From NCBI GenBank assembly GCA_018396535.1, contig JAGTQC010000006.1, positions 1 to 64,000 of the forward strand: a stretch of 64,000 nt of DNA, read 5' to 3'. Each line of letters starts with the position of its first letter. Positions within the stretch are counted from its first letter, which is position 1. Below, in pieces: positions 1 through 64,000 of this stretch. The DNA comes from Candidatus Bathyarchaeota archaeon. Lineage in GTDB: Archaea > Thermoproteota > CALKCG01 > B24 > DRYS01. The position numbers and the translations under genes were made by a program. A model generated the notes under the pieces. The model was not told the origin of the DNA. It was given only the letters and a program-made list of their open reading frames with translations, and searched no databases.

Positions 1-290
1 TGAAAAGCGTTAGGGGTGCCTCAAACCTAAGCACATCTCTAGGCTTAATGCTGGCTTTTATGACGGGCATATGGTTCCCAAGGGAGTGGTTCCCAGAGTG
101 GATGCGCATATTAGCCGATTATAGTCCGGCGACATGGGCTGTGGATGCCATAAGAGATGTGATTATTTTTGAGGCTAGACTCATGGAAGTCATGCATTAT
201 GTTATTGGAGCCGTTTTAGCAGCGCTCGCAGTCCTAGCCGTTGGAGTGATGATTCATAGGAGGATGCTGAGGAAATATCTTGAAAGATAA
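1..290 (+). CDS. ABC-2 type transporter permease, C-terminal fragment (5' end outside window)
   Basis: The open frame runs in from the left edge (first whole codon at base 3) and stops at 290. About 95 C-terminal residues are visible. They contain a hydrophobic stretch, then a W-F-P-x-E-W-F-P re-entrant-like segment and Y-S-P-A-T-W-A-V-D, which is typical of the last extracellular loop of ABC-2 permeases. A final transmembrane helix ends in a basic tail (HRRMLRKYLER). The family exports drugs, lipids or polysaccharides with a partner ATPase, which probably lies upstream outside the window. The substrate cannot be told. Confidence 0.75.
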   Translation, partial: KSVRGASNLSTSLGLMLAFMTGIWFPREWFPEWMRILADYSPATWAVDAIRDVIIFEARLMEVMHYVIGAVLAALAVLAVGVMIHRRMLRKYLER

Positions 291-479
291 TAGACTTCAT
301 CAAATAGTAAATCTTACCGTAAATGTGCATAGCATAGGTTGATACCTTCTATCTTCAGAAATAGCCTCTCCCTACCCAATTATATTAGAAGCAGCAAGAG
401 AGTCGAAGGAATATGTTATATGTGTGTTGGGAGAACGATATACTTATATGCTTGGTACTCTTTGAAACTGCATAAATGT

Positions 480-1289
480 ATGGGAATACGTAGGGTGAGG
501 GTTGGTCTTCTTAAAGCTACTCCTAAAAGATGGGATAAAGAGGCTAACTGGCTTACTATGGAGAGGCTTATTCGAGATGTAGCTCATCTTAAAATCGATA
601 TAGCCGTTACCCCCGAATGTTTTCTTGATGGATATGCTGTCGCAGAATGCCATGAAAGAAGCGGGATTGGTGAAGTAGATTGGGTTAAGAAGTTCATCGA
701 TATCGCTGAGGATGGGGAGAATGGAGCATATATACGTAAGTTAAGCTATCTTGCTCAAGAATTGGGAATTTACATTATCGTAGGGTTTACCGAGAAACTG
801 GATGGTAAACTCTTTAACGCTGCTTACCTATTTAGTAGAGATGGCGCTGTTATAGGAAGGTATCGTAAGGTCAATATTTCTTCGCATGAAAGATTGGTAT
901 ATTGCTCCGGGGATTCCTTACCAGTTTTCGATACTGTTTTCGGTAGGATCGGTATCCTCATATGTGCTGACCGTCGGTGGCCGGAGAATGTTCGAATTCT
1001 TGCACTTCAGGGAGCAGAAGTCATCTTTATACCTGCTTATGGTATGTGGCATGAGGCGAATACTATGTGGATGAGGACGCGATCTTATGAGAATGGTGTC
1101 TATATATGTTTCGCACATCCTAACATCGCTTTGATCACAAATCCTAAAGGGGACATCTCAGCAGAGCTAATATCTAATGTCGAAGATGTACTAGTTCACG
1201 ATATAGATCTAGATCTTATAGATAGAACGCACATTAAGGAAAGGAGGCCTGACCTCTACAGTATCCTATGTAGAAATTTGAAATTTTGA
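480..1289 (+). CDS. Carbon-nitrogen hydrolase (nitrilase superfamily)
   Basis: This is a cytoplasmic hydrolase of about 269 residues that would cleave a non-peptide C-N bond such as an amide, nitrile or carbamoyl group. The Glu-Lys-Cys triad is visible: Glu in TPECFLDGY, Lys in YRKVNIS and Cys in GILICADRRWPE. I chose the ATG at 480 because the fold's first strand (VRVGLLKATP) follows at once. The frame stays open back to 339, but that extension looks unlike the family. The substrate is unknown. A second family member lies at 14550 and is only distantly similar by eye. Confidence 0.85.
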   Translation: MGIRRVRVGLLKATPKRWDKEANWLTMERLIRDVAHLKIDIAVTPECFLDGYAVAECHERSGIGEVDWVKKFIDIAEDGENGAYIRKLSYLAQELGIYIIVGFTEKLDGKLFNAAYLFSRDGAVIGRYRKVNISSHERLVYCSGDSLPVFDTVFGRIGILICADRRWPENVRILALQGAEVIFIPAYGMWHEANTMWMRTRSYENGVYICFAHPNIALITNPKGDISAELISNVEDVLVHDIDLDLIDRTHIKERRPDLYSILCRNLKF

Positions 1290-1439
1290 TTATCGAATTT
1301 TTACATATCGATAAAAGAGAAGATGGAATATTCTCTCAATATAATAATGTTATTTTTTCTATTATAATGAACAGGACTTAAGAATAAATATCTCCTCGAT
1401 CAAAAGATTCTTAGAAGCTATAGATTGGAGGTGAGTGGA

Positions 1440-1685
1440 ATGGAGCTCTTTAGCATATACATATTAAATCTTATCGTAACGATCGGTATGTTCATAGTTT
1501 TAATCTTTAGAGCATGGATAGAGTTGAAGCATTATAGGATTATGTGGGATGAATTGGAATGGAGGAGAACACGGCAGGTTGTAGGACGTATACTTAAGGT
1601 GGAGAAGGAGCTATTCTCGAAGGTGGAGGGTGGTGATGAGCTATATCGTCTCCTATGTAAGATTTTCGATATAGATGAGGAATAA
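1440..1685 (+). CDS. Small single-pass membrane protein
   Basis: This 81-residue protein is not assigned to a family. A strong Shine-Dalgarno (GGAGGTG at 1428-1434) sits just upstream of the ATG at 1440 and decides the start over a TTG at 1425. Residues 4-25 form one hydrophobic helix (IYILNLIVTIGMFIVLIF). A charged, probably cytoplasmic helical tail rich in Glu, Arg and Lys follows. It precedes the enolase-superfamily gene in the same direction, but the 46-bp gap gives no firm functional link. Confidence 0.6.
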   Translation: MELFSIYILNLIVTIGMFIVLIFRAWIELKHYRIMWDELEWRRTRQVVGRILKVEKELFSKVEGGDELYRLLCKIFDIDEE

Positions 1686-1731
1686 TATTAGAATGCAATG
1701 CTTAAATATCGTATACTGCTAATCTGCTTTG

Positions 1732-2871
1732 GTGTCCATATTGAAGATAGTGGATGTTAAGGTACGTGAATTTATCCTTCCTAAACCTAAAGCTCCATCT
1801 AAACCGTATTTTAATGCGATAATTATGCGTAGACCTAGTATGGATAGGGTGATCCGTATAACTCAGATAGAAACAGATGAGGGTATAACAGGTTTCTGGT
1901 TTGGAGGTAACCGTGAGATTATCGAGAAACGTATCAAACCTAAGCTATTGGGTGAGAATCCTCTCATGATTGAACGTATATGGCAGAAGATGTATATGGG
2001 TGGTGATAGGAAGCCTATACCTAAGGGTGATTATATAGTTGCTATGAGTTGTGTCGATAATGCTCTATGGGATCTAGCTGGTAAGATTCTCGGTCAGCCT
2101 GTATATAGACTTCTAGGTGGTTATAGTAATCGTGTTAGAGCTTATGCAGCTGGAGGGTACTATATCGAGGGAGGATCTATAGAGGATCTTATCGAGGAGA
2201 TGTCTAGATACGTAGATGAAGGCTTTACAGCTGTTAAGATGAAGGTTGGCGGTTGGAGATTTGGAGTAGATATGAAAACTGATGTAGAGAGGGTTAAAGC
2301 TGTTAGAGAGGCTTTAGGAGATGGTATAGATATAATGGTGGATGCTAATAATGCTTGGAATGCTTATGAAGCTAAACGTTTCGCTAAGCTAGTAGAGACA
2401 TATAATCCATATTGGTTTGAGGAGCCTGTACACCCAGATGATATAGATGGAAGTATAGAGGTAAAGATGTCGACTACGATCCCTATAGCTTCAGGCGAGA
2501 ATGAGTTTACTAGATACGGTTTTAGGGATCTTATAGCTAGAAGAGCTGTGGATATAATACAGGCTGATCCTAACATAGCTGGAGGACTTACAGAAGTGCG
2601 GAAGATAGCTGCGATAGCTGCAGCATATCATATAGACTTCGCTCCGCATGGAAACTATGTAATAGGTAGTCATGCTGTAGCAGCATTTCCAAACGGTTTA
2701 ATAGTAGAATGCTTCCCGAAGTCAAGTCCATATAGAGATTCGGATGTGCATGGACTTTATAAGGATCCGATAGAGATAAGGAATGGATGGATAGAAATAC
2801 CGGATAAACCTGGTTTTGGTATAGAGATCGATGAACAGGTAGCTGAAAGATACGAGGTTAGAAAGAAGTAG
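1732..2871 (+). CDS. Mandelate racemase/muconate lactonizing enzyme family protein (sugar-acid dehydratase-like)
   Basis: This is an enolase-superfamily enzyme of about 379 residues, normal for the family. It has the alpha+beta capping domain followed by a modified TIM barrel. Visible motifs are the KMKVGG lysine pair, metal-ligand acids in DANNAW, FEEPVHPDD and SGENEFTRYG, and a catalytic His in FAPHGN. Such enzymes abstract the proton alpha to a carboxylate. Archaeal relatives often dehydrate gluconate, galactonate or similar acids, but specificity cannot be read here. GTG at 1732, an adjacent TTG at 1729 or TTG at 1741 could start it. The 3' end overlaps the converging MATE gene by 14 bp. 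Confidence 0.85.
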   Translation: MSILKIVDVKVREFILPKPKAPSKPYFNAIIMRRPSMDRVIRITQIETDEGITGFWFGGNREIIEKRIKPKLLGENPLMIERIWQKMYMGGDRKPIPKGDYIVAMSCVDNALWDLAGKILGQPVYRLLGGYSNRVRAYAAGGYYIEGGSIEDLIEEMSRYVDEGFTAVKMKVGGWRFGVDMKTDVERVKAVREALGDGIDIMVDANNAWNAYEAKRFAKLVETYNPYWFEEPVHPDDIDGSIEVKMSTTIPIASGENEFTRYGFRDLIARRAVDIIQADPNIAGGLTEVRKIAAIAAAYHIDFAPHGNYVIGSHAVAAFPNGLIVECFPKSSPYRDSDVHGLYKDPIEIRNGWIEIPDKPGFGIEIDEQVAERYEVRKK

Positions 2872-4282
2872 GTTTAGCTATACGCTTCCTCTTTATCACA
2901 GCTTTAGTCCATCTACCATACTTTATCCATGCTAGAGAGAGGATCCCACCTATAAAGTTGCTTATAGCTAAGGATAGCCATGCTCCAAATGAACCCATAC
3001 CCATACTGAATGCTAGTATATAGCCTAGTAGAACCCTTAGAATCCATAATCTAAATACCCCTATAAGCGTAGGTATTAACGTATGCCCAGAACCCCTACC
3101 GACGGATAAGGCTACCTGGAATAAACCGAAGAATGCTATAGATGGTAGTACCATCTGGAGGAATAACGCTGCTTCATTTATGATATCTACATCATCTGCA
3201 AATACATCTGCTAGAGTCCATCTAATAGGATATAGTATGATGGCACCTACATAGACACCTAGGAATACTACTAACGCTGATTTTAATGCTATCTCCCTAG
3301 CCCTCCCCTCCTTCTCAGCACCTAGATTCTGCCCTACCATAACGGCTGTCGCTCCTGTTAAACCCCATAGAGCAGCATCCGCTATATCCATTATTATAAA
3401 TCCTATAGCGTATGCAGCAGATGCTATAACTCCAAGCATATTGATGATCCTCAACTGAAGTAGGAATGCAAACCCATTCATAGATCCCGTAGCTAGTATA
3501 GGTAGTCCTATACGCATAACTAGGCGTATCCATTCGATATCTATATTCCTCGTAAGCCTTATCTTAAATTCTGGATAATTCTTCATGAATATGTAGGCCA
3601 TAGCCGATATAGAAATAATCTTACCCATGACATCCGTTGCAGCTGCACCTATAACACCGAGTCTAGGGAAGGGGCCTATACCTAGAACTAGGAATGGATC
3701 AAGTATAATGTTTACGGTTACGGCTACTATATTTATGAATGCAGGTCTTCTAGTATCACCTAGAGCCTGGAGGAGTGTAGTATAGGTTAATACTATATAG
3801 TTTAGGAATACATCTATCGATATAACGGCGGAGTAATCGAGGACATAGTTTAGCATCTCCTCAGGTGTGGATAGTATCGTGGTGAATATGTATCTTCTAA
3901 GACTGAATAGTAGCATACATAGGGATAGACCTGAAGCTACCGCTACAGTCATAAAGCGTGAAGCCTCATATGTAGCCTCTTTGAAGGATTTACTACCTAT
4001 ATACTGGGATACCATGCTTAGGTTAGCTGCATTCAAAGCGTTTAGGAGAGCTTGAAATAGCATAAGGATCGGCCGTGTCTGTCTCGGCGCGACTATACTA
4101 AGTTCGCTATAACTACTAAGCCAGTATGCATCCGCGACGTTATAGGCTATCGTAACAAGCTGATTGAGCATAGGAGGTATACCGAGCCATATAAGCGTAC
4201 GTAGTATAGGTCCTTCAACTATCCTATCCCTATATCTACTTATCGTACGATACTCGCTATCGTCATCAGGGTTATCCGCCAT
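2858..4282 (-). CDS. MATE family efflux transporter
   Basis: This 474-residue polytopic membrane protein has about 12 hydrophobic segments. The two halves share the MATE layout: an early LGIPPMLNQLVTIAYNVADAYW segment equivalent to the family's first helix, and a second-half start at RIGLPILATGSMNG. MATE proteins export cationic drugs, metabolites or toxins against Na+ or H+. The charged tail (KRKRIAKPTSF) is cytoplasmic by the positive-inside rule. It is probably monocistronic, with an 87-bp gap from the GNAT gene upstream on the same strand. Confidence 0.9.
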   Translation of the reverse strand: MADNPDDDSEYRTISRYRDRIVEGPILRTLIWLGIPPMLNQLVTIAYNVADAYWLSSYSELSIVAPRQTRPILMLFQALLNALNAANLSMVSQYIGSKSFKEATYEASRFMTVAVASGLSLCMLLFSLRRYIFTTILSTPEEMLNYVLDYSAVISIDVFLNYIVLTYTTLLQALGDTRRPAFINIVAVTVNIILDPFLVLGIGPFPRLGVIGAAATDVMGKIISISAMAYIFMKNYPEFKIRLTRNIDIEWIRLVMRIGLPILATGSMNGFAFLLQLRIINMLGVIASAAYAIGFIIMDIADAALWGLTGATAVMVGQNLGAEKEGRAREIALKSALVVFLGVYVGAIILYPIRWTLADVFADDVDIINEAALFLQMVLPSIAFFGLFQVALSVGRGSGHTLIPTLIGVFRLWILRVLLGYILAFSMGMGSFGAWLSLAISNFIGGILSLAWIKYGRWTKAVIKRKRIAKPTSF

Positions 4283-4369
4283 ACCTCTCCTTCTGCTCTA
4301 AGGGGTGTACTCCGGCTTATAAGAATTTATCGACTAAGCTTTAGTAATTCTATACGGTTCTCGGAGGGT

Positions 4370-4822
4370 TTATAGTCTCTTACCTAGTATTTCATCAAGT
4401 TTAAGATTCATCGTAAGATAGCTTACCGTAAAACCTAGAGACCTATATAGCGATAAAGCTGCTTTATTCCTCGGATCCACCTCAAGATATATTTCAGTTA
4501 CTCCCTTAGCTTTGAGTCTATCTATAAGATCTAATAAGAGACACCTACCTATACCTCTACCTCTATAGTTTTCATCTACAACTAGGAACTCTATGAATCC
4601 ATATCTCTCACACTCTATATTCTCCATAGACCCTATGACGTATCCTCCTCCAGCTCCGACTATCCTTCCATCAACTTCAGCTACCAGTATGATACCGCTT
4701 CTAGATATCTTTTTAAGGAAACGCTTAATTAACCTAGGCTTACTAGGCTTCCCCTCGAGGAATACTAGCTGTTTAAGAAGATCCACAACGGCATCGGCAT
4801 CTCTATGCCTATATCTCCTTAT
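4370..4822 (-). CDS. GNAT family N-acetyltransferase with unresolved, apparently non-canonical start
   Basis: The GNAT fold is clear. It has V-A-E-V-D-G-R-I-V-G-A, then VVDENYRGRGIGRCLL (the acetyl-CoA-binding R-G-x-G-x-G/A motif A), LEVDPRNKAALSLYRSLGF (motif B), and a C-terminal strand. The first canonical start in frame is GTG at 4786, which would begin inside helix 1. The conserved N-terminus (TIRRYRHRDADAVVDLL) is encoded further upstream, between 4786 and a TGA at 4838-4840, where there is no ATG, GTG or TTG. I drew the start at an ATA (4820-4822). TTA at 4832-4834 is also possible. The acceptor substrate is unknown; alternatives are a sequencing error or a recent start-codon loss. Confidence 0.75.
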   Translation of the reverse strand: MRRYRHRDADAVVDLLKQLVFLEGKPSKPRLIKRFLKKISRSGIILVAEVDGRIVGAGGGYVIGSMENIECERYGFIEFLVVDENYRGRGIGRCLLLDLIDRLKAKGVTEIYLEVDPRNKAALSLYRSLGFTVSYLTMNLKLDEILGKRL

Positions 4823-5021
4823 GGTAAAGTTTAAGACTCAATTGCTCTCAACCATCATGATCTATCTATCCCACCTAGATCCTGTTAGAAATGGAAGCAG
4901 GGCTATATAAGGTTTTACACATCATAGGTAGCAACACCCCCATATACCCAGAATACTAATTAGGTTTAGGTTAGAAATATATAGCCGGAGCGTATAGACC
5001 ATATCCTCGGGTGTAGGAGTG

Positions 5022-5801
5022 ATGAAGATAGGCTGTACAGCATACTCCTATCGTAAACCTATCACAGACGGTAGGATGAAGCTTGAAGATTTCATAAAGA
5101 TCTGTGGAAGCTATATGCTCGATGGTGTAGAACTTACAGGCTACTACTTCGAATCTACAGATAAAAGCTATCTTAAGAGGATTAAGAGGTTATGCCTAGA
5201 TTATGGCTTAGATATATATGGCACAGCTACTAGGAGCGATTTCTGTAAGCCTTCTAGAGATGATAGGTTGAAGGAAGTGGAGCATGTTAAGCGTTGGGTA
5301 GATGTAGCATACATACTAGGAGCACCTACTCTGAGAGTATTCGCAGGTAGTATACCTCAAGGCTACAGCTTTGAAGAAGCTCTTGAATGGGTTGTGGAAG
5401 CTTTAAAGCTATGTGGATCTTATGGTGAGGAGTATGGTGTGGTAATAGCTATGGAGAATCATGGTGGAATAACATCCACCGTAGAACAGGTATCTAGAAT
5501 ACTCGATTCAGTAGGTTCTGAATGGGTTAGATTAACACTAGATCTAGGAAACTATAGAATAGATCCGTATAGAGAGATAGCTGAAAGCTTAAAGTATACT
5601 GTGAATATACATGCAAAATGCCATAAGCCTAGCCCTATAAGAGTGGACGAAGCAATAGATTATCCTAGGATAATACCGTTATTAAGGGAGCATGGATATA
5701 ACGGGTATCTATCCATAGAGTATGAGGGTATTGCACCAGCTGAGGAAGCTGTACCGATAGTCGTAAATGGTTTAAGAAGACTTCTAGGTAGAGTAGAGTG
5801 A
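5022..5801 (+). CDS. Sugar phosphate isomerase/epimerase family protein (AP endonuclease 2-like TIM barrel)
   Basis: About 259 residues fold as a xylose-isomerase-like TIM barrel. Characteristic segments are FIKICGSYMLDGVELTGYYF, GAPTLRVFAGSIP, IAMENHGG with the metal-binding Glu, LTLDLGNY with Asp, NIHAKCHKP with His, and GYLSIEYEG with a final metal-binding Glu. This set supports a divalent-metal isomerase or epimerase of sugars or inositol-like compounds. The substrate is not known. ATG at 5022 or GTG at 5019 could start it. A second member of the family is at 30031. Confidence 0.85.
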   Translation: MKIGCTAYSYRKPITDGRMKLEDFIKICGSYMLDGVELTGYYFESTDKSYLKRIKRLCLDYGLDIYGTATRSDFCKPSRDDRLKEVEHVKRWVDVAYILGAPTLRVFAGSIPQGYSFEEALEWVVEALKLCGSYGEEYGVVIAMENHGGITSTVEQVSRILDSVGSEWVRLTLDLGNYRIDPYREIAESLKYTVNIHAKCHKPSPIRVDEAIDYPRIIPLLREHGYNGYLSIEYEGIAPAEEAVPIVVNGLRRLLGRVE

Positions 5802-5913
5802 AAGTGAGGCATATAGTCGATTCCTAGCTTATTTTTCCTAGATAAAACATATTGTTAAGCACGATTTTCATCGCATATACTTAAGTATAGTATCTAGGTG
5901 GATTAGATAGGGT

Positions 5914-7185
5914 GTGAGTGTAAAGATAGATGTTTCTAACTCTTGGAGAATAGAGGTAGGTGTAGGACCGGCTGAGCATGGAGTCTACGTGGATGGATAC
6001 CTATATCTCGCCCCTACCTTTAAGAGCGAATTTTGGAAGGTTGATCCTGAAACCGGAACTATACTCTACAAGTATAGTATGCCTGGCTATGTCTGGGGGG
6101 CCCCGTTAGTAGATAGATCTGGGCTTTATGGTGCATCGATGGGAGGCGATGTAGTAAAATTCGGATCTAACTATGATATCGTATGGAAGGTGAATACAGG
6201 TCTAGGTGATTTTATAGCTGAAGCCGTTATTGAAGCTTGGGGTAGATGCTTAGCAGTACAATATCCTAGAGGTATAGCCATCATAGATAAGGGTAGTGGG
6301 GAGATATTATGGATCGATGAATGGGTACCTGAAGTACCTAGAGGGCAGGAGCCGACGTTCGATTATGAAACAGGAATTCTATGGGTTTGCCGACCGACGT
6401 TAGAAAGTAACCTCGTAGCTTACGATATAGATGGTAGGAAGATTCATGTAATCGATCTACCCTCTCCACCGACTACCTATGCATGTCCACAGATATGGGC
6501 TGGCTACATCATGATAACGTGTAGGAGACATATAGTGGTTCTAGATAGAGGTTCTGGGAAGATTCTATGGGTGAGAGAATTTCCTAAGGTTATTTATGGA
6601 GGTAGAGAGCAGGATCCATTAGATGGTGGGCCTAGAACTCTAACGCATGATGGTAGAGCAGTTATATGGACGACTGACGGTGTCTTCATATGCTTCGATA
6701 TAGTTGATGGTGAGGAAATTTGGCAGATCGATTTTAAACAACTCGGTTACACTTCCAGCGAATGTAGTGATCCATGGGGGTATGCTGGAGGAGTAGCTAT
6801 CGATGGAGTCTTCATAATCCTTGGAAGAAATAATCTCCCAGAGGGTTCAGGGCCATTCTCCATCGATAGAAACCGGTTATTCATAATAGACTATAGATCA
6901 GGTGAGATATTGTATGCTTCTGAACCAGTTTATCAAATGGCATGTTGTTGTAAACCGATAGTAGCGAAGGGTAGAGTTATAATCGGGAGTTGGTATAAGG
7001 ATTCAAAGGGTAGGACTTACCAGAACTTCTATAACTGCTGGAGGATTAAGCTATCGGATAATAGAAGGGAAAGAATCGTGCTAGATAGAGATTATACCTG
7101 GCTTGGAGGATCACATCATGGAGGATACTCAAAGGGCTGTCTACTAGGTATTGAAAGAAAATCTAGAAATAGTATTAATAGCTAG
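5914..7185 (+). CDS. PQQ-like beta-propeller repeat protein
   Basis: This 423-residue protein is built from repeated blade units ending in Trp-containing strands, such as FWKVDPETGTILYKY, IIDKGSGEILWID, VLDRGSGKILWVREF, CFDIVDGEEIWQIDF and IIDYRSGEILYAS. The D-x-x-x-G-x-x-L/I-W signature matches PQQ-enzyme-type propeller repeats. No signal peptide or membrane segment is visible after the GTG start at 5914, so it is probably cytoplasmic. Classical quinoprotein active-site features cannot be confirmed, so a binding or scaffold role is as likely as catalysis. A CCC motif (MACCCKP) near residue 350 is unusual. Confidence 0.75.
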   Translation: MSVKIDVSNSWRIEVGVGPAEHGVYVDGYLYLAPTFKSEFWKVDPETGTILYKYSMPGYVWGAPLVDRSGLYGASMGGDVVKFGSNYDIVWKVNTGLGDFIAEAVIEAWGRCLAVQYPRGIAIIDKGSGEILWIDEWVPEVPRGQEPTFDYETGILWVCRPTLESNLVAYDIDGRKIHVIDLPSPPTTYACPQIWAGYIMITCRRHIVVLDRGSGKILWVREFPKVIYGGREQDPLDGGPRTLTHDGRAVIWTTDGVFICFDIVDGEEIWQIDFKQLGYTSSECSDPWGYAGGVAIDGVFIILGRNNLPEGSGPFSIDRNRLFIIDYRSGEILYASEPVYQMACCCKPIVAKGRVIIGSWYKDSKGRTYQNFYNCWRIKLSDNRRERIVLDRDYTWLGGSHHGGYSKGCLLGIERKSRNSINS

Positions 7186-7245
7186 GAGATTTAACCCCCT
7201 CACCACTTAAATTTGATAAAGGAGATCGAAGAGGAATAGTTAGAT

Positions 7246-8187
7246 ATGGCGTTGGATAGATTGTATAGGAGAGAGTTTACGTTAGCCTTCATCCTATCAG
7301 CTTTACTTACGCTCGCCCTCTTCTATTCGACTTTTGAAATACCGGTAATTCTAGATAAGATACTCGTAGAGTACTTTCCTGAAGTCTTCTTTGATGTTGA
7401 AGCGATCGAGAAGGTACTTAGCATCTTAAGACCTATAGGATATACAGCTTTCACAGTAGTGGTTATTCTAATAATCTTAGGCTTTATCGTTAAGAAGATA
7501 TCCCTGGCTTTCCTAGGCTCTATAGCTCTTTATATCCCTATATTTAGCTACTTCGCATTCGCAATGTTCTTCCTTACCGGCTTAGGAGTCTTAAGGTCTC
7601 TCTGGCTACCGATAATCGAGCTCTCCCCATCGATCCTAAAGTTAGGTAGCATAGTATATCTACCATTTAGCATTGTTCCATACGCACCTACAGTAGGGAT
7701 GGTGATAGTATTCATAGGCCTCTCCATATTCTCCTTTAGTACGACTACATGGCTCTACGGAAGGTTTAGAAGCTATGAGCTAATGGACTTCTGGATATAC
7801 AGGTATAGTAGACATCCACAGTATCTCGGATACATACTTTGGAGTTATGGTCTTCTAGTATTTGTAAGCTATAAAACCTATGTGAGAGGGGCATTTACAA
7901 CCCCTCCAGCACTCCTATGGCTCATAATAACGATGATAGTGATAGGGGTAGCCTTATTAGAAGAGCTGAAGATGATTAAAAAGTATGGAGAAAGGTATGA
8001 AGAGTACCGTAGAAGAACCCCCTTCATGATCCCCCTACCTAAACCCCTAACCAAAATAATCACCTTACCAATGAAAATTGTTGGAGAATGCTTGAAAAAT
8101 ACGAAGGAAATAGTAGCTGTGATAATACTCTACACAACTATAATCATCGCTATATCATACATTACTACGTTAATCTTAGAGATCTAG
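7246..8187 (+). CDS. Integral membrane methyltransferase, isoprenylcysteine carboxyl methyltransferase (ICMT/PEMT)-like
   Basis: This 313-residue protein has about seven hydrophobic helices. The SAM-binding ICMT/PEMT signature lies near residues 180-195 (YRYSRHPQYLGYILWSYG). It is followed by a helix, then ALLEELKMIKKYGERYEEYRRRTPFMIP, the conserved E-E-x-x-x-x-x-x-G-x-x-Y-x-x-Y motif. The core family domain is about 150-200 residues, so extra helices occur at both ends, including a final helix after residue 280. It probably methylates a lipid or a lipid-linked acceptor. It lies 60 bp after the propeller gene in the same direction. Confidence 0.75.
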   Translation: MALDRLYRREFTLAFILSALLTLALFYSTFEIPVILDKILVEYFPEVFFDVEAIEKVLSILRPIGYTAFTVVVILIILGFIVKKISLAFLGSIALYIPIFSYFAFAMFFLTGLGVLRSLWLPIIELSPSILKLGSIVYLPFSIVPYAPTVGMVIVFIGLSIFSFSTTTWLYGRFRSYELMDFWIYRYSRHPQYLGYILWSYGLLVFVSYKTYVRGAFTTPPALLWLIITMIVIGVALLEELKMIKKYGERYEEYRRRTPFMIPLPKPLTKIITLPMKIVGECLKNTKEIVAVIILYTTIIIAISYITTLILEI

Positions 8188-8344
8188 TATAATTACCTAA
8201 AAACTGGTGAAATCGAAGTTTATATAACATAACTAGAAAATGAATTGAATGAGGGGCTCACATATTCTTCATTCGTATACGCAAAAATTATCCTGTCGGA
8301 TTCATCAGAAGTTATAATTCCTATACTTTGCTTCTGTACTTATT

Positions 8345-8942
8345 CCATCTAATATTCTGCAGTTGGCGGAGCTGATACAAATATTTTTCCAAATACCTGT
8401 TTGACTCGTACATATACCTGCACATTTGTGAAATACCATGAGATTCCTCGATTATCCTTTCTTGAGCCTCATCCTCAATTGTACAAGCCTAGGTTCTGTT
8501 CCATCATTTTCAGCTCTCACTAAACAGGTAATTCCTCTTTCTAAATTTAACTCCAGTAAGATAGGATAGTAGAAATACTTCGACTTCGTATCCTTAATCG
8601 ATTTCCCCATCAATTACTAGCACACTTAGAGGATCTTTATTTTTCTTCAGAAGTTTTAAAACTAATATCGAATCTACTTTCGGCAAAGTATCGATATCAA
8701 GGCCTTCCTATCTCAAACGTCTTATTGGAATAAGAGTAATCCAGAGCAAGTCATGTTCATGTAGCGTAATTTACTAACTCCTTATCTTTATAAAGATAAA
8801 ATACGCACGTGCATCCGTAAACGCCTGGCAAGTAAGCTTCTTTTACTGAAGTTTTCAGATCAAGGATATTACTTAAATCTGAATATGGCTCCTTAAAATA
8901 TCCTGTATTTCTTTTAAACTGTCTTTTCGATTCCGCCCACAT
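8345..8942 (-). pseudogene. Decayed coding sequence of unrecognised family
   Basis: The gene-poor stretch 8188-9125 holds broken protein-like segments on the minus strand in more than one frame. One piece is at 8757-8942 (starting MWAESKRQFKRNTGYF). Another near 8600-8680 reads like VDSILVLKLLKKNKDPL and SVLVIDGEI. A third at about 8345-8483 reads like ERIIEESHGISQMCRYMY. They are separated by stops and frame changes. I recognise no family, so this is offered as the remnant of one or two genes that decayed beside the tRNA-Arg gene. Chance open frames in AT-rich DNA are the alternative. Nothing else is visible in this stretch. Confidence 0.35.
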
Positions 8943-9125
8943 CGCTTTTCTTAATATGAATACACTAAAACGTTATTCTCATAGACCTAAATATTGTGCT
9001 CATTGAGCTGGACTAGTAATTTTTCATCCTTTAAGATACTATTCGAAATACCTGTGATCTTTCATAGCAAACGTCTTTACTAGTTAAACATAAATTGTTA
9101 ACAAACAAAATTCATAGAAGCAAAG

Positions 9126-9200
9126 CGGACCCGGCGGGATTTGAACCCGCGACCACCGGCTCCGAAGGCCGGTACGCTATCCTGGCTGCGCTACGGGTCC
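9126..9200 (-). tRNA. tRNA-Arg (anticodon UCG)
   Basis: On the minus strand the acceptor stem GGACCCG pairs with CGGGTCC. The anticodon stem is CCGGC/GCCGG around loop CTTCGGA, which gives anticodon TCG. The T arm is GCGGG-TTCAAAT-CCCGC. The discriminator base is G at 9126. No CCA is encoded. No intron is seen. Confidence 0.95.
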
Positions 9201-9306
9201 TTAATCTATCAGTTACTATGGGTTTCGTCTATATATTGCTTTATATTCGTGGTGTTATAGCTTTATCCTGCTTTACCTAGTCTATATTTTTGAGGGTTAT
9301 CTTGGA

Positions 9307-10248
9307 ATGCCGTATGTACTGAGGTTATTCGATCCATGGCGTAACCCTATGTGTACGTGTCCTCCTAAGTATAGTTTATCACCCTATACTGGATGCGGTC
9401 ATATGTGTCGATATTGCTATATAACTTCTTATATAAGGGATGGGTTTAAACCTAGGGTTAAGGAGAACTTCATTTCTAAGCTTCTAATCGATCTCAGAAA
9501 GATCGATAGATCTATACCTATATCTATTTCTAATAGCTCTGATCCTTATACTCCTCAAGAGTATGGTTTGAAGATTACACGTGAAACTCTAAGAATACTA
9601 GCTTCTAGAGGTTTTAAGGTTATAGTTTTAACGAAATCGGATATGGTTGTTAGAGATATTGATATCCTACGTAGGGGTATGTTTACCGTTAGTATGACTG
9701 TAACGACTATAGATGATAGAATCGCTAGCGTTTTAGAACCGTATGCTCCACCACCGCTATCTAGGATTAAGGCTTTAGAGATGCTTACAAGTATGGGTAT
9801 ACCATGCTCTGCTAGGATAGATCCTATTATACCAGGGGTTAACGATGATCCTAGGAGTTTAGCTAAGCTCATCAGTAGGCTTGCAGAGATAGGTGTTAGA
9901 CATATAGCCTCCTCGACGTACAAAGCTAAACCAGACAATTTTAGACGTATGATCGAAGCTCTACCTGAAAAATCGACGTTACTGAGGAGACTCTACTATG
10001 ATGAAGGATATATAATTCATGGTGTACGATACCTTCCATCGAAGCTTAGATTAGACTATATGCGTATGGTTAAAGAGATCGTCGAATCATACGGGATGAC
10101 ATTCTCATCATGCCGTGAAGGATTTCGTGAGCTACAGAGTTCACCTACATGCGATGGAACACATCTTATACCATCAGAAAATCCTAGTAGATCGAGGATT
10201 AGCTTAGACGATTATGATGTAGATGGAATAGGATATGTTTCACCGTAG
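9307..10248 (+). CDS. Radical SAM protein, SplB-like family
   Basis: This 313-residue protein has the radical SAM cluster motif C-x3-C-x2-C (GCGHMCRYCYITSY) near residue 30. It is preceded by CTCPPKYSLSPYTGC, which resembles the SPL/Rv2578c-type 'DNA repair photolyase-like' group. Later features fit the barrel: SISNSSDPYTPQE, ILTKSDMVVRDID and SMTVTTIDDRIASVLEP. The family is widespread in archaea but its reaction is generally undefined. Its 3' end overlaps that of the converging radical SAM gene by 37 bp. Confidence 0.8.
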   Translation: MPYVLRLFDPWRNPMCTCPPKYSLSPYTGCGHMCRYCYITSYIRDGFKPRVKENFISKLLIDLRKIDRSIPISISNSSDPYTPQEYGLKITRETLRILASRGFKVIVLTKSDMVVRDIDILRRGMFTVSMTVTTIDDRIASVLEPYAPPPLSRIKALEMLTSMGIPCSARIDPIIPGVNDDPRSLAKLISRLAEIGVRHIASSTYKAKPDNFRRMIEALPEKSTLLRRLYYDEGYIIHGVRYLPSKLRLDYMRMVKEIVESYGMTFSSCREGFRELQSSPTCDGTHLIPSENPSRSRISLDDYDVDGIGYVSP

Positions 10249-11795
10249 ACTCTCTTAGCCCCACTCCTATATGCTTTAACCATAGCTTTAATATCCCCAC
10301 CATACACTCTACGGCATTCATCTATGAGCTTAAGAGTTTTTCTAATACCATACTTTATGATTATACTCATAAGATTGCAGAGAATTCTATTCCTAGCTGA
10401 GAGTTTGAAGTATTCGTTCATAAGTATAGGCGTCCATCTTAAGTTATGCTCCCAGCATTCCAATATAAGCTCTGAATGTTTAAGGGTTAAATCTTCAAGT
10501 TTAAAAGACCTAACCTTATCCTCTAGAGATCCAGCTGCTACGAAGAATAATGGTACTATAATACTTTTGAAGGATCTAAGATTCCTTACAAGCTCTATAC
10601 TATAATCTACATCTCTAGGCTCCTCGCCTGGAAGACCTATTATCATAGTGCCGCATGGAACCCAATTGTTATCTGAGAGTATCTGGAAAGCCTCTATGAC
10701 GACATCAGGCCAATCCTCAGGTCTAAACGGTTTACACTTCCCCCTCATATGTATGGACATAATTCTAGGACTACCAGTTTCTATACCGGTCTGCCCGCTT
10801 ATCCATTTATCCCTAGATAGGCCTAGAAGTGATGATAAATTCTCTATAAGTCTAGGTGTAGCTACCACTGTAGAGAGTGTGAAATGACTTATACTTACAC
10901 TAGTAACACCAGGTTCAGAGAGTACTGATTTAAAGAGTTTCATAACGGCTTCAGGATTAGCTTCTATACCTTTAGCACCATACCTTAGAACATCCTCGCC
11001 ATGTAGAAGCGGATTCCTACCACCCTTAACGGTAACCCTAACCTCTGCAAGTATATCCTCTATAGGTCTACACCTAAACTTTAGCATAGTAGGTACGCAG
11101 AAAGCGCATCCTCTACCACATCCTCTAGATATCTCGACTAAACCGCATACAGCTGGTCTTCTGATTATAGGCATCTCATCTACATCAACTACATCACCAT
11201 ACACGACGCTAGGGATATCATCTCCTTTAACAGCTTTCTCGAATAAAGGACCTACAACCTTCTCCCCCTCACCTATGACGACGCAATCGATACCAAACTT
11301 ACTACGAATAGCTTCATCTTCAAGCTGCCATGCACCTGGCCCACCGACGATAACCTTAATGTTCCTTCGATACTTAACTAGAGTTTGATTCGCTAGAAGC
11401 TCCCTAAACTTTATAGCCATATAGGCTTCTCCACCTAGTATCTCCGTGAACGTAGTCGTAGCAGGACCTATACCTAAAGGATCGTTTTCAGATAAACCTA
11501 CAACCCTAGTTGAATCCCCTATAAACCTATCTATATAATCTGGGTGAGCTACAGCTACCTCTTCCTCGCTGAAGCCGTAATCTAGAAGAGCAGCTTCTAT
11601 CTTTCTTAAACCATAGCTAGTATAGAGTGGGGAGCCATTCTTATCTACCTTAACAGAATGACAGAATATGTTAAAATAAGCCCAATCAGGTATGACACCC
11701 TTAGGTATACATGCACTAAAACCCATAAATATGGCTCCACCATACTCACTCATTAGAGTCCTATCAGATGTAAGTATAATTTTATATCCTCCCAA
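10212..11795 (-). CDS. Radical SAM protein with N-terminal B12-binding-like domain
   Basis: This 527-residue protein has an N-terminal Rossmann-like region carrying KVIVGGPGAW and IDCVVIGEGEKV, as in B12-binding radical SAM (BchE-like) proteins. The cluster motif GCGRGCAFCVPT (C-x3-C-x2-C) lies near residue 226. The core includes TGIETGSPRIMSIHMRGK and GTMIIGLPGEEPRDVDYS, typical of this class. The C-terminus is helical and family-specific. The cobalamin-ligand residues cannot be confirmed by eye. The reaction is unknown. It appears monocistronic. Confidence 0.8.
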   Translation of the reverse strand: MGGYKIILTSDRTLMSEYGGAIFMGFSACIPKGVIPDWAYFNIFCHSVKVDKNGSPLYTSYGLRKIEAALLDYGFSEEEVAVAHPDYIDRFIGDSTRVVGLSENDPLGIGPATTTFTEILGGEAYMAIKFRELLANQTLVKYRRNIKVIVGGPGAWQLEDEAIRSKFGIDCVVIGEGEKVVGPLFEKAVKGDDIPSVVYGDVVDVDEMPIIRRPAVCGLVEISRGCGRGCAFCVPTMLKFRCRPIEDILAEVRVTVKGGRNPLLHGEDVLRYGAKGIEANPEAVMKLFKSVLSEPGVTSVSISHFTLSTVVATPRLIENLSSLLGLSRDKWISGQTGIETGSPRIMSIHMRGKCKPFRPEDWPDVVIEAFQILSDNNWVPCGTMIIGLPGEEPRDVDYSIELVRNLRSFKSIIVPLFFVAAGSLEDKVRSFKLEDLTLKHSELILECWEHNLRWTPILMNEYFKLSARNRILCNLMSIIIKYGIRKTLKLIDECRRVYGGDIKAMVKAYRSGAKRVYGETYPIPSTS

Positions 11796-11899
11796 GGATC
11801 ATCACCATAGATTTAAGTAGAGTAAAGTTTAATCTCCTCCAAAACTATATATGAGAGGAATATTAATGTCTTTCGCTTCATTAAATCGGTCTATTAGAG

Positions 11900-12265
11900 T
11901 TGAGAAATCTTAAGCCTGAAATATTTAGGAAAAGAGTCGTAGTAGAGGGTTTCTACGAAGTAGAGGTTGACGAAGAATTCATAGAGAGTTTCCTTATAGA
12001 GCTTAGTAGAAACCTAGGTATGGAGATCATAGTTGGCCCTATAGTATTCTCACCCGATAGATACTCTAAGCTTCACCATGGTGTAGGCGGATACATGGCT
12101 TGGGTTGGATCGGGTGTTTCGATATACACTTGGAGAGAGCATAGATTCTTCACATTGGATGTATATAGCTGTATAGATTTCGATGTAGCTAGACTAGTAT
12201 CCTATGTATCTTCTAAGCTTAGATGCAGCGATATCGTATGGTGTGAGGTAGGCTACGAAGATTAG
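11900..12265 (+). CDS. S-adenosylmethionine decarboxylase-like protein with altered active site
   Basis: At about 121 residues it matches the size of prokaryotic SpeH-type AdoMet decarboxylase. The diagnostic block aligns as GSGVSIYTWREHRFF then TLDVYSC, against the family's E-S-H-L-x-I-H-T-W-P-E...D-V-F-T-C. The pyruvoyl-forming Ser and the later catalytic Cys are kept. The Glu before the Ser, the His after it, and the catalytic His of I-H-T-W (Tyr here) are changed. The family makes decarboxylated AdoMet for polyamine synthesis, and some crenarchaeal members are arginine decarboxylases. This one may be a repurposed or inactive paralogue. The start is TTG at 11900. Its 3' end overlaps the PLD-like gene by 4 bp. 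Confidence 0.7.
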   Translation: MRNLKPEIFRKRVVVEGFYEVEVDEEFIESFLIELSRNLGMEIIVGPIVFSPDRYSKLHHGVGGYMAWVGSGVSIYTWREHRFFTLDVYSCIDFDVARLVSYVSSKLRCSDIVWCEVGYED

Positions 12266-12975
12266 ATCTCATATCCACTACTCCATAGATTCTCAGCGTA
12301 AACCGCTGCTTCAGAGCCATATATACTCGAAGCTATCATAACACTATACTCATGATCTCTGTTTAAAGAATCTTCGGTCCAATCATGACTGCCTAGTAGT
12401 ACATAGAATCTATCCACGACTAGTAGTCTACTATGCATAGCTCCGTCCGCATCAAGATGTATCCTCACAGGTATACCATACGATTTAAGCCTAGCTATAG
12501 TCTCAGGATATCTTAGACTCGTCTCTTTATCGAATAGGATTTTTACATCGACACCTTTAAGATATACGTATACTACCATATCTATTAGCTTATTGATACG
12601 GCAGCTTTCATCACTAGGTTTGTATTCAGCTAAATACATCAGGAGGTATACACTATTCTTCGCACTACATATCAATCTATATGCTTCCTCAAAATAGATT
12701 CTATCAGGTATGAATATAACTGATACGTTTATAGAATTTACCAGTTTACCATACTCGCTGTTAATGATATCTAAGGTTTTCTCTAGTTCTGAAATTCTTC
12801 TAGTTAACTCCAACCTAGCTTCCTCCATATAGGAGAGTTCCTCAGCCATATCCTCTAGGATCGATGCTAGCTTCATAATCTCGGGTTGAAGCTGGATGTA
12901 TGAAAATATATACCCTAGGATTAGACCTAGTATCAGCATCAAAATAGATAGGGTTACATAGCCGTATCTATGCAT
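12262..12975 (-). CDS. Membrane-anchored phospholipase D-like protein
   Basis: The 237-residue protein starts with one transmembrane helix (LSILMLILGLILGYIFSYI, residues about 8-26). A coiled-coil-like stretch to about residue 70 follows. A single PLD domain then has strand VSVIFIPDR and the HKD-like motif MHSRLLVVD with GSHDWTEDSLNRDHEY downstream. The usual H-x-K is H-S-R here. Single-HKD proteins usually dimerise to form one active site, as in Nuc-type nucleases. It should face outside or sit at the membrane. It is followed by 6 bp and then the aTrm56 gene upstream on the same strand. Confidence 0.75.
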   Translation of the reverse strand: MHRYGYVTLSILMLILGLILGYIFSYIQLQPEIMKLASILEDMAEELSYMEEARLELTRRISELEKTLDIINSEYGKLVNSINVSVIFIPDRIYFEEAYRLICSAKNSVYLLMYLAEYKPSDESCRINKLIDMVVYVYLKGVDVKILFDKETSLRYPETIARLKSYGIPVRIHLDADGAMHSRLLVVDRFYVLLGSHDWTEDSLNRDHEYSVMIASSIYGSEAAVYAENLWSSGYEI

Positions 12976-12981
12976 AATGTT

Positions 12982-13518
12982 TCACCCTTCTATAAGCTTT
13001 AAAATCTTCTTCCCCCTTTCCTGAGGTATAATCTTTAGTTTAGCAGATGTAAATTCTTTATAGAATTCTCTACCCTCGAATAATCTATCTAGGAATACTG
13101 CTAGAGCCGATACCTCTGAATGAGGCTGAGATGTTACTGCTACGTTTAAATCTGCAAGCTTATAAACTATACCAGGAACCTTCTCAGATCCTACTATCAC
13201 AAGTTTATCAGACGGATCCATCCTGATAGACTCGATAACATCTGGTAATGGAATACCATACATGGTTAAGTGTATTATTTTCCAACCACTTCTTTTATAA
13301 TCCTCGATAACTCTACGCCAATCTCTCTCATACCTAATAGTGAAGGGTCCACCCCAAACCTCTACGATCTTAGATAGGGTACTTAAAACGTTTTGATCCA
13401 TATCGCCTGATATTATGATTCCGTCAGCTCCGAAGGCTCTAGCAGCTAATCCTACATGGGTCGTTATCCTCTTATCCCTACTAATCCTGTGACCCATTCT
13501 CAGTACGTAAACCTTCAA
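12982..13518 (-). CDS. tRNA (cytidine(56)-2'-O)-methyltransferase, aTrm56 (SPOUT)
   Basis: This 178-residue protein begins VYVLRMGHRISRDKRITTHVGLAARAFGAD, the very conserved aTrm56 N-terminus. It continues with WKIIHLTMYG, KLVIVGSEKVPG and NVAVTSQPHSEVSALAVFLDR, which form the SPOUT-knot SAM site. aTrm56 2'-O-methylates C56 in the T-loop of archaeal tRNAs. The gene overlaps the upstream mbf1 gene by 38 bp, so the two are probably co-transcribed. The length is usual for the short form. Confidence 0.93.
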   Translation of the reverse strand: MKVYVLRMGHRISRDKRITTHVGLAARAFGADGIIISGDMDQNVLSTLSKIVEVWGGPFTIRYERDWRRVIEDYKRSGWKIIHLTMYGIPLPDVIESIRMDPSDKLVIVGSEKVPGIVYKLADLNVAVTSQPHSEVSALAVFLDRLFEGREFYKEFTSAKLKIIPQERGKKILKLIEG

Positions 13519-14026
13519 CTTTACGTTTAACCCCGCTTTCGGATACTCCTAATACATCAGCTACGGTTAAGTTGAACTCAGATTCACCTATTAACCTAGA
13601 AGCATATGCTCTAGGTGGGGTTGCCTCGAATAGACTTATCTTTAAAACCTTCTCAAGTCTCCTAGCTAAATCTGAATCTGGTTTAAGCTTTCCAGCTTCT
13701 ATCCTCTGTATAACAGACGATTTCTCACCTATGATACGTGCTAGATCCTCTATCCTTAACCCCTGCTTCTCTCTAGCCTCCTTGATAACTCTACCATAAT
13801 CTTGTCTCAATACCCTTGATTCAAGCTCCACAGATATATCATCCCTCCTTATATTAGAACTTGTACTCGGCTTAGATTTAGCCGTAGTATAATTCTTCTT
13901 AATTTCACGTAATACTCTAGCTTTAGCCTTAGAGGCGCATTCACTACAAACATCGATTAAAGCCCCCTCAATCTCTATCTTTACAGTTCTAGACGCTTTC
14001 CTACCACATAACTCACAGATAGGCAT
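13481..14026 (-). CDS. Multiprotein bridging factor aMBF1 (zinc ribbon plus HTH)
   Basis: The 181-residue protein has an N-terminal zinc ribbon (C-E-L-C near residue 4 and C-S-E-C near residue 28). A linker follows, then a cro/C1-type helix-turn-helix from about residue 75 (DYGRVIKEAREKQGLRIEDLARIIGEKSSVIQRIEAG). That is the archaeal MBF1 layout. The protein associates with ribosomes and transcription machinery in archaea. It is divergent from the NAC gene across only 69 bp and overlaps the aTrm56 gene downstream. Confidence 0.92.
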   Translation of the reverse strand: MPICELCGRKASRTVKIEIEGALIDVCSECASKAKARVLREIKKNYTTAKSKPSTSSNIRRDDISVELESRVLRQDYGRVIKEAREKQGLRIEDLARIIGEKSSVIQRIEAGKLKPDSDLARRLEKVLKISLFEATPPRAYASRLIGESEFNLTVADVLGVSESGVKRKVEGLRTENGSQD

Positions 14027-14049
14027 GCCAGTATAATACTCCCCAAACA

Positions 14050-14070
14050 GACAGATTTATCTTTTAGTAT
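14050..14070 (+). promoter_or_regulatory. Candidate promoter (TATA box) for the NAC gene
   Basis: In the 69-bp divergent gap between mbf1 and nac, a T/A-rich element (GATTTATCTTTT, about 14053-14065) lies about 35-40 bp before the NAC start codon. That spacing would give a short leader with the archaeal TATA element about 26 bp before transcription start. It rests on position and composition only. Confidence 0.35.
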
Positions 14071-14095
14071 ACGCGATGGTAAATAATATTTCGGT

Positions 14096-14449
14096 ATGAG
14101 AACGTTATCGAGTAGAGATGCACGTAGATTGATGAAGCAGATGGGGTTGAAGGTTAGTGAACTCGCAGGGGTAAAGGAGGTAGTAATAAAGATGGAGGAT
14201 AAGGAGATAATCATAGAGAATCCATCGGTATCTGTATTAGAGGTTTCAGGGCAGAGGGTATTCCAGATTCTAGGTTCAGCTAAGGAGAGGGTTATCGAGA
14301 GAACCTGTATAAAGATATCGGAGGAAGATGCGCAACTAATCGCTGCTCAGTTAAATGTGCCTTTAGAGGAGGCTATAGCAGCGTTAAAGGAGACTTCCGG
14401 AGATATAGCTGAAGCTATAATGCTTATACAATCACGTAGAAGAATATAG
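14096..14449 (+). CDS. nac: Nascent polypeptide-associated complex protein (archaeal NAC)
   Basis: The protein has 117 residues, the normal archaeal NAC length. A short basic N-terminus (RRLMKQMG) leads into the NAC beta domain (VKEVVIKMEDKEIIIENPSV... VFQILGSAKE). It ends with a UBA-like three-helix domain (SEEDAQLIAAQLNVPLEEAI then ALKETSGDIAEAIMLIQS). Homodimeric NAC binds nascent chains at the ribosome exit. It diverges from the mbf1-trm56 unit, a location in keeping with translation-related neighbours. Confidence 0.95.
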   Translation: MRTLSSRDARRLMKQMGLKVSELAGVKEVVIKMEDKEIIIENPSVSVLEVSGQRVFQILGSAKERVIERTCIKISEEDAQLIAAQLNVPLEEAIAALKETSGDIAEAIMLIQSRRRI

Positions 14450-14549
14450 ATCGCATATAGCTGTATACCATACCTGGTACTGGGTTAGGATAAGCATGCT
14501 ACTCAGGATATAGACTAATATGTCGAGTAGATAATAGTCTATCCTCGGT

Positions 14550-15533
14550 ATGGGTAGGATACGTGTAGCTACTATATGTCTAGCATCTAAGGGATACCCC
14601 ACCGTCGAAGAGAATCGTAGGTATGTGTTGAAACTCGTAGATAGAATCTTGAAGGTTAAACCTGATTTAGTATGTCTTCCAGAAGCATTCACGACATTCA
14701 CTATTAAAGGGTATAGATCTCTAGAAGAGCTTGCTGAAGAACTCGATGGGCCTACTATTAAGGTCTTCTCTAATAAAGCTATCGAGGGGGGCTGTTATAT
14801 CATCTGCCCCATAATAACTATGCATGATGGTGCTCTCTGGAATTCAGCTGTGGTAATAGATAGATCTGGGGATGTCGTCGGTGTATACGATAAAGTTCAC
14901 CCTGTAACTAGTACATACGATTACACCATCTTCGAAGATGGTGTAACACCGGGTAGAGATTACCCTGTATTCAATCTAGATTTCGGATGTATCGGTATAC
15001 AGATATGCTTCGATATATGCTTCCCCGAAGGTTGGATTGAGCTAGCGCGTAAAGGAGCTAGGATGGTATTTTGGGTCTCAGCCTATAATGGGGGATTCCC
15101 TCTACAAGCCTATGCCTGTCTTAACAGGTATTATGTAGTATCATCTGTTCGTACAGATCGATCTATGATAATAGATCCGTGCGGACGCATACTAGCAGAG
15201 ACGGACTCCATGATGAATATAGCATACTACGATTTAAGCTTAGATTATATGGTATGCCATTACGACTTCAACTATAGTATCCCAGACCTTATACTAGAGA
15301 AGTATAGCGATAGAATTAGGGTTAGATCGTATAGAGACGATGCTCTATTTATAGTCGAGTGTATGGATGAAGGATTAAGGATAGAGGATATCCAGAAGGA
15401 ATTTAACTTCGAAAGCTTTCAACAGTATATCGATAGGCATAGATACGCGTATAGATGCATCCATGAGGGTATAACCCCTCAACCTCAGAAAGCAGCTCAC
15501 GGATTCAGACCTCAGTATCAGAAATGGCTTTAA
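14550..15533 (+). CDS. Carbon-nitrogen hydrolase (nitrilase superfamily), C-terminally extended
   Basis: The 327-residue protein starts IRVATICLASKGYPTVEEN. The triad residues are Glu in VCLPEAF, Lys in YDKVHPV and Cys in IGIQICFDICFPEG. After the roughly 265-residue catalytic core there is an additional tail of about 60 residues (from VRSYRDDALFIVE) that ends in basic and aromatic residues. The tail may mediate oligomerisation. The substrate is unknown; aliphatic amidase or N-carbamoyl hydrolase are family possibilities. A 100-bp gap separates it from NAC. Confidence 0.85.
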   Translation: MGRIRVATICLASKGYPTVEENRRYVLKLVDRILKVKPDLVCLPEAFTTFTIKGYRSLEELAEELDGPTIKVFSNKAIEGGCYIICPIITMHDGALWNSAVVIDRSGDVVGVYDKVHPVTSTYDYTIFEDGVTPGRDYPVFNLDFGCIGIQICFDICFPEGWIELARKGARMVFWVSAYNGGFPLQAYACLNRYYVVSSVRTDRSMIIDPCGRILAETDSMMNIAYYDLSLDYMVCHYDFNYSIPDLILEKYSDRIRVRSYRDDALFIVECMDEGLRIEDIQKEFNFESFQQYIDRHRYAYRCIHEGITPQPQKAAHGFRPQYQKWL

Positions 15534-15581
15534 TAGAGCGAAAAATTGATAACCACCCCTTCACGTAGTAGAATATCGAGA

Positions 15582-15656
15582 GCGGTGGTGGTCTAGTCTG
15601 GTTAGGATAGGGGCCCCCCAAGCCCCTGATCGCGGGTTCAAATCCCGCCCACCGCA
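15582..15656 (+). tRNA. tRNA-Gly (anticodon CCC), unusual C33
   Basis: The acceptor GCGGTGG pairs with CCACCGC and the discriminator is A. The anticodon stem GGGGC/GCCCC encloses loop CCCCCAA, giving anticodon CCC. The T arm is GCGGG-TTCAAAT-CCCGC. Position 33, normally U, is C in this folding. CCA is not encoded. Confidence 0.9.
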
Positions 15657-15668
15657 TCAGATTTTAGG

Positions 15669-16814
15669 GTGATCTATATAGAGATGAAGCATAATTCTAG
15701 CTTCCCTATCTCGTCGGTTCTAGTTAAACCAGTCTCAGCTGATTGTAATCTTTCATGTACCTACTGCTTCTACCTATCTAAAGCTAGCCTATACCCCGAA
15801 GTTGAGGTTCATAGGATGGATGATGAAGTTTTAATGAAGCTTATGGCTCAAATCTTCTCTATACCTAGTGAGACTATATCATTCTGTTGGCAGGGTGGTG
15901 AACCAACTCTAGCTGGTATAGATTTCTATAGGAGAGCTCTGCGATACCAGCATATGTTTAAGTCATCATTCCAAATCGTAGAGAATAGTCTGCAAACGAA
16001 TGGTACACTCATAGATGATGATTGGGCTAGATTCCTATCTAGATATGATTTTCTAGTAGGTATAAGTCTCGATGGACCTAGAGAGGTGCATGATCGTTAT
16101 CGTAGGAATCGTGGAGGGTTAGGCTCCTATGAATCCGTTATTAGATGTATAGATACATTGCGTAGATACTCTGTGAAATTCAATATACTGACTGTAGTGA
16201 ATAATCTGAATGTTAGGGATCCTAAGGGGCTATACAGATTTATGGTGGATATGGGTTTCAAGTATCTTCAATTCATACCGTGTGTGGAGAAGGATCATGA
16301 TGGAAGGATAGCAGATTACTCGATAACACCGGAGGATTACGGTAGATTCCTATGCGAGTTATTCGATGAATGGTTTAACGATGGTAATCCTGAAACCTAT
16401 GTTAGGGATTTCGAAGATCTGCTTATATCCTATGTACTAGGTGATACACCCAGCTGTGTATTCGGGCATAGATGTGGTAGATACATTGTAGTAGAGTATA
16501 ATGGAGATGTATATCCATGCGATTTCTACGTCGATCGTAGATGGTTATTAGGGAATATAATGGAGGATAATCTAGAAGATATAGTTACAAGTGAGAAATT
16601 CATCGAATTTGCATCTATGAAAGATAAGCTTAGAGAACTGTGCAAAGACTGCATATGGTTAAGGTATTGTAATACTGGGTGTCCTAGACATTGGGAGGTT
16701 AGAAACTATTCTGAAAACTATCTTTGTAAATCCTATAGAATGTTTTTTGAGCATTCTCATGATAAATTTGTTTTACTCAAGAATTCTATCGAATCTAGTG
16801 GAAGTATAAGGTAA
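15669..16814 (+). CDS. Anaerobic sulfatase-maturating enzyme (radical SAM/SPASM)
   Basis: This protein of about 381 residues would oxidise an active-site Cys (or Ser) of a sulfatase to formylglycine. Near residue 30 is the radical SAM motif C-N-L-S-C-T-Y-C-F-Y, followed by FCWQGGEPTLAGIDFY and SLQTNGTLIDDDWA, which are anSME hallmarks. The C-terminal SPASM region has CVFGHRCG, GDVYPCDFYV and CKDCIWLRYCNTGCPRHW to bind auxiliary 4Fe-4S clusters. The start is GTG 15669 or ATG 15684. It converges on the sulfatase gene with a 6-bp gap, and that sulfatase has the matching Cys-type motif. Confidence 0.92.
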   Translation: MIYIEMKHNSSFPISSVLVKPVSADCNLSCTYCFYLSKASLYPEVEVHRMDDEVLMKLMAQIFSIPSETISFCWQGGEPTLAGIDFYRRALRYQHMFKSSFQIVENSLQTNGTLIDDDWARFLSRYDFLVGISLDGPREVHDRYRRNRGGLGSYESVIRCIDTLRRYSVKFNILTVVNNLNVRDPKGLYRFMVDMGFKYLQFIPCVEKDHDGRIADYSITPEDYGRFLCELFDEWFNDGNPETYVRDFEDLLISYVLGDTPSCVFGHRCGRYIVVEYNGDVYPCDFYVDRRWLLGNIMEDNLEDIVTSEKFIEFASMKDKLRELCKDCIWLRYCNTGCPRHWEVRNYSENYLCKSYRMFFEHSHDKFVLLKNSIESSGSIR

Positions 16815-16820
16815 TTTAGG

Positions 16821-18116
16821 CTATATAGGGAACGGGTCCATTTCATGCGGCTCATATGATCTAGGTGGGGTAACCTTAGCATCTAATGGAGGTGGGATAT
16901 AGCCTTGAATTAATAGTTGATCACATGTCTCCTTCATCCAGTTATGAAGCTTAGAACGTAGATACCTCAATATATCGCTATAATCTGGATCATTAGCTAA
17001 GTTAAGCCTCTCTATTGGATCTTTATCTAAGTCGAACAGCATCTCGATAGGCCGTATCCTATCGAAATATCCATATTTACGAGCAACTTCCTTAGATGGG
17101 CTTGGATCTACGTTAGGTGGAAACAAGTATGGCCGCCATTCGAAGCTCCTTATATACTTATATCGATCTGTTCTAACACCTCTAATGGGATCATAAGCTG
17201 CATGATATGTAAGCTCTAAGTAGACTTCGCTATGTATCCTATCAGTTTCACCTTTTATTATTGGGAGTATACTCCTGCCATGAATATCTGATGGTATAGG
17301 TATACCGCATACATCTAATATCGTAGGCATTATATCTATATTCGATAGGAGAGCATCGATTCTCCTACCCCCACAGAATGGTTCAGGTCCACGTATTATC
17401 AGAGCTACTTCTATTCCAGGATCGAAGAGTGTTGCTTTAGCTCCTGGGAAAGCTATACCATGATCCGTGGTATATACGAGTATCGTATCTTCGCATAATC
17501 CTGTATTCTCTAAAGTATCAAGTATACAACCTATACTTTCATCCATCCTACTGACGAGTAGGTTTAACCCACCGATATCTCTCCTAACATCAGGCTCATC
17601 AGGCAGATAGGGTAAAGGCTCTATGCTATCTATAGGCCCATCATATCCGGGGAATGGTCTATGGGTTTCAGAGAATCCTACCATAGCGAAGAACGGCTTT
17701 TCAGGCTTAGATTTCAGAAATTCAAGTAATAGAGGTGTGACATCGATGCACGAGTAGCTCTTACCCTTCACTATATTCTTATATCCTAGAAGACGTGGAT
17801 CTGGGGATTCGTGTTGGAAGCCGAACAGGTATGTTTGATAACCATTCTCAGCGAGTATAGTTGGTAGAAGTTTACATGTGCTAAGTTTAAAGCCTCTATG
17901 CGTCAAACCTATTAATCCATGGTTATGCGGATACAGCCCTGTCAATATAGATGCACGACTAGGACTACACTGTGGGGCTGTACAGTATACGTTAGTGAAG
18001 AGCACCCCATCCCTCGCCATCCTATCAAAGTTTGGTGTATCGACACGTACTCCATAACATCCTAGATGCCTACCAGTATCATGGGATACAATCATCAATA
18101 TATTCGGTCTACCCAT
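16821..18116 (-). CDS. Sulfatase (Cys-type, formylglycine-dependent)
   Basis: The 431-residue protein starts RPNILMIVSHDTGRHLGCYG, the metal-binding N-terminus of type I sulfatases. It then has the modification motif C-S-P-S-R-A-S-I-L-T-G near residue 50, where the Cys becomes formylglycine. Later features are YTTDHGI with metal-binding Asp and His, LIIRGPE, and DLDKDPIERLNLANDP, typical of the sulfatase C-terminal region. There is no signal peptide, so it should act in the cytoplasm on sulfated sugars or a similar organic sulfate. The partner maturase is next door. Specificity is unknown. Confidence 0.92.
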   Translation of the reverse strand: MGRPNILMIVSHDTGRHLGCYGVRVDTPNFDRMARDGVLFTNVYCTAPQCSPSRASILTGLYPHNHGLIGLTHRGFKLSTCKLLPTILAENGYQTYLFGFQHESPDPRLLGYKNIVKGKSYSCIDVTPLLLEFLKSKPEKPFFAMVGFSETHRPFPGYDGPIDSIEPLPYLPDEPDVRRDIGGLNLLVSRMDESIGCILDTLENTGLCEDTILVYTTDHGIAFPGAKATLFDPGIEVALIIRGPEPFCGGRRIDALLSNIDIMPTILDVCGIPIPSDIHGRSILPIIKGETDRIHSEVYLELTYHAAYDPIRGVRTDRYKYIRSFEWRPYLFPPNVDPSPSKEVARKYGYFDRIRPIEMLFDLDKDPIERLNLANDPDYSDILRYLRSKLHNWMKETCDQLLIQGYIPPPLDAKVTPPRSYEPHEMDPFPI

Positions 18117-18697
18117 ATCAAACGGTACTTTTTAATAAATCGTAGCAAATTAAGCATTACTTCCCTACCACAAATACCGTCATCTACATTTCAGCATTGA
18201 TAGTTTACCATAACCATTTATCTTAAATCAAAATAACATACGAATAGGCTTAATCGAAAGATTGAAAGTTCAAACATGATTAGGAGGTATAGCTGCTGGA
18301 TTGAATACAATCCATTACTTTCTACACATAGGTTAGTAAAATCTATGAACTACGTAATCTTCCAATCTAAACCTAGGATCCACCAGAATCTTCTGCAACT
18401 TCAAGTATCGTCGGAACCATATTTATGTGTGATACAGGATGGTAGAATATGCTATTCCTAGACATACTGTCAAACAATCTTACGATTAATAGTATCCTCT
18501 TAATCCTCTCATACATTGCCTGCCTTAGGGATAAATCCATGAGCTCAACCTTTCCCCACCATCCTCGTATTTACGCTTATAGATGATAGGTATCATGCAA
18601 CCTATTTTATGGTATATCAACCTGTCATATCATGATTGAAATAAAAGATAGGAGGTACTGTTGTATAGTCTCAGCTAGTATCGAACTACTATATCCA
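18117..18697. other. Intergenic stretch without a recognisable gene
   Basis: These 580 bp lie between the sulfatase start and the beta-propeller gene's stop. Short open frames exist, including 61 codons on the plus strand at 18276-18461 and a minus-strand piece reading SLRQAMYERIKRILL, but none looks like a complete gene. The second could be a decay remnant. I see no RNA gene or repeat here. It should contain the promoter of the sulfatase gene. Confidence 0.4.
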
Positions 18698-20614
18698 TCA
18701 TACATCTAGTGTAGCTACTTCGTTTAGGTTACTCAAACTATTCATTTTAATTCTTCCATCAGATATCGTATATAATAGATCGTCTATGTATATAGCTCTG
18801 TTTATGAAGAACTCACTATACATCCATAACCCCCCATCCTTCTTGCCGTCAGGTTTAACGTTATCGATATGTGTTACCTTGCCTATACAGTCTATACCTT
18901 TATCAGATATCTTCAACACGTATACACCCTGCCATACAGGCTCCCCATATGCATATGGTGGAGGAACCCCACCGTATAGTTCTAGATTTATCTTCGCTTC
19001 TAAGATAGGCAGTACTATCATGCTATTCCTATAGTCTACGAGTAGAGCTTTATGATCCCTCAATACTGGCGTATCCGTCCCTCTATCACCTATTACATAC
19101 TTACCAGCCTCCATAGGATTTGATACATTCCTAACATCGAATAGCGATATCTTAACACCTTGATACCAAGCGAAATCCCCCTCCTCAGCTTCTACCGTCT
19201 CCTTACCTATACCGATCAGATAGCCTTCACCATATGGGTGTAGGTAATCTGAGTAGCCCGGTATCTTTAGGTATCCTAGAACTCTAGGATTAGCTGGATC
19301 TGATAGATCTATCACGAATAGAGGGTCGACCTTCTTGAAGGTTACTAGATAGCATCTATCTTCTATAAATCTAGCTGAATGCATATTCTCACCTGGAGCT
19401 AAACCTTCCAGTCTCCCTACGATACTCATATCTTCTACCTTGGCTACATATACGTTAGTGGAGAGTTCGATCCTACCTATACTCGGCCGTGCCATGATCC
19501 TAACGATGCTCTGAGTGGATGTAGCTACTCTAAAATAGCCGTTATATTCATCCATAGAAAATTGGTTTAAGACTATACCTGGGACTTCTAAGAAGGCTTT
19601 CGCTTCGAGTTTAAGTCCATTCATAGCTATCCTATAGATGGATGAAGAAGCTTCCTCACCCCATTTAGGTATAGCTAGGTATATGTTCTCTCTCGAGACG
19701 TATACAGCTCCAGCATAGCCTACGAGGAGGCTCTTAACGCTATACTCGCCCCTATCTATGTTTACCGCTAATATATTTGTGTAAGAGTATGGACCCATAC
19801 TATCTTCAACATAAATTATATTCCCCGGATCTACCTGAATACATACATTACCTACTTCGAGCTTAGGTATAGCTACCTCATCGTTAGGTCTGTATACCTG
19901 CTGCGTCGTGAATACGTACACATAGTTTCCTATCATCCTCGAAGATACATAGCTCCCATCTATCCTGAAGCTCGATAGAATCTTGATATCCCTTAGATCT
20001 TTCAGATCATATACTGTAACCTCTGTCACGGTCTCCTCCCATATGATCGAATATACATTACCTACCGTCGATCTCCCATAGATACCAGTTTCCTTACTAC
20101 TATTAACTATTCTTTCTATGATCCTAGCATTCGATGATATAACTACTATTCTATTCGGAGCTATGAATAGACCTTGTGGAGATCCGTTCGTTTTAATCTT
20201 AGCTTCGATCCTAGCTTCCTCAGGTGGATAAGCTCTAACTATAACTATACTCCCCTTACATATCGCGTATATATATCTTCCATCAGTCTTAACGATATCT
20301 GCTTCATCCACACCTTCAACTTGGACATTAGTAGTAGAGTATTCGACTGCAGGTTTAAGAGCATAGGCTTTAGCAGTAAAGGCTTCTAGCAAAACTCCGC
20401 CGCGTAGTGTGTAGAAGATTGTTTCGACGCTTCTCTTAGCCCTTATATACTCTTCCAGTTCTCTATACGATCTGAAGCTTCTAAGTATACTAGATATATG
20501 CTCGCTAGTCAGATTCTCCGCGATACTTTCATAGTACATAAATGCATAGATCGTCTGCAAGAGTGTAGCAGCTACTGTTATAGCTACTAGTGTTAAGGCT
20601 AGCTTTCCATTCAT
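18698..20614 (-). CDS. Secreted beta-propeller domain protein (WD40-distant, archaeal type)
   Basis: The 638-residue protein has an N-terminal signal or anchor helix (LALTLVAITVAATLLQTIYAF). A helical stretch leads to STTNVQVEGVDEADIVKTDG, the hallmark opening of the secreted 'beta-propeller distantly related to WD-40' family (Beta_propel). Propeller strands follow, including YVYVFTTQQVY, EDRCYLVTFKK and YGEGYLIGIGKE. Such proteins are probably extracellular binding or scaffold proteins, but their role is unknown. It is transcribed alone and diverges from an amidohydrolase gene. Confidence 0.85.
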   Translation of the reverse strand: MNGKLALTLVAITVAATLLQTIYAFMYYESIAENLTSEHISSILRSFRSYRELEEYIRAKRSVETIFYTLRGGVLLEAFTAKAYALKPAVEYSTTNVQVEGVDEADIVKTDGRYIYAICKGSIVIVRAYPPEEARIEAKIKTNGSPQGLFIAPNRIVVISSNARIIERIVNSSKETGIYGRSTVGNVYSIIWEETVTEVTVYDLKDLRDIKILSSFRIDGSYVSSRMIGNYVYVFTTQQVYRPNDEVAIPKLEVGNVCIQVDPGNIIYVEDSMGPYSYTNILAVNIDRGEYSVKSLLVGYAGAVYVSRENIYLAIPKWGEEASSSIYRIAMNGLKLEAKAFLEVPGIVLNQFSMDEYNGYFRVATSTQSIVRIMARPSIGRIELSTNVYVAKVEDMSIVGRLEGLAPGENMHSARFIEDRCYLVTFKKVDPLFVIDLSDPANPRVLGYLKIPGYSDYLHPYGEGYLIGIGKETVEAEEGDFAWYQGVKISLFDVRNVSNPMEAGKYVIGDRGTDTPVLRDHKALLVDYRNSMIVLPILEAKINLELYGGVPPPYAYGEPVWQGVYVLKISDKGIDCIGKVTHIDNVKPDGKKDGGLWMYSEFFINRAIYIDDLLYTISDGRIKMNSLSNLNEVATLDV

Positions 20615-20712
20615 AGCGCTCGATACTATAGTATGGGTGTCCTAGTATATCGCTCTAACTTTTCGATTTATATTTCTATAAGTTTGAATTAGTATACTAG
20701 GGTGTTTATGAG

Positions 20713-21453
20713 TTGCTGATAATAGATGCTCATATGCATATAGAGTATGAGGATCCAGACCTGATATATACTATGGAGATCGAAGCTGGTGTGGATAGAG
20801 CTATAATATGGTCTATATGGAATCCATCTAGAGAATCGAACGATCTAACGTTAAAAGCCTACGAAAAGCATCCTGGATTCTTTATCCCATTCGGTCATGT
20901 GAGACCTTCAGATCCATATTGGAGAATGGAGCTTAAAAGGATAGTCGAGGATCTAGGATGGAGGGGGTTGAAGCTGCATCTAGGCGAGTTTACAGTCGGT
21001 CATGTTCAGAGGATTAGCGATCTATCCTATAGATACTTTAGAGGTGTAGATGTAGAAGCTTTATTCGAAGTAGTAGGTGAAGCTCAAGACTACGGTCTAG
21101 TAGTAGTCGTAGATGTATCTGGTAGGTATGATATAGCTGAGGAGTTAGTTAAACAGTTTAAGAAGAGGCCTATAATAATACCTCATCTCGGTGGGGATTC
21201 ACGATTATTGGAGAGCTTCTGTAAACTTGCTAGATCCTATGAGCATGTATATCTAGATACATCTTTTATACATGTATATAGGATTCTATCTGAAGCTGTA
21301 GTCTTAGCTGGAGCGGATAAGCTTATATGGGGTTCAGATGGTTATTGGATGCATCCGCTAGTAGAATTTACGAAGATACGAGTGTTGAAGCTTAAGAAGG
21401 AGGATGAAGAAAAGATATTAGGAGGGAATATATCGAAGATTCTCGAAGGCTAG
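20713..21453 (+). CDS. Amidohydrolase family protein (Amidohydro_2-like)
   Basis: This protein of about 246 residues is a metal-dependent TIM barrel. It starts at TTG 20713 with LIIDAHMHIEY, the H-x-H metal motif at strand 1. It continues with GWRGLKLHLGEF, PIIIPHLGGDSRLLESFC and DKLIWGSDGYWMHP, whose Asp is the usual final ligand. The family includes decarboxylases and hydrolases of cyclic acids, and the substrate is not evident. Its 3' end overlaps the adenine deaminase stop by 4 bp on the opposite strand. A related protein is at 35176. Confidence 0.8.
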   Translation: MLIIDAHMHIEYEDPDLIYTMEIEAGVDRAIIWSIWNPSRESNDLTLKAYEKHPGFFIPFGHVRPSDPYWRMELKRIVEDLGWRGLKLHLGEFTVGHVQRISDLSYRYFRGVDVEALFEVVGEAQDYGLVVVVDVSGRYDIAEELVKQFKKRPIIIPHLGGDSRLLESFCKLARSYEHVYLDTSFIHVYRILSEAVVLAGADKLIWGSDGYWMHPLVEFTKIRVLKLKKEDEEKILGGNISKILEG

Positions 21454-23204
21454 ACTACGTATCTCACGATAATGTTTAACAACTCTCCTCTATCTACATC
21501 ATATATCCCTTTATCTGTTATTCTAGCGTGAGGTATAACTGGTAGGGCTAGTAGCGATATCATCGGTATCGGGTATGGATCTATTATACCTAAGCTATAT
21601 TCAGCTTCCCTGAATTTACGTAGCTCGTTAGCTACTATGGATAGAGGCTCATCCGACATGAGTCCTGCTATAGGTAGTCTAACCATAGCTAAAATCTCTC
21701 CATCTCTAACGGCTATATATCCACCCTGGATCTCTCTAAGCTTATCTACCGCGAATACTATATCATCTAGCTTCCTTCCTGCAACCACTATATTATGAGA
21801 ATCGTGTGCTACGGTAGATGCTATTGCCCCCTCTCTTAAACCTAGTCCATCTACAAACCCTACGGTTAACCCCCCACTCCTTCCATGTCTCTCCACTACG
21901 GCTATATACGCATATCTTCCAGGATCGACTACCCCATACTCAACCCTGAGCTTATCTATGAATATCTCTGTCTCCAATCCTTTAACTCTTAATATCCTAG
22001 CTTCTGCATAGCCATCTATAATCGGAGCTTTAATCTTAAAGTCGTCGATAGTGAGTTTACCGATCTTAACAGTGTTCAATGCATCGCTAGGCAACGACCT
22101 AGACTCTATAGGTACTATAAGTCTTCCATCATCTACTATAAGTCTTCCATCGGTATAAACCATCTTAACCTTAAACTTCTCTAAATCCTCTAATACAACT
22201 ATATCTGCTATCCTACCTGGAGCGATAGCTCCTAGATCTTCTAATCTAAGATGGGATGCAGGTCTAATCGTAGCAGCTTGTATAGCTTCTACAGGATCTA
22301 GACCTAGCTCTATAGCTCTACGTATGAGAGCATCCATATGCCCTTCAAATTCAAGTATATCCGGCGGCGTATCATCTGTAGCTAGTAGTAGCCTACTCCT
22401 ATCTGGTATACGTTTGAATCCTTCTACGAACCCCCTAGATTCTAGTAGGTATCGTCGAATCTTAACGTATAACCCTCGTCTAACCTTCTCTAATGCCTCC
22501 TCGAACGAGAATACTTCGTGATCGGCGCTTATACCCGTAGATATGTATCCATCTAGTAGTCTACCGGATAGTAGAGGTGCATGTCCATCTATAACTTTAC
22601 CATACGCTCTCCCAACCTTAACTATATCTACAATCCTTCTATCTAGCTTTAGTAAGCCTAGGTAATCCATAACCTCCCCTAATCCTATAGCATAACCTTC
22701 ACGTAGCATGGAAGCTATATCTCCAGCATATACTTCAGCACCAGCCGTCTCTACACCTATAACCGATGGTATACATGTAGGTATCCAGAGGTATACCTTT
22801 AAGGGTAGGCTACGACTGAGTTCAGCCATAATCTCTACTCCACGAGTACCTAGGACGTTAGCTATCTCGTGTGGATCAGCCGCTATACATGTAACACCCC
22901 TAGGTAGGATAGCTTCAGCTAGCCTTCTAGGTGTAACCATGCTACTCTCTACATGTATATGGGAGTCTATGAAGCCTGGCGATACATACCTCCCTTTAAG
23001 ATCTATACGCTCTACAGCTCTAACATCCTCTACGATCTTCTCCGCTATGTATGCTATCCTATCCTTGTAGACTCCTATAGAAGCTTCATGAATCTCGCCT
23101 GTCAATACGTTGATTAAACGACAGTTTTCCAGTAGTAGCGTAGCATTCCTCTCACCTCTACATACCTCTATAAGTTCTTCTATGGTAGCCTTCCAGTAGC
23201 TCAT
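21450..23204 (-). CDS. ade: Adenine deaminase
   Basis: This is a full-length adenine deaminase of 584 residues that converts adenine to hypoxanthine in purine salvage. Features in order: urease-like beta strands (LLENCRLINVLTGEIHEASIG), SPGFIDSHIHVESSMVTP with metal-binding His, GEVMDYLGLL, GHAPLLSGRLL, STGISADHEV, LLATDDTPPDIL, then IAPGRIADIVVLEDLE. The C-terminal domain carries AHDSHNIVVAGRK, typical of the family. It is upstream-linked to the HD gene on the same strand (27-bp gap). Confidence 0.93.
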   Translation of the reverse strand: MSYWKATIEELIEVCRGERNATLLLENCRLINVLTGEIHEASIGVYKDRIAYIAEKIVEDVRAVERIDLKGRYVSPGFIDSHIHVESSMVTPRRLAEAILPRGVTCIAADPHEIANVLGTRGVEIMAELSRSLPLKVYLWIPTCIPSVIGVETAGAEVYAGDIASMLREGYAIGLGEVMDYLGLLKLDRRIVDIVKVGRAYGKVIDGHAPLLSGRLLDGYISTGISADHEVFSFEEALEKVRRGLYVKIRRYLLESRGFVEGFKRIPDRSRLLLATDDTPPDILEFEGHMDALIRRAIELGLDPVEAIQAATIRPASHLRLEDLGAIAPGRIADIVVLEDLEKFKVKMVYTDGRLIVDDGRLIVPIESRSLPSDALNTVKIGKLTIDDFKIKAPIIDGYAEARILRVKGLETEIFIDKLRVEYGVVDPGRYAYIAVVERHGRSGGLTVGFVDGLGLREGAIASTVAHDSHNIVVAGRKLDDIVFAVDKLREIQGGYIAVRDGEILAMVRLPIAGLMSDEPLSIVANELRKFREAEYSLGIIDPYPIPMISLLALPVIPHARITDKGIYDVDRGELLNIIVRYVV

Positions 23205-23231
23205 GTAAACCGCCTCTGGGATTGTCTAACC

Positions 23232-23816
23232 CTATAATCCTAACTCTCCAGCTATATTTTTCATAGATTGAAGCGATATATCAATAAATTCTTCGAGCTT
23301 TAATCCTAGTTTTTCACAGAAGAGTATACGGCTCCTATCAACCCCACGAGCAAAATCCTTAGATTTAAACTTACTCATAACACTATTAACTTTAACTTCC
23401 TCTAACTTTTTATGCGGCATAACTAAGGCTACAGCTACTATCAAACCTGATATAGCGTCTGCAGCTATGAGAGCTTTACTAAGCCTACTATCTGGATTTA
23501 CACCTGTATGCTCATAGTTATGTGCTTTTATAGCTTCTAGAGCTTCCTGTGGAAGTATACCTTCAAGAATCCTAGAAGATTCCAATCCATGTCTATCCAA
23601 GTCTCCTCTAACGATCGTATAGTCTATATCGTGTAGGAGTCCTGTTAACCCCCATAAATCCTCATCTTCACCTAGACGGCTAGCTAACCCCCTCATAACA
23701 GCTTCGACAGCTATCATATGCTTAATGTATCGCTCATCAGATACGTAGCGTCTTAGTAGACTGATAGCTTCTCCTCTACTTATTATAGGCTTGCTCACTC
23801 CACAGGTATCCTCCAT
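23232..23816 (-). CDS. HD domain protein (metal-dependent phosphohydrolase-like)
   Basis: The 194-residue protein has an HDIG-type domain. The first His is in KHMIAVEAVMRGLA, the HD pair is in LLHDIDYTIVRGDLDRHG, and further metal ligands lie in IKAHNYEHTG and AADAISGLI. Archaeal small HD proteins of this size hydrolyse phosphoesters, often of nucleotides, but the substrate is not known. The start overlaps the 3' end of the Hsp20 gene by 22 bp. A purine-related role is only suggested by the adjacent adenine deaminase gene. Confidence 0.8.
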   Translation of the reverse strand: MEDTCGVSKPIISRGEAISLLRRYVSDERYIKHMIAVEAVMRGLASRLGEDEDLWGLTGLLHDIDYTIVRGDLDRHGLESSRILEGILPQEALEAIKAHNYEHTGVNPDSRLSKALIAADAISGLIVAVALVMPHKKLEEVKVNSVMSKFKSKDFARGVDRSRILFCEKLGLKLEEFIDISLQSMKNIAGELGL

Positions 23817-24217
23817 CTGGTAGTAGGTTTAGCTTTACGTATGGTTATAGAGAGTATCCCATCACAGTACGATGCTTTAACACCCTCTGCTACTATATCC
23901 GATGGTACCTCTATCCTCCTGTAGAACCCCCTTCCACCCCTTTCCCTCACTATGTATTTACGCTTCCCCTCTTCAGAAGGGTATTCAGCTTTAACTTCTA
24001 CTATTCTCCCCTCGACTCGAATATCTATCTTATCCTTGGGTATGCCAGGCATTTCTAATCTAATTACGTATCCCTCATCCGTATCCTCTATGTCGGTTAA
24101 AGCTCTGCGATAACCCTCCTCTGTATATAGGAATCTATCTGCTACATTCCTAAAGGCTCTCTCGATCTCCTTTCTAACCTCTTCGCTTATCCGGCTTATC
24201 TCATCGAATATGGACAT
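23795..24217 (-). CDS. Small heat-shock protein (Hsp20/alpha-crystallin)
   Basis: The 140-residue protein has a helical N-terminus (IFDEISRISEEVRKEIERAF). An alpha-crystallin domain follows (YVIRLEMPGIPKDKIDIRVEGRIVEVKAEYP... GGRGFYRRIEVPSDIV... ASYCDGILSITIRKA). It is a chaperone that forms oligomers and holds unfolding proteins. The usual C-terminal I-x-I/V anchor is weak (RWRIPVE). It is the first gene of the Hsp20-HD-ade run and diverges from the membrane protein gene at 24385. A second Hsp20 lies at 43275. Confidence 0.92.
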   Translation of the reverse strand: MSIFDEISRISEEVRKEIERAFRNVADRFLYTEEGYRRALTDIEDTDEGYVIRLEMPGIPKDKIDIRVEGRIVEVKAEYPSEEGKRKYIVRERGGRGFYRRIEVPSDIVAEGVKASYCDGILSITIRKAKPTTRWRIPVE

Positions 24218-24384
24218 AGCTGGAGACGCCTCAGAGTATTTCAGTCATAGCTAGTGATACATAAAGATTGATATGCCAAGGAGTCTGCACTCTAGTTTCT
24301 GATAATCTATATATATCTATGTATCGAATTTTCATCTATATAGATAATCTTATCTTTCAGTCTATTATCCTAAATTTACTTTCC

Positions 24385-25107
24385 GTGAAGAATAGATCTC
24401 TAAAGATTATGGCGGTAGCCGTAAACGCTTCACTCTACGCAGTTCTAGGCTATTTCACATACTTTGGCATATTCGTTGGAGGTGTTAGATTCTGGCCTGC
24501 AGTGATAGTTCCAGGCGTATTCTCTTTAGTATTCGATTGTGTAGTCGGAGGTTTAGGTGCTGCTATAGGTATATTCGTAAGTGATGTTATAATCCATGGG
24601 GATCCGTTTCTAAGCTTAACCGTGGGTGTACCAGCTAACTTTATAGGATTTTATATAATCGGGAGATTTGCATCTTCAAGATCTAGGAGTGGTATACTTC
24701 TAGGTGTGATAGCATTCCCTATAGCTCTATCTATACTGATGATCTCGCTCTACGTATACGGGTTAACCGATATTTCATCCTCGATTACTGGTATAGCGTT
24801 GAGTTTAGCCTGCCCAGCTACATATTTCCTAGCTTCTAGATATCTTAGGGGATGGGAGAACTATATACTAGCGGCTATAGCAGGTTTGGGTGTAGGTAGT
24901 TTAATTATAGGGTTAGGTGTATGGGGGTATAGTCAGTTATTCGTTATGCCTAAGATACTAGGTATAAATGCTCCTCTACCACTGTATATGAGTATAGTAA
25001 TAACGGCTTGGACATTCCTATCCGAGATACCATTCCTTATATTTCTAGTTCCTCCTATAGTTAAAGCTGTGGGTAGGGTTTTCCCATGGCTAGGTGTTGC
25101 TAGATGA
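24385..25107 (+). CDS. ECF transporter S-component-like membrane protein
   Basis: The protein is hydrophobic throughout with about six helices. It has the S-component look: a basic start (KNRSLKIM), a first helix AVNASLYAVLGYFTYFG, then GGVRFWPAVIVPGVFSLVFD and GLGAAIGIFVSDVIIHG. GTG at 24385 was chosen to keep the basic N-terminus. ATG at 24409 is possible, and the frame stays open to 24268. ECF S-components bind a vitamin and use a shared energising module, not seen in this window. Its stop overlaps the start of the pantothenate-kinase-like gene (ATGA), so pantothenate or a pantothenate derivative is a reasonable inferred cargo. Confidence 0.7.
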   Translation: MKNRSLKIMAVAVNASLYAVLGYFTYFGIFVGGVRFWPAVIVPGVFSLVFDCVVGGLGAAIGIFVSDVIIHGDPFLSLTVGVPANFIGFYIIGRFASSRSRSGILLGVIAFPIALSILMISLYVYGLTDISSSITGIALSLACPATYFLASRYLRGWENYILAAIAGLGVGSLIIGLGVWGYSQLFVMPKILGINAPLPLYMSIVITAWTFLSEIPFLIFLVPPIVKAVGRVFPWLGVAR

Positions 25108-25937
25108 AGCTGTATCTAGGGGTTGATATAGGTAGTAGTATAACTAAGGCTGTAGCAGTAGAGGATGGTGTTATAGTAGGGTTTACATCGATTACTACGA
25201 TGGATCCTATAGCTGCAGCTTCAGGTGCGGTAGGTAAGCTCCTAGCTGAACATAGGTATAGACTTGAGGATATAGTGAGTATAGCTGTTACAGGTGGTGG
25301 AGCTAGATTCTTGAAGGTTAGAGAGTTATTCGGGATACCTTTAGTACTTGTGGATGAGGTGGAGGCTATAGGTCTCGGTGGTATAGCGCTTACAGGTAAG
25401 GGGAGGGCTCTAGTTGTTAGTATGGGTACTGGTACCGCTATGGTTGTAGTAGAGGATTACGGTAGGAGTATAAGGCATATAGGTGGTACAGGTGTAGGTG
25501 GGGGAACCCTCCTAGGTTTGGGTAGGTTACTCTTGAATAAGCATAGTGTGGAAGTATTGGAGAATCTAGCTGAGAGGGGTGATCCGAGTAGAGTCGATCT
25601 TACAGTCTTCGATATAGCTGGGGGACCTGTAGGCGTAGTACCAGGTGAAGCTACGGCTTCGAATTTCGGTAAGATAAGTGATGAAGCTAGGGATGAAGAT
25701 ATAGCTGCAGCTCTATTCAACCTTATAGGGCAGGTTGTAGGTGTTTTAGCAGTATTTGCTTCAAAAGCGTACGGTATGGAGAGGGATATAGTAGCTGTAG
25801 GTAAGCTTGCATCATCTAAGCTTATCGTTAAAGCTATGAAGAGTGTAGCGTCGATATTCGGTGTAGAAATATACTTTCCAGATAATGGAGGGTATTGTAC
25901 AGCATTAGGTGCGGCTTATAAGTTAGCTAGACGGTAG
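25104..25937 (+). CDS. Type II pantothenate kinase-like protein (CoaW/fumble family)
   Basis: The 277-residue protein is an ASKHA-fold kinase. Aligned motifs are the phosphate-1 loop YLGVDIGSSITKAV, AVTGGGARFL, VDEVEAIGLGG with the likely catalytic Glu, SMGTGTAM, HIGGTGVGGGTLLGLGRLL, GDPSRVDLTVFDI, PGEATASNFGK and PDNGGYCTALGAAY. The order and wording match type II pantothenate kinases such as that of Staphylococcus. It would phosphorylate pantothenate or pantetheine. Most archaea use pantoate kinase instead, so a salvage role is likely. It is translationally coupled to the ECF-type gene upstream. BadF-type ATPases are a less likely alternative. Confidence 0.8.
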   Translation: MKLYLGVDIGSSITKAVAVEDGVIVGFTSITTMDPIAAASGAVGKLLAEHRYRLEDIVSIAVTGGGARFLKVRELFGIPLVLVDEVEAIGLGGIALTGKGRALVVSMGTGTAMVVVEDYGRSIRHIGGTGVGGGTLLGLGRLLLNKHSVEVLENLAERGDPSRVDLTVFDIAGGPVGVVPGEATASNFGKISDEARDEDIAAALFNLIGQVVGVLAVFASKAYGMERDIVAVGKLASSKLIVKAMKSVASIFGVEIYFPDNGGYCTALGAAYKLARR

Positions 25938-25994
25938 CTTCTATCCGAAATCTTTTTACACACCCCTCGATTCTAGGAGAGTTAGGGATAGAGT

Positions 25995-26156
25995 TTGAGT
26001 AGTGATACTGGGATAATATACGAGTGTGTGAGGTGTGGTCATAGGGTATCATCTGAAGAGCTTAAACTATACGATGATGTAAGGTGTAGTAGATGTGGTT
26101 ATAAGGTTTTGAAGAAGATTAGGCCGCCAATAGTTAAGAGAGTTAAGGCTGAGTAA
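25995..26156 (+). CDS. rpoP: DNA-directed RNA polymerase subunit Rpo12 (RpoP)
   Basis: This 53-residue protein has a zinc ribbon with C-x2-C-G (YECVRCGHR) and C-x2-C-G (VRCSRCGYKV). It ends in the basic tail KKIRPPIVKRVKAE, the hallmark C-terminus of Rpo12 that enters the RNA polymerase assembly platform. The start is TTG at 25995. A second open start upstream is not needed. It lies 57 bp after the pantothenate kinase gene and 125 bp before the MBL gene. Confidence 0.93.
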   Translation: MSSDTGIIYECVRCGHRVSSEELKLYDDVRCSRCGYKVLKKIRPPIVKRVKAE

Positions 26157-26281
26157 TTTAGTCTAGGGCTTCTAGGATGCATCTCTACTATCGGATATTA
26201 GGCTACTAGACGTATAGTCTCTATAATATGGGTGGTAGGCTCTCCATCGGTATAACCATCCGGTTGGGGATGGTGCATCCG

Positions 26282-27268
26282 ATGTCCATCCTAAAGATTG
26301 TTGATTACCGTGGAGGAGTCTTGGTAATGTATAGGTGTTTAGGTATTCTTCTAGATCCGTCAGTCTATCCGAGTTTAGGTAATCGTATCGAGTATTACGC
26401 GTTTATAAGTCATGCTCATACAGACCATTCTAGAGGTTTAAGTATATCATCGTTTAGGAGGTATGCTACTTACGAGACTATCGCTCTATGTAGAGCTAGA
26501 GGTCAGAGTGTAGGTGGGGTTTATAGTTTAAGGTATGGGGATACTGTATCCCTACCATATGGTGTATGTGTAGAAGTACTTAACGCTGGGCATATACTCG
26601 GTTCGGCTATGTTTAGGATCGAGACTCCTGAAGCGACCATACTATATACGGGTGATTTTAATACTGTTAGAAGCTTTACGGTCGAATCTGCTGATAAGGT
26701 TGAATGCGATATAGCTATCGTAGAATCGACTTATGGTTCTCCAAGCTTCATACTTCCACCTAGGGGTAGGGTATACATGGATCTTATATCATGGATAGTT
26801 AGATGTCTACACGACGGGTATACACCGGTAATTCAGACAGATGCATTGGGGAATAGTCAGGAGTTGAATATAGCGATTAATAAGCTTACGAATATCAGGG
26901 TTTATATACATCCACGTATAGCTAGGTATAATCGGGTATATGGGGAGTATGGCTGCCAGTTAGAGTATAGCGTATCTAGAGGCGAGGTTTCTGATGGGGT
27001 ATACATAGTTCCTAAGGATGTATCTCCGGGTAATCCTAGATCTAGGGTTGGCTTCGCATCAGGTTGGGCTTTAAGATTCTCTGATGATAGATACCCTATC
27101 CCGTTCTCCGATCACGCTGATTTCAAATCTATCGTAGAGTATGTAGAGGAGATAAAACCTAGGAGGGTGTATACGTTTCATGGAGGTATATACGATAGAG
27201 TGCTAGCGAAGGAGCTTAGGGATAGGATTAGCGTAGAAGCATCACCCCTACCAGACTATATCGAATAG
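26282..27268 (+). CDS. Metallo-beta-lactamase fold exonuclease-like protein (RNA 3'-end processing family)
   Basis: About 328 residues. The HxHxDH metal motif is SHAHTDHSRGL. It is followed by AGHILGSAMFRIE, LYTGDFNTVRS with a metal-binding Asp, AIVESTYG, and a late PFSDHADFKSIVEY then YTFHGG. This order matches archaeal MBL/beta-CASP-related nucleases annotated as mRNA 3'-end processing factor-like. The beta-CASP part is short. The frame opens at 26228. ATG 26282 was chosen because SILKIVDYRGGVLV is a plausible first strand, and ATG 26327 is a later option. Confidence 0.8.
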   Translation: MSILKIVDYRGGVLVMYRCLGILLDPSVYPSLGNRIEYYAFISHAHTDHSRGLSISSFRRYATYETIALCRARGQSVGGVYSLRYGDTVSLPYGVCVEVLNAGHILGSAMFRIETPEATILYTGDFNTVRSFTVESADKVECDIAIVESTYGSPSFILPPRGRVYMDLISWIVRCLHDGYTPVIQTDALGNSQELNIAINKLTNIRVYIHPRIARYNRVYGEYGCQLEYSVSRGEVSDGVYIVPKDVSPGNPRSRVGFASGWALRFSDDRYPIPFSDHADFKSIVEYVEEIKPRRVYTFHGGIYDRVLAKELRDRISVEASPLPDYIE

Positions 27269-27328
27269 ATTGCTTGGGAAACATATATCTCCACCACTAG
27301 ATAATCTAACGGTATTCGGTGTCGAGGA

Positions 27329-27733
27329 TTGAAGATATATCAGGAGATCGCTACATTCAAGACTAGAGGTGAAGGCGACTTCGTAGATATAACCGGTATA
27401 ATCGAATCCATCGTATCACGTTCTGGTATAAGGAATGGGTTGATAAACGTGTTTGCACCACATGCTACAGGTGTTATAGGAGTTACAGAGTATGATCCAA
27501 GCCTTCTAAAGGATATATGGGATATACTGAATACTTTGATACCTAAGAGTAGGGGTTATAGACACCCGGAGAATGCTCATTCGCATATAAGATCCCTACT
27601 CCTCTCGCCTTCGAAAACCTTTCCACTTATAGATGGGAGGATAGCGTTAGGAACTTGGCAAACGATATTCTTTATAGAAGTCGATACTACACCTAGGACT
27701 AGGAAGATAATAGTACAGGTGATAGGGGAATAG
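27329..27733 (+). CDS. YjbQ/UPF0047 family protein
   Basis: The 134-residue protein matches the YjbQ fold. Segments are EGDFVDITGIIESIV, GLINVFAPHATGVIGVTEYD, a His-rich YRHPENAHSHIRSLLL, then LALGTWQ-like GRIALGTWQTIFFIEVDTTPR. The conserved metal-binding His residues are present. Family members have been linked to a secondary thiamine-phosphate synthase activity, but the physiological role is not settled. The start is TTG at 27329, 60 bp after the MBL gene, so it may be the last gene of the rpoP-MBL unit. Confidence 0.92.
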   Translation: MKIYQEIATFKTRGEGDFVDITGIIESIVSRSGIRNGLINVFAPHATGVIGVTEYDPSLLKDIWDILNTLIPKSRGYRHPENAHSHIRSLLLSPSKTFPLIDGRIALGTWQTIFFIEVDTTPRTRKIIVQVIGE

Positions 27734-27790
27734 GAGGATAGGCTAGGTTAAGCATATCCTCTAGTCGAAGGTATTCTTTAGCTTACTGGT

Positions 27791-27988
27791 TTAACCTAGG
27801 ATTTTCCCAGTATCACCGTCGGATAATATCAGTTCTAAAGGTAGATGCTTTAATGAATACTTCTACCTAACCTCAGCAGATCGTTAAGCATGGAAGAATG
27901 CATGATAATACTACCCACCCTCTAGAAGTATCCTAGCATATTCTAGATCCTCCTCAGCTTCTCTAAGCCAATCCTCAACCCTACCCAT
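27791..27988 (-). pseudogene. HEPN domain protein, pseudogene with three in-frame stops
   Basis: Reading from ATG at 27986-27988, the frame gives MGRVEDWLREAEEDLEYARI then LLEGG, stop, YYHAFFHA, stop, RSAEVR, stop, KYSLKHLPLEL, and finally stops at 27791-27793. This matches the family's W-L-x-x-A-x-x-D-L-x-x-A then Y-Y-H-A-x-F-H-A-Q-Q-A-A-E-K-x-L-K-x-L. The stops lie at 27911-27913 (TAG), 27884-27886 (TAA) and 27863-27865 (TAG), with no frameshift. HEPN proteins are often RNase toxins paired with MNT nucleotidyltransferases. No MNT gene is recognisable nearby. The remainder of 27734-28262 shows nothing else. Confidence 0.7.
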
Positions 27989-28262
27989 AAGCTTTTTAAA
28001 AAACTCCGATTTCCCACCAGTATATAGCTAACCTCTGGAAAAATATTCAATCCTAGTAAGCCCCCTATCTACTATACCAGCTATAATCCAACCCTAAACA
28101 ATGATATTTATTCTACTAGAAGCTTAGAGAGATAATCGCTACTAGAACAGCATATCTATACCCCAAACTGATAGAATACATACAGGCTATATACTAGTAC
28201 AACTGGAAATCCTAAAAACTTAAATCCCCCTATCCACCATAAAGACAACCGTAGACTACTAA

Positions 28263-28339
28263 GCCCGGGTAGCTCAGCCTGGGAGAGCGCCCGGCTGAAG
28301 ACCGGGTTGTCGCCGGTTCAAATCCGGCCCCGGGCACCA
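28263..28339 (+). tRNA. tRNA-Phe (anticodon GAA), CCA encoded
   Basis: The acceptor stem is GCCCGGG/CCCGGGC and the discriminator is A. The anticodon stem CCCGG/CCGGG encloses loop CTGAAGA, giving anticodon GAA. The T arm is GCCGG-TTCAAAT-CCGGC. CCA is encoded at 28337-28339, unlike the other three tRNA genes here. Decayed HEPN and integrase genes flank it. Confidence 0.96.
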
Positions 28340-28770
28340 ATACCTCTAGTTCTAGTGTCTTACACATAGCCTCTCCTTTTAAGTCTTCGAGTACAGAGTT
28401 TATTGTGGCTGCAGATATACATGACGTGATAAGAGGCTTGAGGCTGCCAGGACTGTTAGGCATGAGTGCCTAAAAAGGTATGGCTAGACATCCCTCCTCA
28501 ATCTGGCTCTTTCAGCAAGTCTCTTCATAAGCTTCCTGAAATAGTGGTAGATCATCGCCTCGCTTTTAGAGTTGCTGCTTAGCGTCATCCACGACGACGC
28601 GTCTAGATGATGCCTCCTAGAATGCTTCATCAGCCAGTCTAGTAGGAGCCTATGGCTTGCTACTAGCGGAATCCCTTTTGACACCAGTCTTGCCGTATAC
28701 AGATATTAGGCAGTAGCTGCCTCGAATAGGACTGATATCAGCGTCCTATCACACTCATTCTCAGCAGTAT
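28340..28770 (-). pseudogene. Tyrosine recombinase (archaeal integrase) pseudogene beside tRNA-Phe
   Basis: On the minus strand a broken integrase can be followed. A piece reading RTLISVLFEA (to about 28755) is followed after a stop by VYGKTGVKR in one frame. IPLVASHRLLLDWLMKH continues in another, with YRKLMKRLAER-like YHYFRKLMKRLAERARLRRDV before a TAG at 28484-28486. After the stop come PYLFRHSCLTVLA, equivalent to the box-II R-H region. A further frame change precedes TINSVLEDLKG. This order is that of archaeal XerC/D-like integrases. At least two frameshifts and two stops make it non-functional. Its 3' end abuts the 3' end of tRNA-Phe. Confidence 0.72.
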
Positions 28771-28833
28771 ACGATAGGTTTCGACTAGCTAGATAATGGA
28801 ATATGTTATAAAACTGGTAACAGTATAGGTAAC

Positions 28834-29901
28834 TTATAGATACCTATATTCTCGAATATAATCAAACCATCTCCTAATAAACGGCCACGCCCCATCCTTA
28901 TAGTATCTATGCCCCCCTTCGCCTATGTAGAGTTCGCATCTATCCGATGCCCCCGCTACCTCGTATATCTTCCTAAGCTTCTCGAATGCTTCTAATACAG
29001 ATTCCAACGGGAAGATCGGATCCCTTCTACCAGCTATAGCTCTGAACGGTCTAGGAGCTATGAGTCCTGCTACCTCATACATTTCTCCAAGCCTTAGTAT
29101 CCCTGGGATATAGTTGCAATCGCAATGCTTTATCCTACCTATACTATCTACGAAAGTGCAGAAGTAGCAGCTTGGGACTGCTATAGATATACGTTCATCA
29201 CATGCAGCTGAGAATAGCGATATAGTTCCACCTCCAGAATTACCTGTTATAGCTATAAGCCTAGAATCTATGTAATCCTGTGTCTGAGCCCAATCTATTA
29301 TACGCGATATATCCCATACGCGTTCGCCTATAGGTGTACGACCGAGTAGTAGACAGTGTTTAAGCTGAGATCTACATGAGCTTACAGCTCCCTCCTCATA
29401 TTCAACCCTATCCATAGTCTCACCGAAACCTCTAGCTGTAGGTGCTATAGCGATATACCCCTCCATAACCGCTTGTACAGCTATATCCCTCTCCCCCTCT
29501 ACGATAGCCCTCCTCTCCTCCTCGCTACGAGCTATCCCTACATATATATCTGGATGATTATGACCGTGAGGTGTCAGAACTAGGGGTAGCGGTCTATCTA
29601 TCCTCTTAGGTTTTAGAAGCCAGAATGGTAGCGGTACGGTTGGCTCAACCCATATATACCATTTCTCACGGATATAGCTATCAAGCTCTGTAGAATCAAC
29701 CCTCACAGCCCTAGATATGTATCCTCCATAATCCTCCTCCATACTATTCAACCCTAGAGTATTCTTCAAAGCATATCTAAATTCTTCCCTCCACTTCTCA
29801 AACTCCTCCTTTGATCTTGCATGAAACTCGAATCTACGATGGATGGATCTATATAGCTCATCCAGATGCTTCCTATAATCGAATACGGGCTGCTCGATCA
29901 A
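28834..29901 (-). CDS. Alpha/beta hydrolase, acetylxylan-esterase/dienelactone-hydrolase-like
   Basis: The 355-residue protein has the alpha/beta hydrolase core. It shows strand PLPLVLTPHGHNHP, AIAPTARGFGE, the nucleophile elbow ITGNSGGGTISLF (G-N-S-G-G), then APRPFRAIAGRRDPIFPL with the acid and GEGGHRYYKDGAWPF with the catalytic His. The N-terminal roughly 90 residues are a family-specific cap. No signal peptide is visible, so it is probably cytoplasmic. It may deacetylate sugars or cleave another ester. The substrate is not known, though the isomerase and dehydrogenase genes that follow suggest sugar metabolism. Confidence 0.8.
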   Translation of the reverse strand: MIEQPVFDYRKHLDELYRSIHRRFEFHARSKEEFEKWREEFRYALKNTLGLNSMEEDYGGYISRAVRVDSTELDSYIREKWYIWVEPTVPLPFWLLKPKRIDRPLPLVLTPHGHNHPDIYVGIARSEEERRAIVEGERDIAVQAVMEGYIAIAPTARGFGETMDRVEYEEGAVSSCRSQLKHCLLLGRTPIGERVWDISRIIDWAQTQDYIDSRLIAITGNSGGGTISLFSAACDERISIAVPSCYFCTFVDSIGRIKHCDCNYIPGILRLGEMYEVAGLIAPRPFRAIAGRRDPIFPLESVLEAFEKLRKIYEVAGASDRCELYIGEGGHRYYKDGAWPFIRRWFDYIREYRYL

Positions 29902-30030
29902 ACCCCGGTAGGAATCTGTAGATAGGTTTAAGCCTATAAGGATTCTAGATGTAATCGTCGTTGTATGGGTATACTAGCAGATAGGTATATATAGCTATCC
30001 CATCTATCCTAGCCATTGGGGGGTTAATAT

Positions 30031-30882
30031 TTGAAGATAGGTTTTCTAGCTAGTGGTCAGCTTGGTGGGCTTGAGGAAACTCTTAGATGGGCTAGTAGCA
30101 ATAGCTTCGAAGCAGTCGAGGTTTTAGCCGGTCCTGGAAGCATACTATTAGATCCTGCTAGAATTCTATCTGAAGGTGCTACCAACGTGAAGAGGATAGT
30201 AGAGGATTCGGGTGTTATAATATCTTCTCTCGGATGGTATGTGAACCATATAGATCTAGATGTGGAGAAGCGTAGGAGGAATAACGAGCATCTTATGAGA
30301 ATGATAGAGGTTGCAAACCTACTAGATATACCTGTAGTATCCACCTGGGTTGGACGTATACCAGGCTCTATAGAGGATAATGTTAGAGCTTTCTCAGAAG
30401 TTTTCTCTAAGCTTGTAGATTATGCTGAGAAGCATGATGTGAAGATAGCTATAGAGAACTGTATGGCGAATATAGCTTATAGACCGGATGTATGGGAGGC
30501 TATGTTCGAAGCGGTAGATTCCAAGTATATAGGTTTAGAGTATGATCCATCGCATCTAGTATTCCAGTTCATAGACTATATAGATGCTATCAGAAGCTTT
30601 GGTTCAAAAATATACCATACCCATTGTAAGGATACAGAGATACTGTGGGATAGATTATCCTATGTAGGATATACGGGGGATAGATGGTGGAGGTTTAGGA
30701 TACCAGGTCTAGGTGATATAGATTGGAAGAGTCTGATAACAGCTCTTATGGAGGTAGGCTACGACTACGTATTATGCATAGAGCATGAGGATCCATTCTA
30801 TAGGTATGAGCCTGGTAGGAGGGAGGGGTTTGAGAAAGGCTTAAAGATAGCTTGGAAGAATCTCTCGATATACCTACCATAA
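30031..30882 (+). CDS. Sugar phosphate isomerase/epimerase family protein
   Basis: The 283-residue TIM barrel has WASSNSFEAVEVLAGP, DIPVVSTWVGRIPG, KIAIENCMANI with a metal-binding Glu, IGLEYDPSHLVFQ with Asp and His, IYHTHCKDTEI with His, and VLCIEHEDPFY with the last Glu. A W-R-F-R-x-P-G-x-G-D-I-D-W segment (near residue 229) is typical of the myo-inosose or hydroxypyruvate isomerase-like branch. The start is TTG at 30031. It converges on the Gfo/Idh/MocA gene with a 1-bp gap. That gene is a frequent partner of this family in inositol or sugar catabolism. Confidence 0.85.
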   Translation: MKIGFLASGQLGGLEETLRWASSNSFEAVEVLAGPGSILLDPARILSEGATNVKRIVEDSGVIISSLGWYVNHIDLDVEKRRRNNEHLMRMIEVANLLDIPVVSTWVGRIPGSIEDNVRAFSEVFSKLVDYAEKHDVKIAIENCMANIAYRPDVWEAMFEAVDSKYIGLEYDPSHLVFQFIDYIDAIRSFGSKIYHTHCKDTEILWDRLSYVGYTGDRWWRFRIPGLGDIDWKSLITALMEVGYDYVLCIEHEDPFYRYEPGRREGFEKGLKIAWKNLSIYLP

Positions 30883-30883
30883 T

Positions 30884-31906
30884 CTATTCAAGCTTCAACC
30901 TACTAGGTATGGGAATCCCTACATCTGCGTAAGCCATATCCTCAAACTTTGTAGCCCATACGCCATACTTAGCCGGTACTAGGCACTCCTCCTTACCGAG
31001 TATAGCTCTAACGAAATTTATATCTGGGTTCGAAGCTATCCTAGGAAGCCTACCCCTATCGATTATAGTAGTATCTCCACTCCTATCCTGTACATAGACT
31101 CTACCACCTAATACGAATATAGCTCCCTTAGAGCACCACAGCCTAAACTCCTCATCTACGGAAGCAGTCATACCGGGGGCGGCTCCAGATATAGCTATAG
31201 ATGCTAATACACCTCCAGATAGCTCTGCAGCTATCGCTATGTATAGATCGACATCGGTACCACACCTATCCATTAAGGCTTTAACCCTTACAGGCTCCCT
31301 CTCGGTTATCCATAGGATTAGATCTACGAGATGTGTTCCAGAAGCTTTAAGCTGTCCTCCACCTGATAGTTTAGGATCTAGATACCATCTACCAGCTGCT
31401 ATAAGATTCTGGTATAGCGTAGCTACTATGAAATGTGGATTGCCAAACTTCCCACTTAGAACGGTATTCCTTACATAGGTATACACTGGATCGAAATGTC
31501 TCTGATAACCTATAGCGAGTATAAGCCCCCTCCTGGAAGCTTCAGAAGCCATCTCCTCCGCTTCCCTAAGCGATACAGCCATAGGCTTCTCAACGAGTAC
31601 ATGAAGACCTCTTTTCAAAGACTCCATAACATGCTCGTAATGTAGGGTATGCGGTGTACAGACTATGACAGCATCTAATTCTATAGAATCGAGCATCTCA
31701 CGATAATCCGTGAATATATTCTCCTTAGGTATCGGATCTAGCGTTATATTACGAAATCTATTCGCGTAAATCCTAAGCTTCTCAGCATTCTCCAACTTCA
31801 CATCGCATAGAGCTCTTATACAAGCCTCCCCCTCATCTAGTATACTAAGCCTCCTAATATGCTCGTAGCTTATAGAACCGCATCCGATTAAGCCTAATCT
31901 AAGCAT
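30884..31906 (-). CDS. Gfo/Idh/MocA family oxidoreductase
   Basis: About 340 residues with an N-terminal Rossmann fold. Visible segments are LRLGLIGCGSISYEHIRRL, AVIVCTPHTLHYEHVMESL and HVLVEKPMAVSLREAEEM with the E-K-P motif. The C-terminal alpha+beta domain has GQLKASGTHLVDLILWIT, with the G-x-x-x-D-x-x-x-H-like catalytic helix. It would oxidise or reduce a sugar or inositol with NAD(P). I chose ATG 31906, which brings the first strand to the N-terminus; ATG 31915 is 3 codons upstream. Its 3' end meets the isomerase gene. Confidence 0.88.
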   Translation of the reverse strand: MLRLGLIGCGSISYEHIRRLSILDEGEACIRALCDVKLENAEKLRIYANRFRNITLDPIPKENIFTDYREMLDSIELDAVIVCTPHTLHYEHVMESLKRGLHVLVEKPMAVSLREAEEMASEASRRGLILAIGYQRHFDPVYTYVRNTVLSGKFGNPHFIVATLYQNLIAAGRWYLDPKLSGGGQLKASGTHLVDLILWITEREPVRVKALMDRCGTDVDLYIAIAAELSGGVLASIAISGAAPGMTASVDEEFRLWCSKGAIFVLGGRVYVQDRSGDTTIIDRGRLPRIASNPDINFVRAILGKEECLVPAKYGVWATKFEDMAYADVGIPIPSRLKLE

Positions 31907-32014
31907 GAGTAGCACCTACCACATAGATCTTGAAGGATGTAATTAAAGTCTCTTTTAGATTTTTGAAATTAAGGTTTATCTATAGGTTTATGCAAGATTG
32001 AATGAAGATTCGCT

Positions 32015-32314
32015 ATGAGTGAAGATAGAGAGTGGCTAATAGGCTTAACGCTTACATGTATAGGCGTATTCCTTCTACTATTCGTATTTTATCTAGGATA
32101 TGGAGAATTCGTTAAATACTCATCTACACCTACACAGCCTATCGATTTCACGAATATAATATCCAGATTGTTCCATGTATCGATAGAGATTATGCTACTC
32201 GCGGTTATGTGCTGGGTAGCATCCATATTATTGGCTAGAGGCTTAGATTTCGTTAGGATAGGTAGATCTGCTAGGAGGGAGATTAGAGAAGGTGAATCCA
32301 CTCAGACTAGCTGA
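32015..32314 (+). CDS. Hypothetical two-helix membrane protein
   Basis: The 99-residue protein has hydrophobic helices at about 8-30 (LIGLTLTCIGVFLLLFVFYL) and 54-75 (ISIEIMLLAVMCWVASILLA-like). A basic cytoplasmic tail follows (RIGRSARREIREG). No family is recognised. It is the first of three overlapping membrane-protein genes (32015-33163). Its stop lies 23 bp inside the next gene, which indicates co-translation. Confidence 0.7.
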   Translation: MSEDREWLIGLTLTCIGVFLLLFVFYLGYGEFVKYSSTPTQPIDFTNIISRLFHVSIEIMLLAVMCWVASILLARGLDFVRIGRSARREIREGESTQTS

Positions 32315-32744
32315 GCTAGCTTTAATCATAGCGATCTCCGCTCTTATCCTAAGTCTCGCCTACTCGTCATATATTCTCGTAAACTCGTTAGCCAGTATAG
32401 AATCGGTTAAACCTAGTATACGTAACGATTACTACATAGTGTTAGAAGGTTTCAAACTTAGAAACGATGGGCTATATAGCGCTTCCATAACTATATCCAT
32501 AGATATAATACAGGATCGTGTAATATTAGCTAGGTATACAGGAAGTGTTAGATTAAAGCCGGGTGAAGAAATAGGGAACTTAACTCTAAGATTGGAGGAT
32601 AGTACTCCTATACACCCCTATCTCATCGATGGATACGCACAGCTTAGGAAGGCTATGATTAAAACTATATTCAAGATAGTATTAGAACCCTTAATATCTA
32701 TCAAACTAGAGATAAACGAAACTTTAGGGAGGCTTACCCCATGA
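32292..32744 (+). CDS. Hypothetical single-pass membrane protein with extracytoplasmic beta domain
   Basis: The 150-residue protein starts at GTG 32292. A helix lies at about 6-30 (LAELALIIAISALILSLAY). The rest is hydrophilic with beta-strand pattern (YYIVLEGFKLRNDGLYSASI... VILARYTGSVRLKPGEEIG). It resembles an Ig-like or DUF1616/LEA-type outward-facing domain, which I cannot assign. Several N-x-S/T sites are present. It overlaps both neighbours (23 bp and 4 bp), so the three products probably form a complex at the membrane. Confidence 0.7.
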   Translation: MNPLRLAELALIIAISALILSLAYSSYILVNSLASIESVKPSIRNDYYIVLEGFKLRNDGLYSASITISIDIIQDRVILARYTGSVRLKPGEEIGNLTLRLEDSTPIHPYLIDGYAQLRKAMIKTIFKIVLEPLISIKLEINETLGRLTP

Positions 32745-33163
32745 ACATGAAGCTTCTATCTAGAGCGATTAAAGCATCATTCTACTCGATCATATTCATC
32801 ATACTAGCTATGCTACCGAATATAGTATTGAATAGACTTATCCCTAGAGAATTATATAGATTAATCCTAGATCATATTGAATACGAGAGTTTTCTAGCAC
32901 CGATAATCGTTATAGCAGTACTTATATGGTTTAGTATAATGCTAGAAGATCATATACTAGGAGTAATCCCACTTATACTATCCTACGCAGTATTCACGTA
33001 TCTAATACTATCAGCTACACATTATGGATTACATATTATATATTATGAAAATCTATCGATAGAAATAGATTTCAAACTTATTCTCTCAGTGATAATCGCA
33101 TCTATGATGCTCACCTTATCTATCAAGATATTGAATAGGCTATCTAAGTTTAAAAATGAATAA
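32741..33163 (+). CDS. Hypothetical four-helix membrane protein
   Basis: The 140-residue protein has about four hydrophobic helices: AIKASFYSIIFIILAMLPNI, FLAPIIVIAVLIWFSIML, ILGVIPLILSYAVFTYLI and LILSVIIASMMLTLSI. It has short charged loops and the basic end NRLSKFKNE. No family is recognised. Its ATG overlaps the preceding stop (ATGA), so translation is coupled. Confidence 0.7.
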   Translation: MNMKLLSRAIKASFYSIIFIILAMLPNIVLNRLIPRELYRLILDHIEYESFLAPIIVIAVLIWFSIMLEDHILGVIPLILSYAVFTYLILSATHYGLHIIYYENLSIEIDFKLILSVIIASMMLTLSIKILNRLSKFKNE

Positions 33164-33317
33164 AAGCAGTCTTCCACCATAAGATGTAGCTTTTTGAATA
33201 ATCCATCATCTTAGACTACTATAGCATCCATGTTTAGATAACTCGACTTAATACTCTCCGTTCTTCAACCTATGTATCGGGTATGTTGCCATAGTGGTTC
33301 AACCAGTTTGTATAGGT

Positions 33318-33365
33318 GTAAGTGGACTTACGACTGTAGAAGGTATAAACTATACTTACAACTGT
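33318..33365. promoter_or_regulatory. Repeats upstream of the serine resolvase, candidate res site or operator
   Basis: A perfect inverted repeat GTAAGT-GG-ACTTAC lies at 33318-33331. A 12-bp direct repeat ACTTACRACTGT occurs at 33326-33337 and 33354-33365, 28 bp apart start to start. Between them is GTATAAACTATAC-like DNA. The block ends 42 bp before the resolvase start codon. The layout could be a recombination site bound by the resolvase, or an operator or promoter for its gene. Both are inference. Confidence 0.45.
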
Positions 33366-33407
33366 TAATTGCATTTATAAGTCTTAGATTATTTCGTCTG
33401 CAGATCG

Positions 33408-34016
33408 ATGAAAGCTATAGGCTATGTAAGAGTATCTACACGTGAACAGGATGAAGAGGTGCAGCTTAAAGCTATAAAGGAATTTCTGGAAACTAAGGGG
33501 TTTGAACTCGTGAAAATCTACGTGGATAAAGGGGAACCCGGAGCTAAACCATTCATAGATAGGCCTTCAGCTTCACAGCTCGTAAAGGAGATAGATATAC
33601 TAAAGCCTGATTTTGTAGTTGCATGGAGCCTTGATAGACTTGGTAGAACAATGCTAGATACAATGAATACTGTTCTAATGTTAGAAGAAAGAAATGTTAA
33701 AGTTTTGACTATCAAAGAGGAATTTTTACAAACTCTTGATCCAAATATAAGGAAGCTTATACTATCCATACTAGCATGGGTAGCTGAGTATGAACGTAGA
33801 CGTATTAGAGAGAGACAGGAAGAGGCATGGAAGCAGGGAAAGATTAAAGGTAGACCTAAAAAGATTAACGATGAGATTATACTTCAATATTATCAAAAAT
33901 ACAGAAGATATGGTAATAAGAAGTATATATGGTTAAGATTATGTGAAGATTATAAACAATCTGTTATAAGCTATGATAGATTTCTAAAAAGACTTAAACA
34001 ACTCCTAAGAAATTAG
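33408..34016 (+). CDS. Serine recombinase, resolvase/invertase type
   Basis: The 202-residue protein has the catalytic domain with the active-site serine in IGYVRVSTREQDEEVQ (Ser 10). It continues with AWSLDRLGRTMLD (the conserved L-D-R-L-G-R) and long helix E (IRKLILSILAWVAEYERRRIRERQEEA). GRPKK leads to a C-terminal helix-turn-helix region (INDEIILQYYQKYRRYG). It would cut and rejoin DNA at short sites. The short size is that of resolvases and invertases rather than large serine integrases. No transposon ends are seen. Repeats lie just upstream and tRNA-Arg(CCG) lies downstream. Confidence 0.92.
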   Translation: MKAIGYVRVSTREQDEEVQLKAIKEFLETKGFELVKIYVDKGEPGAKPFIDRPSASQLVKEIDILKPDFVVAWSLDRLGRTMLDTMNTVLMLEERNVKVLTIKEEFLQTLDPNIRKLILSILAWVAEYERRRIRERQEEAWKQGKIKGRPKKINDEIILQYYQKYRRYGNKKYIWLRLCEDYKQSVISYDRFLKRLKQLLRN

Positions 34017-34234
34017 TAAATGGTGAGAACGTATCGTTACATTATGTATATTTCTCTAAATTTTCATAATATTAAGCTATCTATATTAGCTGATTTAATA
34101 CGAATTAAAATTTCAAATTTAATAAACTGTAATTAATCGTACCGATGTTAAATACAGTAAATAGTATTAAGTTATTTAATAAGCACATAATCAGCTGAAT
34201 AACAAACACTGGAATAAAAGAAGACTCGAAGTGA

Positions 34235-34309
34235 CGGGCCTGCCGGGATTTGAACCCGGGATCTCCGGCTCCGGAGGCCGGTGCTCTATCCATGCTGAGC
34301 TACAGGCCC
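34235..34309 (-). tRNA. tRNA-Arg (anticodon CCG)
   Basis: On the minus strand the acceptor GGGCCTG pairs with CAGGCCC. The anticodon stem CCGGC/GCCGG encloses loop CTCCGGA, giving anticodon CCG. The T arm is CCCGG-TTCAAAT-CCCGG-like. The discriminator is G at 34235, with no CCA. The stretch 34310-34598 after it shows no gene. Confidence 0.95.
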
Positions 34310-34598
34310 TATAAATAAAGTATTATAGGATTTCAACTACTTATATCTTCTAATCGATACCTATTTCTCATATCTATGAGGTTCAGGGGTTGGTTGGATA
34401 TTTATGTACTGGTTTATTCCATTATTCGATAGTAGGTTACCGTTTTTCATGCATTGCATGGAATAAGGTTTATTTAACCCCCCCGAACTTTTGTAATAGA
34501 GTGGAGGCTGATAAATCCAAAGATGTTTAGGCTTCCAATTGATAGCTACTCGCCAACTGTATGTAGCATCCATACCCTACCCCTAGGGGGTATTAGCT

Positions 34599-35135
34599 AT
34601 GAGGAGGTTAGCGTTCATGGTTACATTGAATACTCTGTGCTCCCTAGGGGTGGGTCTAATCGGGCCGATCTACCCTATCTTCATTCTTAATCGTTTTTCA
34701 GCTTCTATAATAGATGTGGGTCTACTTCTAACGATCTTCGGTTTTGTTTCAGCTTTATTTAAAGCTCCGGCTGGTAAGATGATAGATGTTTATGGTAGAG
34801 AGAAGGTCTTCTTCACCGGAGCTATACTTGGATCGTTATGTTCTGTAGCATATATATTCACTTCAGATATACTACACTTATATATACTAGAATTTCTTTC
34901 AGGTATTTCTTATGCTCTTCAGAATCCTGCACGTTTAACTTTAATCGTAGAATTAACTAGTAAGGAGGATAAGGGTCTTCTCATAGGTATATCGGAATCT
35001 ATATATGATATAGCTGGCTCTATAGCTACATTGATCGCAGTAGCTATGGTTAGTAATCTAGGATTTGAATCTATATTCTTCGTATGCTCTGGATGCCAGA
35101 TTATTACTGGTCTACTTGTAATAAGGTATGGTTAA
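34599..35135 (+). CDS. Major facilitator superfamily protein, N-terminal half only
   Basis: The 178-residue protein has six helices and the MFS motif A between helices 2 and 3 (APAGKMIDVYGREKVFFTGA, that is G-x-x-x-D-x-x-G-R-x-x). Helix 4 has LYILEFLSGISYALQNPARL. This is the N-terminal half of a normal roughly 400-residue transporter. The stop at 35133-35135 is followed by only 40 bp before the end of the next gene, so no C-terminal half exists here. It could be a truncated gene or a half-size transporter working as a dimer. A strong GGGGG sequence precedes the start. Confidence 0.75.
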   Translation: MRRLAFMVTLNTLCSLGVGLIGPIYPIFILNRFSASIIDVGLLLTIFGFVSALFKAPAGKMIDVYGREKVFFTGAILGSLCSVAYIFTSDILHLYILEFLSGISYALQNPARLTLIVELTSKEDKGLLIGISESIYDIAGSIATLIAVAMVSNLGFESIFFVCSGCQIITGLLVIRYG

Positions 35136-35175
35136 AGTATGTGGGGGTGTAGCTCTAACTTAATGCTTCTACGAA

Positions 35176-36021
35176 TTAAGAAACTCCTTTAAGAAATCTT
35201 TCCAGATTTCTCTTCATGATCTTCTCTATAGAATCTTCTGTAAGACCTAGCTCTTCTTTAAGTATAGCTAGATCGGATAGTATGACTTTCTTAAATCTCT
35301 CTGGATCCTCTGGATTCCCGTTATCTGATCCAAATATTAGTAGATCCGAGCCGAGATATACTATAGCTTTACGTAAAGCTTCGCTGCGCCATAATCTAGG
35401 TGTACCTGGGGTTATATCTATGAACATCTGGGTTTTATCGATGTTATCCCATCCTACGGCTGCTAGAAATCTACCAGCGGTAGCTAGGCACTCATCAACC
35501 CACGGCCATCCTATGTGAGCTAGAGCAAATCTTATCTTAGGGTAGAACATGAGGAACTCGTAGTATACTGGTCTACAAAATCTAGATGAATCTGGAAACC
35601 CCCATGATATACCGCTATGGAATATTATAGGGGCACGGAGGGATTCTATCTTCTCGAATAGAAGTCTGAATCGCTCTTCATATGGGTACCAGCCTGCAGG
35701 TATCATTTTAAATCCTTTCAATTCTAGATCGCATACGACTCTTTCAGCTTCGTAGACAGCCCCCTCCATCCTAGGATCTATAAACGCGAAGCATATAATC
35801 CTATCAGGATCATAGCGTTGTATATCGGAAGCAAATTTAACGCATTCCCTAAACTTCTCTCTAGAAATTATACTTGTATCCATGGTCATGAGTCCTGGAT
35901 GTGGTGAGAATAATACTATCTTCTCTACGTTAGCAGCATCCATAGCCTTGACTATTCTTTCAGCTTTCTCGACTCCCTTAGAGTGTACATGGCAATCTGA
36001 AACCGAGTATACCAGGTACAT
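35176..36021 (-). CDS. Amidohydrolase family protein (Amidohydro_2-like)
   Basis: The 281-residue TIM barrel opens with VSDCHVHSKGVEKAE (H-x-H metal motif). It continues through ELKGFKMIPAGWYPYEE, APIIFHSGISWGFPD, IRFALAHIGWPWVDECL and LLIFGSDNGNPEDPERF, giving the family's conserved His, His and Asp ligands. This points to a metal-dependent hydrolase or decarboxylase. The substrate is not known. Overall layout resembles the protein at 20713, but the two are distant. Confidence 0.82.
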   Translation of the reverse strand: MYLVYSVSDCHVHSKGVEKAERIVKAMDAANVEKIVLFSPHPGLMTMDTSIISREKFRECVKFASDIQRYDPDRIICFAFIDPRMEGAVYEAERVVCDLELKGFKMIPAGWYPYEERFRLLFEKIESLRAPIIFHSGISWGFPDSSRFCRPVYYEFLMFYPKIRFALAHIGWPWVDECLATAGRFLAAVGWDNIDKTQMFIDITPGTPRLWRSEALRKAIVYLGSDLLIFGSDNGNPEDPERFKKVILSDLAILKEELGLTEDSIEKIMKRNLERFLKGVS

Positions 36022-36191
36022 AATATATCAGAAGATAGTCAGCGAATGTTAGATTTAAACATCACAATCATATTGTTATGATACTAAGTTATAGTATGAT
36101 TGGAGTATGGTAGATACCCTATCTTGTAGATTGATGGTTATGTCTGGATAAATACTTTTATCTCGAGAAGATCTATGTTTCAATAGATAGT

Positions 36192-36614
36192 TTGCCACGA
36201 TCCTATACATGGCTTATGAAGGTATTGGAGGATGAGGAACTAGAATTAGTTATAGCTAAGGATAATAATATAATCTACCGTGGTAGAGGTGAAGGTATAA
36301 GGCCTTTGATAGATGCTATAGATACAATCGGGTTAAACGATCTGAGAGGAGCAATCTTAGCTGATAGGGTTGTAGGATTAGCTGCAAGTTATCTAGTTAC
36401 CTATGCAGGATTTTCAGAAGTCCATGGCTTAATCGTTAGTAGATCCGCTGCCAGCTTCCTCGAATCTAGGGGGATAACTCTGTATTGGATGGAGATGGTT
36501 GATGCTATACTCGATCGTAGTAGATCATCTCTATGTCCGTTCGAAAAACTTGCTTTAAAAGCTAGGAGTCCTAGAGAATTCTATCTTACTTTGAGAAAAC
36601 AGAGTATACGGTAG
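36192..36614 (+). CDS. DUF1893 domain protein
   Basis: The 140-residue protein matches the DUF1893 family. It shows LVIAKDNNIIYRGRGEGIRPLID, LRGAILADRVVGLAASYLVTYAGF and HGLIVSRSAASFLESRGI, then SLCPFEKLALKARSPREFYLTLR. The family has a cytidine-deaminase-like fold, and its function is unknown. The start is TTG at 36192. The gene is isolated, with about 170 bp before and 280 bp after without clear partners. Confidence 0.85.
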   Translation: MPRSYTWLMKVLEDEELELVIAKDNNIIYRGRGEGIRPLIDAIDTIGLNDLRGAILADRVVGLAASYLVTYAGFSEVHGLIVSRSAASFLESRGITLYWMEMVDAILDRSRSSLCPFEKLALKARSPREFYLTLRKQSIR

Positions 36615-36697
36615 TCATGCTAGGTAGGTTTGTATTATCAGAAGTAGTATTGCTAAAGACTAATATAAGCTGAGGAAGCGGTATTATAGAATGATGT

Positions 36698-36835
36698 TTA
36701 ATCCTCCCTATTCTTACTACGATTAGTATATGCTACTCTATCTATTAATACAGCTAGCAGAGCTGAAGCTAATATTAATCCTACAATTATCTTATCAGTA
36801 TCGGCTCTACATATTATCCATATGCTCTTATCTAT
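36698..36835 (-). CDS. Possible small single-pass membrane protein without a canonical start
   Basis: A minus-strand frame of about 44 codons between a TAG at 36836-36838 and a TAA at 36698-36700 encodes one well-formed transmembrane helix (KIIVGLILASALLAVLIDRV) with a charged tail (NRSKNRED). No ATG, GTG or TTG exists in the frame before the helix, and only ATA codons are available. It could be a chance frame, a pseudogene, or a small protein with an unusual start. Nothing else is seen in 36615-36892. Confidence 0.25.
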   Translation of the reverse strand: MDKSIWIICRADTDKIIVGLILASALLAVLIDRVAYTNRSKNRED

Positions 36836-36892
36836 CTATCGATAATTCATCTTTGAAATATAGATTTAGCAAAGAGGTGACGATAATATATT

Positions 36893-38713
36893 TTATGTAT
36901 TAGTTAAATTTAGCTTTCTAAGATTCTCTACAAGTATATCTTCGTTATTGTATGCTTTTATGAATGATGGTACATTCCTCTGCTTCGTAGCTTTAAAGGA
37001 TACGAATAGCCATTCCCCAGTATCCAGTTCTGTAACTTTATCTAGGAGTTCGTAGCTGAGTGAGAATGCATCTGCTACAACCATACGATCGTAATACCTT
37101 GGTAGAGTGCTTACGAAGTAGCTGTGTAGTTGTTGCAACGCGTTTACATTCATATGAGCTAGCCTCTGGGATGCTATCCAACCGTAGACTCTATATTTTC
37201 GACCCTGCCTAAGTAGGGCTTCTACACTTCTATTAGAATCCATTGTTCCATCTTCTTTACTAGCTCTATCAGGTATATATTCTTGAGCTTCATCTAATAC
37301 TACCAACACCTTACGCTTAACACCTACGGTTTTCTTAATCGTTAATAGGTGATCGAGAAATGATGTTACAGTACGCCTAGCTGATAGGGGATCTGGTATA
37401 TAAACTACGGATATTTTGAAATTAGGCTTCAAAGCTTCTTCTACTAGGATTTGAGGTGTGAGTACCTCATACTCTTCTTCTTTAGGACTTCTAAGTTCTC
37501 CTAATATGAATTCGACCATGGTCCTTACACCTGATTTTTCATGTACACTACGCGCGAGTTCTATAAGCGTATGCTCTACAAAGGCTTTAACTTCGGGATC
37601 TAGATCCGTTATCCTATACTCCTTTAGATCTGCTTCTGTAAACTTCTTAATTTTAAGCAGGAAATCGCTAAGCTTTTTTAAAGCATACCTTACTTGTAGG
37701 CTACTAGTCTCTGTCTTAGATGCTCTCTCTTCTAGATACTCGAATAGATCGTGTAGAGTTACACCCTTATACTCCATATAACTTGAAGTTTGTATATGTA
37801 GGATTCTACCAGATTCTATCATCAATCTTAAGCCATTCTCTAAAGGCTTATAGCCTATCCTCTCTTCTAGAGATTCTGGTATAGCTTGGGAATCTAGTAT
37901 GGATTGGTAAGATTCATAGCGTTCGCTAGACACTATATACCCTCTAGAGGTTATCAGAGTATCGAGTAGATGTATAGCATATTCTCCAGCTATATCGAAT
38001 ACTACTACAGATAGATCTGGTATATACTCTATAGCCTTACGTATTATCAGCGATGTAAGATTAGATTTGCCGCATCCTGTGAAGCCGAATACTCCTGTAT
38101 GATACTTTATCAGCGATTCTATATTTATGGTTAATGGTATATCGAAACCTATAAGCCTACCTATATCAGCTCCACCCTCCACGCATAATAGGTATCTTAG
38201 AGCATAGGCTGAGAGAAGTTTAGCTTCAAACCCTGGTAGAGGTGTTAGATTGGAGCGTCGGAATACAGGTATACCATCATGTATATCCATACGGTAGCCT
38301 GTGAATACTGCTTCTACATCTATCCATGTTTCATCACTACCCCACCCCTCCTTTACACGATCTAGGAACTCCTGTCTTACAAGTATTGGTAGAGATACCT
38401 CCATACCGAGCATCTGGTAATGCTCTGCCTTCAACGCTGTAGCTTCGTATATAAGATAGGTTTTACCATCAGATACAGGTCTCTCGATAGCTAGGAAGCA
38501 TGGTTCATGTAGCTTATCCAACACAAGCTGGTTGAACTTTACGTCGAGCCTTACTAGATGGCTTTTAATCGATACCTCAGATCCACCTATCCTAGATGTC
38601 CTTGTAACTAGACGGTATTCTCTGAGTCTAGCTTGAAAGAATCCTCCTACATCATCGAATACCCTAATCTGCTCTCCCACTCGAAACCAGCCTCCTCGCA
38701 TACTCAGATTCAC
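36893..38713 (-). CDS. HerA-like ATPase (HAS-barrel, DUF87)
   Basis: The 606-residue protein starts with a HAS-barrel-like beta region (RVGEQIRVFDDVGGFFQARL). A RecA-type ATPase domain follows with Walker A GFTGCGKSNLT (residues about 210-220), VVVFDIAGEYAIHL, Walker B KVLVVLDEAQEYIPD (near 470) and IASQRLAHMNVNAL (sensor). This is the HerA/FtsK-like hexameric DNA translocase layout. HerA works with NurA in DNA end resection in archaea, and HerA relatives also occur in antiviral systems. The start lies inside the upstream NurA-like gene (50-bp overlap). Confidence 0.88.
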   Translation of the reverse strand: MNLSMRGGWFRVGEQIRVFDDVGGFFQARLREYRLVTRTSRIGGSEVSIKSHLVRLDVKFNQLVLDKLHEPCFLAIERPVSDGKTYLIYEATALKAEHYQMLGMEVSLPILVRQEFLDRVKEGWGSDETWIDVEAVFTGYRMDIHDGIPVFRRSNLTPLPGFEAKLLSAYALRYLLCVEGGADIGRLIGFDIPLTINIESLIKYHTGVFGFTGCGKSNLTSLIIRKAIEYIPDLSVVVFDIAGEYAIHLLDTLITSRGYIVSSERYESYQSILDSQAIPESLEERIGYKPLENGLRLMIESGRILHIQTSSYMEYKGVTLHDLFEYLEERASKTETSSLQVRYALKKLSDFLLKIKKFTEADLKEYRITDLDPEVKAFVEHTLIELARSVHEKSGVRTMVEFILGELRSPKEEEYEVLTPQILVEEALKPNFKISVVYIPDPLSARRTVTSFLDHLLTIKKTVGVKRKVLVVLDEAQEYIPDRASKEDGTMDSNRSVEALLRQGRKYRVYGWIASQRLAHMNVNALQQLHSYFVSTLPRYYDRMVVADAFSLSYELLDKVTELDTGEWLFVSFKATKQRNVPSFIKAYNNEDILVENLRKLNLTNT

Positions 38714-40463
38714 GTCTATACTCTCTAAAACTTCTGGATAGATAGAATGTTTTCATCTTACGAGAGAAGGATTCTAAGTGTAGATCAGCTATACCTTTAA
38801 GTAAGCCTATAGCTAGATTTGCTTCAGTTTTAACAGCTTTATCCGCTATATATAACAGCTTATTATGTCCAGCGGCTTCTAGGATCTGTGGTTCATCCAT
38901 CATAGATAACATATATAGTATCAAGTTATCTATAGGGCTTAAGTTATCTATACCCTCGTAGAATGGTTCTATATAGGTTCTTCCACCAGCTTCTTCGATC
39001 TCTATACGTCTAACTAAGCTTAGATCTTCTGGGTATATCGGTCTATCATATAGGAATACTAGGGTTCTAATCCTAGGATCTGATGAGAATTCTCTAAGCT
39101 GGAAATATGATTTTACGAAAAGCTTTTCACGACCAACCCTTTTACGAGCTGCTCTCATAACGTTAAACCCTGATGGATGAAATAGTGTTGAAAAACATGC
39201 ATCATAGGCTATGGTACGCCAAGGAGTCTTAATATCTCTATACCTCTCAGCACTTAGGATTGATAGAAGAGCTCTATCGCTTTTAAGGTTAGGTATAGGT
39301 GTTGATGGATCCAACTCCCTATTCAGCTTCATATAGGGTATAGTAGATCTAGTTAGATCGGTTGCAGTCGTATCCTTAGCTATACCTACTAGAAGTTTAC
39401 GATTCTTTACGCAGAGACCTATCAAAGCCTGTAATATTATGAATGTTACAGCTTCCCAATCTAGGAGTCTAATCCATCTACCTTCCATAGTTAGAGGATA
39501 ATCCCCACCTTCTAGAAGTCTAGATGCTACACTTAACGCGGCTTCCACCGATCTAAGCCAGTAGCTTCTAGAATTTTCCGATGGATAGAATAAACCGTTA
39601 TCTTCTATGAATAATCCTCCTCTACACTTCTCGTTTAGTATACGAAGTTTTCTTAGAATCTGATCTTCGATCGATGATGGGATGTTCAGCTTCTCCTTTA
39701 ATGAGAGCCATGATATCGGGCCTTCACTCATTATGAGTTTAAGTATATGGAATTGAAAGTAGGATCGTCTACGTGGTATATGGATATCTCCTGAACCGAA
39801 CATGAAGGATAGTATTAGATCGGCTATAGTGAATCTACCGTACCTAGTTTCTAAACCTTCGAGTGAGGATCTACCTATACCTATTAGTTTTTTAACTCGA
39901 ACTGAGAGATAGCTATAGGTTGAGTATATGGATTTATCGAGTAGTATCATCCTTATATCTTGTCTATCAGGTAAAGCTGCTCTGTAAGCTGTATATATCT
40001 CGGCTAGGGTCATGAATGTGTTAGGTATCCTATCTATAAACCTATCTATATCGATCTCAGCATCCGTAAGCTCCTCTATAGTAGCTATACTCGAAATATC
40101 TTCAAACCATAAAGGTATAGCAGTCGAAAACGATAGAGATTCATCCCGTATTATGTTATCTATATGGAATTCGATATGAGAATCGTATAGATCGAAGCTA
40201 CACGAGTATCCTGCAGCGCATACATAGAATAGGAGCATCTCTAATCGCTCCTCAGATCTCATAGATCCATCGATCCCTATAGCTCTAAACGTTCCTTCAC
40301 CGAGGAATCTTCTAGCGAAACTCGCAGCTTCTGATGGATCTAGGTTTTTAGCAATCTTAACTAGATCATATGCTTCTCTAAGCTTCTCAACTCTAATTCT
40401 GTATATGTCTAGTAGGTATAATGTATGATCTTTAAGCTTTCTAGCCGTATCTGATGCGAACAT
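38664..40463 (-). CDS. Large NurA-like nuclease protein with central insert
   Basis: The 599-residue protein carries the NurA signature near residue 65 (AIGIDGSMRSEERLEMLLFY) with the catalytic Asp of I-D-G-S. A second acidic strand is MILLDKSIYSTYSYL, and VGIAKDTTATDLTRS resembles the G-x-S/A-K region. The core fold is RNase H-like, giving 5'-3' exonuclease activity in NurA. Canonical NurA is about 330-450 residues. Here an insert of roughly 100 or more residues lies around residues 220-300, including a winged-helix-like PISWLSLKEKLNIPSSIEDQ. The gene is first in a two-gene operon with the HerA-like ATPase. The call is by motif and context. Confidence 0.72.
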   Translation of the reverse strand: MFASDTARKLKDHTLYLLDIYRIRVEKLREAYDLVKIAKNLDPSEAASFARRFLGEGTFRAIGIDGSMRSEERLEMLLFYVCAAGYSCSFDLYDSHIEFHIDNIIRDESLSFSTAIPLWFEDISSIATIEELTDAEIDIDRFIDRIPNTFMTLAEIYTAYRAALPDRQDIRMILLDKSIYSTYSYLSVRVKKLIGIGRSSLEGLETRYGRFTIADLILSFMFGSGDIHIPRRRSYFQFHILKLIMSEGPISWLSLKEKLNIPSSIEDQILRKLRILNEKCRGGLFIEDNGLFYPSENSRSYWLRSVEAALSVASRLLEGGDYPLTMEGRWIRLLDWEAVTFIILQALIGLCVKNRKLLVGIAKDTTATDLTRSTIPYMKLNRELDPSTPIPNLKSDRALLSILSAERYRDIKTPWRTIAYDACFSTLFHPSGFNVMRAARKRVGREKLFVKSYFQLREFSSDPRIRTLVFLYDRPIYPEDLSLVRRIEIEEAGGRTYIEPFYEGIDNLSPIDNLILYMLSMMDEPQILEAAGHNKLLYIADKAVKTEANLAIGLLKGIADLHLESFSRKMKTFYLSRSFREYRRESEYARRLVSSGRAD

Positions 40464-40493
40464 AAACCTCGGTCTAAACTTAATCTAACCCAT

Positions 40494-41204
40494 CTATGAT
40501 CCGGATAAATCTTTATCTACCCTACCCTCCTGTTGTATAGAAAGCCTTCTAGCAACCCCCTCCCAATCTACGACGGCTATCATAATCGTAAATCCTACTA
40601 CTAGGATTACCGCTAGGGATAGCGATACCCATACAGGTAGTTCTGAAGTTATAGTACCGATGAATCTGCCGAATAAGCCTATGGTGTAGAGCATAGATAC
40701 CTTACCAGCTATACTAAAGGGTAGAGCTTTAACTAGACTATAACCCGCAGCTCCTAGTAGTAGGAATAGGAATTTATCTGGTAGAGGCGTATAAGCGAAT
40801 AGGAATATAGCTACAGGTACTATCCATCTATATCTACGCATATTCACTATAGCTGAGAAAGCCTCCATCCTACCACTATACCTGGAATCCTTTAAAGCTC
40901 CACCTAGATAGTAGCCTATTAGCCAACCTATAGTTTCACCTAAACCAGATCCTATCCCACCCCATACAGCTACCTCCAATATGTTAAGCTGAGGCATAGC
41001 TGCTGCTAGGGAGAGAACGACAGCGGTATAGGGTACGAAAGGTGTTATAGATCCTAGGAGACACAGGATCAGCATAGCTAACCCTACATGGTATGGGTTC
41101 ACCTCTAATAGTATGTGATGTATCTGATCGTAGTATAGATATATCGGTATACTGAATAATATTAAACCTACTATAGTCGCTATAAGCTTCTCTAGATTCT
41201 TCAA
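40494..41204 (-). CDS. VTT-domain (SNARE-associated/DedA-like) membrane protein
   Basis: The 236-residue polytopic protein has about six helices. The VTT-type core is GSITPFVPYTAVVLSLAAAM, GIGSGLGETIGWLIGYYLGG and FLFAYTPLPDKFLFLLLGAAGYSLVKAL, with conserved Gly-rich re-entrant segments. VTT/DedA proteins act as lipid scramblases or flippases in many organisms. The exact lipid is not known. It lies 30 bp upstream of the NurA-like gene on the same strand. Confidence 0.75.
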   Translation of the reverse strand: MKNLEKLIATIVGLILFSIPIYLYYDQIHHILLEVNPYHVGLAMLILCLLGSITPFVPYTAVVLSLAAAMPQLNILEVAVWGGIGSGLGETIGWLIGYYLGGALKDSRYSGRMEAFSAIVNMRRYRWIVPVAIFLFAYTPLPDKFLFLLLGAAGYSLVKALPFSIAGKVSMLYTIGLFGRFIGTITSELPVWVSLSLAVILVVGFTIMIAVVDWEGVARRLSIQQEGRVDKDLSGS

Positions 41205-41271
41205 AGCCTAACTATAGTCTATCATCGATGAAGTTTATCTATTTTTCACCAGCTTTATAGTAATCTATAGG

Positions 41272-42336
41272 ATGACTCTGCTAGAGCTACCGGTTGTTAG
41301 GAAAGCTAAGCTTCAAGAAGCGTTAGGCGATGGTAGAGTTAAATGTATGCTTTGCGAGAGAAAATGCATAATCCATGACGGTGGTAGAGGCTTCTGTAAA
41401 ACCAGGATTAACATAGCTGGTGAACTCTATACGATAGTCTATGGGGATATAAACGCTATATCAGAGAATCCTATCGAGAAAGGGGGTTAACCCCCCTCGA
41501 TAAAACCCTTCTACCACTATTGGCCTGGTACTATAGCTTTAACATTCTCTACTTGGAGCTGTAACTTTCCATGTCCATGGTGCCAGAATTGGCATTTATC
41601 CAAACTAGAGCCTAACCCATATAGAGCGAACTATATATCGGTCGATAGGATGGTGGATCTAGCTGTTAAATCTAGATGTAGAGGTTTATCTGTATCGTTT
41701 ACAGAACCCACACTCCTCTTCGAATACTGTCTAGACCTATTCCCTCTAGCTAGATCTAGAGGATTATACTGCAATTTTGTTTCAAACGGTTATATGACTC
41801 TAGAAGCTTTACGTATGCTGGTAGAAGCTGGTATGGATGGGCTTAAGATAGATGTGAAGGGGTGTAGCAACTCTGTTCGTAGATACTGTTTAGCTGATAT
41901 CGATGTATGTTGGAGGAATGCCTCTAAAGCTTTAGAGATGGGTGTACATGTAGAGATAGTGAATCTAGTAATACCTGGCGTAAACGATTCAGAAGAGTGT
42001 ATAGAGGAGGTTTGTAAAAAGCATATAGAGAGTGTAGGTGATGAAACACCCCTACACTTCACAGCCTACTATCCAGCTTATAGATTCACCAATCCTCCTA
42101 CACCAGTATCCAAGTTGGAGGAGGCTTATAGGATAGCTAAAGGTTATGGGTTGAAATACGTGTATATAGGTAACGTACCTGGGCATCCATACGAGAATAC
42201 ATACTGCCCTGAATGTGGTGAACTACTTATAAAACGCTACGGTTTAACATTGATATCTGTAAAACTTACGAAGGATAAGAAATGTCCTAGATGTGGTTGT
42301 AGCATACCTATAAGAGGAGATATACACACTATCTAG
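41272..42336 (+). pseudogene. AmrS-type radical SAM protein, interrupted by a 21-bp insertion with an in-frame stop
   Basis: The frame encodes an AmmeMemoRadiSam (AmrS) protein. It has KCMLCERKCIIHDGGRGFC, then SENPIEK, followed by an insertion of seven codons including TAA (41488-41490). KPFYHYWPGTIALTFSTWSC then continues with the radical SAM motif C-x3-C-x2-C (CNFPCPWC). The barrel follows (FTEPTLLFEYCLDL, GLKIDVKGC, VIPGVNDSEE). The C-terminus has a Cys pair (YCPECGELL, CPRCGC). The reading frame is the same on both sides, so removing 21 bp restores a normal protein of about 347 residues. A restart at ATG 41650 would lack the cluster motif. It is therefore inactive, spliced, or a sequence error. 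Confidence 0.85.
41472..41502 (+). repeat. Palindromic insertion inside the amrS-like gene
   Basis: The core GGGGGTTAACCCCC (41482-41495) is a perfect palindrome. It is flanked by TATCGAG (41472-41478) and its complement CTCGATA (41496-41502), with a 3-nt AAA bulge at 41479-41481. The inserted 21 bp (41482-41502) lie between two Lys codons that adjoin in the family. The fold-back form could reflect a mobile footprint or an assembly or template-switch artefact. Confidence 0.75.
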
Positions 42337-42345
42337 GAGTGGTAG

Positions 42346-43203
42346 ATGTCTAAGCGATTCAGGGATAAGCTTATAGATAGGTTAGGTTTATCGAAAGCTA
42401 ACGCTATATCATCTAGCTATGATGTTATAGGTGATATAGCTGTTATAAGGGTTCTTAAACCTGGGGTTCTAAGCGATGAAGATTATTATACCATAGCTAA
42501 TATAATATTCGATTCTAATCCTAGGGTTAAGACTATACTACGCCAGGATAGCCCTGTAGAGTCTCCTCTAAGGATTAGACGTCTAACATTCATAGCTGGT
42601 GAGAAGCGTACTCTAACTATACATAGGGAGTATAGATGTAGTTTTAAAGTAGATCTATCTAAAGTATTCTTCTCACCTAGGCTATCCTATGAAAGAGTTA
42701 GGCTAGCTAGCTTAGTGAGAGAGGGCGAGTATATAGTTAATATGTTCTCAGGGGTAGGCTGCTTCTCCATATCGATAGCTAGATTAGCGAAGCCTAGAGC
42801 GGTATATTCGATAGATATCAGTAAGGATGCGTATGTACTAATGAAGGAGAATGTATATATAAATAATGTAGAGTATACGGTTATACCTATCCTAGGTGAT
42901 GCTCGTCAAACGATCGAATCGAGGTTGAGATACATAGCTGATCGTGTAATAGAACCTCTACCAGATTTAGCGTATGCATACCTAGATGTAGCTTTAAAAG
43001 CTTTAAAACCTGAAGGCGGATGGATACACTACTACAGTTTTATACATGTGAAGAGTATGAGCCTAGACTACGAGGTTTGTAGAATTAAAAAGAGGATAGG
43101 AAGGTATGGGTGGATTGCTAAGTATGCTAAAGCTAGGATTGTTAGAAGCGTCGGTCCTAACTGGGTTCAATCAGTCGTAGATCTATACGTATCTAAGATC
43201 TAA
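42346..43203 (+). CDS. Trm5/Taw2-family tRNA methyltransferase-like protein
   Basis: The 285-residue protein has the Trm5-type layout. Its N-terminal part has YDVIGDIAVIRVL and HREYRCSFKVDLSKVFFSPRLSYERVRLA. A Rossmann SAM site follows (YIVNMFSGVGCFSISIA, then AVYSIDISKDAYVLMKEN and PILGDAR). The D-R-V-I-E-P-L-P motif sits where Trm5 has N-L-P-type residues. The substrate should be tRNA position 37 (m1G or wybutosine-type transfer), but the E-P-L-P change leaves Trm5, Taw2 or Taw3-like branches undecided. It lies 9 bp after the broken amrS-like gene. Confidence 0.82.
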   Translation: MSKRFRDKLIDRLGLSKANAISSSYDVIGDIAVIRVLKPGVLSDEDYYTIANIIFDSNPRVKTILRQDSPVESPLRIRRLTFIAGEKRTLTIHREYRCSFKVDLSKVFFSPRLSYERVRLASLVREGEYIVNMFSGVGCFSISIARLAKPRAVYSIDISKDAYVLMKENVYINNVEYTVIPILGDARQTIESRLRYIADRVIEPLPDLAYAYLDVALKALKPEGGWIHYYSFIHVKSMSLDYEVCRIKKRIGRYGWIAKYAKARIVRSVGPNWVQSVVDLYVSKI

Positions 43204-43274
43204 CCATCCACGATGACCTAGATAGCTAATAGTTAAATACAGCTCCGAGTATAAGATTATAGTGGTGGGTAGGG

Positions 43275-43850
43275 TTGGGTGAGGAATGGTTCCCGTTTAG
43301 AAGGAGAAGGATATGGAGCTTCTTCGATGAGATGATGAGAGAGATGGAGGAATTCTTCGAAAGAGAATTCGAGGATATAGAGAAGATGGTAAGCGAAATG
43401 TCTGAGAGATATGTGAGAGAGCGTACCCTACCTGATGGTAGTAAGGTTAGAGAGTACGGCCCCTTCGTTTACGGATACTCTATAACCATAGGCCCAGATG
43501 GCAAGCCTATAATAAGAGAGTTTGGTAATGTTAAACCTCAACCGTATGGTAGGCCGCGTATATCTATAAAGGAGGAGAGGGAGCCTTTAGTAGATGTTAT
43601 GACAACAGATGATGAAGTAAAGGTTATAGCTGAGATACCTGGGGTAGAGAAGGAGGATATAAAGCTTGAGGGTACGGAGGATACGCTAATAATATCCGTA
43701 GATACACCTGAGAGGAAATACTATAAGGAGGTTAAGCTACCGGTACCAGTAGACCCTGAGAGAGCTAAGAGTAACTATAAGAATGGTGTTTTAGAAGTAA
43801 TACTTCCACGTAAAGGTAGACCTAGAGGATACCAGATAAAGGTAGAATAG
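43275..43850 (+). CDS. Small heat-shock protein (Hsp20), long N-terminus
   Basis: The 191-residue protein begins at TTG 43275. It has a hydrophobic/aromatic and acidic N-terminal arm of about 85 residues (FFDEMMREMEEFFEREFEDI) and a Gly/Pro-rich linker (FVYGYSITIGPDGKPII). The alpha-crystallin domain is DEVKVIAEIPGVEKEDIKLEG... NYKNGVLEVILPRKG. The C-terminal anchor YQIKVE resembles I-x-V. The N-terminal arm with the Gly-Pro motif is typical of archaeal Hsp20 paralogues. It is probably a single-gene unit. Confidence 0.9.
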   Translation: MGEEWFPFRRRRIWSFFDEMMREMEEFFEREFEDIEKMVSEMSERYVRERTLPDGSKVREYGPFVYGYSITIGPDGKPIIREFGNVKPQPYGRPRISIKEEREPLVDVMTTDDEVKVIAEIPGVEKEDIKLEGTEDTLIISVDTPERKYYKEVKLPVPVDPERAKSNYKNGVLEVILPRKGRPRGYQIKVE

Positions 43851-43875
43851 AGACCACCCCATCCTAACCTCTAAT

Positions 43876-44400
43876 CTAGAGTCTTATCCTAGATAAAGCT
43901 AGCTTCCTAAGTATACCGGTATCATATACCTCAGAAAAGTATTTCTCTATTATATCCATGTATATCTCCACTTCTTCATCACTCATATACTGGAACATGT
44001 ATGGGCCTGTATACGGTGATGGAGCCCCATCCCTAGTTATAAATTCTATATGCATAAACGGATCTCCACGCGTAATGGTTATAGGACTACGATCGTTACT
44101 CAGATTAACCACCTCTAAAGCTAACCTACCTATGAAGCCTGAGTGTACCTTAGCCGCGTTGAGGAATGATAAACCCATACGCCCATACCTACTCTTAGCT
44201 GTTAGATGTGCAACCATATCGGGTGGAGTAAATACGACTTCATAGGATACTAGATTCTTATGCTCCAGGTATTGTAGAGTTACATCCTCCATAACCGTTA
44301 ATACATATCCATCCCCATCGAATAGCGATGGTGAAGCTGGATATATACACTTATACTTCTCAACCAGCTTCTCCAATCTATCCCTACCTATTACACACAT
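43876..44400 (-). CDS. dCTP deaminase/dUTPase-like protein
   Basis: This protein of about 174 residues has the dUTPase-like jelly roll. The block AHLTAKSRYGRMGLSFLNAA is followed by KVHSGFIGRLALEVVNLS, where the Glu corresponds to the deaminase catalytic residue and H-x-G-F-I-G/D is conserved. IEFITRDGAPSPYTGPYMFQ closes the fold, as in Dcd. Dcd makes dUTP from dCTP. The bifunctional (dUMP-forming) type cannot be excluded. ATG 44400 was chosen over a GTG 12 bp upstream. Confidence 0.8.
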   Translation of the reverse strand: MCVIGRDRLEKLVEKYKCIYPASPSLFDGDGYVLTVMEDVTLQYLEHKNLVSYEVVFTPPDMVAHLTAKSRYGRMGLSFLNAAKVHSGFIGRLALEVVNLSNDRSPITITRGDPFMHIEFITRDGAPSPYTGPYMFQYMSDEEVEIYMDIIEKYFSEVYDTGILRKLALSRIRL

Positions 44401-44535
44401 ACCCCATCCCACAATTATCTAGAAATATACCTAATGAATATTTCATCATAAACCCTATGCATAAACCTATACCAGCCTATCGATTCGATAAGCATACATA
44501 TGTGAAATTCCTACCCTAAACCCTCGTTAATAGGT

Positions 44536-44793
44536 CTAGGTAGATTGCTTCGCACCACTCATACTCTCCATAACTATGAGCGTGGTAGTCGATATAACTC
44601 CTTTAATACGTCTAATACTACCTAGTACCACATCCCTAAGCTTCCGCATATCATCAGTCTCTACTATAGCTACAGCATCGTATGTACCGTAGACTAGGAA
44701 TACCTGAGATACCGATGGTATATCCTTAATCTTAGATATAACCTCCTCCTCTAAACCTGAAGCTATATTTATAAGAACTATACCCTGTATCAA
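44536..44793 (-). CDS. Lrp/AsnC ligand-binding (RAM) domain protein, stand-alone
   Basis: The 85-residue protein is a single RAM domain without a DNA-binding part. It contains GIVLINIASGLEEEVISKIK, VSQVFLVYGTYDAVAIVET and IKGVISTTTLIVMESM. Stand-alone RAM proteins bind amino acids and form ring oligomers, sometimes regulating partner Lrp proteins. It lies 62 bp after the mch gene on the same strand (mch is upstream) and 136 bp before the dcd-like gene, so it may share the mch transcript. Confidence 0.88.
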   Translation of the reverse strand: MIQGIVLINIASGLEEEVISKIKDIPSVSQVFLVYGTYDAVAIVETDDMRKLRDVVLGSIRRIKGVISTTTLIVMESMSGAKQST

Positions 44794-44854
44794 GGCTCTA
44801 TACTATAGTATCGGATTATCCTAGATAAATATATTGGATAGGATAGGAGACCTA

Positions 44855-45817
44855 TCAGGATAGACCAAGCGATCTAGATAGAATCTCCAAATTCACCCTA
44901 CCAGATGTATGAATCCTTCCAGTCCTTATATTGAATACAGTTATCGATGCAGGTGCGAATAGATGAGGATCTATCTTATAGAAATCGTATCCAGCCTCCT
45001 TGAATATCTGATGGAACGGCCTACCATAATCCCTACTAGCCGAGCTAGGAGTCTCAGATACAAACCTACTCAATAACTCATCATCCTCGAAATCTACACC
45101 GTAGAATGTTACCCCCCCATAAAGGATTACGTCGTTACTCCTACCCATAGCTCTACCGAAATCCGGATGGGGGAATCCTATAGGTGCATAACCGAATCCA
45201 TAAACTATCCTATTTATATCAAAGCCTATCTCGTTAAGCTTATGTATACCTGTCTCAACTATCCTCCCAGATATCTGAACCATAGCGGATAGGCTTGTAG
45301 TAGGTGTGAGGATTATGTATAAGCTACTAGGTTTAACACCACACTTACCAGCTACATACTCTACGACAGACTCATCTGGTTTAGATGAAGTTTCAAAAAC
45401 TATAACAGCTTCATCAGCTTCATCCCTATAACCTATCTTCTCGTATAAAGCTTTAGGTTCTAGACTTAAAGCTCTAGCAGGACCAGAACCTAAAGCGAAG
45501 AATTTACCTACCTTAACCCTCCAACCCGCATACTGGCTAGCCATAGTAGCTATCACAGGATGATCTGTATAGACGTTTACAGCAGGTAGAATCCTCCCAT
45601 CGAAGTATCCGAATACTATCGAAGCTCTACCAAGACCACCCATACAGATCTCGGTTATAATTCTACCAGCTTCAAACCCACCCCTAGCTTCTATACCAGC
45701 ATCCACTATGGTAGATCCAGACGGCCCGCTTAGAACCTTAACCTGATAGTACTCTTGATTATCTATAAGCTCCTTAACAAGGTTTAGAGCTATCCTATTA
45801 ACAGATAGTCTACTCAT
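44855..45817 (-). CDS. mch: Methenyltetrahydromethanopterin cyclohydrolase
   Basis: The 320-residue protein is the normal Mch length. It shows VSVNRIAL-like LSVNRIALNLVKELID, GGFEAGRIITEICMGGLGRASI, VNVYTDHPVIATMASQYAGWRV, FFALGSGPARALS, then GYAPIGFPHPDFGRAMGRSNDVILYGG. These are the substrate-site blocks of Mch. It interconverts N5-formyl/N5,N10-methenyl-H4MPT in the methyl branch of archaeal C1 metabolism. It sits a few kilobases from the fmd and cdh operons, which encode the same pathway. Confidence 0.96.
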   Translation of the reverse strand: MSRLSVNRIALNLVKELIDNQEYYQVKVLSGPSGSTIVDAGIEARGGFEAGRIITEICMGGLGRASIVFGYFDGRILPAVNVYTDHPVIATMASQYAGWRVKVGKFFALGSGPARALSLEPKALYEKIGYRDEADEAVIVFETSSKPDESVVEYVAGKCGVKPSSLYIILTPTTSLSAMVQISGRIVETGIHKLNEIGFDINRIVYGFGYAPIGFPHPDFGRAMGRSNDVILYGGVTFYGVDFEDDELLSRFVSETPSSASRDYGRPFHQIFKEAGYDFYKIDPHLFAPASITVFNIRTGRIHTSGRVNLEILSRSLGLS

Positions 45818-45895
45818 ACCCGTTCAGAAAGGTTTAGATAATACGTTAAACCCTATATACTTTACCCTAGCTAGGATTGTAGAGAGGTGTATACG

Positions 45896-46324
45896 ATGCC
45901 GGGTAAACATGAAGTTAAACCTGAAACCTGGAGGAAATGGATTAGACTTATCCTAGAAAATATAAGGGAGCCTATATCTAGCGAGGAGCTATATTCTAGA
46001 CTTAAGGAGAAGGGTGTCGCTCAGAAGAGAGTGGATAGTATCCTAGCAGTACTCGAAGAAGCTGGCTTAGTTAAGATCGAGGATGGAAAAATATACTTTA
46101 AGATCGAGAAAACTAGCGAAGCTAGCATAGTTAGCGAGGTTAAACATGAAGAGTATCCTAAGAGTATAGAATTCATCGATTGCATACACCTATCTAAACT
46201 AGGTATAGAGAGTAGAAGCGGCTCTAAACTATACTTCTGCTCTAAATACGAGATAACTATAGGCGAGGAAGCTGAGATATGCTTCGTATGTAAGTATAGA
46301 ACCCCCCGTAGTGGAGGGGTATAG
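45896..46324 (+). CDS. Winged-helix protein with C-terminal cysteine cluster
   Basis: About 142 residues. The N-terminal half is winged-helix-like (RLILENIREPISSEELYSRL... RVDSILAVLEEAGLVKIEDG). The C-terminal part has spaced cysteines (IDCIHL, YFCSKYE, ICFVCKYR), which suggests a zinc or Fe-S site. ATG 45896 is used, and GTG 45887 is possible. Its stop lies at the very start of the DUF488 frame, so they are probably one operon. The function is unknown; transcription regulation is a reasonable inference. Confidence 0.65.
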   Translation: MPGKHEVKPETWRKWIRLILENIREPISSEELYSRLKEKGVAQKRVDSILAVLEEAGLVKIEDGKIYFKIEKTSEASIVSEVKHEEYPKSIEFIDCIHLSKLGIESRSGSKLYFCSKYEITIGEEAEICFVCKYRTPRSGGV

Positions 46325-46770
46325 ATATAGCGTTAACTATATGGACTATAGGCTACTCAGAGTCTAGTATAGATAGGCTTATAGATACTCTAGAAAGGTA
46401 TGGTATACAGCTAGTTATCGATATTCGACGATGGCCTACATCTAGGATAGAGGGATATAGTAGGGATGATCTAGAATGTAGATTAAGATCAAAGGGTATA
46501 GGATACCTATGGATGGGATCTGAACTAGGAGGATATAGGAGAGGAGGGTATGAGGAGTATATGAAGACTATAGATTTCGAGATAGCTCTATCAAAGCTTA
46601 TAGAGATAGCATCTTCAACTAGGGTATGCCTACTATGCCTCGAATCCAACCCTAAGGGATGTCATAGAAGGTTCATAGCTGAAGCTTTAGTCGAAAAAGG
46701 TGTTGAAGTCGTACACATAATACTTAAACGTAGAGTACTATATGAAGAGAAGCATAGGGTATACAGATGA
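46321..46770 (+). CDS. DUF488 family protein without a canonical start codon
   Basis: The frame encodes TIWTIGYSESSIDRLIDTLE, then LVIDIRRWPTSRIEGYS, WMGSELGGYRRGGY and CLLCLESNPKGCHRRFIAEAL, all hallmarks of DUF488 (its SxCxE-x-x-P-x-x-C-H-R block). Upstream, a TAG at 46309-46311 is followed by no ATG, GTG or TTG. The first ATG is at 46513, far inside the domain. A GGAGGGG sequence (46313-46319) precedes ATA codons at 46321 and 46327. ATA at 46321 overlaps the previous gene's TAG (ATAG), as in coupled translation. I draw the start at 46321. Function is unknown. Confidence 0.78.
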   Translation: MDIALTIWTIGYSESSIDRLIDTLERYGIQLVIDIRRWPTSRIEGYSRDDLECRLRSKGIGYLWMGSELGGYRRGGYEEYMKTIDFEIALSKLIEIASSTRVCLLCLESNPKGCHRRFIAEALVEKGVEVVHIILKRRVLYEEKHRVYR

Positions 46771-46772
46771 TT

Positions 46773-47591
46773 CTAGAGAAACTTCTCGAAAATCTCCAAC
46801 TCAGGGTTCGAAGGCTTCGATATGAAGAGCCTCCCCCGCCCATCCTCAGATAGATCTCCCTGGAATACGTAGAATGGGCCATCCAGTCTCTCACGTACAC
46901 CTCTAACCGATGGACGTACCTCCTCTATTTGGAAGGATGGGAGAACCGATCCTACTCTCCCTAGTATTATCACCCTACCATCCCTCATCCTAGCTCCAGC
47001 CCTTCCCATACAATCCCCATAGACTACTATAGTCCCTCCAAGCATCCTTAACCCTGGGAATAGGCCTACACTACCCCTAACTTCTATACTACCATCACGC
47101 ATATACGCTCCTATACACTCACCTACATCACCATCAACCACTATAGATCCTCCACGCATACCTTTAGAAGAACCTTTAGGCGGAGCACCTATATAACTTC
47201 CAGCCGATCCCTTAACATATATAGATCCTCCACGCATAGCCATACCAAGCCAGTGATCTACATCACCCTCCACCACTATCCTACCACCACGCATATACTC
47301 CCCAACCCTAACCCCACCAGAACCCTTCACAGTTATACTACCCCTACTCATCTTAGAACCTATACCCCTAGCTCTACTGAAATCCCCCATGAAAACTATA
47401 TCTATCTCCTCCCCACCCTCATCAGCTACCTCTATCGAGAATACCTCATCCACCCTCCTACGTTTAGAACCCACCATCACCTGTAGAGATCTAACCTCGC
47501 TAATATCCATACCATCTATATTATCAGGAGTTATAGGTGATAAATCTACAGGTATCTTAAACGGTGTTATAGGTTTGAATAGGATCCTCAT
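46773..47591 (-). CDS. fmdC: Formylmethanofuran dehydrogenase subunit C
   Basis: The 272-residue protein is a right-handed beta-helix with repeated G-x-x-G/M-R-x-G-x-I strands: YMRGGRIVVEGDVD, AMRGGSIYVKGSAG, YMRDGSIEVRGSVG, RMLGGTIVVYGDCMG and RMRDGRVIILG. This GXGXG architecture is shared by FmdC and the glutamate synthase alpha C-terminus. It is a structural subunit of the CO2-fixing formylmethanofuran dehydrogenase. It is last in the fmdD-B-A-C run and starts 13 bp after fmdA. Confidence 0.94.
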   Translation of the reverse strand: MRILFKPITPFKIPVDLSPITPDNIDGMDISEVRSLQVMVGSKRRRVDEVFSIEVADEGGEEIDIVFMGDFSRARGIGSKMSRGSITVKGSGGVRVGEYMRGGRIVVEGDVDHWLGMAMRGGSIYVKGSAGSYIGAPPKGSSKGMRGGSIVVDGDVGECIGAYMRDGSIEVRGSVGLFPGLRMLGGTIVVYGDCMGRAGARMRDGRVIILGRVGSVLPSFQIEEVRPSVRGVRERLDGPFYVFQGDLSEDGRGRLFISKPSNPELEIFEKFL

Positions 47592-47604
47592 AACCCAACA
47601 CCCC

Positions 47605-49311
47605 TCATATAGATGGGTTAACCCTTATAGGCGTAGATTCTATAAGCATATCCTCAGGTACAGGATAGTTGCTAAGCTTAATAGTATAGAATTCTTCGAA
47701 TCTAGGTTTAACCTCCTTTAGAAGCTCACCGATCTTATCATCAGGAACCCCTACATCAACCCATATACTACGCCCAGATATATCCTCTACAACCTCACCC
47801 TTAACAACTACTATACATCCACCCTTAATAGTGTAGGCAGCCCTTCTCAAAGCTCTCCTAACGATACGATAATCACTAGATGGATCCACCTTCCTAGGAT
47901 CCAGATCGTATATAGCTATATCAGCATCAGCCCCCACACCTAGATGACCCTTCCTCCTCAAACCTAGAAGCTTAGCTGGTGCAGCTCTAGTAACTATAGC
48001 TATATCGGTAAACGTATACTCTCTATCTATAGATGGGAGGACTGTATATTTTAAAGCTCTACGATTAGCCTTCTCCATAACCCTACTCCTAGCTTTAGAA
48101 CTCATAAGCCAAGATACGACTCTAGGATAAGCTGTGAACGGTCCACCATTCGGATGATCTGTAGTAAGACATACCTTCCAAGGATCCCTTACTAACAGAG
48201 CTAACTCTAAACCTACAGCCCACTGTATCGTACCGACATAACTCCTACGACTATATCTAACCGGGACGACGCCAGCACCAGTTTCAACCTCTACATCAGC
48301 ATTAGCCCACTTACCCGCTAGCGATTGGAATAACCTGAATTCTAACGGTCCATCACCGGTCATAGTAGTCGTATCCGTGAAGACAACCTGCCCTATATCT
48401 AGCGTTACATGATCGACAGAATTCACGTATTTAGCTATATACTCAGCTCCGGATCTAAGCGTAGTCCACGTAGATCCAGCATAACCTGAGAACTGGCAGT
48501 GGGTTATATGGATTAGAAATCTACCTCCACCGAAAGCCCTTCGTATCGTATGAGCAGTTCTAAGGGTAACCCAGCAATTGTTAGGCATACCCAGCCTATT
48601 AACATGTACATGTATCGTATGGGGGAGGTTCAATATAGAATTCACTCTACATAAACCTTCCACGATCTCCCTAGGAGTTATACCGAAGTAAGGGACCTGC
48701 TCATCTAGATCGAATACATTCCCACCCCAACCCCATGCCTCTACACCCCCAGGATTCACTATCTTAATACCATAACCTTTCGTAGCTTTCAGAAGCCATG
48801 CAGCATAGACTGCAGCATCCTCTATACGATCCTGACTTATGAAATCCATGATAAACCAGTTATTACCCATAACAGTTAAAGCTGCTTTATCGATTATAGG
48901 TATATCATTAAGCTCCTCCCATGTATGCTTCTGTTTAAGTGGAGGTGAAGCTGCTTCGAAAACCGTAGTATAACCCATCCTAGCATATCTATAACCTGTA
49001 ACCTTAGTAGAAGGTACACTATGACCTACACCAGAATACGTAGTAGCAGTCCTAGGTTCATAACTCCTCCTATGATCCTCAGGTCTCAGTAATCTACCTA
49101 TATTGGATTTAGATCCAGCTATATGGCTATGGATATCCACGCCTCCAGGCATCACTAGCATACCTGATGCATCTATAATCTTAGCCCCCCTCTCATCGAT
49201 ATCCTCGACTATAACACCATCCTTAACAGCTATATCCATAACCTCCCCTTCGATATTGTTCATAGGGTCATAAACTATACCGTTACGTATAAGTATAGGC
49301 TTACCCATCAC
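47605..49311 (-). CDS. fmdA: Formylmethanofuran dehydrogenase subunit A
   Basis: The 568-residue amidohydrolase-fold subunit condenses formate with methanofuran or hydrolyses N-formyl-methanofuran. It has VMPGGVDIHSHIAGSKSNIG (H-x-H), TTYSGVGHSVPST, NHNLPHTIHVHVNR-like LPHTIHVHVNRLGMPNNCW, HITHCQFSGYAGS, VTLDIGQVVFTDTTTMTGDGP and CLTTDHPNGGPFTAYPR. These contain the metal-binding His and Asp residues of FwdA. Its start overlaps the fmdB stop by 4 bp. The length is usual. Confidence 0.96.
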   Translation of the reverse strand: MMGKPILIRNGIVYDPMNNIEGEVMDIAVKDGVIVEDIDERGAKIIDASGMLVMPGGVDIHSHIAGSKSNIGRLLRPEDHRRSYEPRTATTYSGVGHSVPSTKVTGYRYARMGYTTVFEAASPPLKQKHTWEELNDIPIIDKAALTVMGNNWFIMDFISQDRIEDAAVYAAWLLKATKGYGIKIVNPGGVEAWGWGGNVFDLDEQVPYFGITPREIVEGLCRVNSILNLPHTIHVHVNRLGMPNNCWVTLRTAHTIRRAFGGGRFLIHITHCQFSGYAGSTWTTLRSGAEYIAKYVNSVDHVTLDIGQVVFTDTTTMTGDGPLEFRLFQSLAGKWANADVEVETGAGVVPVRYSRRSYVGTIQWAVGLELALLVRDPWKVCLTTDHPNGGPFTAYPRVVSWLMSSKARSRVMEKANRRALKYTVLPSIDREYTFTDIAIVTRAAPAKLLGLRRKGHLGVGADADIAIYDLDPRKVDPSSDYRIVRRALRRAAYTIKGGCIVVVKGEVVEDISGRSIWVDVGVPDDKIGELLKEVKPRFEEFYTIKLSNYPVPEDMLIESTPIRVNPSI

Positions 49312-50636
49312 ATCCTACCCCCCACCCTCTCGAGTATCATTTTCAAAACATCTACATCTGATAGTATACCTTGAGGTGGATCCACTATCTTTTTCGCTCT
49401 AAGCGGTACAGTATCCATACGGTATACAGACCCCTCAACCTCTATACCAGTATATGCCACGGGTATAGCTACATCAGATATGTATACGGTAGGAGTTATC
49501 TTAGGATCTAAAGCTACTACAGGTATATTATTCAAATGCTCGACAGCACGTCTAGGTAGATGCGAAACAGGGTCGGATGCTACGACGAAGAATAGATCAC
49601 ACTCACCTCTACGAAGTATATCCACAGCAGTAGTCTCACCTGGAAGATACCTTGGATAGCCCTGACTAAAATCTACACTTACAGGATAACCAGTCCTCCA
49701 TGTGAAAACCTCGTTAGCTCCTGTAACATTGAAGTGTCCACGCATAGGTATCAAGACAAACTTCGTCTTGAAATTAAGATACCTAACTAGCTCTATAGCA
49801 GCTTCCACATTCTTATCCTTACCCCTACTCATAGTTAAACCAGTACCGAAGAATAGTACACCGAATCTAGCTTCCACCATCATATCCGCTAACTCCTCAA
49901 GCTTAGAGACAGCTACCCCTCCCACTTCGTCAACCTCTAGATCTAGATCTCTAACAAGCATCTTCAACGCAGATAATACCTCATAATCATAGCCTGGCTT
50001 TATCTCTATGAATAAATCCGCTACCCTAGCTGTCGGAGTCCTTCTAACATCTACTACGACAACCTTACGCATCCTCCTACCCTCTATAAACCTACCCCTA
50101 GCATATACACTATACCTAGCCATATGTCTAGGATGAGCCTCAACAGGGTTACATCCCCAATAGATTATCAAGTCAGCTCTATTCTTAATCTGACCTAGGG
50201 TCGCTGTTATCAACCCCAACTCCTGACCTGCGAGTATGGTAGGCCCATGGCAGACTATACTCGTATTATCCACAGCTCCTCCAAGAGCTTCAGCTAAATC
50301 TAAACCTAGGAGTATAGCTTCACAGGATGTGCAAGCCCAGCCGTAGAATAGAGGATAACAACTATTCTTCAACAGATCTACTACAACATCTACAGCTTCA
50401 CTAAGCGAAACATCCTTAGCCGAGGTAGATCTACCTATTTTAGGCTTTAGAAGCCTATTCTCATTCATATGTAGAAATTTCGATAAACCTAGAGCACAGG
50501 CATTCCTAACATCGACTATCCTATTACCTTTAACAGATACGATAAGATCATCACAACAACATCCACAGAACGTACAGACAACATCCTCAACCGTACGCTC
50601 GACAGCTTCCTCCTCTATAATCGAAGATGCGATCAT
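49308..50636 (-). CDS. fmdB: Formylmethanofuran dehydrogenase subunit B
   Basis: The 442-residue molybdopterin-type catalytic subunit reduces CO2 to formate. It has an N-terminal 4Fe-4S motif (VVCTFCGCCCDDLIV then NACALG). The active-site Cys segment is FYGWACTSCEAILLGLDLA, where a Mo or W ligand is expected. Further blocks are HGPTILAGQELGLITATLGQ, YWGCNPVEAHPRHMARYS and PMRGHFNVTGANEVFTWRTGYP. The residue is Cys rather than Sec. It lies 3 bp after fmdD. Confidence 0.95.
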   Translation of the reverse strand: MIASSIIEEEAVERTVEDVVCTFCGCCCDDLIVSVKGNRIVDVRNACALGLSKFLHMNENRLLKPKIGRSTSAKDVSLSEAVDVVVDLLKNSCYPLFYGWACTSCEAILLGLDLAEALGGAVDNTSIVCHGPTILAGQELGLITATLGQIKNRADLIIYWGCNPVEAHPRHMARYSVYARGRFIEGRRMRKVVVVDVRRTPTARVADLFIEIKPGYDYEVLSALKMLVRDLDLEVDEVGGVAVSKLEELADMMVEARFGVLFFGTGLTMSRGKDKNVEAAIELVRYLNFKTKFVLIPMRGHFNVTGANEVFTWRTGYPVSVDFSQGYPRYLPGETTAVDILRRGECDLFFVVASDPVSHLPRRAVEHLNNIPVVALDPKITPTVYISDVAIPVAYTGIEVEGSVYRMDTVPLRAKKIVDPPQGILSDVDVLKMILERVGGRM

Positions 50637-50639
50637 AAC

Positions 50640-51041
50640 CTATCGCACACCTCCTATAGATTCGATTAAAGATCTAACATCCGATACACGTTTATTCGAA
50701 GGGGTGACGAACACCTCTAACCCCTTAGATCTAGGAATACCAGTACCCTCCGTATCCGGAGGTATAAGTGTATTAACAGCTATACCATACGGTATGAAGA
50801 GAACACCTCTAGGAATATCCGATGATGATTTAACTTGAACAGTTATAGATCCATACGGTGATACGATATCTATGTAACCGCCGTTAGGTACACCTATAAC
50901 CTCTATATCAGCGGGGTTCATCTCACAAGTAGTTATAGCTTCACTATACTCGTCGAAGAATTTACTAACATCCTTAGATACCCCCTGCTTAACACTCCTA
51001 CCAGTTATCAATACAACCTTCAACCTACCCTTACCACTCAT
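50640..51041 (-). CDS. fmdD: Formylmethanofuran dehydrogenase subunit D
   Basis: The 133-residue protein is the molybdopterin dinucleotide-binding barrel. It has VVLITGRSVKQGVSKDVSKFF, CEMNPADIEVIG and IDIVSPYGSITVQVKSSSDIPRG. In some methanogens this part is fused to the catalytic chain; here it is separate and encoded first in the operon fmdD-B-A-C. The polyferredoxin and FmdF/G subunits are not in the window. Confidence 0.93.
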   Translation of the reverse strand: MSGKGRLKVVLITGRSVKQGVSKDVSKFFDEYSEAITTCEMNPADIEVIGVPNGGYIDIVSPYGSITVQVKSSSDIPRGVLFIPYGIAVNTLIPPDTEGTGIPRSKGLEVFVTPSNKRVSDVRSLIESIGGVR

Positions 51042-51109
51042 ATTATTCTAACCCCTCGACGGTGAATTACATACTAATAACAGCATATATTTAGGTTTCC
51101 TCGCTAAAT

Positions 51110-51634
51110 CTATAGAAGGTTTATCATAGAGTTATCCACATGCATATACACTATTTCCCCGAGATATAGTGTATGGAAGTCATCTGAAGGATAGGCTATA
51201 ACCATAACATCCCTAGGAATTTTATCTCTATCAAGCTTGAATCTATAACGTACTATACACTCATATACTATAGGACAGCCGTGAATCACAGGTGCATCAA
51301 CCTTAACACCTCTAGAAGCTTTAATCTTAAGCTCACTTAGCTTATCATGCTCTCTACCAGAAACCGAGCCACAATATGAAGCTATATGCTCCATACCCTT
51401 AGGAAGAACGTTCACCGTAAATACGTTCGTCTCCTCTATAAGTCTATGCGTATACCTACTAGGTCTAACAGCTACTATAAAGCATGGCTTACGCCATATA
51501 ATACCTAGAAACCCCCATCCTATCGTCATAAGATTGTATGCTCCACCCTTAGATACGGATCCTAGGAGCAAACCCTCACCATATAGATGATTATACACTT
51601 TATCCGTATATCTGAATACATCCTCTAGGATCAT
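51110..51634 (-). CDS. Flavin reductase-like, FMN-binding protein
   Basis: The 174-residue protein has the flavin-reductase split barrel. It shows GLLLGSVSKGGAYNLMTIGWGFLGIIWRKP, VAVRPSRYTHRLIEET then FTVNVLPKGM, and HGCPIVYECIVRYRF. It binds FMN and may transfer electrons from NAD(P)H or a ferredoxin. Such proteins are common in anaerobic archaea, but their partners are unknown. It lies 68 bp upstream of fmdD on the same strand. Confidence 0.88.
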   Translation of the reverse strand: MILEDVFRYTDKVYNHLYGEGLLLGSVSKGGAYNLMTIGWGFLGIIWRKPCFIVAVRPSRYTHRLIEETNVFTVNVLPKGMEHIASYCGSVSGREHDKLSELKIKASRGVKVDAPVIHGCPIVYECIVRYRFKLDRDKIPRDVMVIAYPSDDFHTLYLGEIVYMHVDNSMINLL

Positions 51635-51666
51635 CGAAAATGAGGTATAATAGAAGATATTTAAGC

Positions 51667-52551
51667 TTAAACTACGAATAACTTCGCAATATTAGATTTA
51701 ATCGGTACACCCAGTATACGAGCGATAGGTGTACACTTAGCTTGTAGTAGACATACTATAGGTTTACCATAAACTTTCACATCATCTAGAGTCTCCAAGT
51801 TAGCCATACCCTTCATGAATATGATATCAGACTCCTCGATCCTTTTTAAAACATCCATCGGCAATTCACTAATTATCAATCCGGATGTACCAGGTATAGC
51901 TGGTATAACATCGGATGCTACCTCATGTATACCAGCTTCTAATGCATCACTAAGCATAGCATCATTCTGATAAGGCTCGCTTTTAACTAGAACCACAGTT
52001 CTCCAACCCATATTCTCTAACATCTCGATCAATATCCGATCGAAAACTATCTCACCCGCATTATCACATACATAGAGTACTCTACCCCTACGCTTACATA
52101 GTAGATCGAATACAGTATACGTATCGTCTACAGTCAGCTCAGATTCAGATATAGACTCCACAAGATTATCTAGAGAAAATCTATGTTCAGCCGCCCCCAC
52201 ATCGATCGTATTACCTATCACGGTAGCTATGCAAGCTCTACGAAAGCGTTGATGCATATCATCCACTGAGTAGATCCAATCCTCAACTATAGGTCTAAGC
52301 TTAGAAGCTACCTTATCGGCAAGCTTCTTCTCTAACGCATACGGATCATCTACACCTGTAAGCCTACGAACTAGACGGAATAGCTTAGTAGCTATAACCG
52401 GGACACTCTCATTGCTAGATAAAAGTCTAGATAACTCATCCAATAAACGCTCTAAGCTTATACGCTTCCCGTCTAGGCTTAGGTTAGATGATAGTACCTC
52501 CCTACCCCTAACGCTTATCAAGCAGAGTATACACTCTGGATGAGGCTTCAA
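51667..52551 (-). CDS. DUF89 family protein (damage-control phosphatase type)
   Basis: The 294-residue protein begins KPHPECILCLISVRGREVL, the Cys-rich opening of archaeal DUF89 proteins. It continues with VIGNTIDVGAAEHRFS (N-x-x-D), LYVCDNAGEIVFDRILIEML and IFMKGMANLETL. These are the metal and phosphate residues of the family. DUF89 enzymes hydrolyse damaged sugar or cofactor phosphates, and substrates vary. It is 32 bp upstream of the flavin reductase gene. Confidence 0.9.
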   Translation of the reverse strand: MKPHPECILCLISVRGREVLSSNLSLDGKRISLERLLDELSRLLSSNESVPVIATKLFRLVRRLTGVDDPYALEKKLADKVASKLRPIVEDWIYSVDDMHQRFRRACIATVIGNTIDVGAAEHRFSLDNLVESISESELTVDDTYTVFDLLCKRRGRVLYVCDNAGEIVFDRILIEMLENMGWRTVVLVKSEPYQNDAMLSDALEAGIHEVASDVIPAIPGTSGLIISELPMDVLKRIEESDIIFMKGMANLETLDDVKVYGKPIVCLLQAKCTPIARILGVPIKSNIAKLFVV

Positions 52552-52613
52552 CCCAGCTAGCCCAGATAGGGCTTAACCTCTTACTAATAAATGTTATATG
52601 GCTGAACAAGAGG

Positions 52614-53291
52614 TTACCATACATATATCATCCATGGTGCATAAACATTAGCTATCAAAAGTATGATTAGTGATACTAGAGGTATCGATACATTATCATC
52701 TATGAATTTAAACTCGAAATGCTCTACGATAGAGGCTGCAACCCCAGCTATAGCTCCAGCTAACCCTAGTATAGCACCTAACGGTATAGATAGAATAGCC
52801 ATAGCTAGATTACCCCACCAGGATTTAGTCCTCCTACCATATAGCTTATTCCTAACTATACCAGTGACAGCATCCCCGATAGACATGAATAGAACAGGTA
52901 GGATACCTATCCAGAAGTTTCCATTCGAAAGAAGCCAGCCTACAGATATCACTACACCCCACATTATACAGAAGGATGTTTCATAGGAGTTTTCCTCAAC
53001 CTGAAACCAGTACATGAGTCTGCCAACCCTATGCGGTATATATGTTAGGAGAGCTAACGCTAAAGCAAATATGAAAGGTATTAGAGGGGTCCTGAATAGT
53101 ATCGGTACAGATATAGCGCATAACCCTCCAGCTAGAATATGTATAATCTTACGGTTATAGTATATAGCCACGTTATGCTCCAAACCCCTAGAACGCATAT
53201 AGACGTATAACCTTCTCGTAATGAATAAGACTAGGATTAAAACCCATAGGAAAAGTATAGAGGCAGATAGAATCTCACTTAACTCTATCAT
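52614..53291 (-). CDS. CTP-dependent polyprenol/phytol kinase-like membrane protein (dolichol kinase family)
   Basis: The 225-residue protein has about seven helices. The family motifs are YYNRKIIHILAGGLCA near residue 45, ISIGDAVTGIVRNKLYGRRTKSWWGNLAMA, and IVEHFEFKFIDDNVSIPL with the conserved E-x-x-x-x-x-x-D-D-N. The layout is that of the dolichol/phytol/CDP-type kinases that phosphorylate isoprenoid alcohols, here probably in archaeal lipid or glycan carrier metabolism. The precise substrate is unknown. It lies 62 bp upstream of the DUF89 gene. Confidence 0.83.
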   Translation of the reverse strand: MIELSEILSASILFLWVLILVLFITRRLYVYMRSRGLEHNVAIYYNRKIIHILAGGLCAISVPILFRTPLIPFIFALALALLTYIPHRVGRLMYWFQVEENSYETSFCIMWGVVISVGWLLSNGNFWIGILPVLFMSIGDAVTGIVRNKLYGRRTKSWWGNLAMAILSIPLGAILGLAGAIAGVAASIVEHFEFKFIDDNVSIPLVSLIILLIANVYAPWMIYVW

Positions 53292-53380
53292 ACTTGAGAT
53301 AATGGTAGACCTGTAGGAATATAAATCTTACCATAGGCTATTGAAATCGCTACCTCATTACATAAATTACTACACTATGC

Positions 53381-53390
53381 TATATATTAA
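53381..53390 (+). promoter_or_regulatory. Candidate TATA box of the ferredoxin-AOR operon
   Basis: TATATATTAA lies about 43-52 bp before the ferredoxin start. Transcription would begin near 53410, leaving a leader of about 20 nt that contains a GAGG Shine-Dalgarno at 53417-53420. It is positional evidence only. Confidence 0.4.
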
Positions 53391-53432
53391 GTCGAAGAGC
53401 TATTCATAGATGTATAGAGGCTCGATCAGCGT

Positions 53433-53846
53433 ATGCCTGCTAGGATAAGGTTAGCTCATCCAGAACGATGTATAGGATGTATGAATTGTATATTCGCATG
53501 CTCTAGAGAACTCTACGGCGGGGCTATATCGTTATCTAAATCAGCTTTAAAAATATCGTATGACACCCCATCCAGGAAGTTTATAGTATCTATATGCCCT
53601 GGCTGCGTAGATGCTCCATGTGTAAACGCATGCCCATACAAAGCTCTAGCTGAACAACCTGGAGGAGGACCTATACTAGTCAATCCAGAGAAATGCCGTT
53701 CATGTGAAACTAGGGATTGCATAAATGCATGCATATTAGCCGTATTATTCTGGGATGATGAGCGTAAAACTCCTATAATATGCACCCAATGTGGTGAATG
53801 CGCTAAATACTGCCCCCACGAGGTTATAGTATATAGGGAGGTTTAA
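53433..53846 (+). CDS. Four-cluster ferredoxin-type electron transfer protein
   Basis: The 137-residue protein has four cysteine groups: CIGCMNCIFACSRE, CPGCVDAPCVNACPYKAL, CRSCETRDCINACIL and CTQCGECAKYCPHEV. That gives sixteen cysteines, enough for four 4Fe-4S clusters, as in HycB/DmsB-type subunits. It should carry electrons from the aldehyde oxidoreductase, whose gene starts 4 bp later. A pairing of this kind with AOR-family enzymes is known in several anaerobes. Confidence 0.92.
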   Translation: MPARIRLAHPERCIGCMNCIFACSRELYGGAISLSKSALKISYDTPSRKFIVSICPGCVDAPCVNACPYKALAEQPGGGPILVNPEKCRSCETRDCINACILAVLFWDDERKTPIICTQCGECAKYCPHEVIVYREV

Positions 53847-53850
53847 CCAT

Positions 53851-55599
53851 ATGGAGGAGTATCTATCGAGGATCCTATACATAGATCTATCCTCGAAGAG
53901 AAGCTGGGTTGAAGATAGGAGTGAGCTCTTCGAGGATAGGATAGGGGGGCTCGGTGTAGCTGTTAAACTCTATTCCGAGATATGTAAACTAAACTCGGAT
54001 CCCTTCGATCCTGAAAATCCACTAGTATTCACGGTAGGTCCGCTCAACGGTCTATATCCATGCATATCTAAGACTGTAGCCGTCTTTAAATCACCCGTAA
54101 CTGGTACTTATGGTGAGAGTCATGCTGGTGGGAGACTTTCTATGGCGATTAGGATGGCTGGATATGGAGCTATAGTGATACTAGGATACTCTGATAAACT
54201 TTTACTCATAGATATAGAAGATTCTAAGGTATGCTTTAGAGAGGCTAAATCCCTCCAGGGTCTTAGTAGCTTAGAAGTCGAGGAGAGGCTTAGAACCCAT
54301 ACTAGGGTTATGGAAAGCATAGTTAGTATAGGTTTAGCCGGGGAGAGGCTATGCTTCTACGCTTCGGCTAACGTCGATAGATACAACTATTTCGGTAGAC
54401 TAGGTCTCGGAGCCATACTAGGATCCAAGAATATAAAGGCTTTAAGGATAAGGGGTAGCGGCTCGATTAAACCTAAAGACGCTGAGAGTTATAAGAAGCT
54501 ATTCGAGAAGATATATAGAAGGATCGTAGAGACGGATGCTATGGCTAAATACCACTATACCGGGACACCAGCTAATATAATGGTTCTAAACGAGATAGGC
54601 GCCCTCCCGACTAGGAATTTTAGAGAATCTAGGTTTGAGCATGCAGAAGATATCTCAGGAGAGAGGGTGGGTGAGTTTCTACTCGAGAGGAAGGTTTCAT
54701 GCCCTCTATGCCCTATAGGATGTATGCATATAGCTAAGCTTAGACTAGAATTCGCTAAAGGATACGAGTATGAGCCCATAGATATATACTACAACTACGA
54801 GTCTATGTATGCTCTAGGTACAAACCTAGGCTTAAAGAAGCCTGAAGATATACTGAAGCTAATATACACTGCTAACTTCTATGGATTCGATACGATGCTT
54901 TTAGGGAATATACTTGCATGGATGACGGAGGCGTACGAATCTGGGTTGATAAGCGACAGTGATACGAATGGTTTAAAACTTAGCTGGGGGGATATAGATT
55001 CGTATATAGAGGCTGTTAGACGTATCGCATATGGTGAAGGCAGCCTATACGTATACGCTGCTCAAGGTCTAAAACAGCTAGTAGATATATATGGTGGGAG
55101 GGATTATGCTATGCAGATAGCTGGTAACGGTATACCAGGCTATCATACAGGATACGCTTCTATACTAGGCTTCCTAGTTGCTTCACGCCACTCCCACAAT
55201 AGTAACGCAGGATACGATATAGATCAGCAGGCTTTGAAGAGGAAGCTTAACGATGAAGAGCTTATCGATAGGATCATAGAAGAGGAGGATTGGCGTAATA
55301 TACTCGTAAGTCTAGTTGCATGTATGTTCGCTAGGAGGATATATAGCCCAGATGTAGTCGTAGATGCTCTTAGAACAGTAGGCTTCGAGTATAATCTAGA
55401 TGATCTTATGGATGTAGGTAGGGATGTATATATCGAGATATACCGTATTAAGTCTATCGAAGGATTTGATCCTAGGAAAATCTATATACCTAAAAGGCTA
55501 TTCGAAACACCATCAGCTTCTGGGATACTATCCGAGGAAAGGTTTAGAAAGCTCCTAGACATGTATATGGAGAGGAGGTTCAAATCTTCCAGTATTTAG
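53851..55599 (+). CDS. Aldehyde ferredoxin oxidoreductase family (tungsten enzyme)
   Basis: The 582-residue protein begins LSRILYIDLSSKRSWVEDRSE and has the AOR domains in order. These are the beta-barrel part IGGLGVAVKLYSEI, FTVGPLNGLYPC, GRLSMAIRMAGYGAIVILG, the Fe-S binding CPLCPIGCMHIAK (C-x2-C-x3-C) and the late ACMFARR Cys that could be the fourth ligand. Pterin-binding helices are also visible. It would oxidise aldehydes to acids with ferredoxin. The substrate is not known; AOR, FOR, GAPOR and WOR branches are possible. Its 3' end overlaps that of cdhE by 20 bp on the other strand. Confidence 0.92.
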   Translation: MEEYLSRILYIDLSSKRSWVEDRSELFEDRIGGLGVAVKLYSEICKLNSDPFDPENPLVFTVGPLNGLYPCISKTVAVFKSPVTGTYGESHAGGRLSMAIRMAGYGAIVILGYSDKLLLIDIEDSKVCFREAKSLQGLSSLEVEERLRTHTRVMESIVSIGLAGERLCFYASANVDRYNYFGRLGLGAILGSKNIKALRIRGSGSIKPKDAESYKKLFEKIYRRIVETDAMAKYHYTGTPANIMVLNEIGALPTRNFRESRFEHAEDISGERVGEFLLERKVSCPLCPIGCMHIAKLRLEFAKGYEYEPIDIYYNYESMYALGTNLGLKKPEDILKLIYTANFYGFDTMLLGNILAWMTEAYESGLISDSDTNGLKLSWGDIDSYIEAVRRIAYGEGSLYVYAAQGLKQLVDIYGGRDYAMQIAGNGIPGYHTGYASILGFLVASRHSHNSNAGYDIDQQALKRKLNDEELIDRIIEEEDWRNILVSLVACMFARRIYSPDVVVDALRTVGFEYNLDDLMDVGRDVYIEIYRIKSIEGFDPRKIYIPKRLFETPSASGILSEERFRKLLDMYMERRFKSSSI

Positions 55600-56989
55600 C
55601 TAGGAATGCTGGTATATCAGATGAATCCCTAGGCCCTACTAGCACCTCCCATCCTGTTAGATCTTCTAACTCCCCCTTAAGCCTAGCAGCTAAACCTGGT
55701 ATGATTATCTTACGATGTGAAACCTTCTCTGAAACCCTATATTCCTTCATAGCCGAAGCAATCTTCTCAGCTGTAAGCTTACGTCCAGCTACGGATGATT
55801 CTACAGATAGCCCCTCGGTATCTACGACGAGGAGGTAGCAGTTAAGCCTAGCAGATTCTATATCCGATGCTACTGTGAAGTATGTTAAAGCGAAATTCGT
55901 AGTTACTAGTAGAGGCGATTTATCATTTGGGGAACCAAACTCTCTAAGCCCAGGTTCTACACTTACAGGTTTAACAGGATCGGTATACAAGTTCTCTCTA
56001 AGTATTAGATTTGGAAGAAGCTGCCATACATCGACTCCATGAATTATAACGATATCCGCATACCTTGTTATCATCATAGCTGTCAATACAGCCTCCATCC
56101 ACTTAGCTTCTTCAGGCTTATCTTTAAACTCTTCATCAACCCATACAACGGCAGGTATAGCTAAGATCGGGTAGCCAGATAACCTATCACCCTGCCTACA
56201 TGCAAGCCATCTCAGGATGGTGAAGCTGTTCACGGTATAAGCTAAACCATCACCTATAAACGTACCTGGATCTAACACTATATCGTCTAAACCCTCGCTA
56301 TTGAGAGCTTTAACTAAACCTCTAAGCTTAGATAAATCCCCAGGAGCTGATGCAACTACAGGACATCTATACATCTTAGCTAATTCAGCTATATCACGCC
56401 AGTTACCCTCTGTAGCAGCGTAGATTAGAGGCCTCCTATCTCTTATCCTTAGTAGCGCGGCTTCTAAAACCTCTGGATCAAGGCTACAAAGCACTATAGG
56501 TAGATCTGTAAGCTTAGATATCTTAGAAGCTAGGTCCTGGAACCTAGATGGATCGCCAGATCTACATCTTAAAGCTAACGCGTTAAGCTTAAGCTCCCGC
56601 CCTATGTAAGTATACTTGAAATTTTCGATAAACCTCACCCTAGACTCTAGCTCTGCTTCACCGATATCATCCCAAACATCGATTGCTAGGATAGTCGGAT
56701 TCATATACCTAAGCTCATGCCTGTGTAGTACGAGTTTACCCCCGACTACAGCCTCCCTACCTGGAGGACCAAACCTCACTTCTATAACCGGAGGTCTTAG
56801 AATCTCCCTAAGCTGAGCTAAACTATCCCTATACTTCTCCTCCTCGAATAGAGGTCTACACTCTTCGAGCTTAGCCGTCCTCTCTACCAATTTAGCTGCG
56901 AAACCTAGACAGGTAGATATCCCGCATTTACCACAATTAAGTCTAGGTAGAAGTTTATATATATCCATAGGGCTTATCTTCTTAGCCAT
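55580..56989 (-). CDS. cdhE: CO dehydrogenase/acetyl-CoA synthase subunit gamma (corrinoid Fe-S protein, large)
   Basis: The 469-residue protein carries the N-terminal 4Fe-4S motif LNCGKCGISTCLGFAAKLVE. It continues with methyltransferase-barrel-like AILAIDVWDDI-type strands (TILAIDVWDDIGEAEL, GYPILAIPAVVWVDEE). The B12-binding C-terminal domain has LLVTTNFALTYFTVASDI, LLVVDTEGLSVESSVAG and IIIPGLAARLKGELEDLTGW. It binds the corrinoid that carries the methyl group to acetyl-CoA synthase. It ends the cdhA-B-C-D-E operon, adjoining cdhD without a gap. Confidence 0.95.
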   Translation of the reverse strand: MAKKISPMDIYKLLPRLNCGKCGISTCLGFAAKLVERTAKLEECRPLFEEEKYRDSLAQLREILRPPVIEVRFGPPGREAVVGGKLVLHRHELRYMNPTILAIDVWDDIGEAELESRVRFIENFKYTYIGRELKLNALALRCRSGDPSRFQDLASKISKLTDLPIVLCSLDPEVLEAALLRIRDRRPLIYAATEGNWRDIAELAKMYRCPVVASAPGDLSKLRGLVKALNSEGLDDIVLDPGTFIGDGLAYTVNSFTILRWLACRQGDRLSGYPILAIPAVVWVDEEFKDKPEEAKWMEAVLTAMMITRYADIVIIHGVDVWQLLPNLILRENLYTDPVKPVSVEPGLREFGSPNDKSPLLVTTNFALTYFTVASDIESARLNCYLLVVDTEGLSVESSVAGRKLTAEKIASAMKEYRVSEKVSHRKIIIPGLAARLKGELEDLTGWEVLVGPRDSSDIPAFLAKYWKI

Positions 56990-58186
56990 CTATATACCTC
57001 CCAGCCAGTCTGGTATTCCCCCAACCGGCTTATCCCATCTACCGTAGAGCCATGATATAACCTGTTTGACAGTCTTTATCGCTAATGGATGCATCATTAT
57101 GAATAGATCGCATCCAGCTAGGAGGAGTGTTAAAGCTGTAACAGTCTCCCATAGAGGACCTCTGACCTCCCTAGGTCCGAGTTCAGGTATCTTAAGCCAT
57201 GCTTCACGTGCACCCCAAGCATTACTCGTACCAGATAGGATGGGTAGAGCTAATTCACTATCACCCATAAGACCTGCTATACGTATACGCTCCATAACGG
57301 AGAATGCATACTCTATACCATAGCCTAATGGAGCTGATGTTGGATCGATAACTATACGTTCAGGTGGGAGTATCTGTAGTATAGCTCTATCTAGATCTCT
57401 CTGAAGGTTTAGATCTAGAGATGCCCATGCTACTACGTTGTGGCCGTAACGTTTAGCTGCCTCAGCTATAGGCTTAAACCTATCCTCAGGTGAGGGTATG
57501 GAGCTTAGGAGGAGCCTCTCACCTTCGAAGGTAGCTGCAATCTCTACTAGAAGCTCTACATCCTTAACAGGATCCCCTGACCCCCCGACCATGATAGGGG
57601 AATCGACGGCTTGAAGGATATTCTCAACAGTCTTCACAGCCTCTCTAATAGGTGTATCCTTTATCGATGGATCAGTACTAGTTAACTCTATGGTAACCAT
57701 ATCCGCGGCGAACTTATCTACATATAGCTTAGCCCATTCAGCAGGATCATCCATAGCGTCACCGAACGCATCTCTTAAAGGCTTAGGTAGGGGTAGCTTC
57801 CAATCGAATACATCCCCGGAAACCACGGGTGGATTAGGATTTACGGCTGAGAAACTATAGAAGGGCATGGTAACCTCTCCACCTATAACTATAACCCTAC
57901 TCCTAGATCCACCTTCAGATTTGGTAGCGCCTATCCTAACCTCAGATATACGATTTGTAAAAGCCACCTCCGGTTTAGGAAGCTCCTCTACAAGTTCTAC
58001 AACCCTAGCTTCCGGCTTAACCGCCTCCATTATAGGTCTAATTATCGGAGTAACACCCGTCACATCTAGTTGAAGCTCCGAAGCCTCTAGACTAAAATCT
58101 TCGAATTCTATCTCCTCAGATTCTGATAGAAGCTTTAAAAGCCATTCTAGAAAAGACTCTCCTATATCCCTCCTACGCATACTCAA
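56990..58186 (-). CDS. cdhD: CO dehydrogenase/acetyl-CoA synthase subunit delta (corrinoid Fe-S protein, small)
   Basis: The 398-residue TIM-barrel protein has VRIGATKSEGGSRSRVIVIG, PFYSFSAVNPNPPVVSGDVFD, ITIELTSTD-like VTIELTSTDPSIKDTPIRE, PIMVGGSGDPVKDVE and RIVIDPTSAPLGYGIEYAFSV. A long acidic N-terminal region of about 85 residues precedes the barrel. It pairs with CdhE to form the corrinoid protein. Its first 4 bp overlap the cdhC stop. Confidence 0.95.
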   Translation of the reverse strand: MSMRRRDIGESFLEWLLKLLSESEEIEFEDFSLEASELQLDVTGVTPIIRPIMEAVKPEARVVELVEELPKPEVAFTNRISEVRIGATKSEGGSRSRVIVIGGEVTMPFYSFSAVNPNPPVVSGDVFDWKLPLPKPLRDAFGDAMDDPAEWAKLYVDKFAADMVTIELTSTDPSIKDTPIREAVKTVENILQAVDSPIMVGGSGDPVKDVELLVEIAATFEGERLLLSSIPSPEDRFKPIAEAAKRYGHNVVAWASLDLNLQRDLDRAILQILPPERIVIDPTSAPLGYGIEYAFSVMERIRIAGLMGDSELALPILSGTSNAWGAREAWLKIPELGPREVRGPLWETVTALTLLLAGCDLFIMMHPLAIKTVKQVISWLYGRWDKPVGGIPDWLGGI

Positions 58187-59607
58187 CTCTGCTCACCAGT
58201 CTTAATCTTCCTAACGATAACCTTCCTAGCATATATCCTAGCATCCTTGAATGTTATCCTTAAGGATACCCCTGGTCTAGTCGTAGGTATCACAGCTTCA
58301 ACTGTAGGTGCTGAAACTACCGGTACCTCAGGTTTAGCCTCGGCAATCTTAGCCTCCTCAGCTTTAGCTTCGACTACAGGCACTGGTTTAGTCCAGCGTT
58401 TAACTACTGGATGACCCTTATCCTCTAGCCACTTCTTAAGTTCATCTACATTAGAAACATCCTTCTCCGTAGCTATCTTATCCAGTAGTTCATCTGGTAC
58501 GAAGCCCTTTACCCTCTCCTTAATAGCTGATGGAATCCATACAACCCTCTCCCATCCGCCATCAGCCTGAAGGAATTTAGGAGATCTAAGATACTCTATG
58601 GAAACACCATGGAACCCATCAACTTGTCTACCACCAGCTGTAGCATCTGCTAAAGCTGCGAATGTAAGACCATTCACCGTCGGACCTTTAAAGTCTCTAT
58701 GAACAATACCTATACCATCGACTTCCGGTATATAGAATGCTACACCCTCAAAGCATCCACAGCTAGTATGAGGGTAGCCGAACATAGTGTAGAGCTGTAC
58801 ACGTTCTATAGCTCCTAATGAGCGGGCTTTCGTAGCCTCGTTCACACCTATATACTCACCCCTCACTGGATCTAGTAGCTCACCCTTAGGTATGGGGAAT
58901 ATAGGGCCTTTAGGATCTATACGCGCAGCAGCTCCACAGTCAAACCAGCTCATAGCTCCACAGTTAGAGTATCTTTGAGGAGTTATCACGCATACATGTG
59001 TAGGTGCGAAGCTTTGACATAGGACGCATCCGTAGAATGTATCAACTTCCTCATCCCTCAGCCCCCTAGCCCTAGCATCCCTCTTCTCATATACTCTTAT
59101 AGCTTCCTCCCATATCTCAGCAACTTTATCGGGATCCGTTATGAAGGTAACCTGCATCTTCTCTATTATCGGAAACTCTGATTTAAATAGACGTATAAGT
59201 ACGAGGCCTAGATACTTGAAGCTATTAAGCCCCTTATTGTAGCTAGCTTTACTAAGCCTACACCATATATCATACCTCTGATTTAAATGCATAAACCCCT
59301 GTATATAGTTTAGATACTCATGTATACGTCTCTCGAAGACACCTTCCAGATCCTCTGAAAGCTGACTTCCAGCAACTTCTACATATATACCAAGCCTATA
59401 GCTACCCCCCTCCTTAAGCTGATGTATATCCGGGCCTATAACGGAGATCCTTCCATCCTCGATCTCCTCTAACGATTTAACTCTAAGAAGCTCAAACTTT
59501 TTATCAACCCTAGGTCCTCCAAACTCTACGTACATATCTTCTCTACGAATACGCTCCCCCTCATAGGCTATACCTACATCTACAGGTATATCCTGAAACA
59601 TAGACAT
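58183..59607 (-). CDS. cdhC: CO dehydrogenase/acetyl-CoA synthase subunit beta (acetyl-CoA synthase)
   Basis: The 474-residue subunit holds the A-cluster. Conserved cysteines occur in YGCVLCQSFAPTHVCVITP, SNCGAMSWFDCGAA and YPHTSCGCFEGVAFYIPE. The C-terminal catalytic part is typical (GVSIEYLRSPKFLQADGGWE). After residue 400 there is a Pro/Ala/Glu-rich linker (VVEAKAEEAKIAEAKPE) leading to a basic end. It makes acetyl-CoA from CO, methyl-corrinoid and CoA. It is the third gene of the operon, 3 bp after cdhB. Confidence 0.96.
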   Translation of the reverse strand: MSMFQDIPVDVGIAYEGERIRREDMYVEFGGPRVDKKFELLRVKSLEEIEDGRISVIGPDIHQLKEGGSYRLGIYVEVAGSQLSEDLEGVFERRIHEYLNYIQGFMHLNQRYDIWCRLSKASYNKGLNSFKYLGLVLIRLFKSEFPIIEKMQVTFITDPDKVAEIWEEAIRVYEKRDARARGLRDEEVDTFYGCVLCQSFAPTHVCVITPQRYSNCGAMSWFDCGAAARIDPKGPIFPIPKGELLDPVRGEYIGVNEATKARSLGAIERVQLYTMFGYPHTSCGCFEGVAFYIPEVDGIGIVHRDFKGPTVNGLTFAALADATAGGRQVDGFHGVSIEYLRSPKFLQADGGWERVVWIPSAIKERVKGFVPDELLDKIATEKDVSNVDELKKWLEDKGHPVVKRWTKPVPVVEAKAEEAKIAEAKPEVPVVSAPTVEAVIPTTRPGVSLRITFKDARIYARKVIVRKIKTGEQS

Positions 59608-59610
59608 AGA

Positions 59611-60159
59611 CTACATCACCCCAAAACTATCTGCAACCTTCTTAATAAAGGAATACCATTCACTACCTTTGACATTGGGTAGAGACCAGTATGCATGAGG
59701 ATGATAGTATGGATCTAAACTAATAGTGGAGATCTTCGGAGCAAAGTGCTTAAGGCCTGATAGTACGAGCCATAGAGTTATGTATGGGAATCCTATGAAG
59801 CCGACTAGATCATATCCTCCAACTCCATCAAAGCCAGTCCAGCTAGAATCCCTCAACCTATCACCAAGTTCATACACAGATATAGAGGCTACGGTAGGTA
59901 TACCAACTTCCTCAAGTCTGTAAGCCGTATTTCTAGAAGCTACTATAGTGAATAACTTTGTGGAATGGAGGAGACGAATAAGCTCTACAGTATCGACTCC
60001 TTCAATCCTATCTAGAGCTTTAGATCCTGCGACTAGGAGTCTACGATTAGCCCTCCTCAATATAGCTACCAGGGATTCAGGTCTAGGTATGATAGCGGCT
60101 TTCCTAGGTCCAGGTATCTCGGCTGTAGCCCAAGGCTCGGGGAATCTATACGTAGACAC
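59611..60159 (-). CDS. cdhB: CO dehydrogenase/acetyl-CoA synthase subunit epsilon
   Basis: This protein of about 182 residues has the epsilon-subunit Rossmann-like fold: RPESLVAILRRANRRLLVAGSKAL, KLFTIVASRNTA and YDLVGFIGFPYITLWLVLSGLK then FAPKISTISLDPYYHPHAYWSL. I chose GTG at 60157-60159. It has a good GAGGTGA upstream and lies 7 bp after cdhA's stop, while the longer frame (to 60222) would overlap cdhA by 56 bp. The epsilon subunit forms the CODH component with CdhA. Confidence 0.92.
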   Translation of the reverse strand: MSTYRFPEPWATAEIPGPRKAAIIPRPESLVAILRRANRRLLVAGSKALDRIEGVDTVELIRLLHSTKLFTIVASRNTAYRLEEVGIPTVASISVYELGDRLRDSSWTGFDGVGGYDLVGFIGFPYITLWLVLSGLKHFAPKISTISLDPYYHPHAYWSLPNVKGSEWYSFIKKVADSFGVM

Positions 60160-60166
60160 CGTAGCG

Positions 60167-62503
60167 TCACCTCTTCCTGACAAGCCTAGGTAGAAGTGTT
60201 GGATCTGGTATAGGCTTCTCACTCCACCCCTTACTCTTGAGAAACTCTAAAACCTCGGATTTCAGGGTTAAGGGTATATCAGCCTCCTTCCTCACATATA
60301 GGTGTAGATCATCTGGTAGACAGCCGAGATACTTCTTACTCAGATCTATATAGTGTGAAAGCTTTATAGCTCTCCCTTTACTCGTATCATTAGGTCTCAT
60401 ACATAGCTTAGCTATCATAACTATAGCCTCTTCCTTACTCTCAGCAGCTACGAATAAATGCTCCGGAGCTGGACCAGAATAGACTCTATCACCAGTCCTC
60501 GCATCGTATACATACCATGAATTCTCATCATCCCTACGACCTAGTAGGAGTCTCCTATACTTAGCCCCATGAGGGCCTACGATAACTGGTACACCTAGAC
60601 GCCAGAATCCTGCAGCTATAGCTGCAGCCTTCTGACTCATAGCGCCCCAGGCTATACCTACAGCTCCAACCCTATTCAATATATAGTCGGCTATTTCCTC
60701 ATAGTTAGCTCTAAGATTCCTCTTAGCGAATATAGCTGCAATCTTTATAGCTGCACCAGCTATATGGCTATTCGATATGCATGAACCTACATTCACTAAT
60801 CCACCTGCATCGAATGTTCCAGTATACTTCTCATATAGAGATCTACCCTCATCATCCTTAGCCATAGCTAACGTCATAGCAGCGCATCCAGAAGCGACCA
60901 CTATATAGTTTCTCTTCAAGAATTCCTCAGCTATCTCCACTATCTCTCGCCCACCATTATAGTAGTTAGAGCATCCTACAAAGGCTATAACACCAGGTAT
61001 TTCACCGAAAACTATAGGTCTACCGACATTCCTTATCTCTACATCCTGTATAGGACCTCTACCAACCCTAATTTTAAACCTCTCATTTCTCCATATCTTT
61101 CTAGCACCTTGAATTATAACGCTATGTACAGGTATTCTCTGAGGGCAAGTCTCCTCGCATTTACCACACCCTATACAAATTTCGTATAGATATGCGAGGG
61201 CATTGAAATCTCCTTTAGAAGCTGCATTAATAGCTTCAGCGATGGGTAGATTATTAGGGCATGCTCTCTCACAGAATCTGCAACCTCTACACTTAGAAGC
61301 TAGAGTTTTCAAATCCTCATCTGATGGCAGGGATCTAATCTTCTGTCTATACGGGAATATCTTCAAAGCAGTCTTAACAGCTAGCTCACCCACTCTATCA
61401 GGATCTAGGAATAGTATACCCGGCATAGACCCGCTTACAAGCTTCTCTACTATAGAATCTATAGGTTCACTAGTAGCATCTGGTAGACCCATACACTTCT
61501 CTATAGAAGTAGCGATAACAGGAGCCTTTACTCTAGCAGCTTCTAGTAGTATATCTGCTCTTATACACTGCTCATCGACTACTACTACATCTGGTAGACC
61601 ACTTCTAACGAATCTAAGCTGCCACGATAAGGGTCCTACTATCTTAGCCATAGGATTATATCTGGATACATCATGTGCTGTACAACATATACCCGCAACC
61701 TCTACGGCTCCATACATCCTATTCCTAACTAGATAGTCTACTATAGATGCAGCCGATGGAACGTTATGACCTACGACGAGTATAACAGGTTTACTCTGAT
61801 CTATAGCAGCTAGACCTATCTCTACAAGAGGGGCTTCAGGATCACCCTTCGGGTATCCTAAAGCTACTATCTGAGCTAGATCTGCTATCTCTAAAGCTAC
61901 ATGATCCAGCATACCAGCATGGAATACTTTAGATTCAAAATCGATCCAGCTATCTTCTTGACCAGTATGCGTAGCAGCTAGTAGAGAGATTATCTGTTCC
62001 TCTACATAGCTTAAAGCATCCTCAAGATCACCTAAGATCCTAGGTTTTATACCGCATACAAGCCTGATTATAGGCGCCTCCACATATATGTTACCGCCTA
62101 GATCTATAGGATGATCCCTACCATACTTTGATACAAGGTATTCGAGTAGGTGTCTAGCGTGAGCTGCATGAGTCGCTGCGCCTATACAAGCTGCTAGTAG
62201 GACTATACGGGATTGCTGTGCAGGCATATCTATACCGCATGCTCCCCTCTTACCTGATGTTAGATCACATTTACCCATCGTGCATAGGCAGCATAGATCG
62301 CAGAATGGCATATAGAATGGCTTATACCTCTCTAATAGTATATGATCCCACCGTCTTAGATCGGTTATCGATGGGAAGGGTGTAGGTCCAAGAGGCTCCT
62401 CCCACTCCTCTAGTATCCTTCCGAAAGATATTTCAAGCCCTTCAGCTTGAAATATATCTGATACCAGCTTCTTAATTCTAAGATTAAAATCCCTTCTAGA
62501 CAT
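60167..62503 (-). CDS. cdhA: CO dehydrogenase/acetyl-CoA synthase subunit alpha
   Basis: The 778-residue protein is the CO dehydrogenase catalytic chain. Its N-terminus has the Fe-S cysteines CDLCCLCTMGKCDLTSGKRGACG. The middle contains GNIYVEAPIIRLVCGIKP and TAHDVSRYNPMAKIVG. Two ferredoxin-type clusters follow (CRGCRFCERACPNNLPIAEA and CIGCGKCEETCPQRIPV), then FVGCSNYYNGGREIVEIAEE, VASGCAAMTLA and VNVGSCISNSHIAGAA, which ligate the C-cluster. It oxidises CO or reduces CO2 with ferredoxin. It is the first gene of cdhABCDE, divergent from cooC. Confidence 0.96.
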   Translation of the reverse strand: MSRRDFNLRIKKLVSDIFQAEGLEISFGRILEEWEEPLGPTPFPSITDLRRWDHILLERYKPFYMPFCDLCCLCTMGKCDLTSGKRGACGIDMPAQQSRIVLLAACIGAATHAAHARHLLEYLVSKYGRDHPIDLGGNIYVEAPIIRLVCGIKPRILGDLEDALSYVEEQIISLLAATHTGQEDSWIDFESKVFHAGMLDHVALEIADLAQIVALGYPKGDPEAPLVEIGLAAIDQSKPVILVVGHNVPSAASIVDYLVRNRMYGAVEVAGICCTAHDVSRYNPMAKIVGPLSWQLRFVRSGLPDVVVVDEQCIRADILLEAARVKAPVIATSIEKCMGLPDATSEPIDSIVEKLVSGSMPGILFLDPDRVGELAVKTALKIFPYRQKIRSLPSDEDLKTLASKCRGCRFCERACPNNLPIAEAINAASKGDFNALAYLYEICIGCGKCEETCPQRIPVHSVIIQGARKIWRNERFKIRVGRGPIQDVEIRNVGRPIVFGEIPGVIAFVGCSNYYNGGREIVEIAEEFLKRNYIVVASGCAAMTLAMAKDDEGRSLYEKYTGTFDAGGLVNVGSCISNSHIAGAAIKIAAIFAKRNLRANYEEIADYILNRVGAVGIAWGAMSQKAAAIAAGFWRLGVPVIVGPHGAKYRRLLLGRRDDENSWYVYDARTGDRVYSGPAPEHLFVAAESKEEAIVMIAKLCMRPNDTSKGRAIKLSHYIDLSKKYLGCLPDDLHLYVRKEADIPLTLKSEVLEFLKSKGWSEKPIPDPTLLPRLVRKR

Positions 62504-62554
62504 AACTTTTTCATCTAGATGATATTCTATACAGATTGTTATGAGTTAAGAGTT

Positions 62555-62566
62555 CATTACGTAATG
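62555..62566. promoter_or_regulatory. Palindrome in the cdhA/cooC divergent promoter region
   Basis: CATTACGTAATG is a perfect 12-bp inverted repeat near the middle of the 117-bp gap between the cdhA start (62503) and the cooC start (62621). A central position between two divergent starts suits an operator for a shared regulator. A TAGTATAG sequence at about 62571 could be the cooC TATA element. Chance palindromes of this length are possible. Confidence 0.4.
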
Positions 62567-62620
62567 TTAATAGTATAGCTTCTACAGAATATCGTATGAG
62601 CATATTCGGAGGATACGAGC

Positions 62621-63394
62621 TTGAAGCGTAAAGGATTCGTCATATCTGTATCAGGTAAGGGTGGCGTAGGTAAAACACTCCTATCAGCCCTACTCCTTAG
62701 AACATATCTAGATGAAACAGATAAGACTATACTCATGGTTGACGGTGATCCAGCTACTAATCTACCTGAAGTATTAGGAGTAGAGATTAAGGGTACTGTA
62801 GCATATATAGCTGCTAAACTCAAAGATGATATACAGATGGGTAGGATAAGCTACGATGCTAGTAAGAGAGAGATGCTGGAGGGATGGATATATGAGATAC
62901 TAGTGGAGAATCCTAGATTCGATCTGCTAGCTATGGGTAGAGGTGAAGGTGAGGGCTGCTACTGTAGCGTTAACTATATGCTTACACTAATACTAACTAA
63001 CCTCATAGCTAACTACGATGTAACGATAATGGATATGGAGGCAGGGTTGGAGCATATAAGTAGGAGAGTTGATAGCGATGTGGATTTGATGCTCATAGTT
63101 ACTGATAGATCACGTATGGGTTTGAAGACGGCTGCTAGGATAAAGGAAGTAGCTGAGGAGGTTCACGTAGATATTAAACGTATGGTACTCATAGGTAACC
63201 TACTAGAGGAGGAGGATGAACATATAATTAGAGATTACGCGAATAGCATAGGCTTAGAGTATGGCGGATACATACCGTACGATGAGAATGTATCCCTATA
63301 TAATATGAAGGGTATACCTATACTTAAGCTACCAAACAATAGCCCCTCTCTCCTAGCTGTTAAATCTATAGCTAGAAGGTTATCCATACTTTAG
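62621..63394 (+). CDS. cooC: CooC-type ATPase, CO dehydrogenase maturation factor
   Basis: The 257-residue MinD-like P-loop protein starts at TTG 62621, 8 nt after GGAGG (62608-62612). The deviant Walker A is SGKGGVGKTLLSALLL. LMVDGDPATNLPEVLGVEIK follows, then a C-x-C motif in EGEGCYCSVNYML, the nickel-binding pair of CooC. MDMEAGLEHISRR, IVTDRSRMGLKTAARIKEV and LIGNLLEEED complete the fold. It loads nickel into CODH. It is divergent from cdhA and its 3' end overlaps the CdhE-like gene's stop by 15 bp. Confidence 0.93.
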   Translation: MKRKGFVISVSGKGGVGKTLLSALLLRTYLDETDKTILMVDGDPATNLPEVLGVEIKGTVAYIAAKLKDDIQMGRISYDASKREMLEGWIYEILVENPRFDLLAMGRGEGEGCYCSVNYMLTLILTNLIANYDVTIMDMEAGLEHISRRVDSDVDLMLIVTDRSRMGLKTAARIKEVAEEVHVDIKRMVLIGNLLEEEDEHIIRDYANSIGLEYGGYIPYDENVSLYNMKGIPILKLPNNSPSLLAVKSIARRLSIL

Positions 63395-64000
63395 GGATTT
63401 GATTAATATTGGAAGATCTTTAGCTTTAACAGGTCCTACTATAATGTTAAACCCCAGGGTTTCTAATTCAGGTTTTATACTCGAAGCTAAACCTGGGATG
63501 ATTATAGGTACTCTATCTATATCTACTCTATCTCTATAAGCTTGGAGAGCTTCGGCTATCTGTCTAGCTGTAAACTTACCACCACCTATAGCTGAAGCTA
63601 CAGATAATCCGCCAGTATCGATTACTAGAATCCAGCACCCTATACCTGAAGCTTCGAGTATTCTCCTAACTATATCGAAGGTTAAAGCATAATTGGATGT
63701 GACAACTATAGGTGCTGATCGTGAAATCGATCCGATACTATATATCCCTGGATTCACTATCCTAGGTCTCCTAGGATCGGTATAGATAGATTGTTTAAAG
63801 ATCAGTAGGCCCTCGATGAACACCCTACTCATCGACCTGGGCAAGATAACTATCGACGAGTATCTAAGAAGCGATGCGATCGATGCAGCTAAACCTTCAT
63901 AACTATCGGAAATATCCTTTAGATCGACTAGTATAGGATAACTAAATCTTTTATCACCTTCTAAAGCCCTCTTCCTTATACCTAAAGTATACCTTATAAG
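63380..64000 (-). CDS. CdhE-like corrinoid protein, C-terminal part (5' end outside window)
   Basis: The frame is open from the right edge (64000) to a stop at 63380, giving 206 residues. It aligns with the last third of CdhE at 55580. Paired segments are FSYPILVDLKDI against GYPILAIPAVVW, TDPRRPRIVNPG against TDPVKPVSVEPG, IVVTSNYALTFDIV against LLVTTNFALTYFTV, ILVIDTGGLSVASAIGGGKFTA against LLVVDTEGLSVESSVAGRKLTA, and IIIPGLASSIKPELE against IIIPGLAARLKGELE. It is a divergent paralogue, possibly a methyl-transfer corrinoid protein. Confidence 0.82.
   Translation of the reverse strand, partial: LIRYTLGIRKRALEGDKRFSYPILVDLKDISDSYEGLAASIASLLRYSSIVILPRSMSRVFIEGLLIFKQSIYTDPRRPRIVNPGIYSIGSISRSAPIVVTSNYALTFDIVRRILEASGIGCWILVIDTGGLSVASAIGGGKFTARQIAEALQAYRDRVDIDRVPIIIPGLASSIKPELETLGFNIIVGPVKAKDLPILIKSLKYG

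What the first reader, a model, noticed from the sequence alone, without database searches (positions are those of the whole stretch)
41272..42336. AmrS-like radical SAM gene interrupted by a 21-bp palindromic insertion carrying an in-frame TAA
The frame is continuous on both sides of 41482-41502. Removing those 21 bp joins two adjacent family Lys codons and gives an intact protein. The inserted bases form GGGGGTTAACCCCC flanked by a further inverted repeat (TATCGAG/CTCGATA), so the RNA or DNA would fold into a strong hairpin. Translation beyond the stop cannot restart with the cluster motif C-x3-C-x2-C. Options are a genuine inactivating insertion, a fold-back sequencing or assembly artefact, or an element removed from RNA.
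Basis: partly seen in the sequence, partly recalled or inferred. Interest (0 to 1): 0.65.

Follow-up and report, generated by a model that had tools for sequence, protein, structure and literature searches.

The report
Tiny spliced intron in archaeal gene
A hot-spring-type archaeon's enzyme gene is not broken but appears to carry a 21-letter intron, cut out of its messenger RNA by the enzyme that splices tRNAs; only one other gene of this kind (cbf5) was found reported in archaea, and a second lineage has gained a similar intron at almost the same spot.

Summary
The 21-bp insert at 41482-41502 is real and is not an artefact or a dead gene. All six genomes of this archaeal order that hold the site carry an insert there (21, 20, 29, 29, 33, 33 nt); about 100 AmrS-like loci outside the order do not. 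Every insert forms a bulge-helix-bulge (BHB) RNA: a 4-bp helix between upstream exon and insert, a 3-nt bulge on each side, and a hairpin. Cutting both bulges between nucleotides 2 and 3, the known rule for archaeal splicing endonuclease, removes exactly the insert in all six and restores the family sequence I-E-K-K-P, whether the insert carries a stop or shifts the frame. Both exons are under strong purifying selection. The genome encodes a heteromeric crenarchaeal-type splicing endonuclease (catalytic Tyr/His/Lys kept) and RtcB ligase, and its cbf5 gene carries the classical archaeal mRNA intron. Predicted intron: 41481-41501. Two genomes of a distant family carry a separate BHB intron 2 nt away, on a tree that demands two gains (or a transfer). 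A 2020 paper names cbf5 as the only other BHB intron known in an archaeal mRNA; I found no later one. Splicing itself is inferred; RNA is the missing test.

The parts
41272..41480 (+). Exon 1 of the AmrS-like radical SAM gene (N-terminal part, ends ...N-P-I-E-K with the last Lys codon split)
   Evidence: TIGR04337 positions 4-59; dN/dS 0.10 versus congener G001
41481..41501 (+). Predicted 21-nt BHB intron (A GGGGG TTAA CCCCC CTCG AT); holds the in-frame TAA at 41488-41490
   Evidence: same-site inserts in 6 of 6 order genomes
41475..41478 (+). 5' strand (CGAG) of the central 4-bp BHB helix, in exon 1
   Evidence: pairs with 41496-41499
41479..41481 (+). 5' bulge AAA; predicted cut between 41480 and 41481
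   Evidence: invariant AAA in all eight intron-bearing genes
41482..41495 (+). Internal intron hairpin GGGGG-TTAA-CCCCC; this part varies freely in relatives while staying paired
41496..41499 (+). 3' strand (CTCG) of the central helix, inside the intron
   Evidence: C-G in two genomes, A-U in four at the outermost pair
41500..41502 (+). 3' bulge ATA; predicted cut between 41501 and 41502
41502..42336 (+). Exon 2: rest of the Lys codon, then K-P-F-Y-H and the radical SAM domain with C-x3-C-x2-C
   Evidence: PF04055, E 1.6e-18; dN/dS 0.06

Best explanation
[quoted passage not shown] The pre-mRNA folds so that exon bases CGAG (41475-41478) pair with intron bases CTCG (41496-41499), leaving 3-nt bulges AAA and ATA. 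The heteromeric tRNA-splicing endonuclease cuts each bulge between its second and third base, RtcB joins the exons, and the 21-nt intron is released. The spliced message reads ...N-P-I-E-K-K-P-F-Y-H... and gives a full-length AmrS-like radical SAM enzyme. Shown: structure, conservation, restored frame, selection on both exons, presence of the machinery. Inferred: the cleavage and ligation themselves.
For: Same-site inserts in all six order genomes that hold the site (21, 20, 29, 29, 33, 33 nt), with three of the six shifting the frame and three carrying an in-frame stop. A script that knows only BHB geometry places the intron at the homology-defined joint in 6 of 6, offset -1/-1 (the same product), while such motifs occur at only 0.0057 per strand-base. 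Pairing 98.4% against 45-60% when the 3' strand is slid, with changes on both sides of three pairs. The Ile-codon third base in exon 1 (ATC or ATA) is matched by the intron base (G or T) that pairs with it. dN/dS 0.10 and 0.06. Two PF01974 subunits in six of the seven order genomes (one in the 72%-complete G006); the own catalytic subunit is closest to the A. pernix enzyme 3p1z, with Tyr, His and Lys kept, and the second subunit lacks the motif; RtcB present. All seven order genomes carry the known cbf5 intron, and a blind survey of 400 kb of this genome recovered that cbf5 intron. Family f28 (G227, G075) has BHB inserts 2 nt away that restore P-I-E-I-K-P.
Against: No RNA or protein data. The outer helix of the canonical hBHBh' motif is nearly absent, so the motif is of the relaxed type (published for most cbf5 introns, PMC2738675). 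The own genome and its congener have a shorter internal stem than the others. In the seventh genome of the order (G003) the 5' part of the gene lies beyond a contig end, so it says nothing.
Confidence: 0.94

Rival explanations
1. Inactivating insertion: the gene is a pseudogene in this genome.
For: In-frame TAA, and no start codon between the insert and the cluster motif. An intact, intronless paralogue exists at G000:C12:36214-37218.
Against: Both exons keep dN/dS 0.06-0.10 to a congener with dS 0.6-0.9, although the congener's insert shifts the frame. The insert persists in six genomes of two families.
Confidence: 0.02
2. Assembly or sequencing fold-back artefact.
For: The insert is a perfect palindrome plus an inverted copy of the flanking exon.
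Against: Different inserts of the same architecture at the same site in separately assembled genomes of two distant groups, with compensating base changes.
Confidence: 0.01
3. Translational bypassing or recoding: ribosomes hop over the hairpin, as in phage T4 gene 60.
For: A hairpin follows a Lys codon, and AAA or AAG recurs at the far side in the own order.
Against: A hop from AAA to AAA would give one Lys, where relatives have two residues between I-E and P. In G001, G002 and G005 the landing codon is AAG, and in f28 there is no matching landing codon before ATA. Bypassing does not call for a 4-bp helix with two 3-nt bulges on opposite strands. No archaeal case is known to me.
Confidence: 0.02
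4. Split gene: two separate polypeptides, the second started inside exon 2.
For: Exon 2 is a 277-codon open frame.
Against: In the window there is no in-frame ATG/GTG/TTG before the C-x3-C-x2-C motif, and the first ATG (41650) lies past it. It gives no reason for the conserved BHB.
Confidence: 0.01

Closest known systems
cbf5 pre-mRNA BHB intron of Crenarchaeota (Watanabe 2002; Yokobori 2009, PMC2738675)
   Same: Short (published sizes seen run from 19 to 39 nt), BHB of relaxed type, cut between bases 2 and 3 of the bulges, variable intron interior, same endonuclease type; also present in all seven genomes of this order.
   Different: Different gene, codon and protein; inserted in I-E-K/K-P of a radical SAM enzyme and not in a catalytic Asp codon; two separate origins about 2 nt apart.
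BHB intron in the 5' UTR of HVO_1309 mRNA, Haloferax volcanii (PMC7714728)
   Same: mRNA substrate of splicing endonuclease.
   Different: Lies in the UTR and not in coding sequence; euryarchaeal host.
Archaeal tRNA introns (11-175 nt, PMC2738675)
   Same: Motif and machinery.
   Different: Here the host RNA is an mRNA.
Putative 12-bp introns in an archaeal virus genome (Peng et al., cited in PMC2738675)
   Same: Short inserts in coding sequence.
   Different: Those were not shown to be spliced and may simply be read through in frame; here stops and frameshifts rule out read-through.

Membership tests
Archaeal BHB intron | Central 4-bp helix flanked by two 3-nt bulges on opposite strands | tested here: met
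   6 of 6 in the order and 2 of 2 in f28
Archaeal BHB intron | Cuts between bases 2 and 3 of each bulge give the correct exon joint | tested here: met
   Predicted joints equal the homology-defined joints in all eight
Archaeal BHB intron | Outer helix (strict hBHBh' form) | tested here: not met
   Only about one further pair beyond the central helix in the relatives (three in the own genome); relaxed form, as reported for most cbf5 introns, so this lowers 'strict BHB', not 'BHB intron'
Archaeal BHB intron | Host has a splicing endonuclease able to take relaxed, non-tRNA substrates (heteromeric type) | tested here: met
   Catalytic and second subunits plus RtcB in this genome; oligomeric state inferred from sequence
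Archaeal BHB intron | Excision and ligation in RNA | not testable with these tools
   No transcript data
AmmeMemoRadiSam radical SAM enzyme (TIGR04337) | Score over curated cut-off (220 bits) | tested here: inconclusive
   Exon 2 alone 195.5, exon 1 alone 37.4; pieces scored apart
Radical SAM superfamily | C-x3-C-x2-C and PF04055 domain | tested here: met
   E 1.6e-18
Group I or group II intron | Catalytic intron core | tested here: not met
   21 nt is far too short; Rfam finds only tRNAs in the window
Translational bypass element | Matching take-off and landing codons | tested here: not met
   Fails in G001, G002, G005 (AAA/AAG) and f28

The most novel reading that the evidence does not exclude
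The I-E-K/K-P site of AmrS genes is a recurrent insertion hotspot: BHB mini-introns arose there at least twice, in unrelated archaeal groups, 2 nt apart. They may arise when a replication fork folds back and copies the upstream exon in inverted orientation, which would create the splice helix in one step, or they may be remnants of homing introns. The same gene also attracts inteins about 25 codons downstream.
Probability: 0.35. Interest if true: 0.85.

Novelty: new member of a known kind. Interest (0 to 1): 0.74.

Why it matters
Archaeal protein genes were held to have almost no introns; a 2020 study could name a BHB intron in only one other mRNA, cbf5 (PMC7714728). A second host gene, with gains in two separate lineages at almost the same site, shows that pre-mRNA splicing by the tRNA-splicing endonuclease is not a cbf5 peculiarity. 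It gives a comparative system for asking how such introns are born, and it warns that annotation pipelines will call such genes pseudogenes or split them.

Tried and rejected
Rfam scan of the window: only tRNAs. Covariance model R1 of the AmrS introns over the order: only the AmrS sites, plus weak hits, some at the joint of the intronless paralogue. BHB survey of 400 kb of the own genome: 173 lax candidates; by energy density only cbf5 and one other stood out, and the other is an overlap of two operon genes, so rejected. ARAGORN on the same 400 kb shows no tRNA introns, so tRNA introns of this genome could not serve as a comparison. Exon 1 of the G003 orthologue not found; that gene is cut by a contig end. 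Name of the order not found. For the inteins I relied on family profiles and terminal motifs, not on a fold.

Full report
Observation. From ATG 41272 the frame meets TAA at 41488-41490, and it is open again from 41503 to 42336. The extra 21 bases are GGGGGTTAACCCCCCTCGATA (41482-41502). NCBIfam TIGR04337 matches the upstream piece at profile positions 4-59 and the downstream piece at 60-330, with no gap between them; PF04055 hits the downstream piece. One detail was missed. Between TATCGAG and GGGGG lie three unpaired A, so the RNA folds as helix, 3-nt bulge, helix.

Relatives decide the case. Seven genomes of the same order are held. In all six that hold the site an insert interrupts the gene at the same place: G000 21 nt (in-frame TAA), G001 20 nt, G004 and G006 29 nt (these three shift the frame), G002 and G005 33 nt (in-frame TAA). 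The seventh (G003) has only the 3' part, at a contig end. About 110 AmrS-like loci from outside the order, and paralogues inside it, were inspected (Thermoprotei, Hadesarchaea, Archaeoglobi, Chloroflexi and others); where the site is present they read straight through P-[IMA]-x-[KIV]-K-P or its equivalent (one, L022, misaligned because of an intein, reads straight). In a search of 398 genomes of the phylum, the frame lengths of all other strong matches fit an uninterrupted gene or a contig end, apart from two genomes described below.

Structure and cut sites. In all six the exon bases CGAG or AGAG pair with CTCG or CTCT at the 3' end of the insert, a bulge AAA follows on the 5' side, a bulge ATA, AGA or AAA follows on the 3' side, and the interior is a hairpin of 4 to 10 bp. 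A script that knows only this geometry finds one motif at each insert. Its cut sites, between bases 2 and 3 of each bulge, fall one base left of the homology-defined ends on both sides, which gives the same product, I-E-K-K-P, in 6 of 6. Such motifs occur at 0.0057 per strand-base in this genome, so a match at a given place is unlikely even once. On the alignment 98.4% of cells pair, against 45-60% when the partner strand is slid by 1-3 columns, and three pairs change on both sides. The sample is small and related, so the shuffle counts (4 of 500 for cells paired and for the covariation score) are supportive, not probabilities. The covarying exon base is the third base of the Ile codon: ATC goes with G in the intron, ATA with T.

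The gene is alive. Between G000 and G001, dN/dS is 0.10 in exon 1 (50 codons) and 0.06 in exon 2 (270 codons), with dS 0.60 and 0.87. The congener's insert differs in length and frame.

Machinery. Two PF01974 proteins are found in the own genome and in five of its six order relatives, one in the 72%-complete G006. The higher-scoring one in G000 is closest to the endonuclease chains 3p1z/3ajv (the Aeropyrum pernix enzyme, from my own knowledge); it keeps the His that chain 3ajv has as Ala, along with the Tyr and Lys. The other (G000:C1:182466-182720) lacks the motif, as a structural subunit would. RtcB is at G000:C7:165752-167059. The hetero-oligomeric enzyme is the one to which cbf5 splicing and relaxed motifs have been assigned (PMC2738675). 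That paper also states the cut rule between bulge bases 2 and 3.

Internal control. cbf5 in all seven order genomes is interrupted just after the first base of the catalytic Asp codon, by a BHB-like structure, the published place. A blind survey of 400 kb of the own genome recovered the 34-nt cbf5 intron at C1:62867-62900 as the best candidate. The only other one passing the filter is an operon overlap. So mRNA introns are rare here, and AmrS is one of very few.

A second origin. In one search two genomes of family f28, in another class, had frames ending at the same place. Both hold BHB inserts (30 nt with an in-frame stop; 31 nt, frameshifting) that lie 2 nt upstream of the order's site and restore P-I-E-I-K-P. 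Other families of the same order and class as f28 lack them. On a tree of 52 exon-2 proteins the supported branches force two changes of the intron label, and none of 200 bootstrap trees needs only one. So there were two gains, or a transfer. The order's own six form one clade (99/91, 99/99).

Mechanism and limits. The best reading is an EndA/RtcB-spliced BHB intron at 41481-41501 (0.94). Cleavage and ligation are inferred; no RNA exists to test them here. The outer helix is short, as in most cbf5 introns. Bypassing, pseudogene, split gene and artefact each fail a test given above.

Novelty. PMC7714728 (2020) says that only one additional BHB intron, in cbf5, had been reported in archaeal mRNA besides its own 5'-UTR case. 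Further searches of the open library found no later coding case, but subscription journals are missing from it. I file it as a new member of a known kind. The recurrence at one site in two lineages is the part that goes beyond that.

Noticed in passing
L006 and L007 (G002, G005), 1483-3345 minus strand; L022 (G012) 1495-3006 minus strand: The same AmrS gene carries an intein at the third Cys of C-x3-C-x2-C: about 330 aa with LAGLIDADG-like motifs in G002/G005, a mini-intein in G012. In G002/G005 one gene thus seems to need both RNA splicing and protein splicing.
   Followed up: partly
L166-L172 (cbf5 of all seven order genomes); own genome C1:62867-62900: The known cbf5 intron, listed as size 0 for Thermoproteales, Korarchaeum and Thaumarchaeota in the 2009 table, is present throughout this order.
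   Followed up: partly
G004:C46:40697-43471 (L179, L180): RtcB ligase gene of G004 has a roughly 1.4-kb in-frame insertion after profile position 50 in a 1002-aa frame, probably an intein.
   Followed up: no
G114:C10:13229-14086 and G055:C6:4302-5123: AmrS-like genes with one in-frame TAG or TGA inside an otherwise open frame; not examined.
   Followed up: no
window 41272-41502 and L237/L238: The intron's 3' end is an inverted copy of the upstream exon (7 nt in the own genome), as a fold-back copying event at birth would leave; the introns of the two lineages also look alike at their 5' ends (AGGCTA in four order genomes, AGCCTA in G227).
   Followed up: no
own genome C12:36214-37218 (L113, L191): Intronless AmrS-like paralogue, 40% identical to exon 2, uninterrupted in the order genomes seen with the full gene.
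   Followed up: partly
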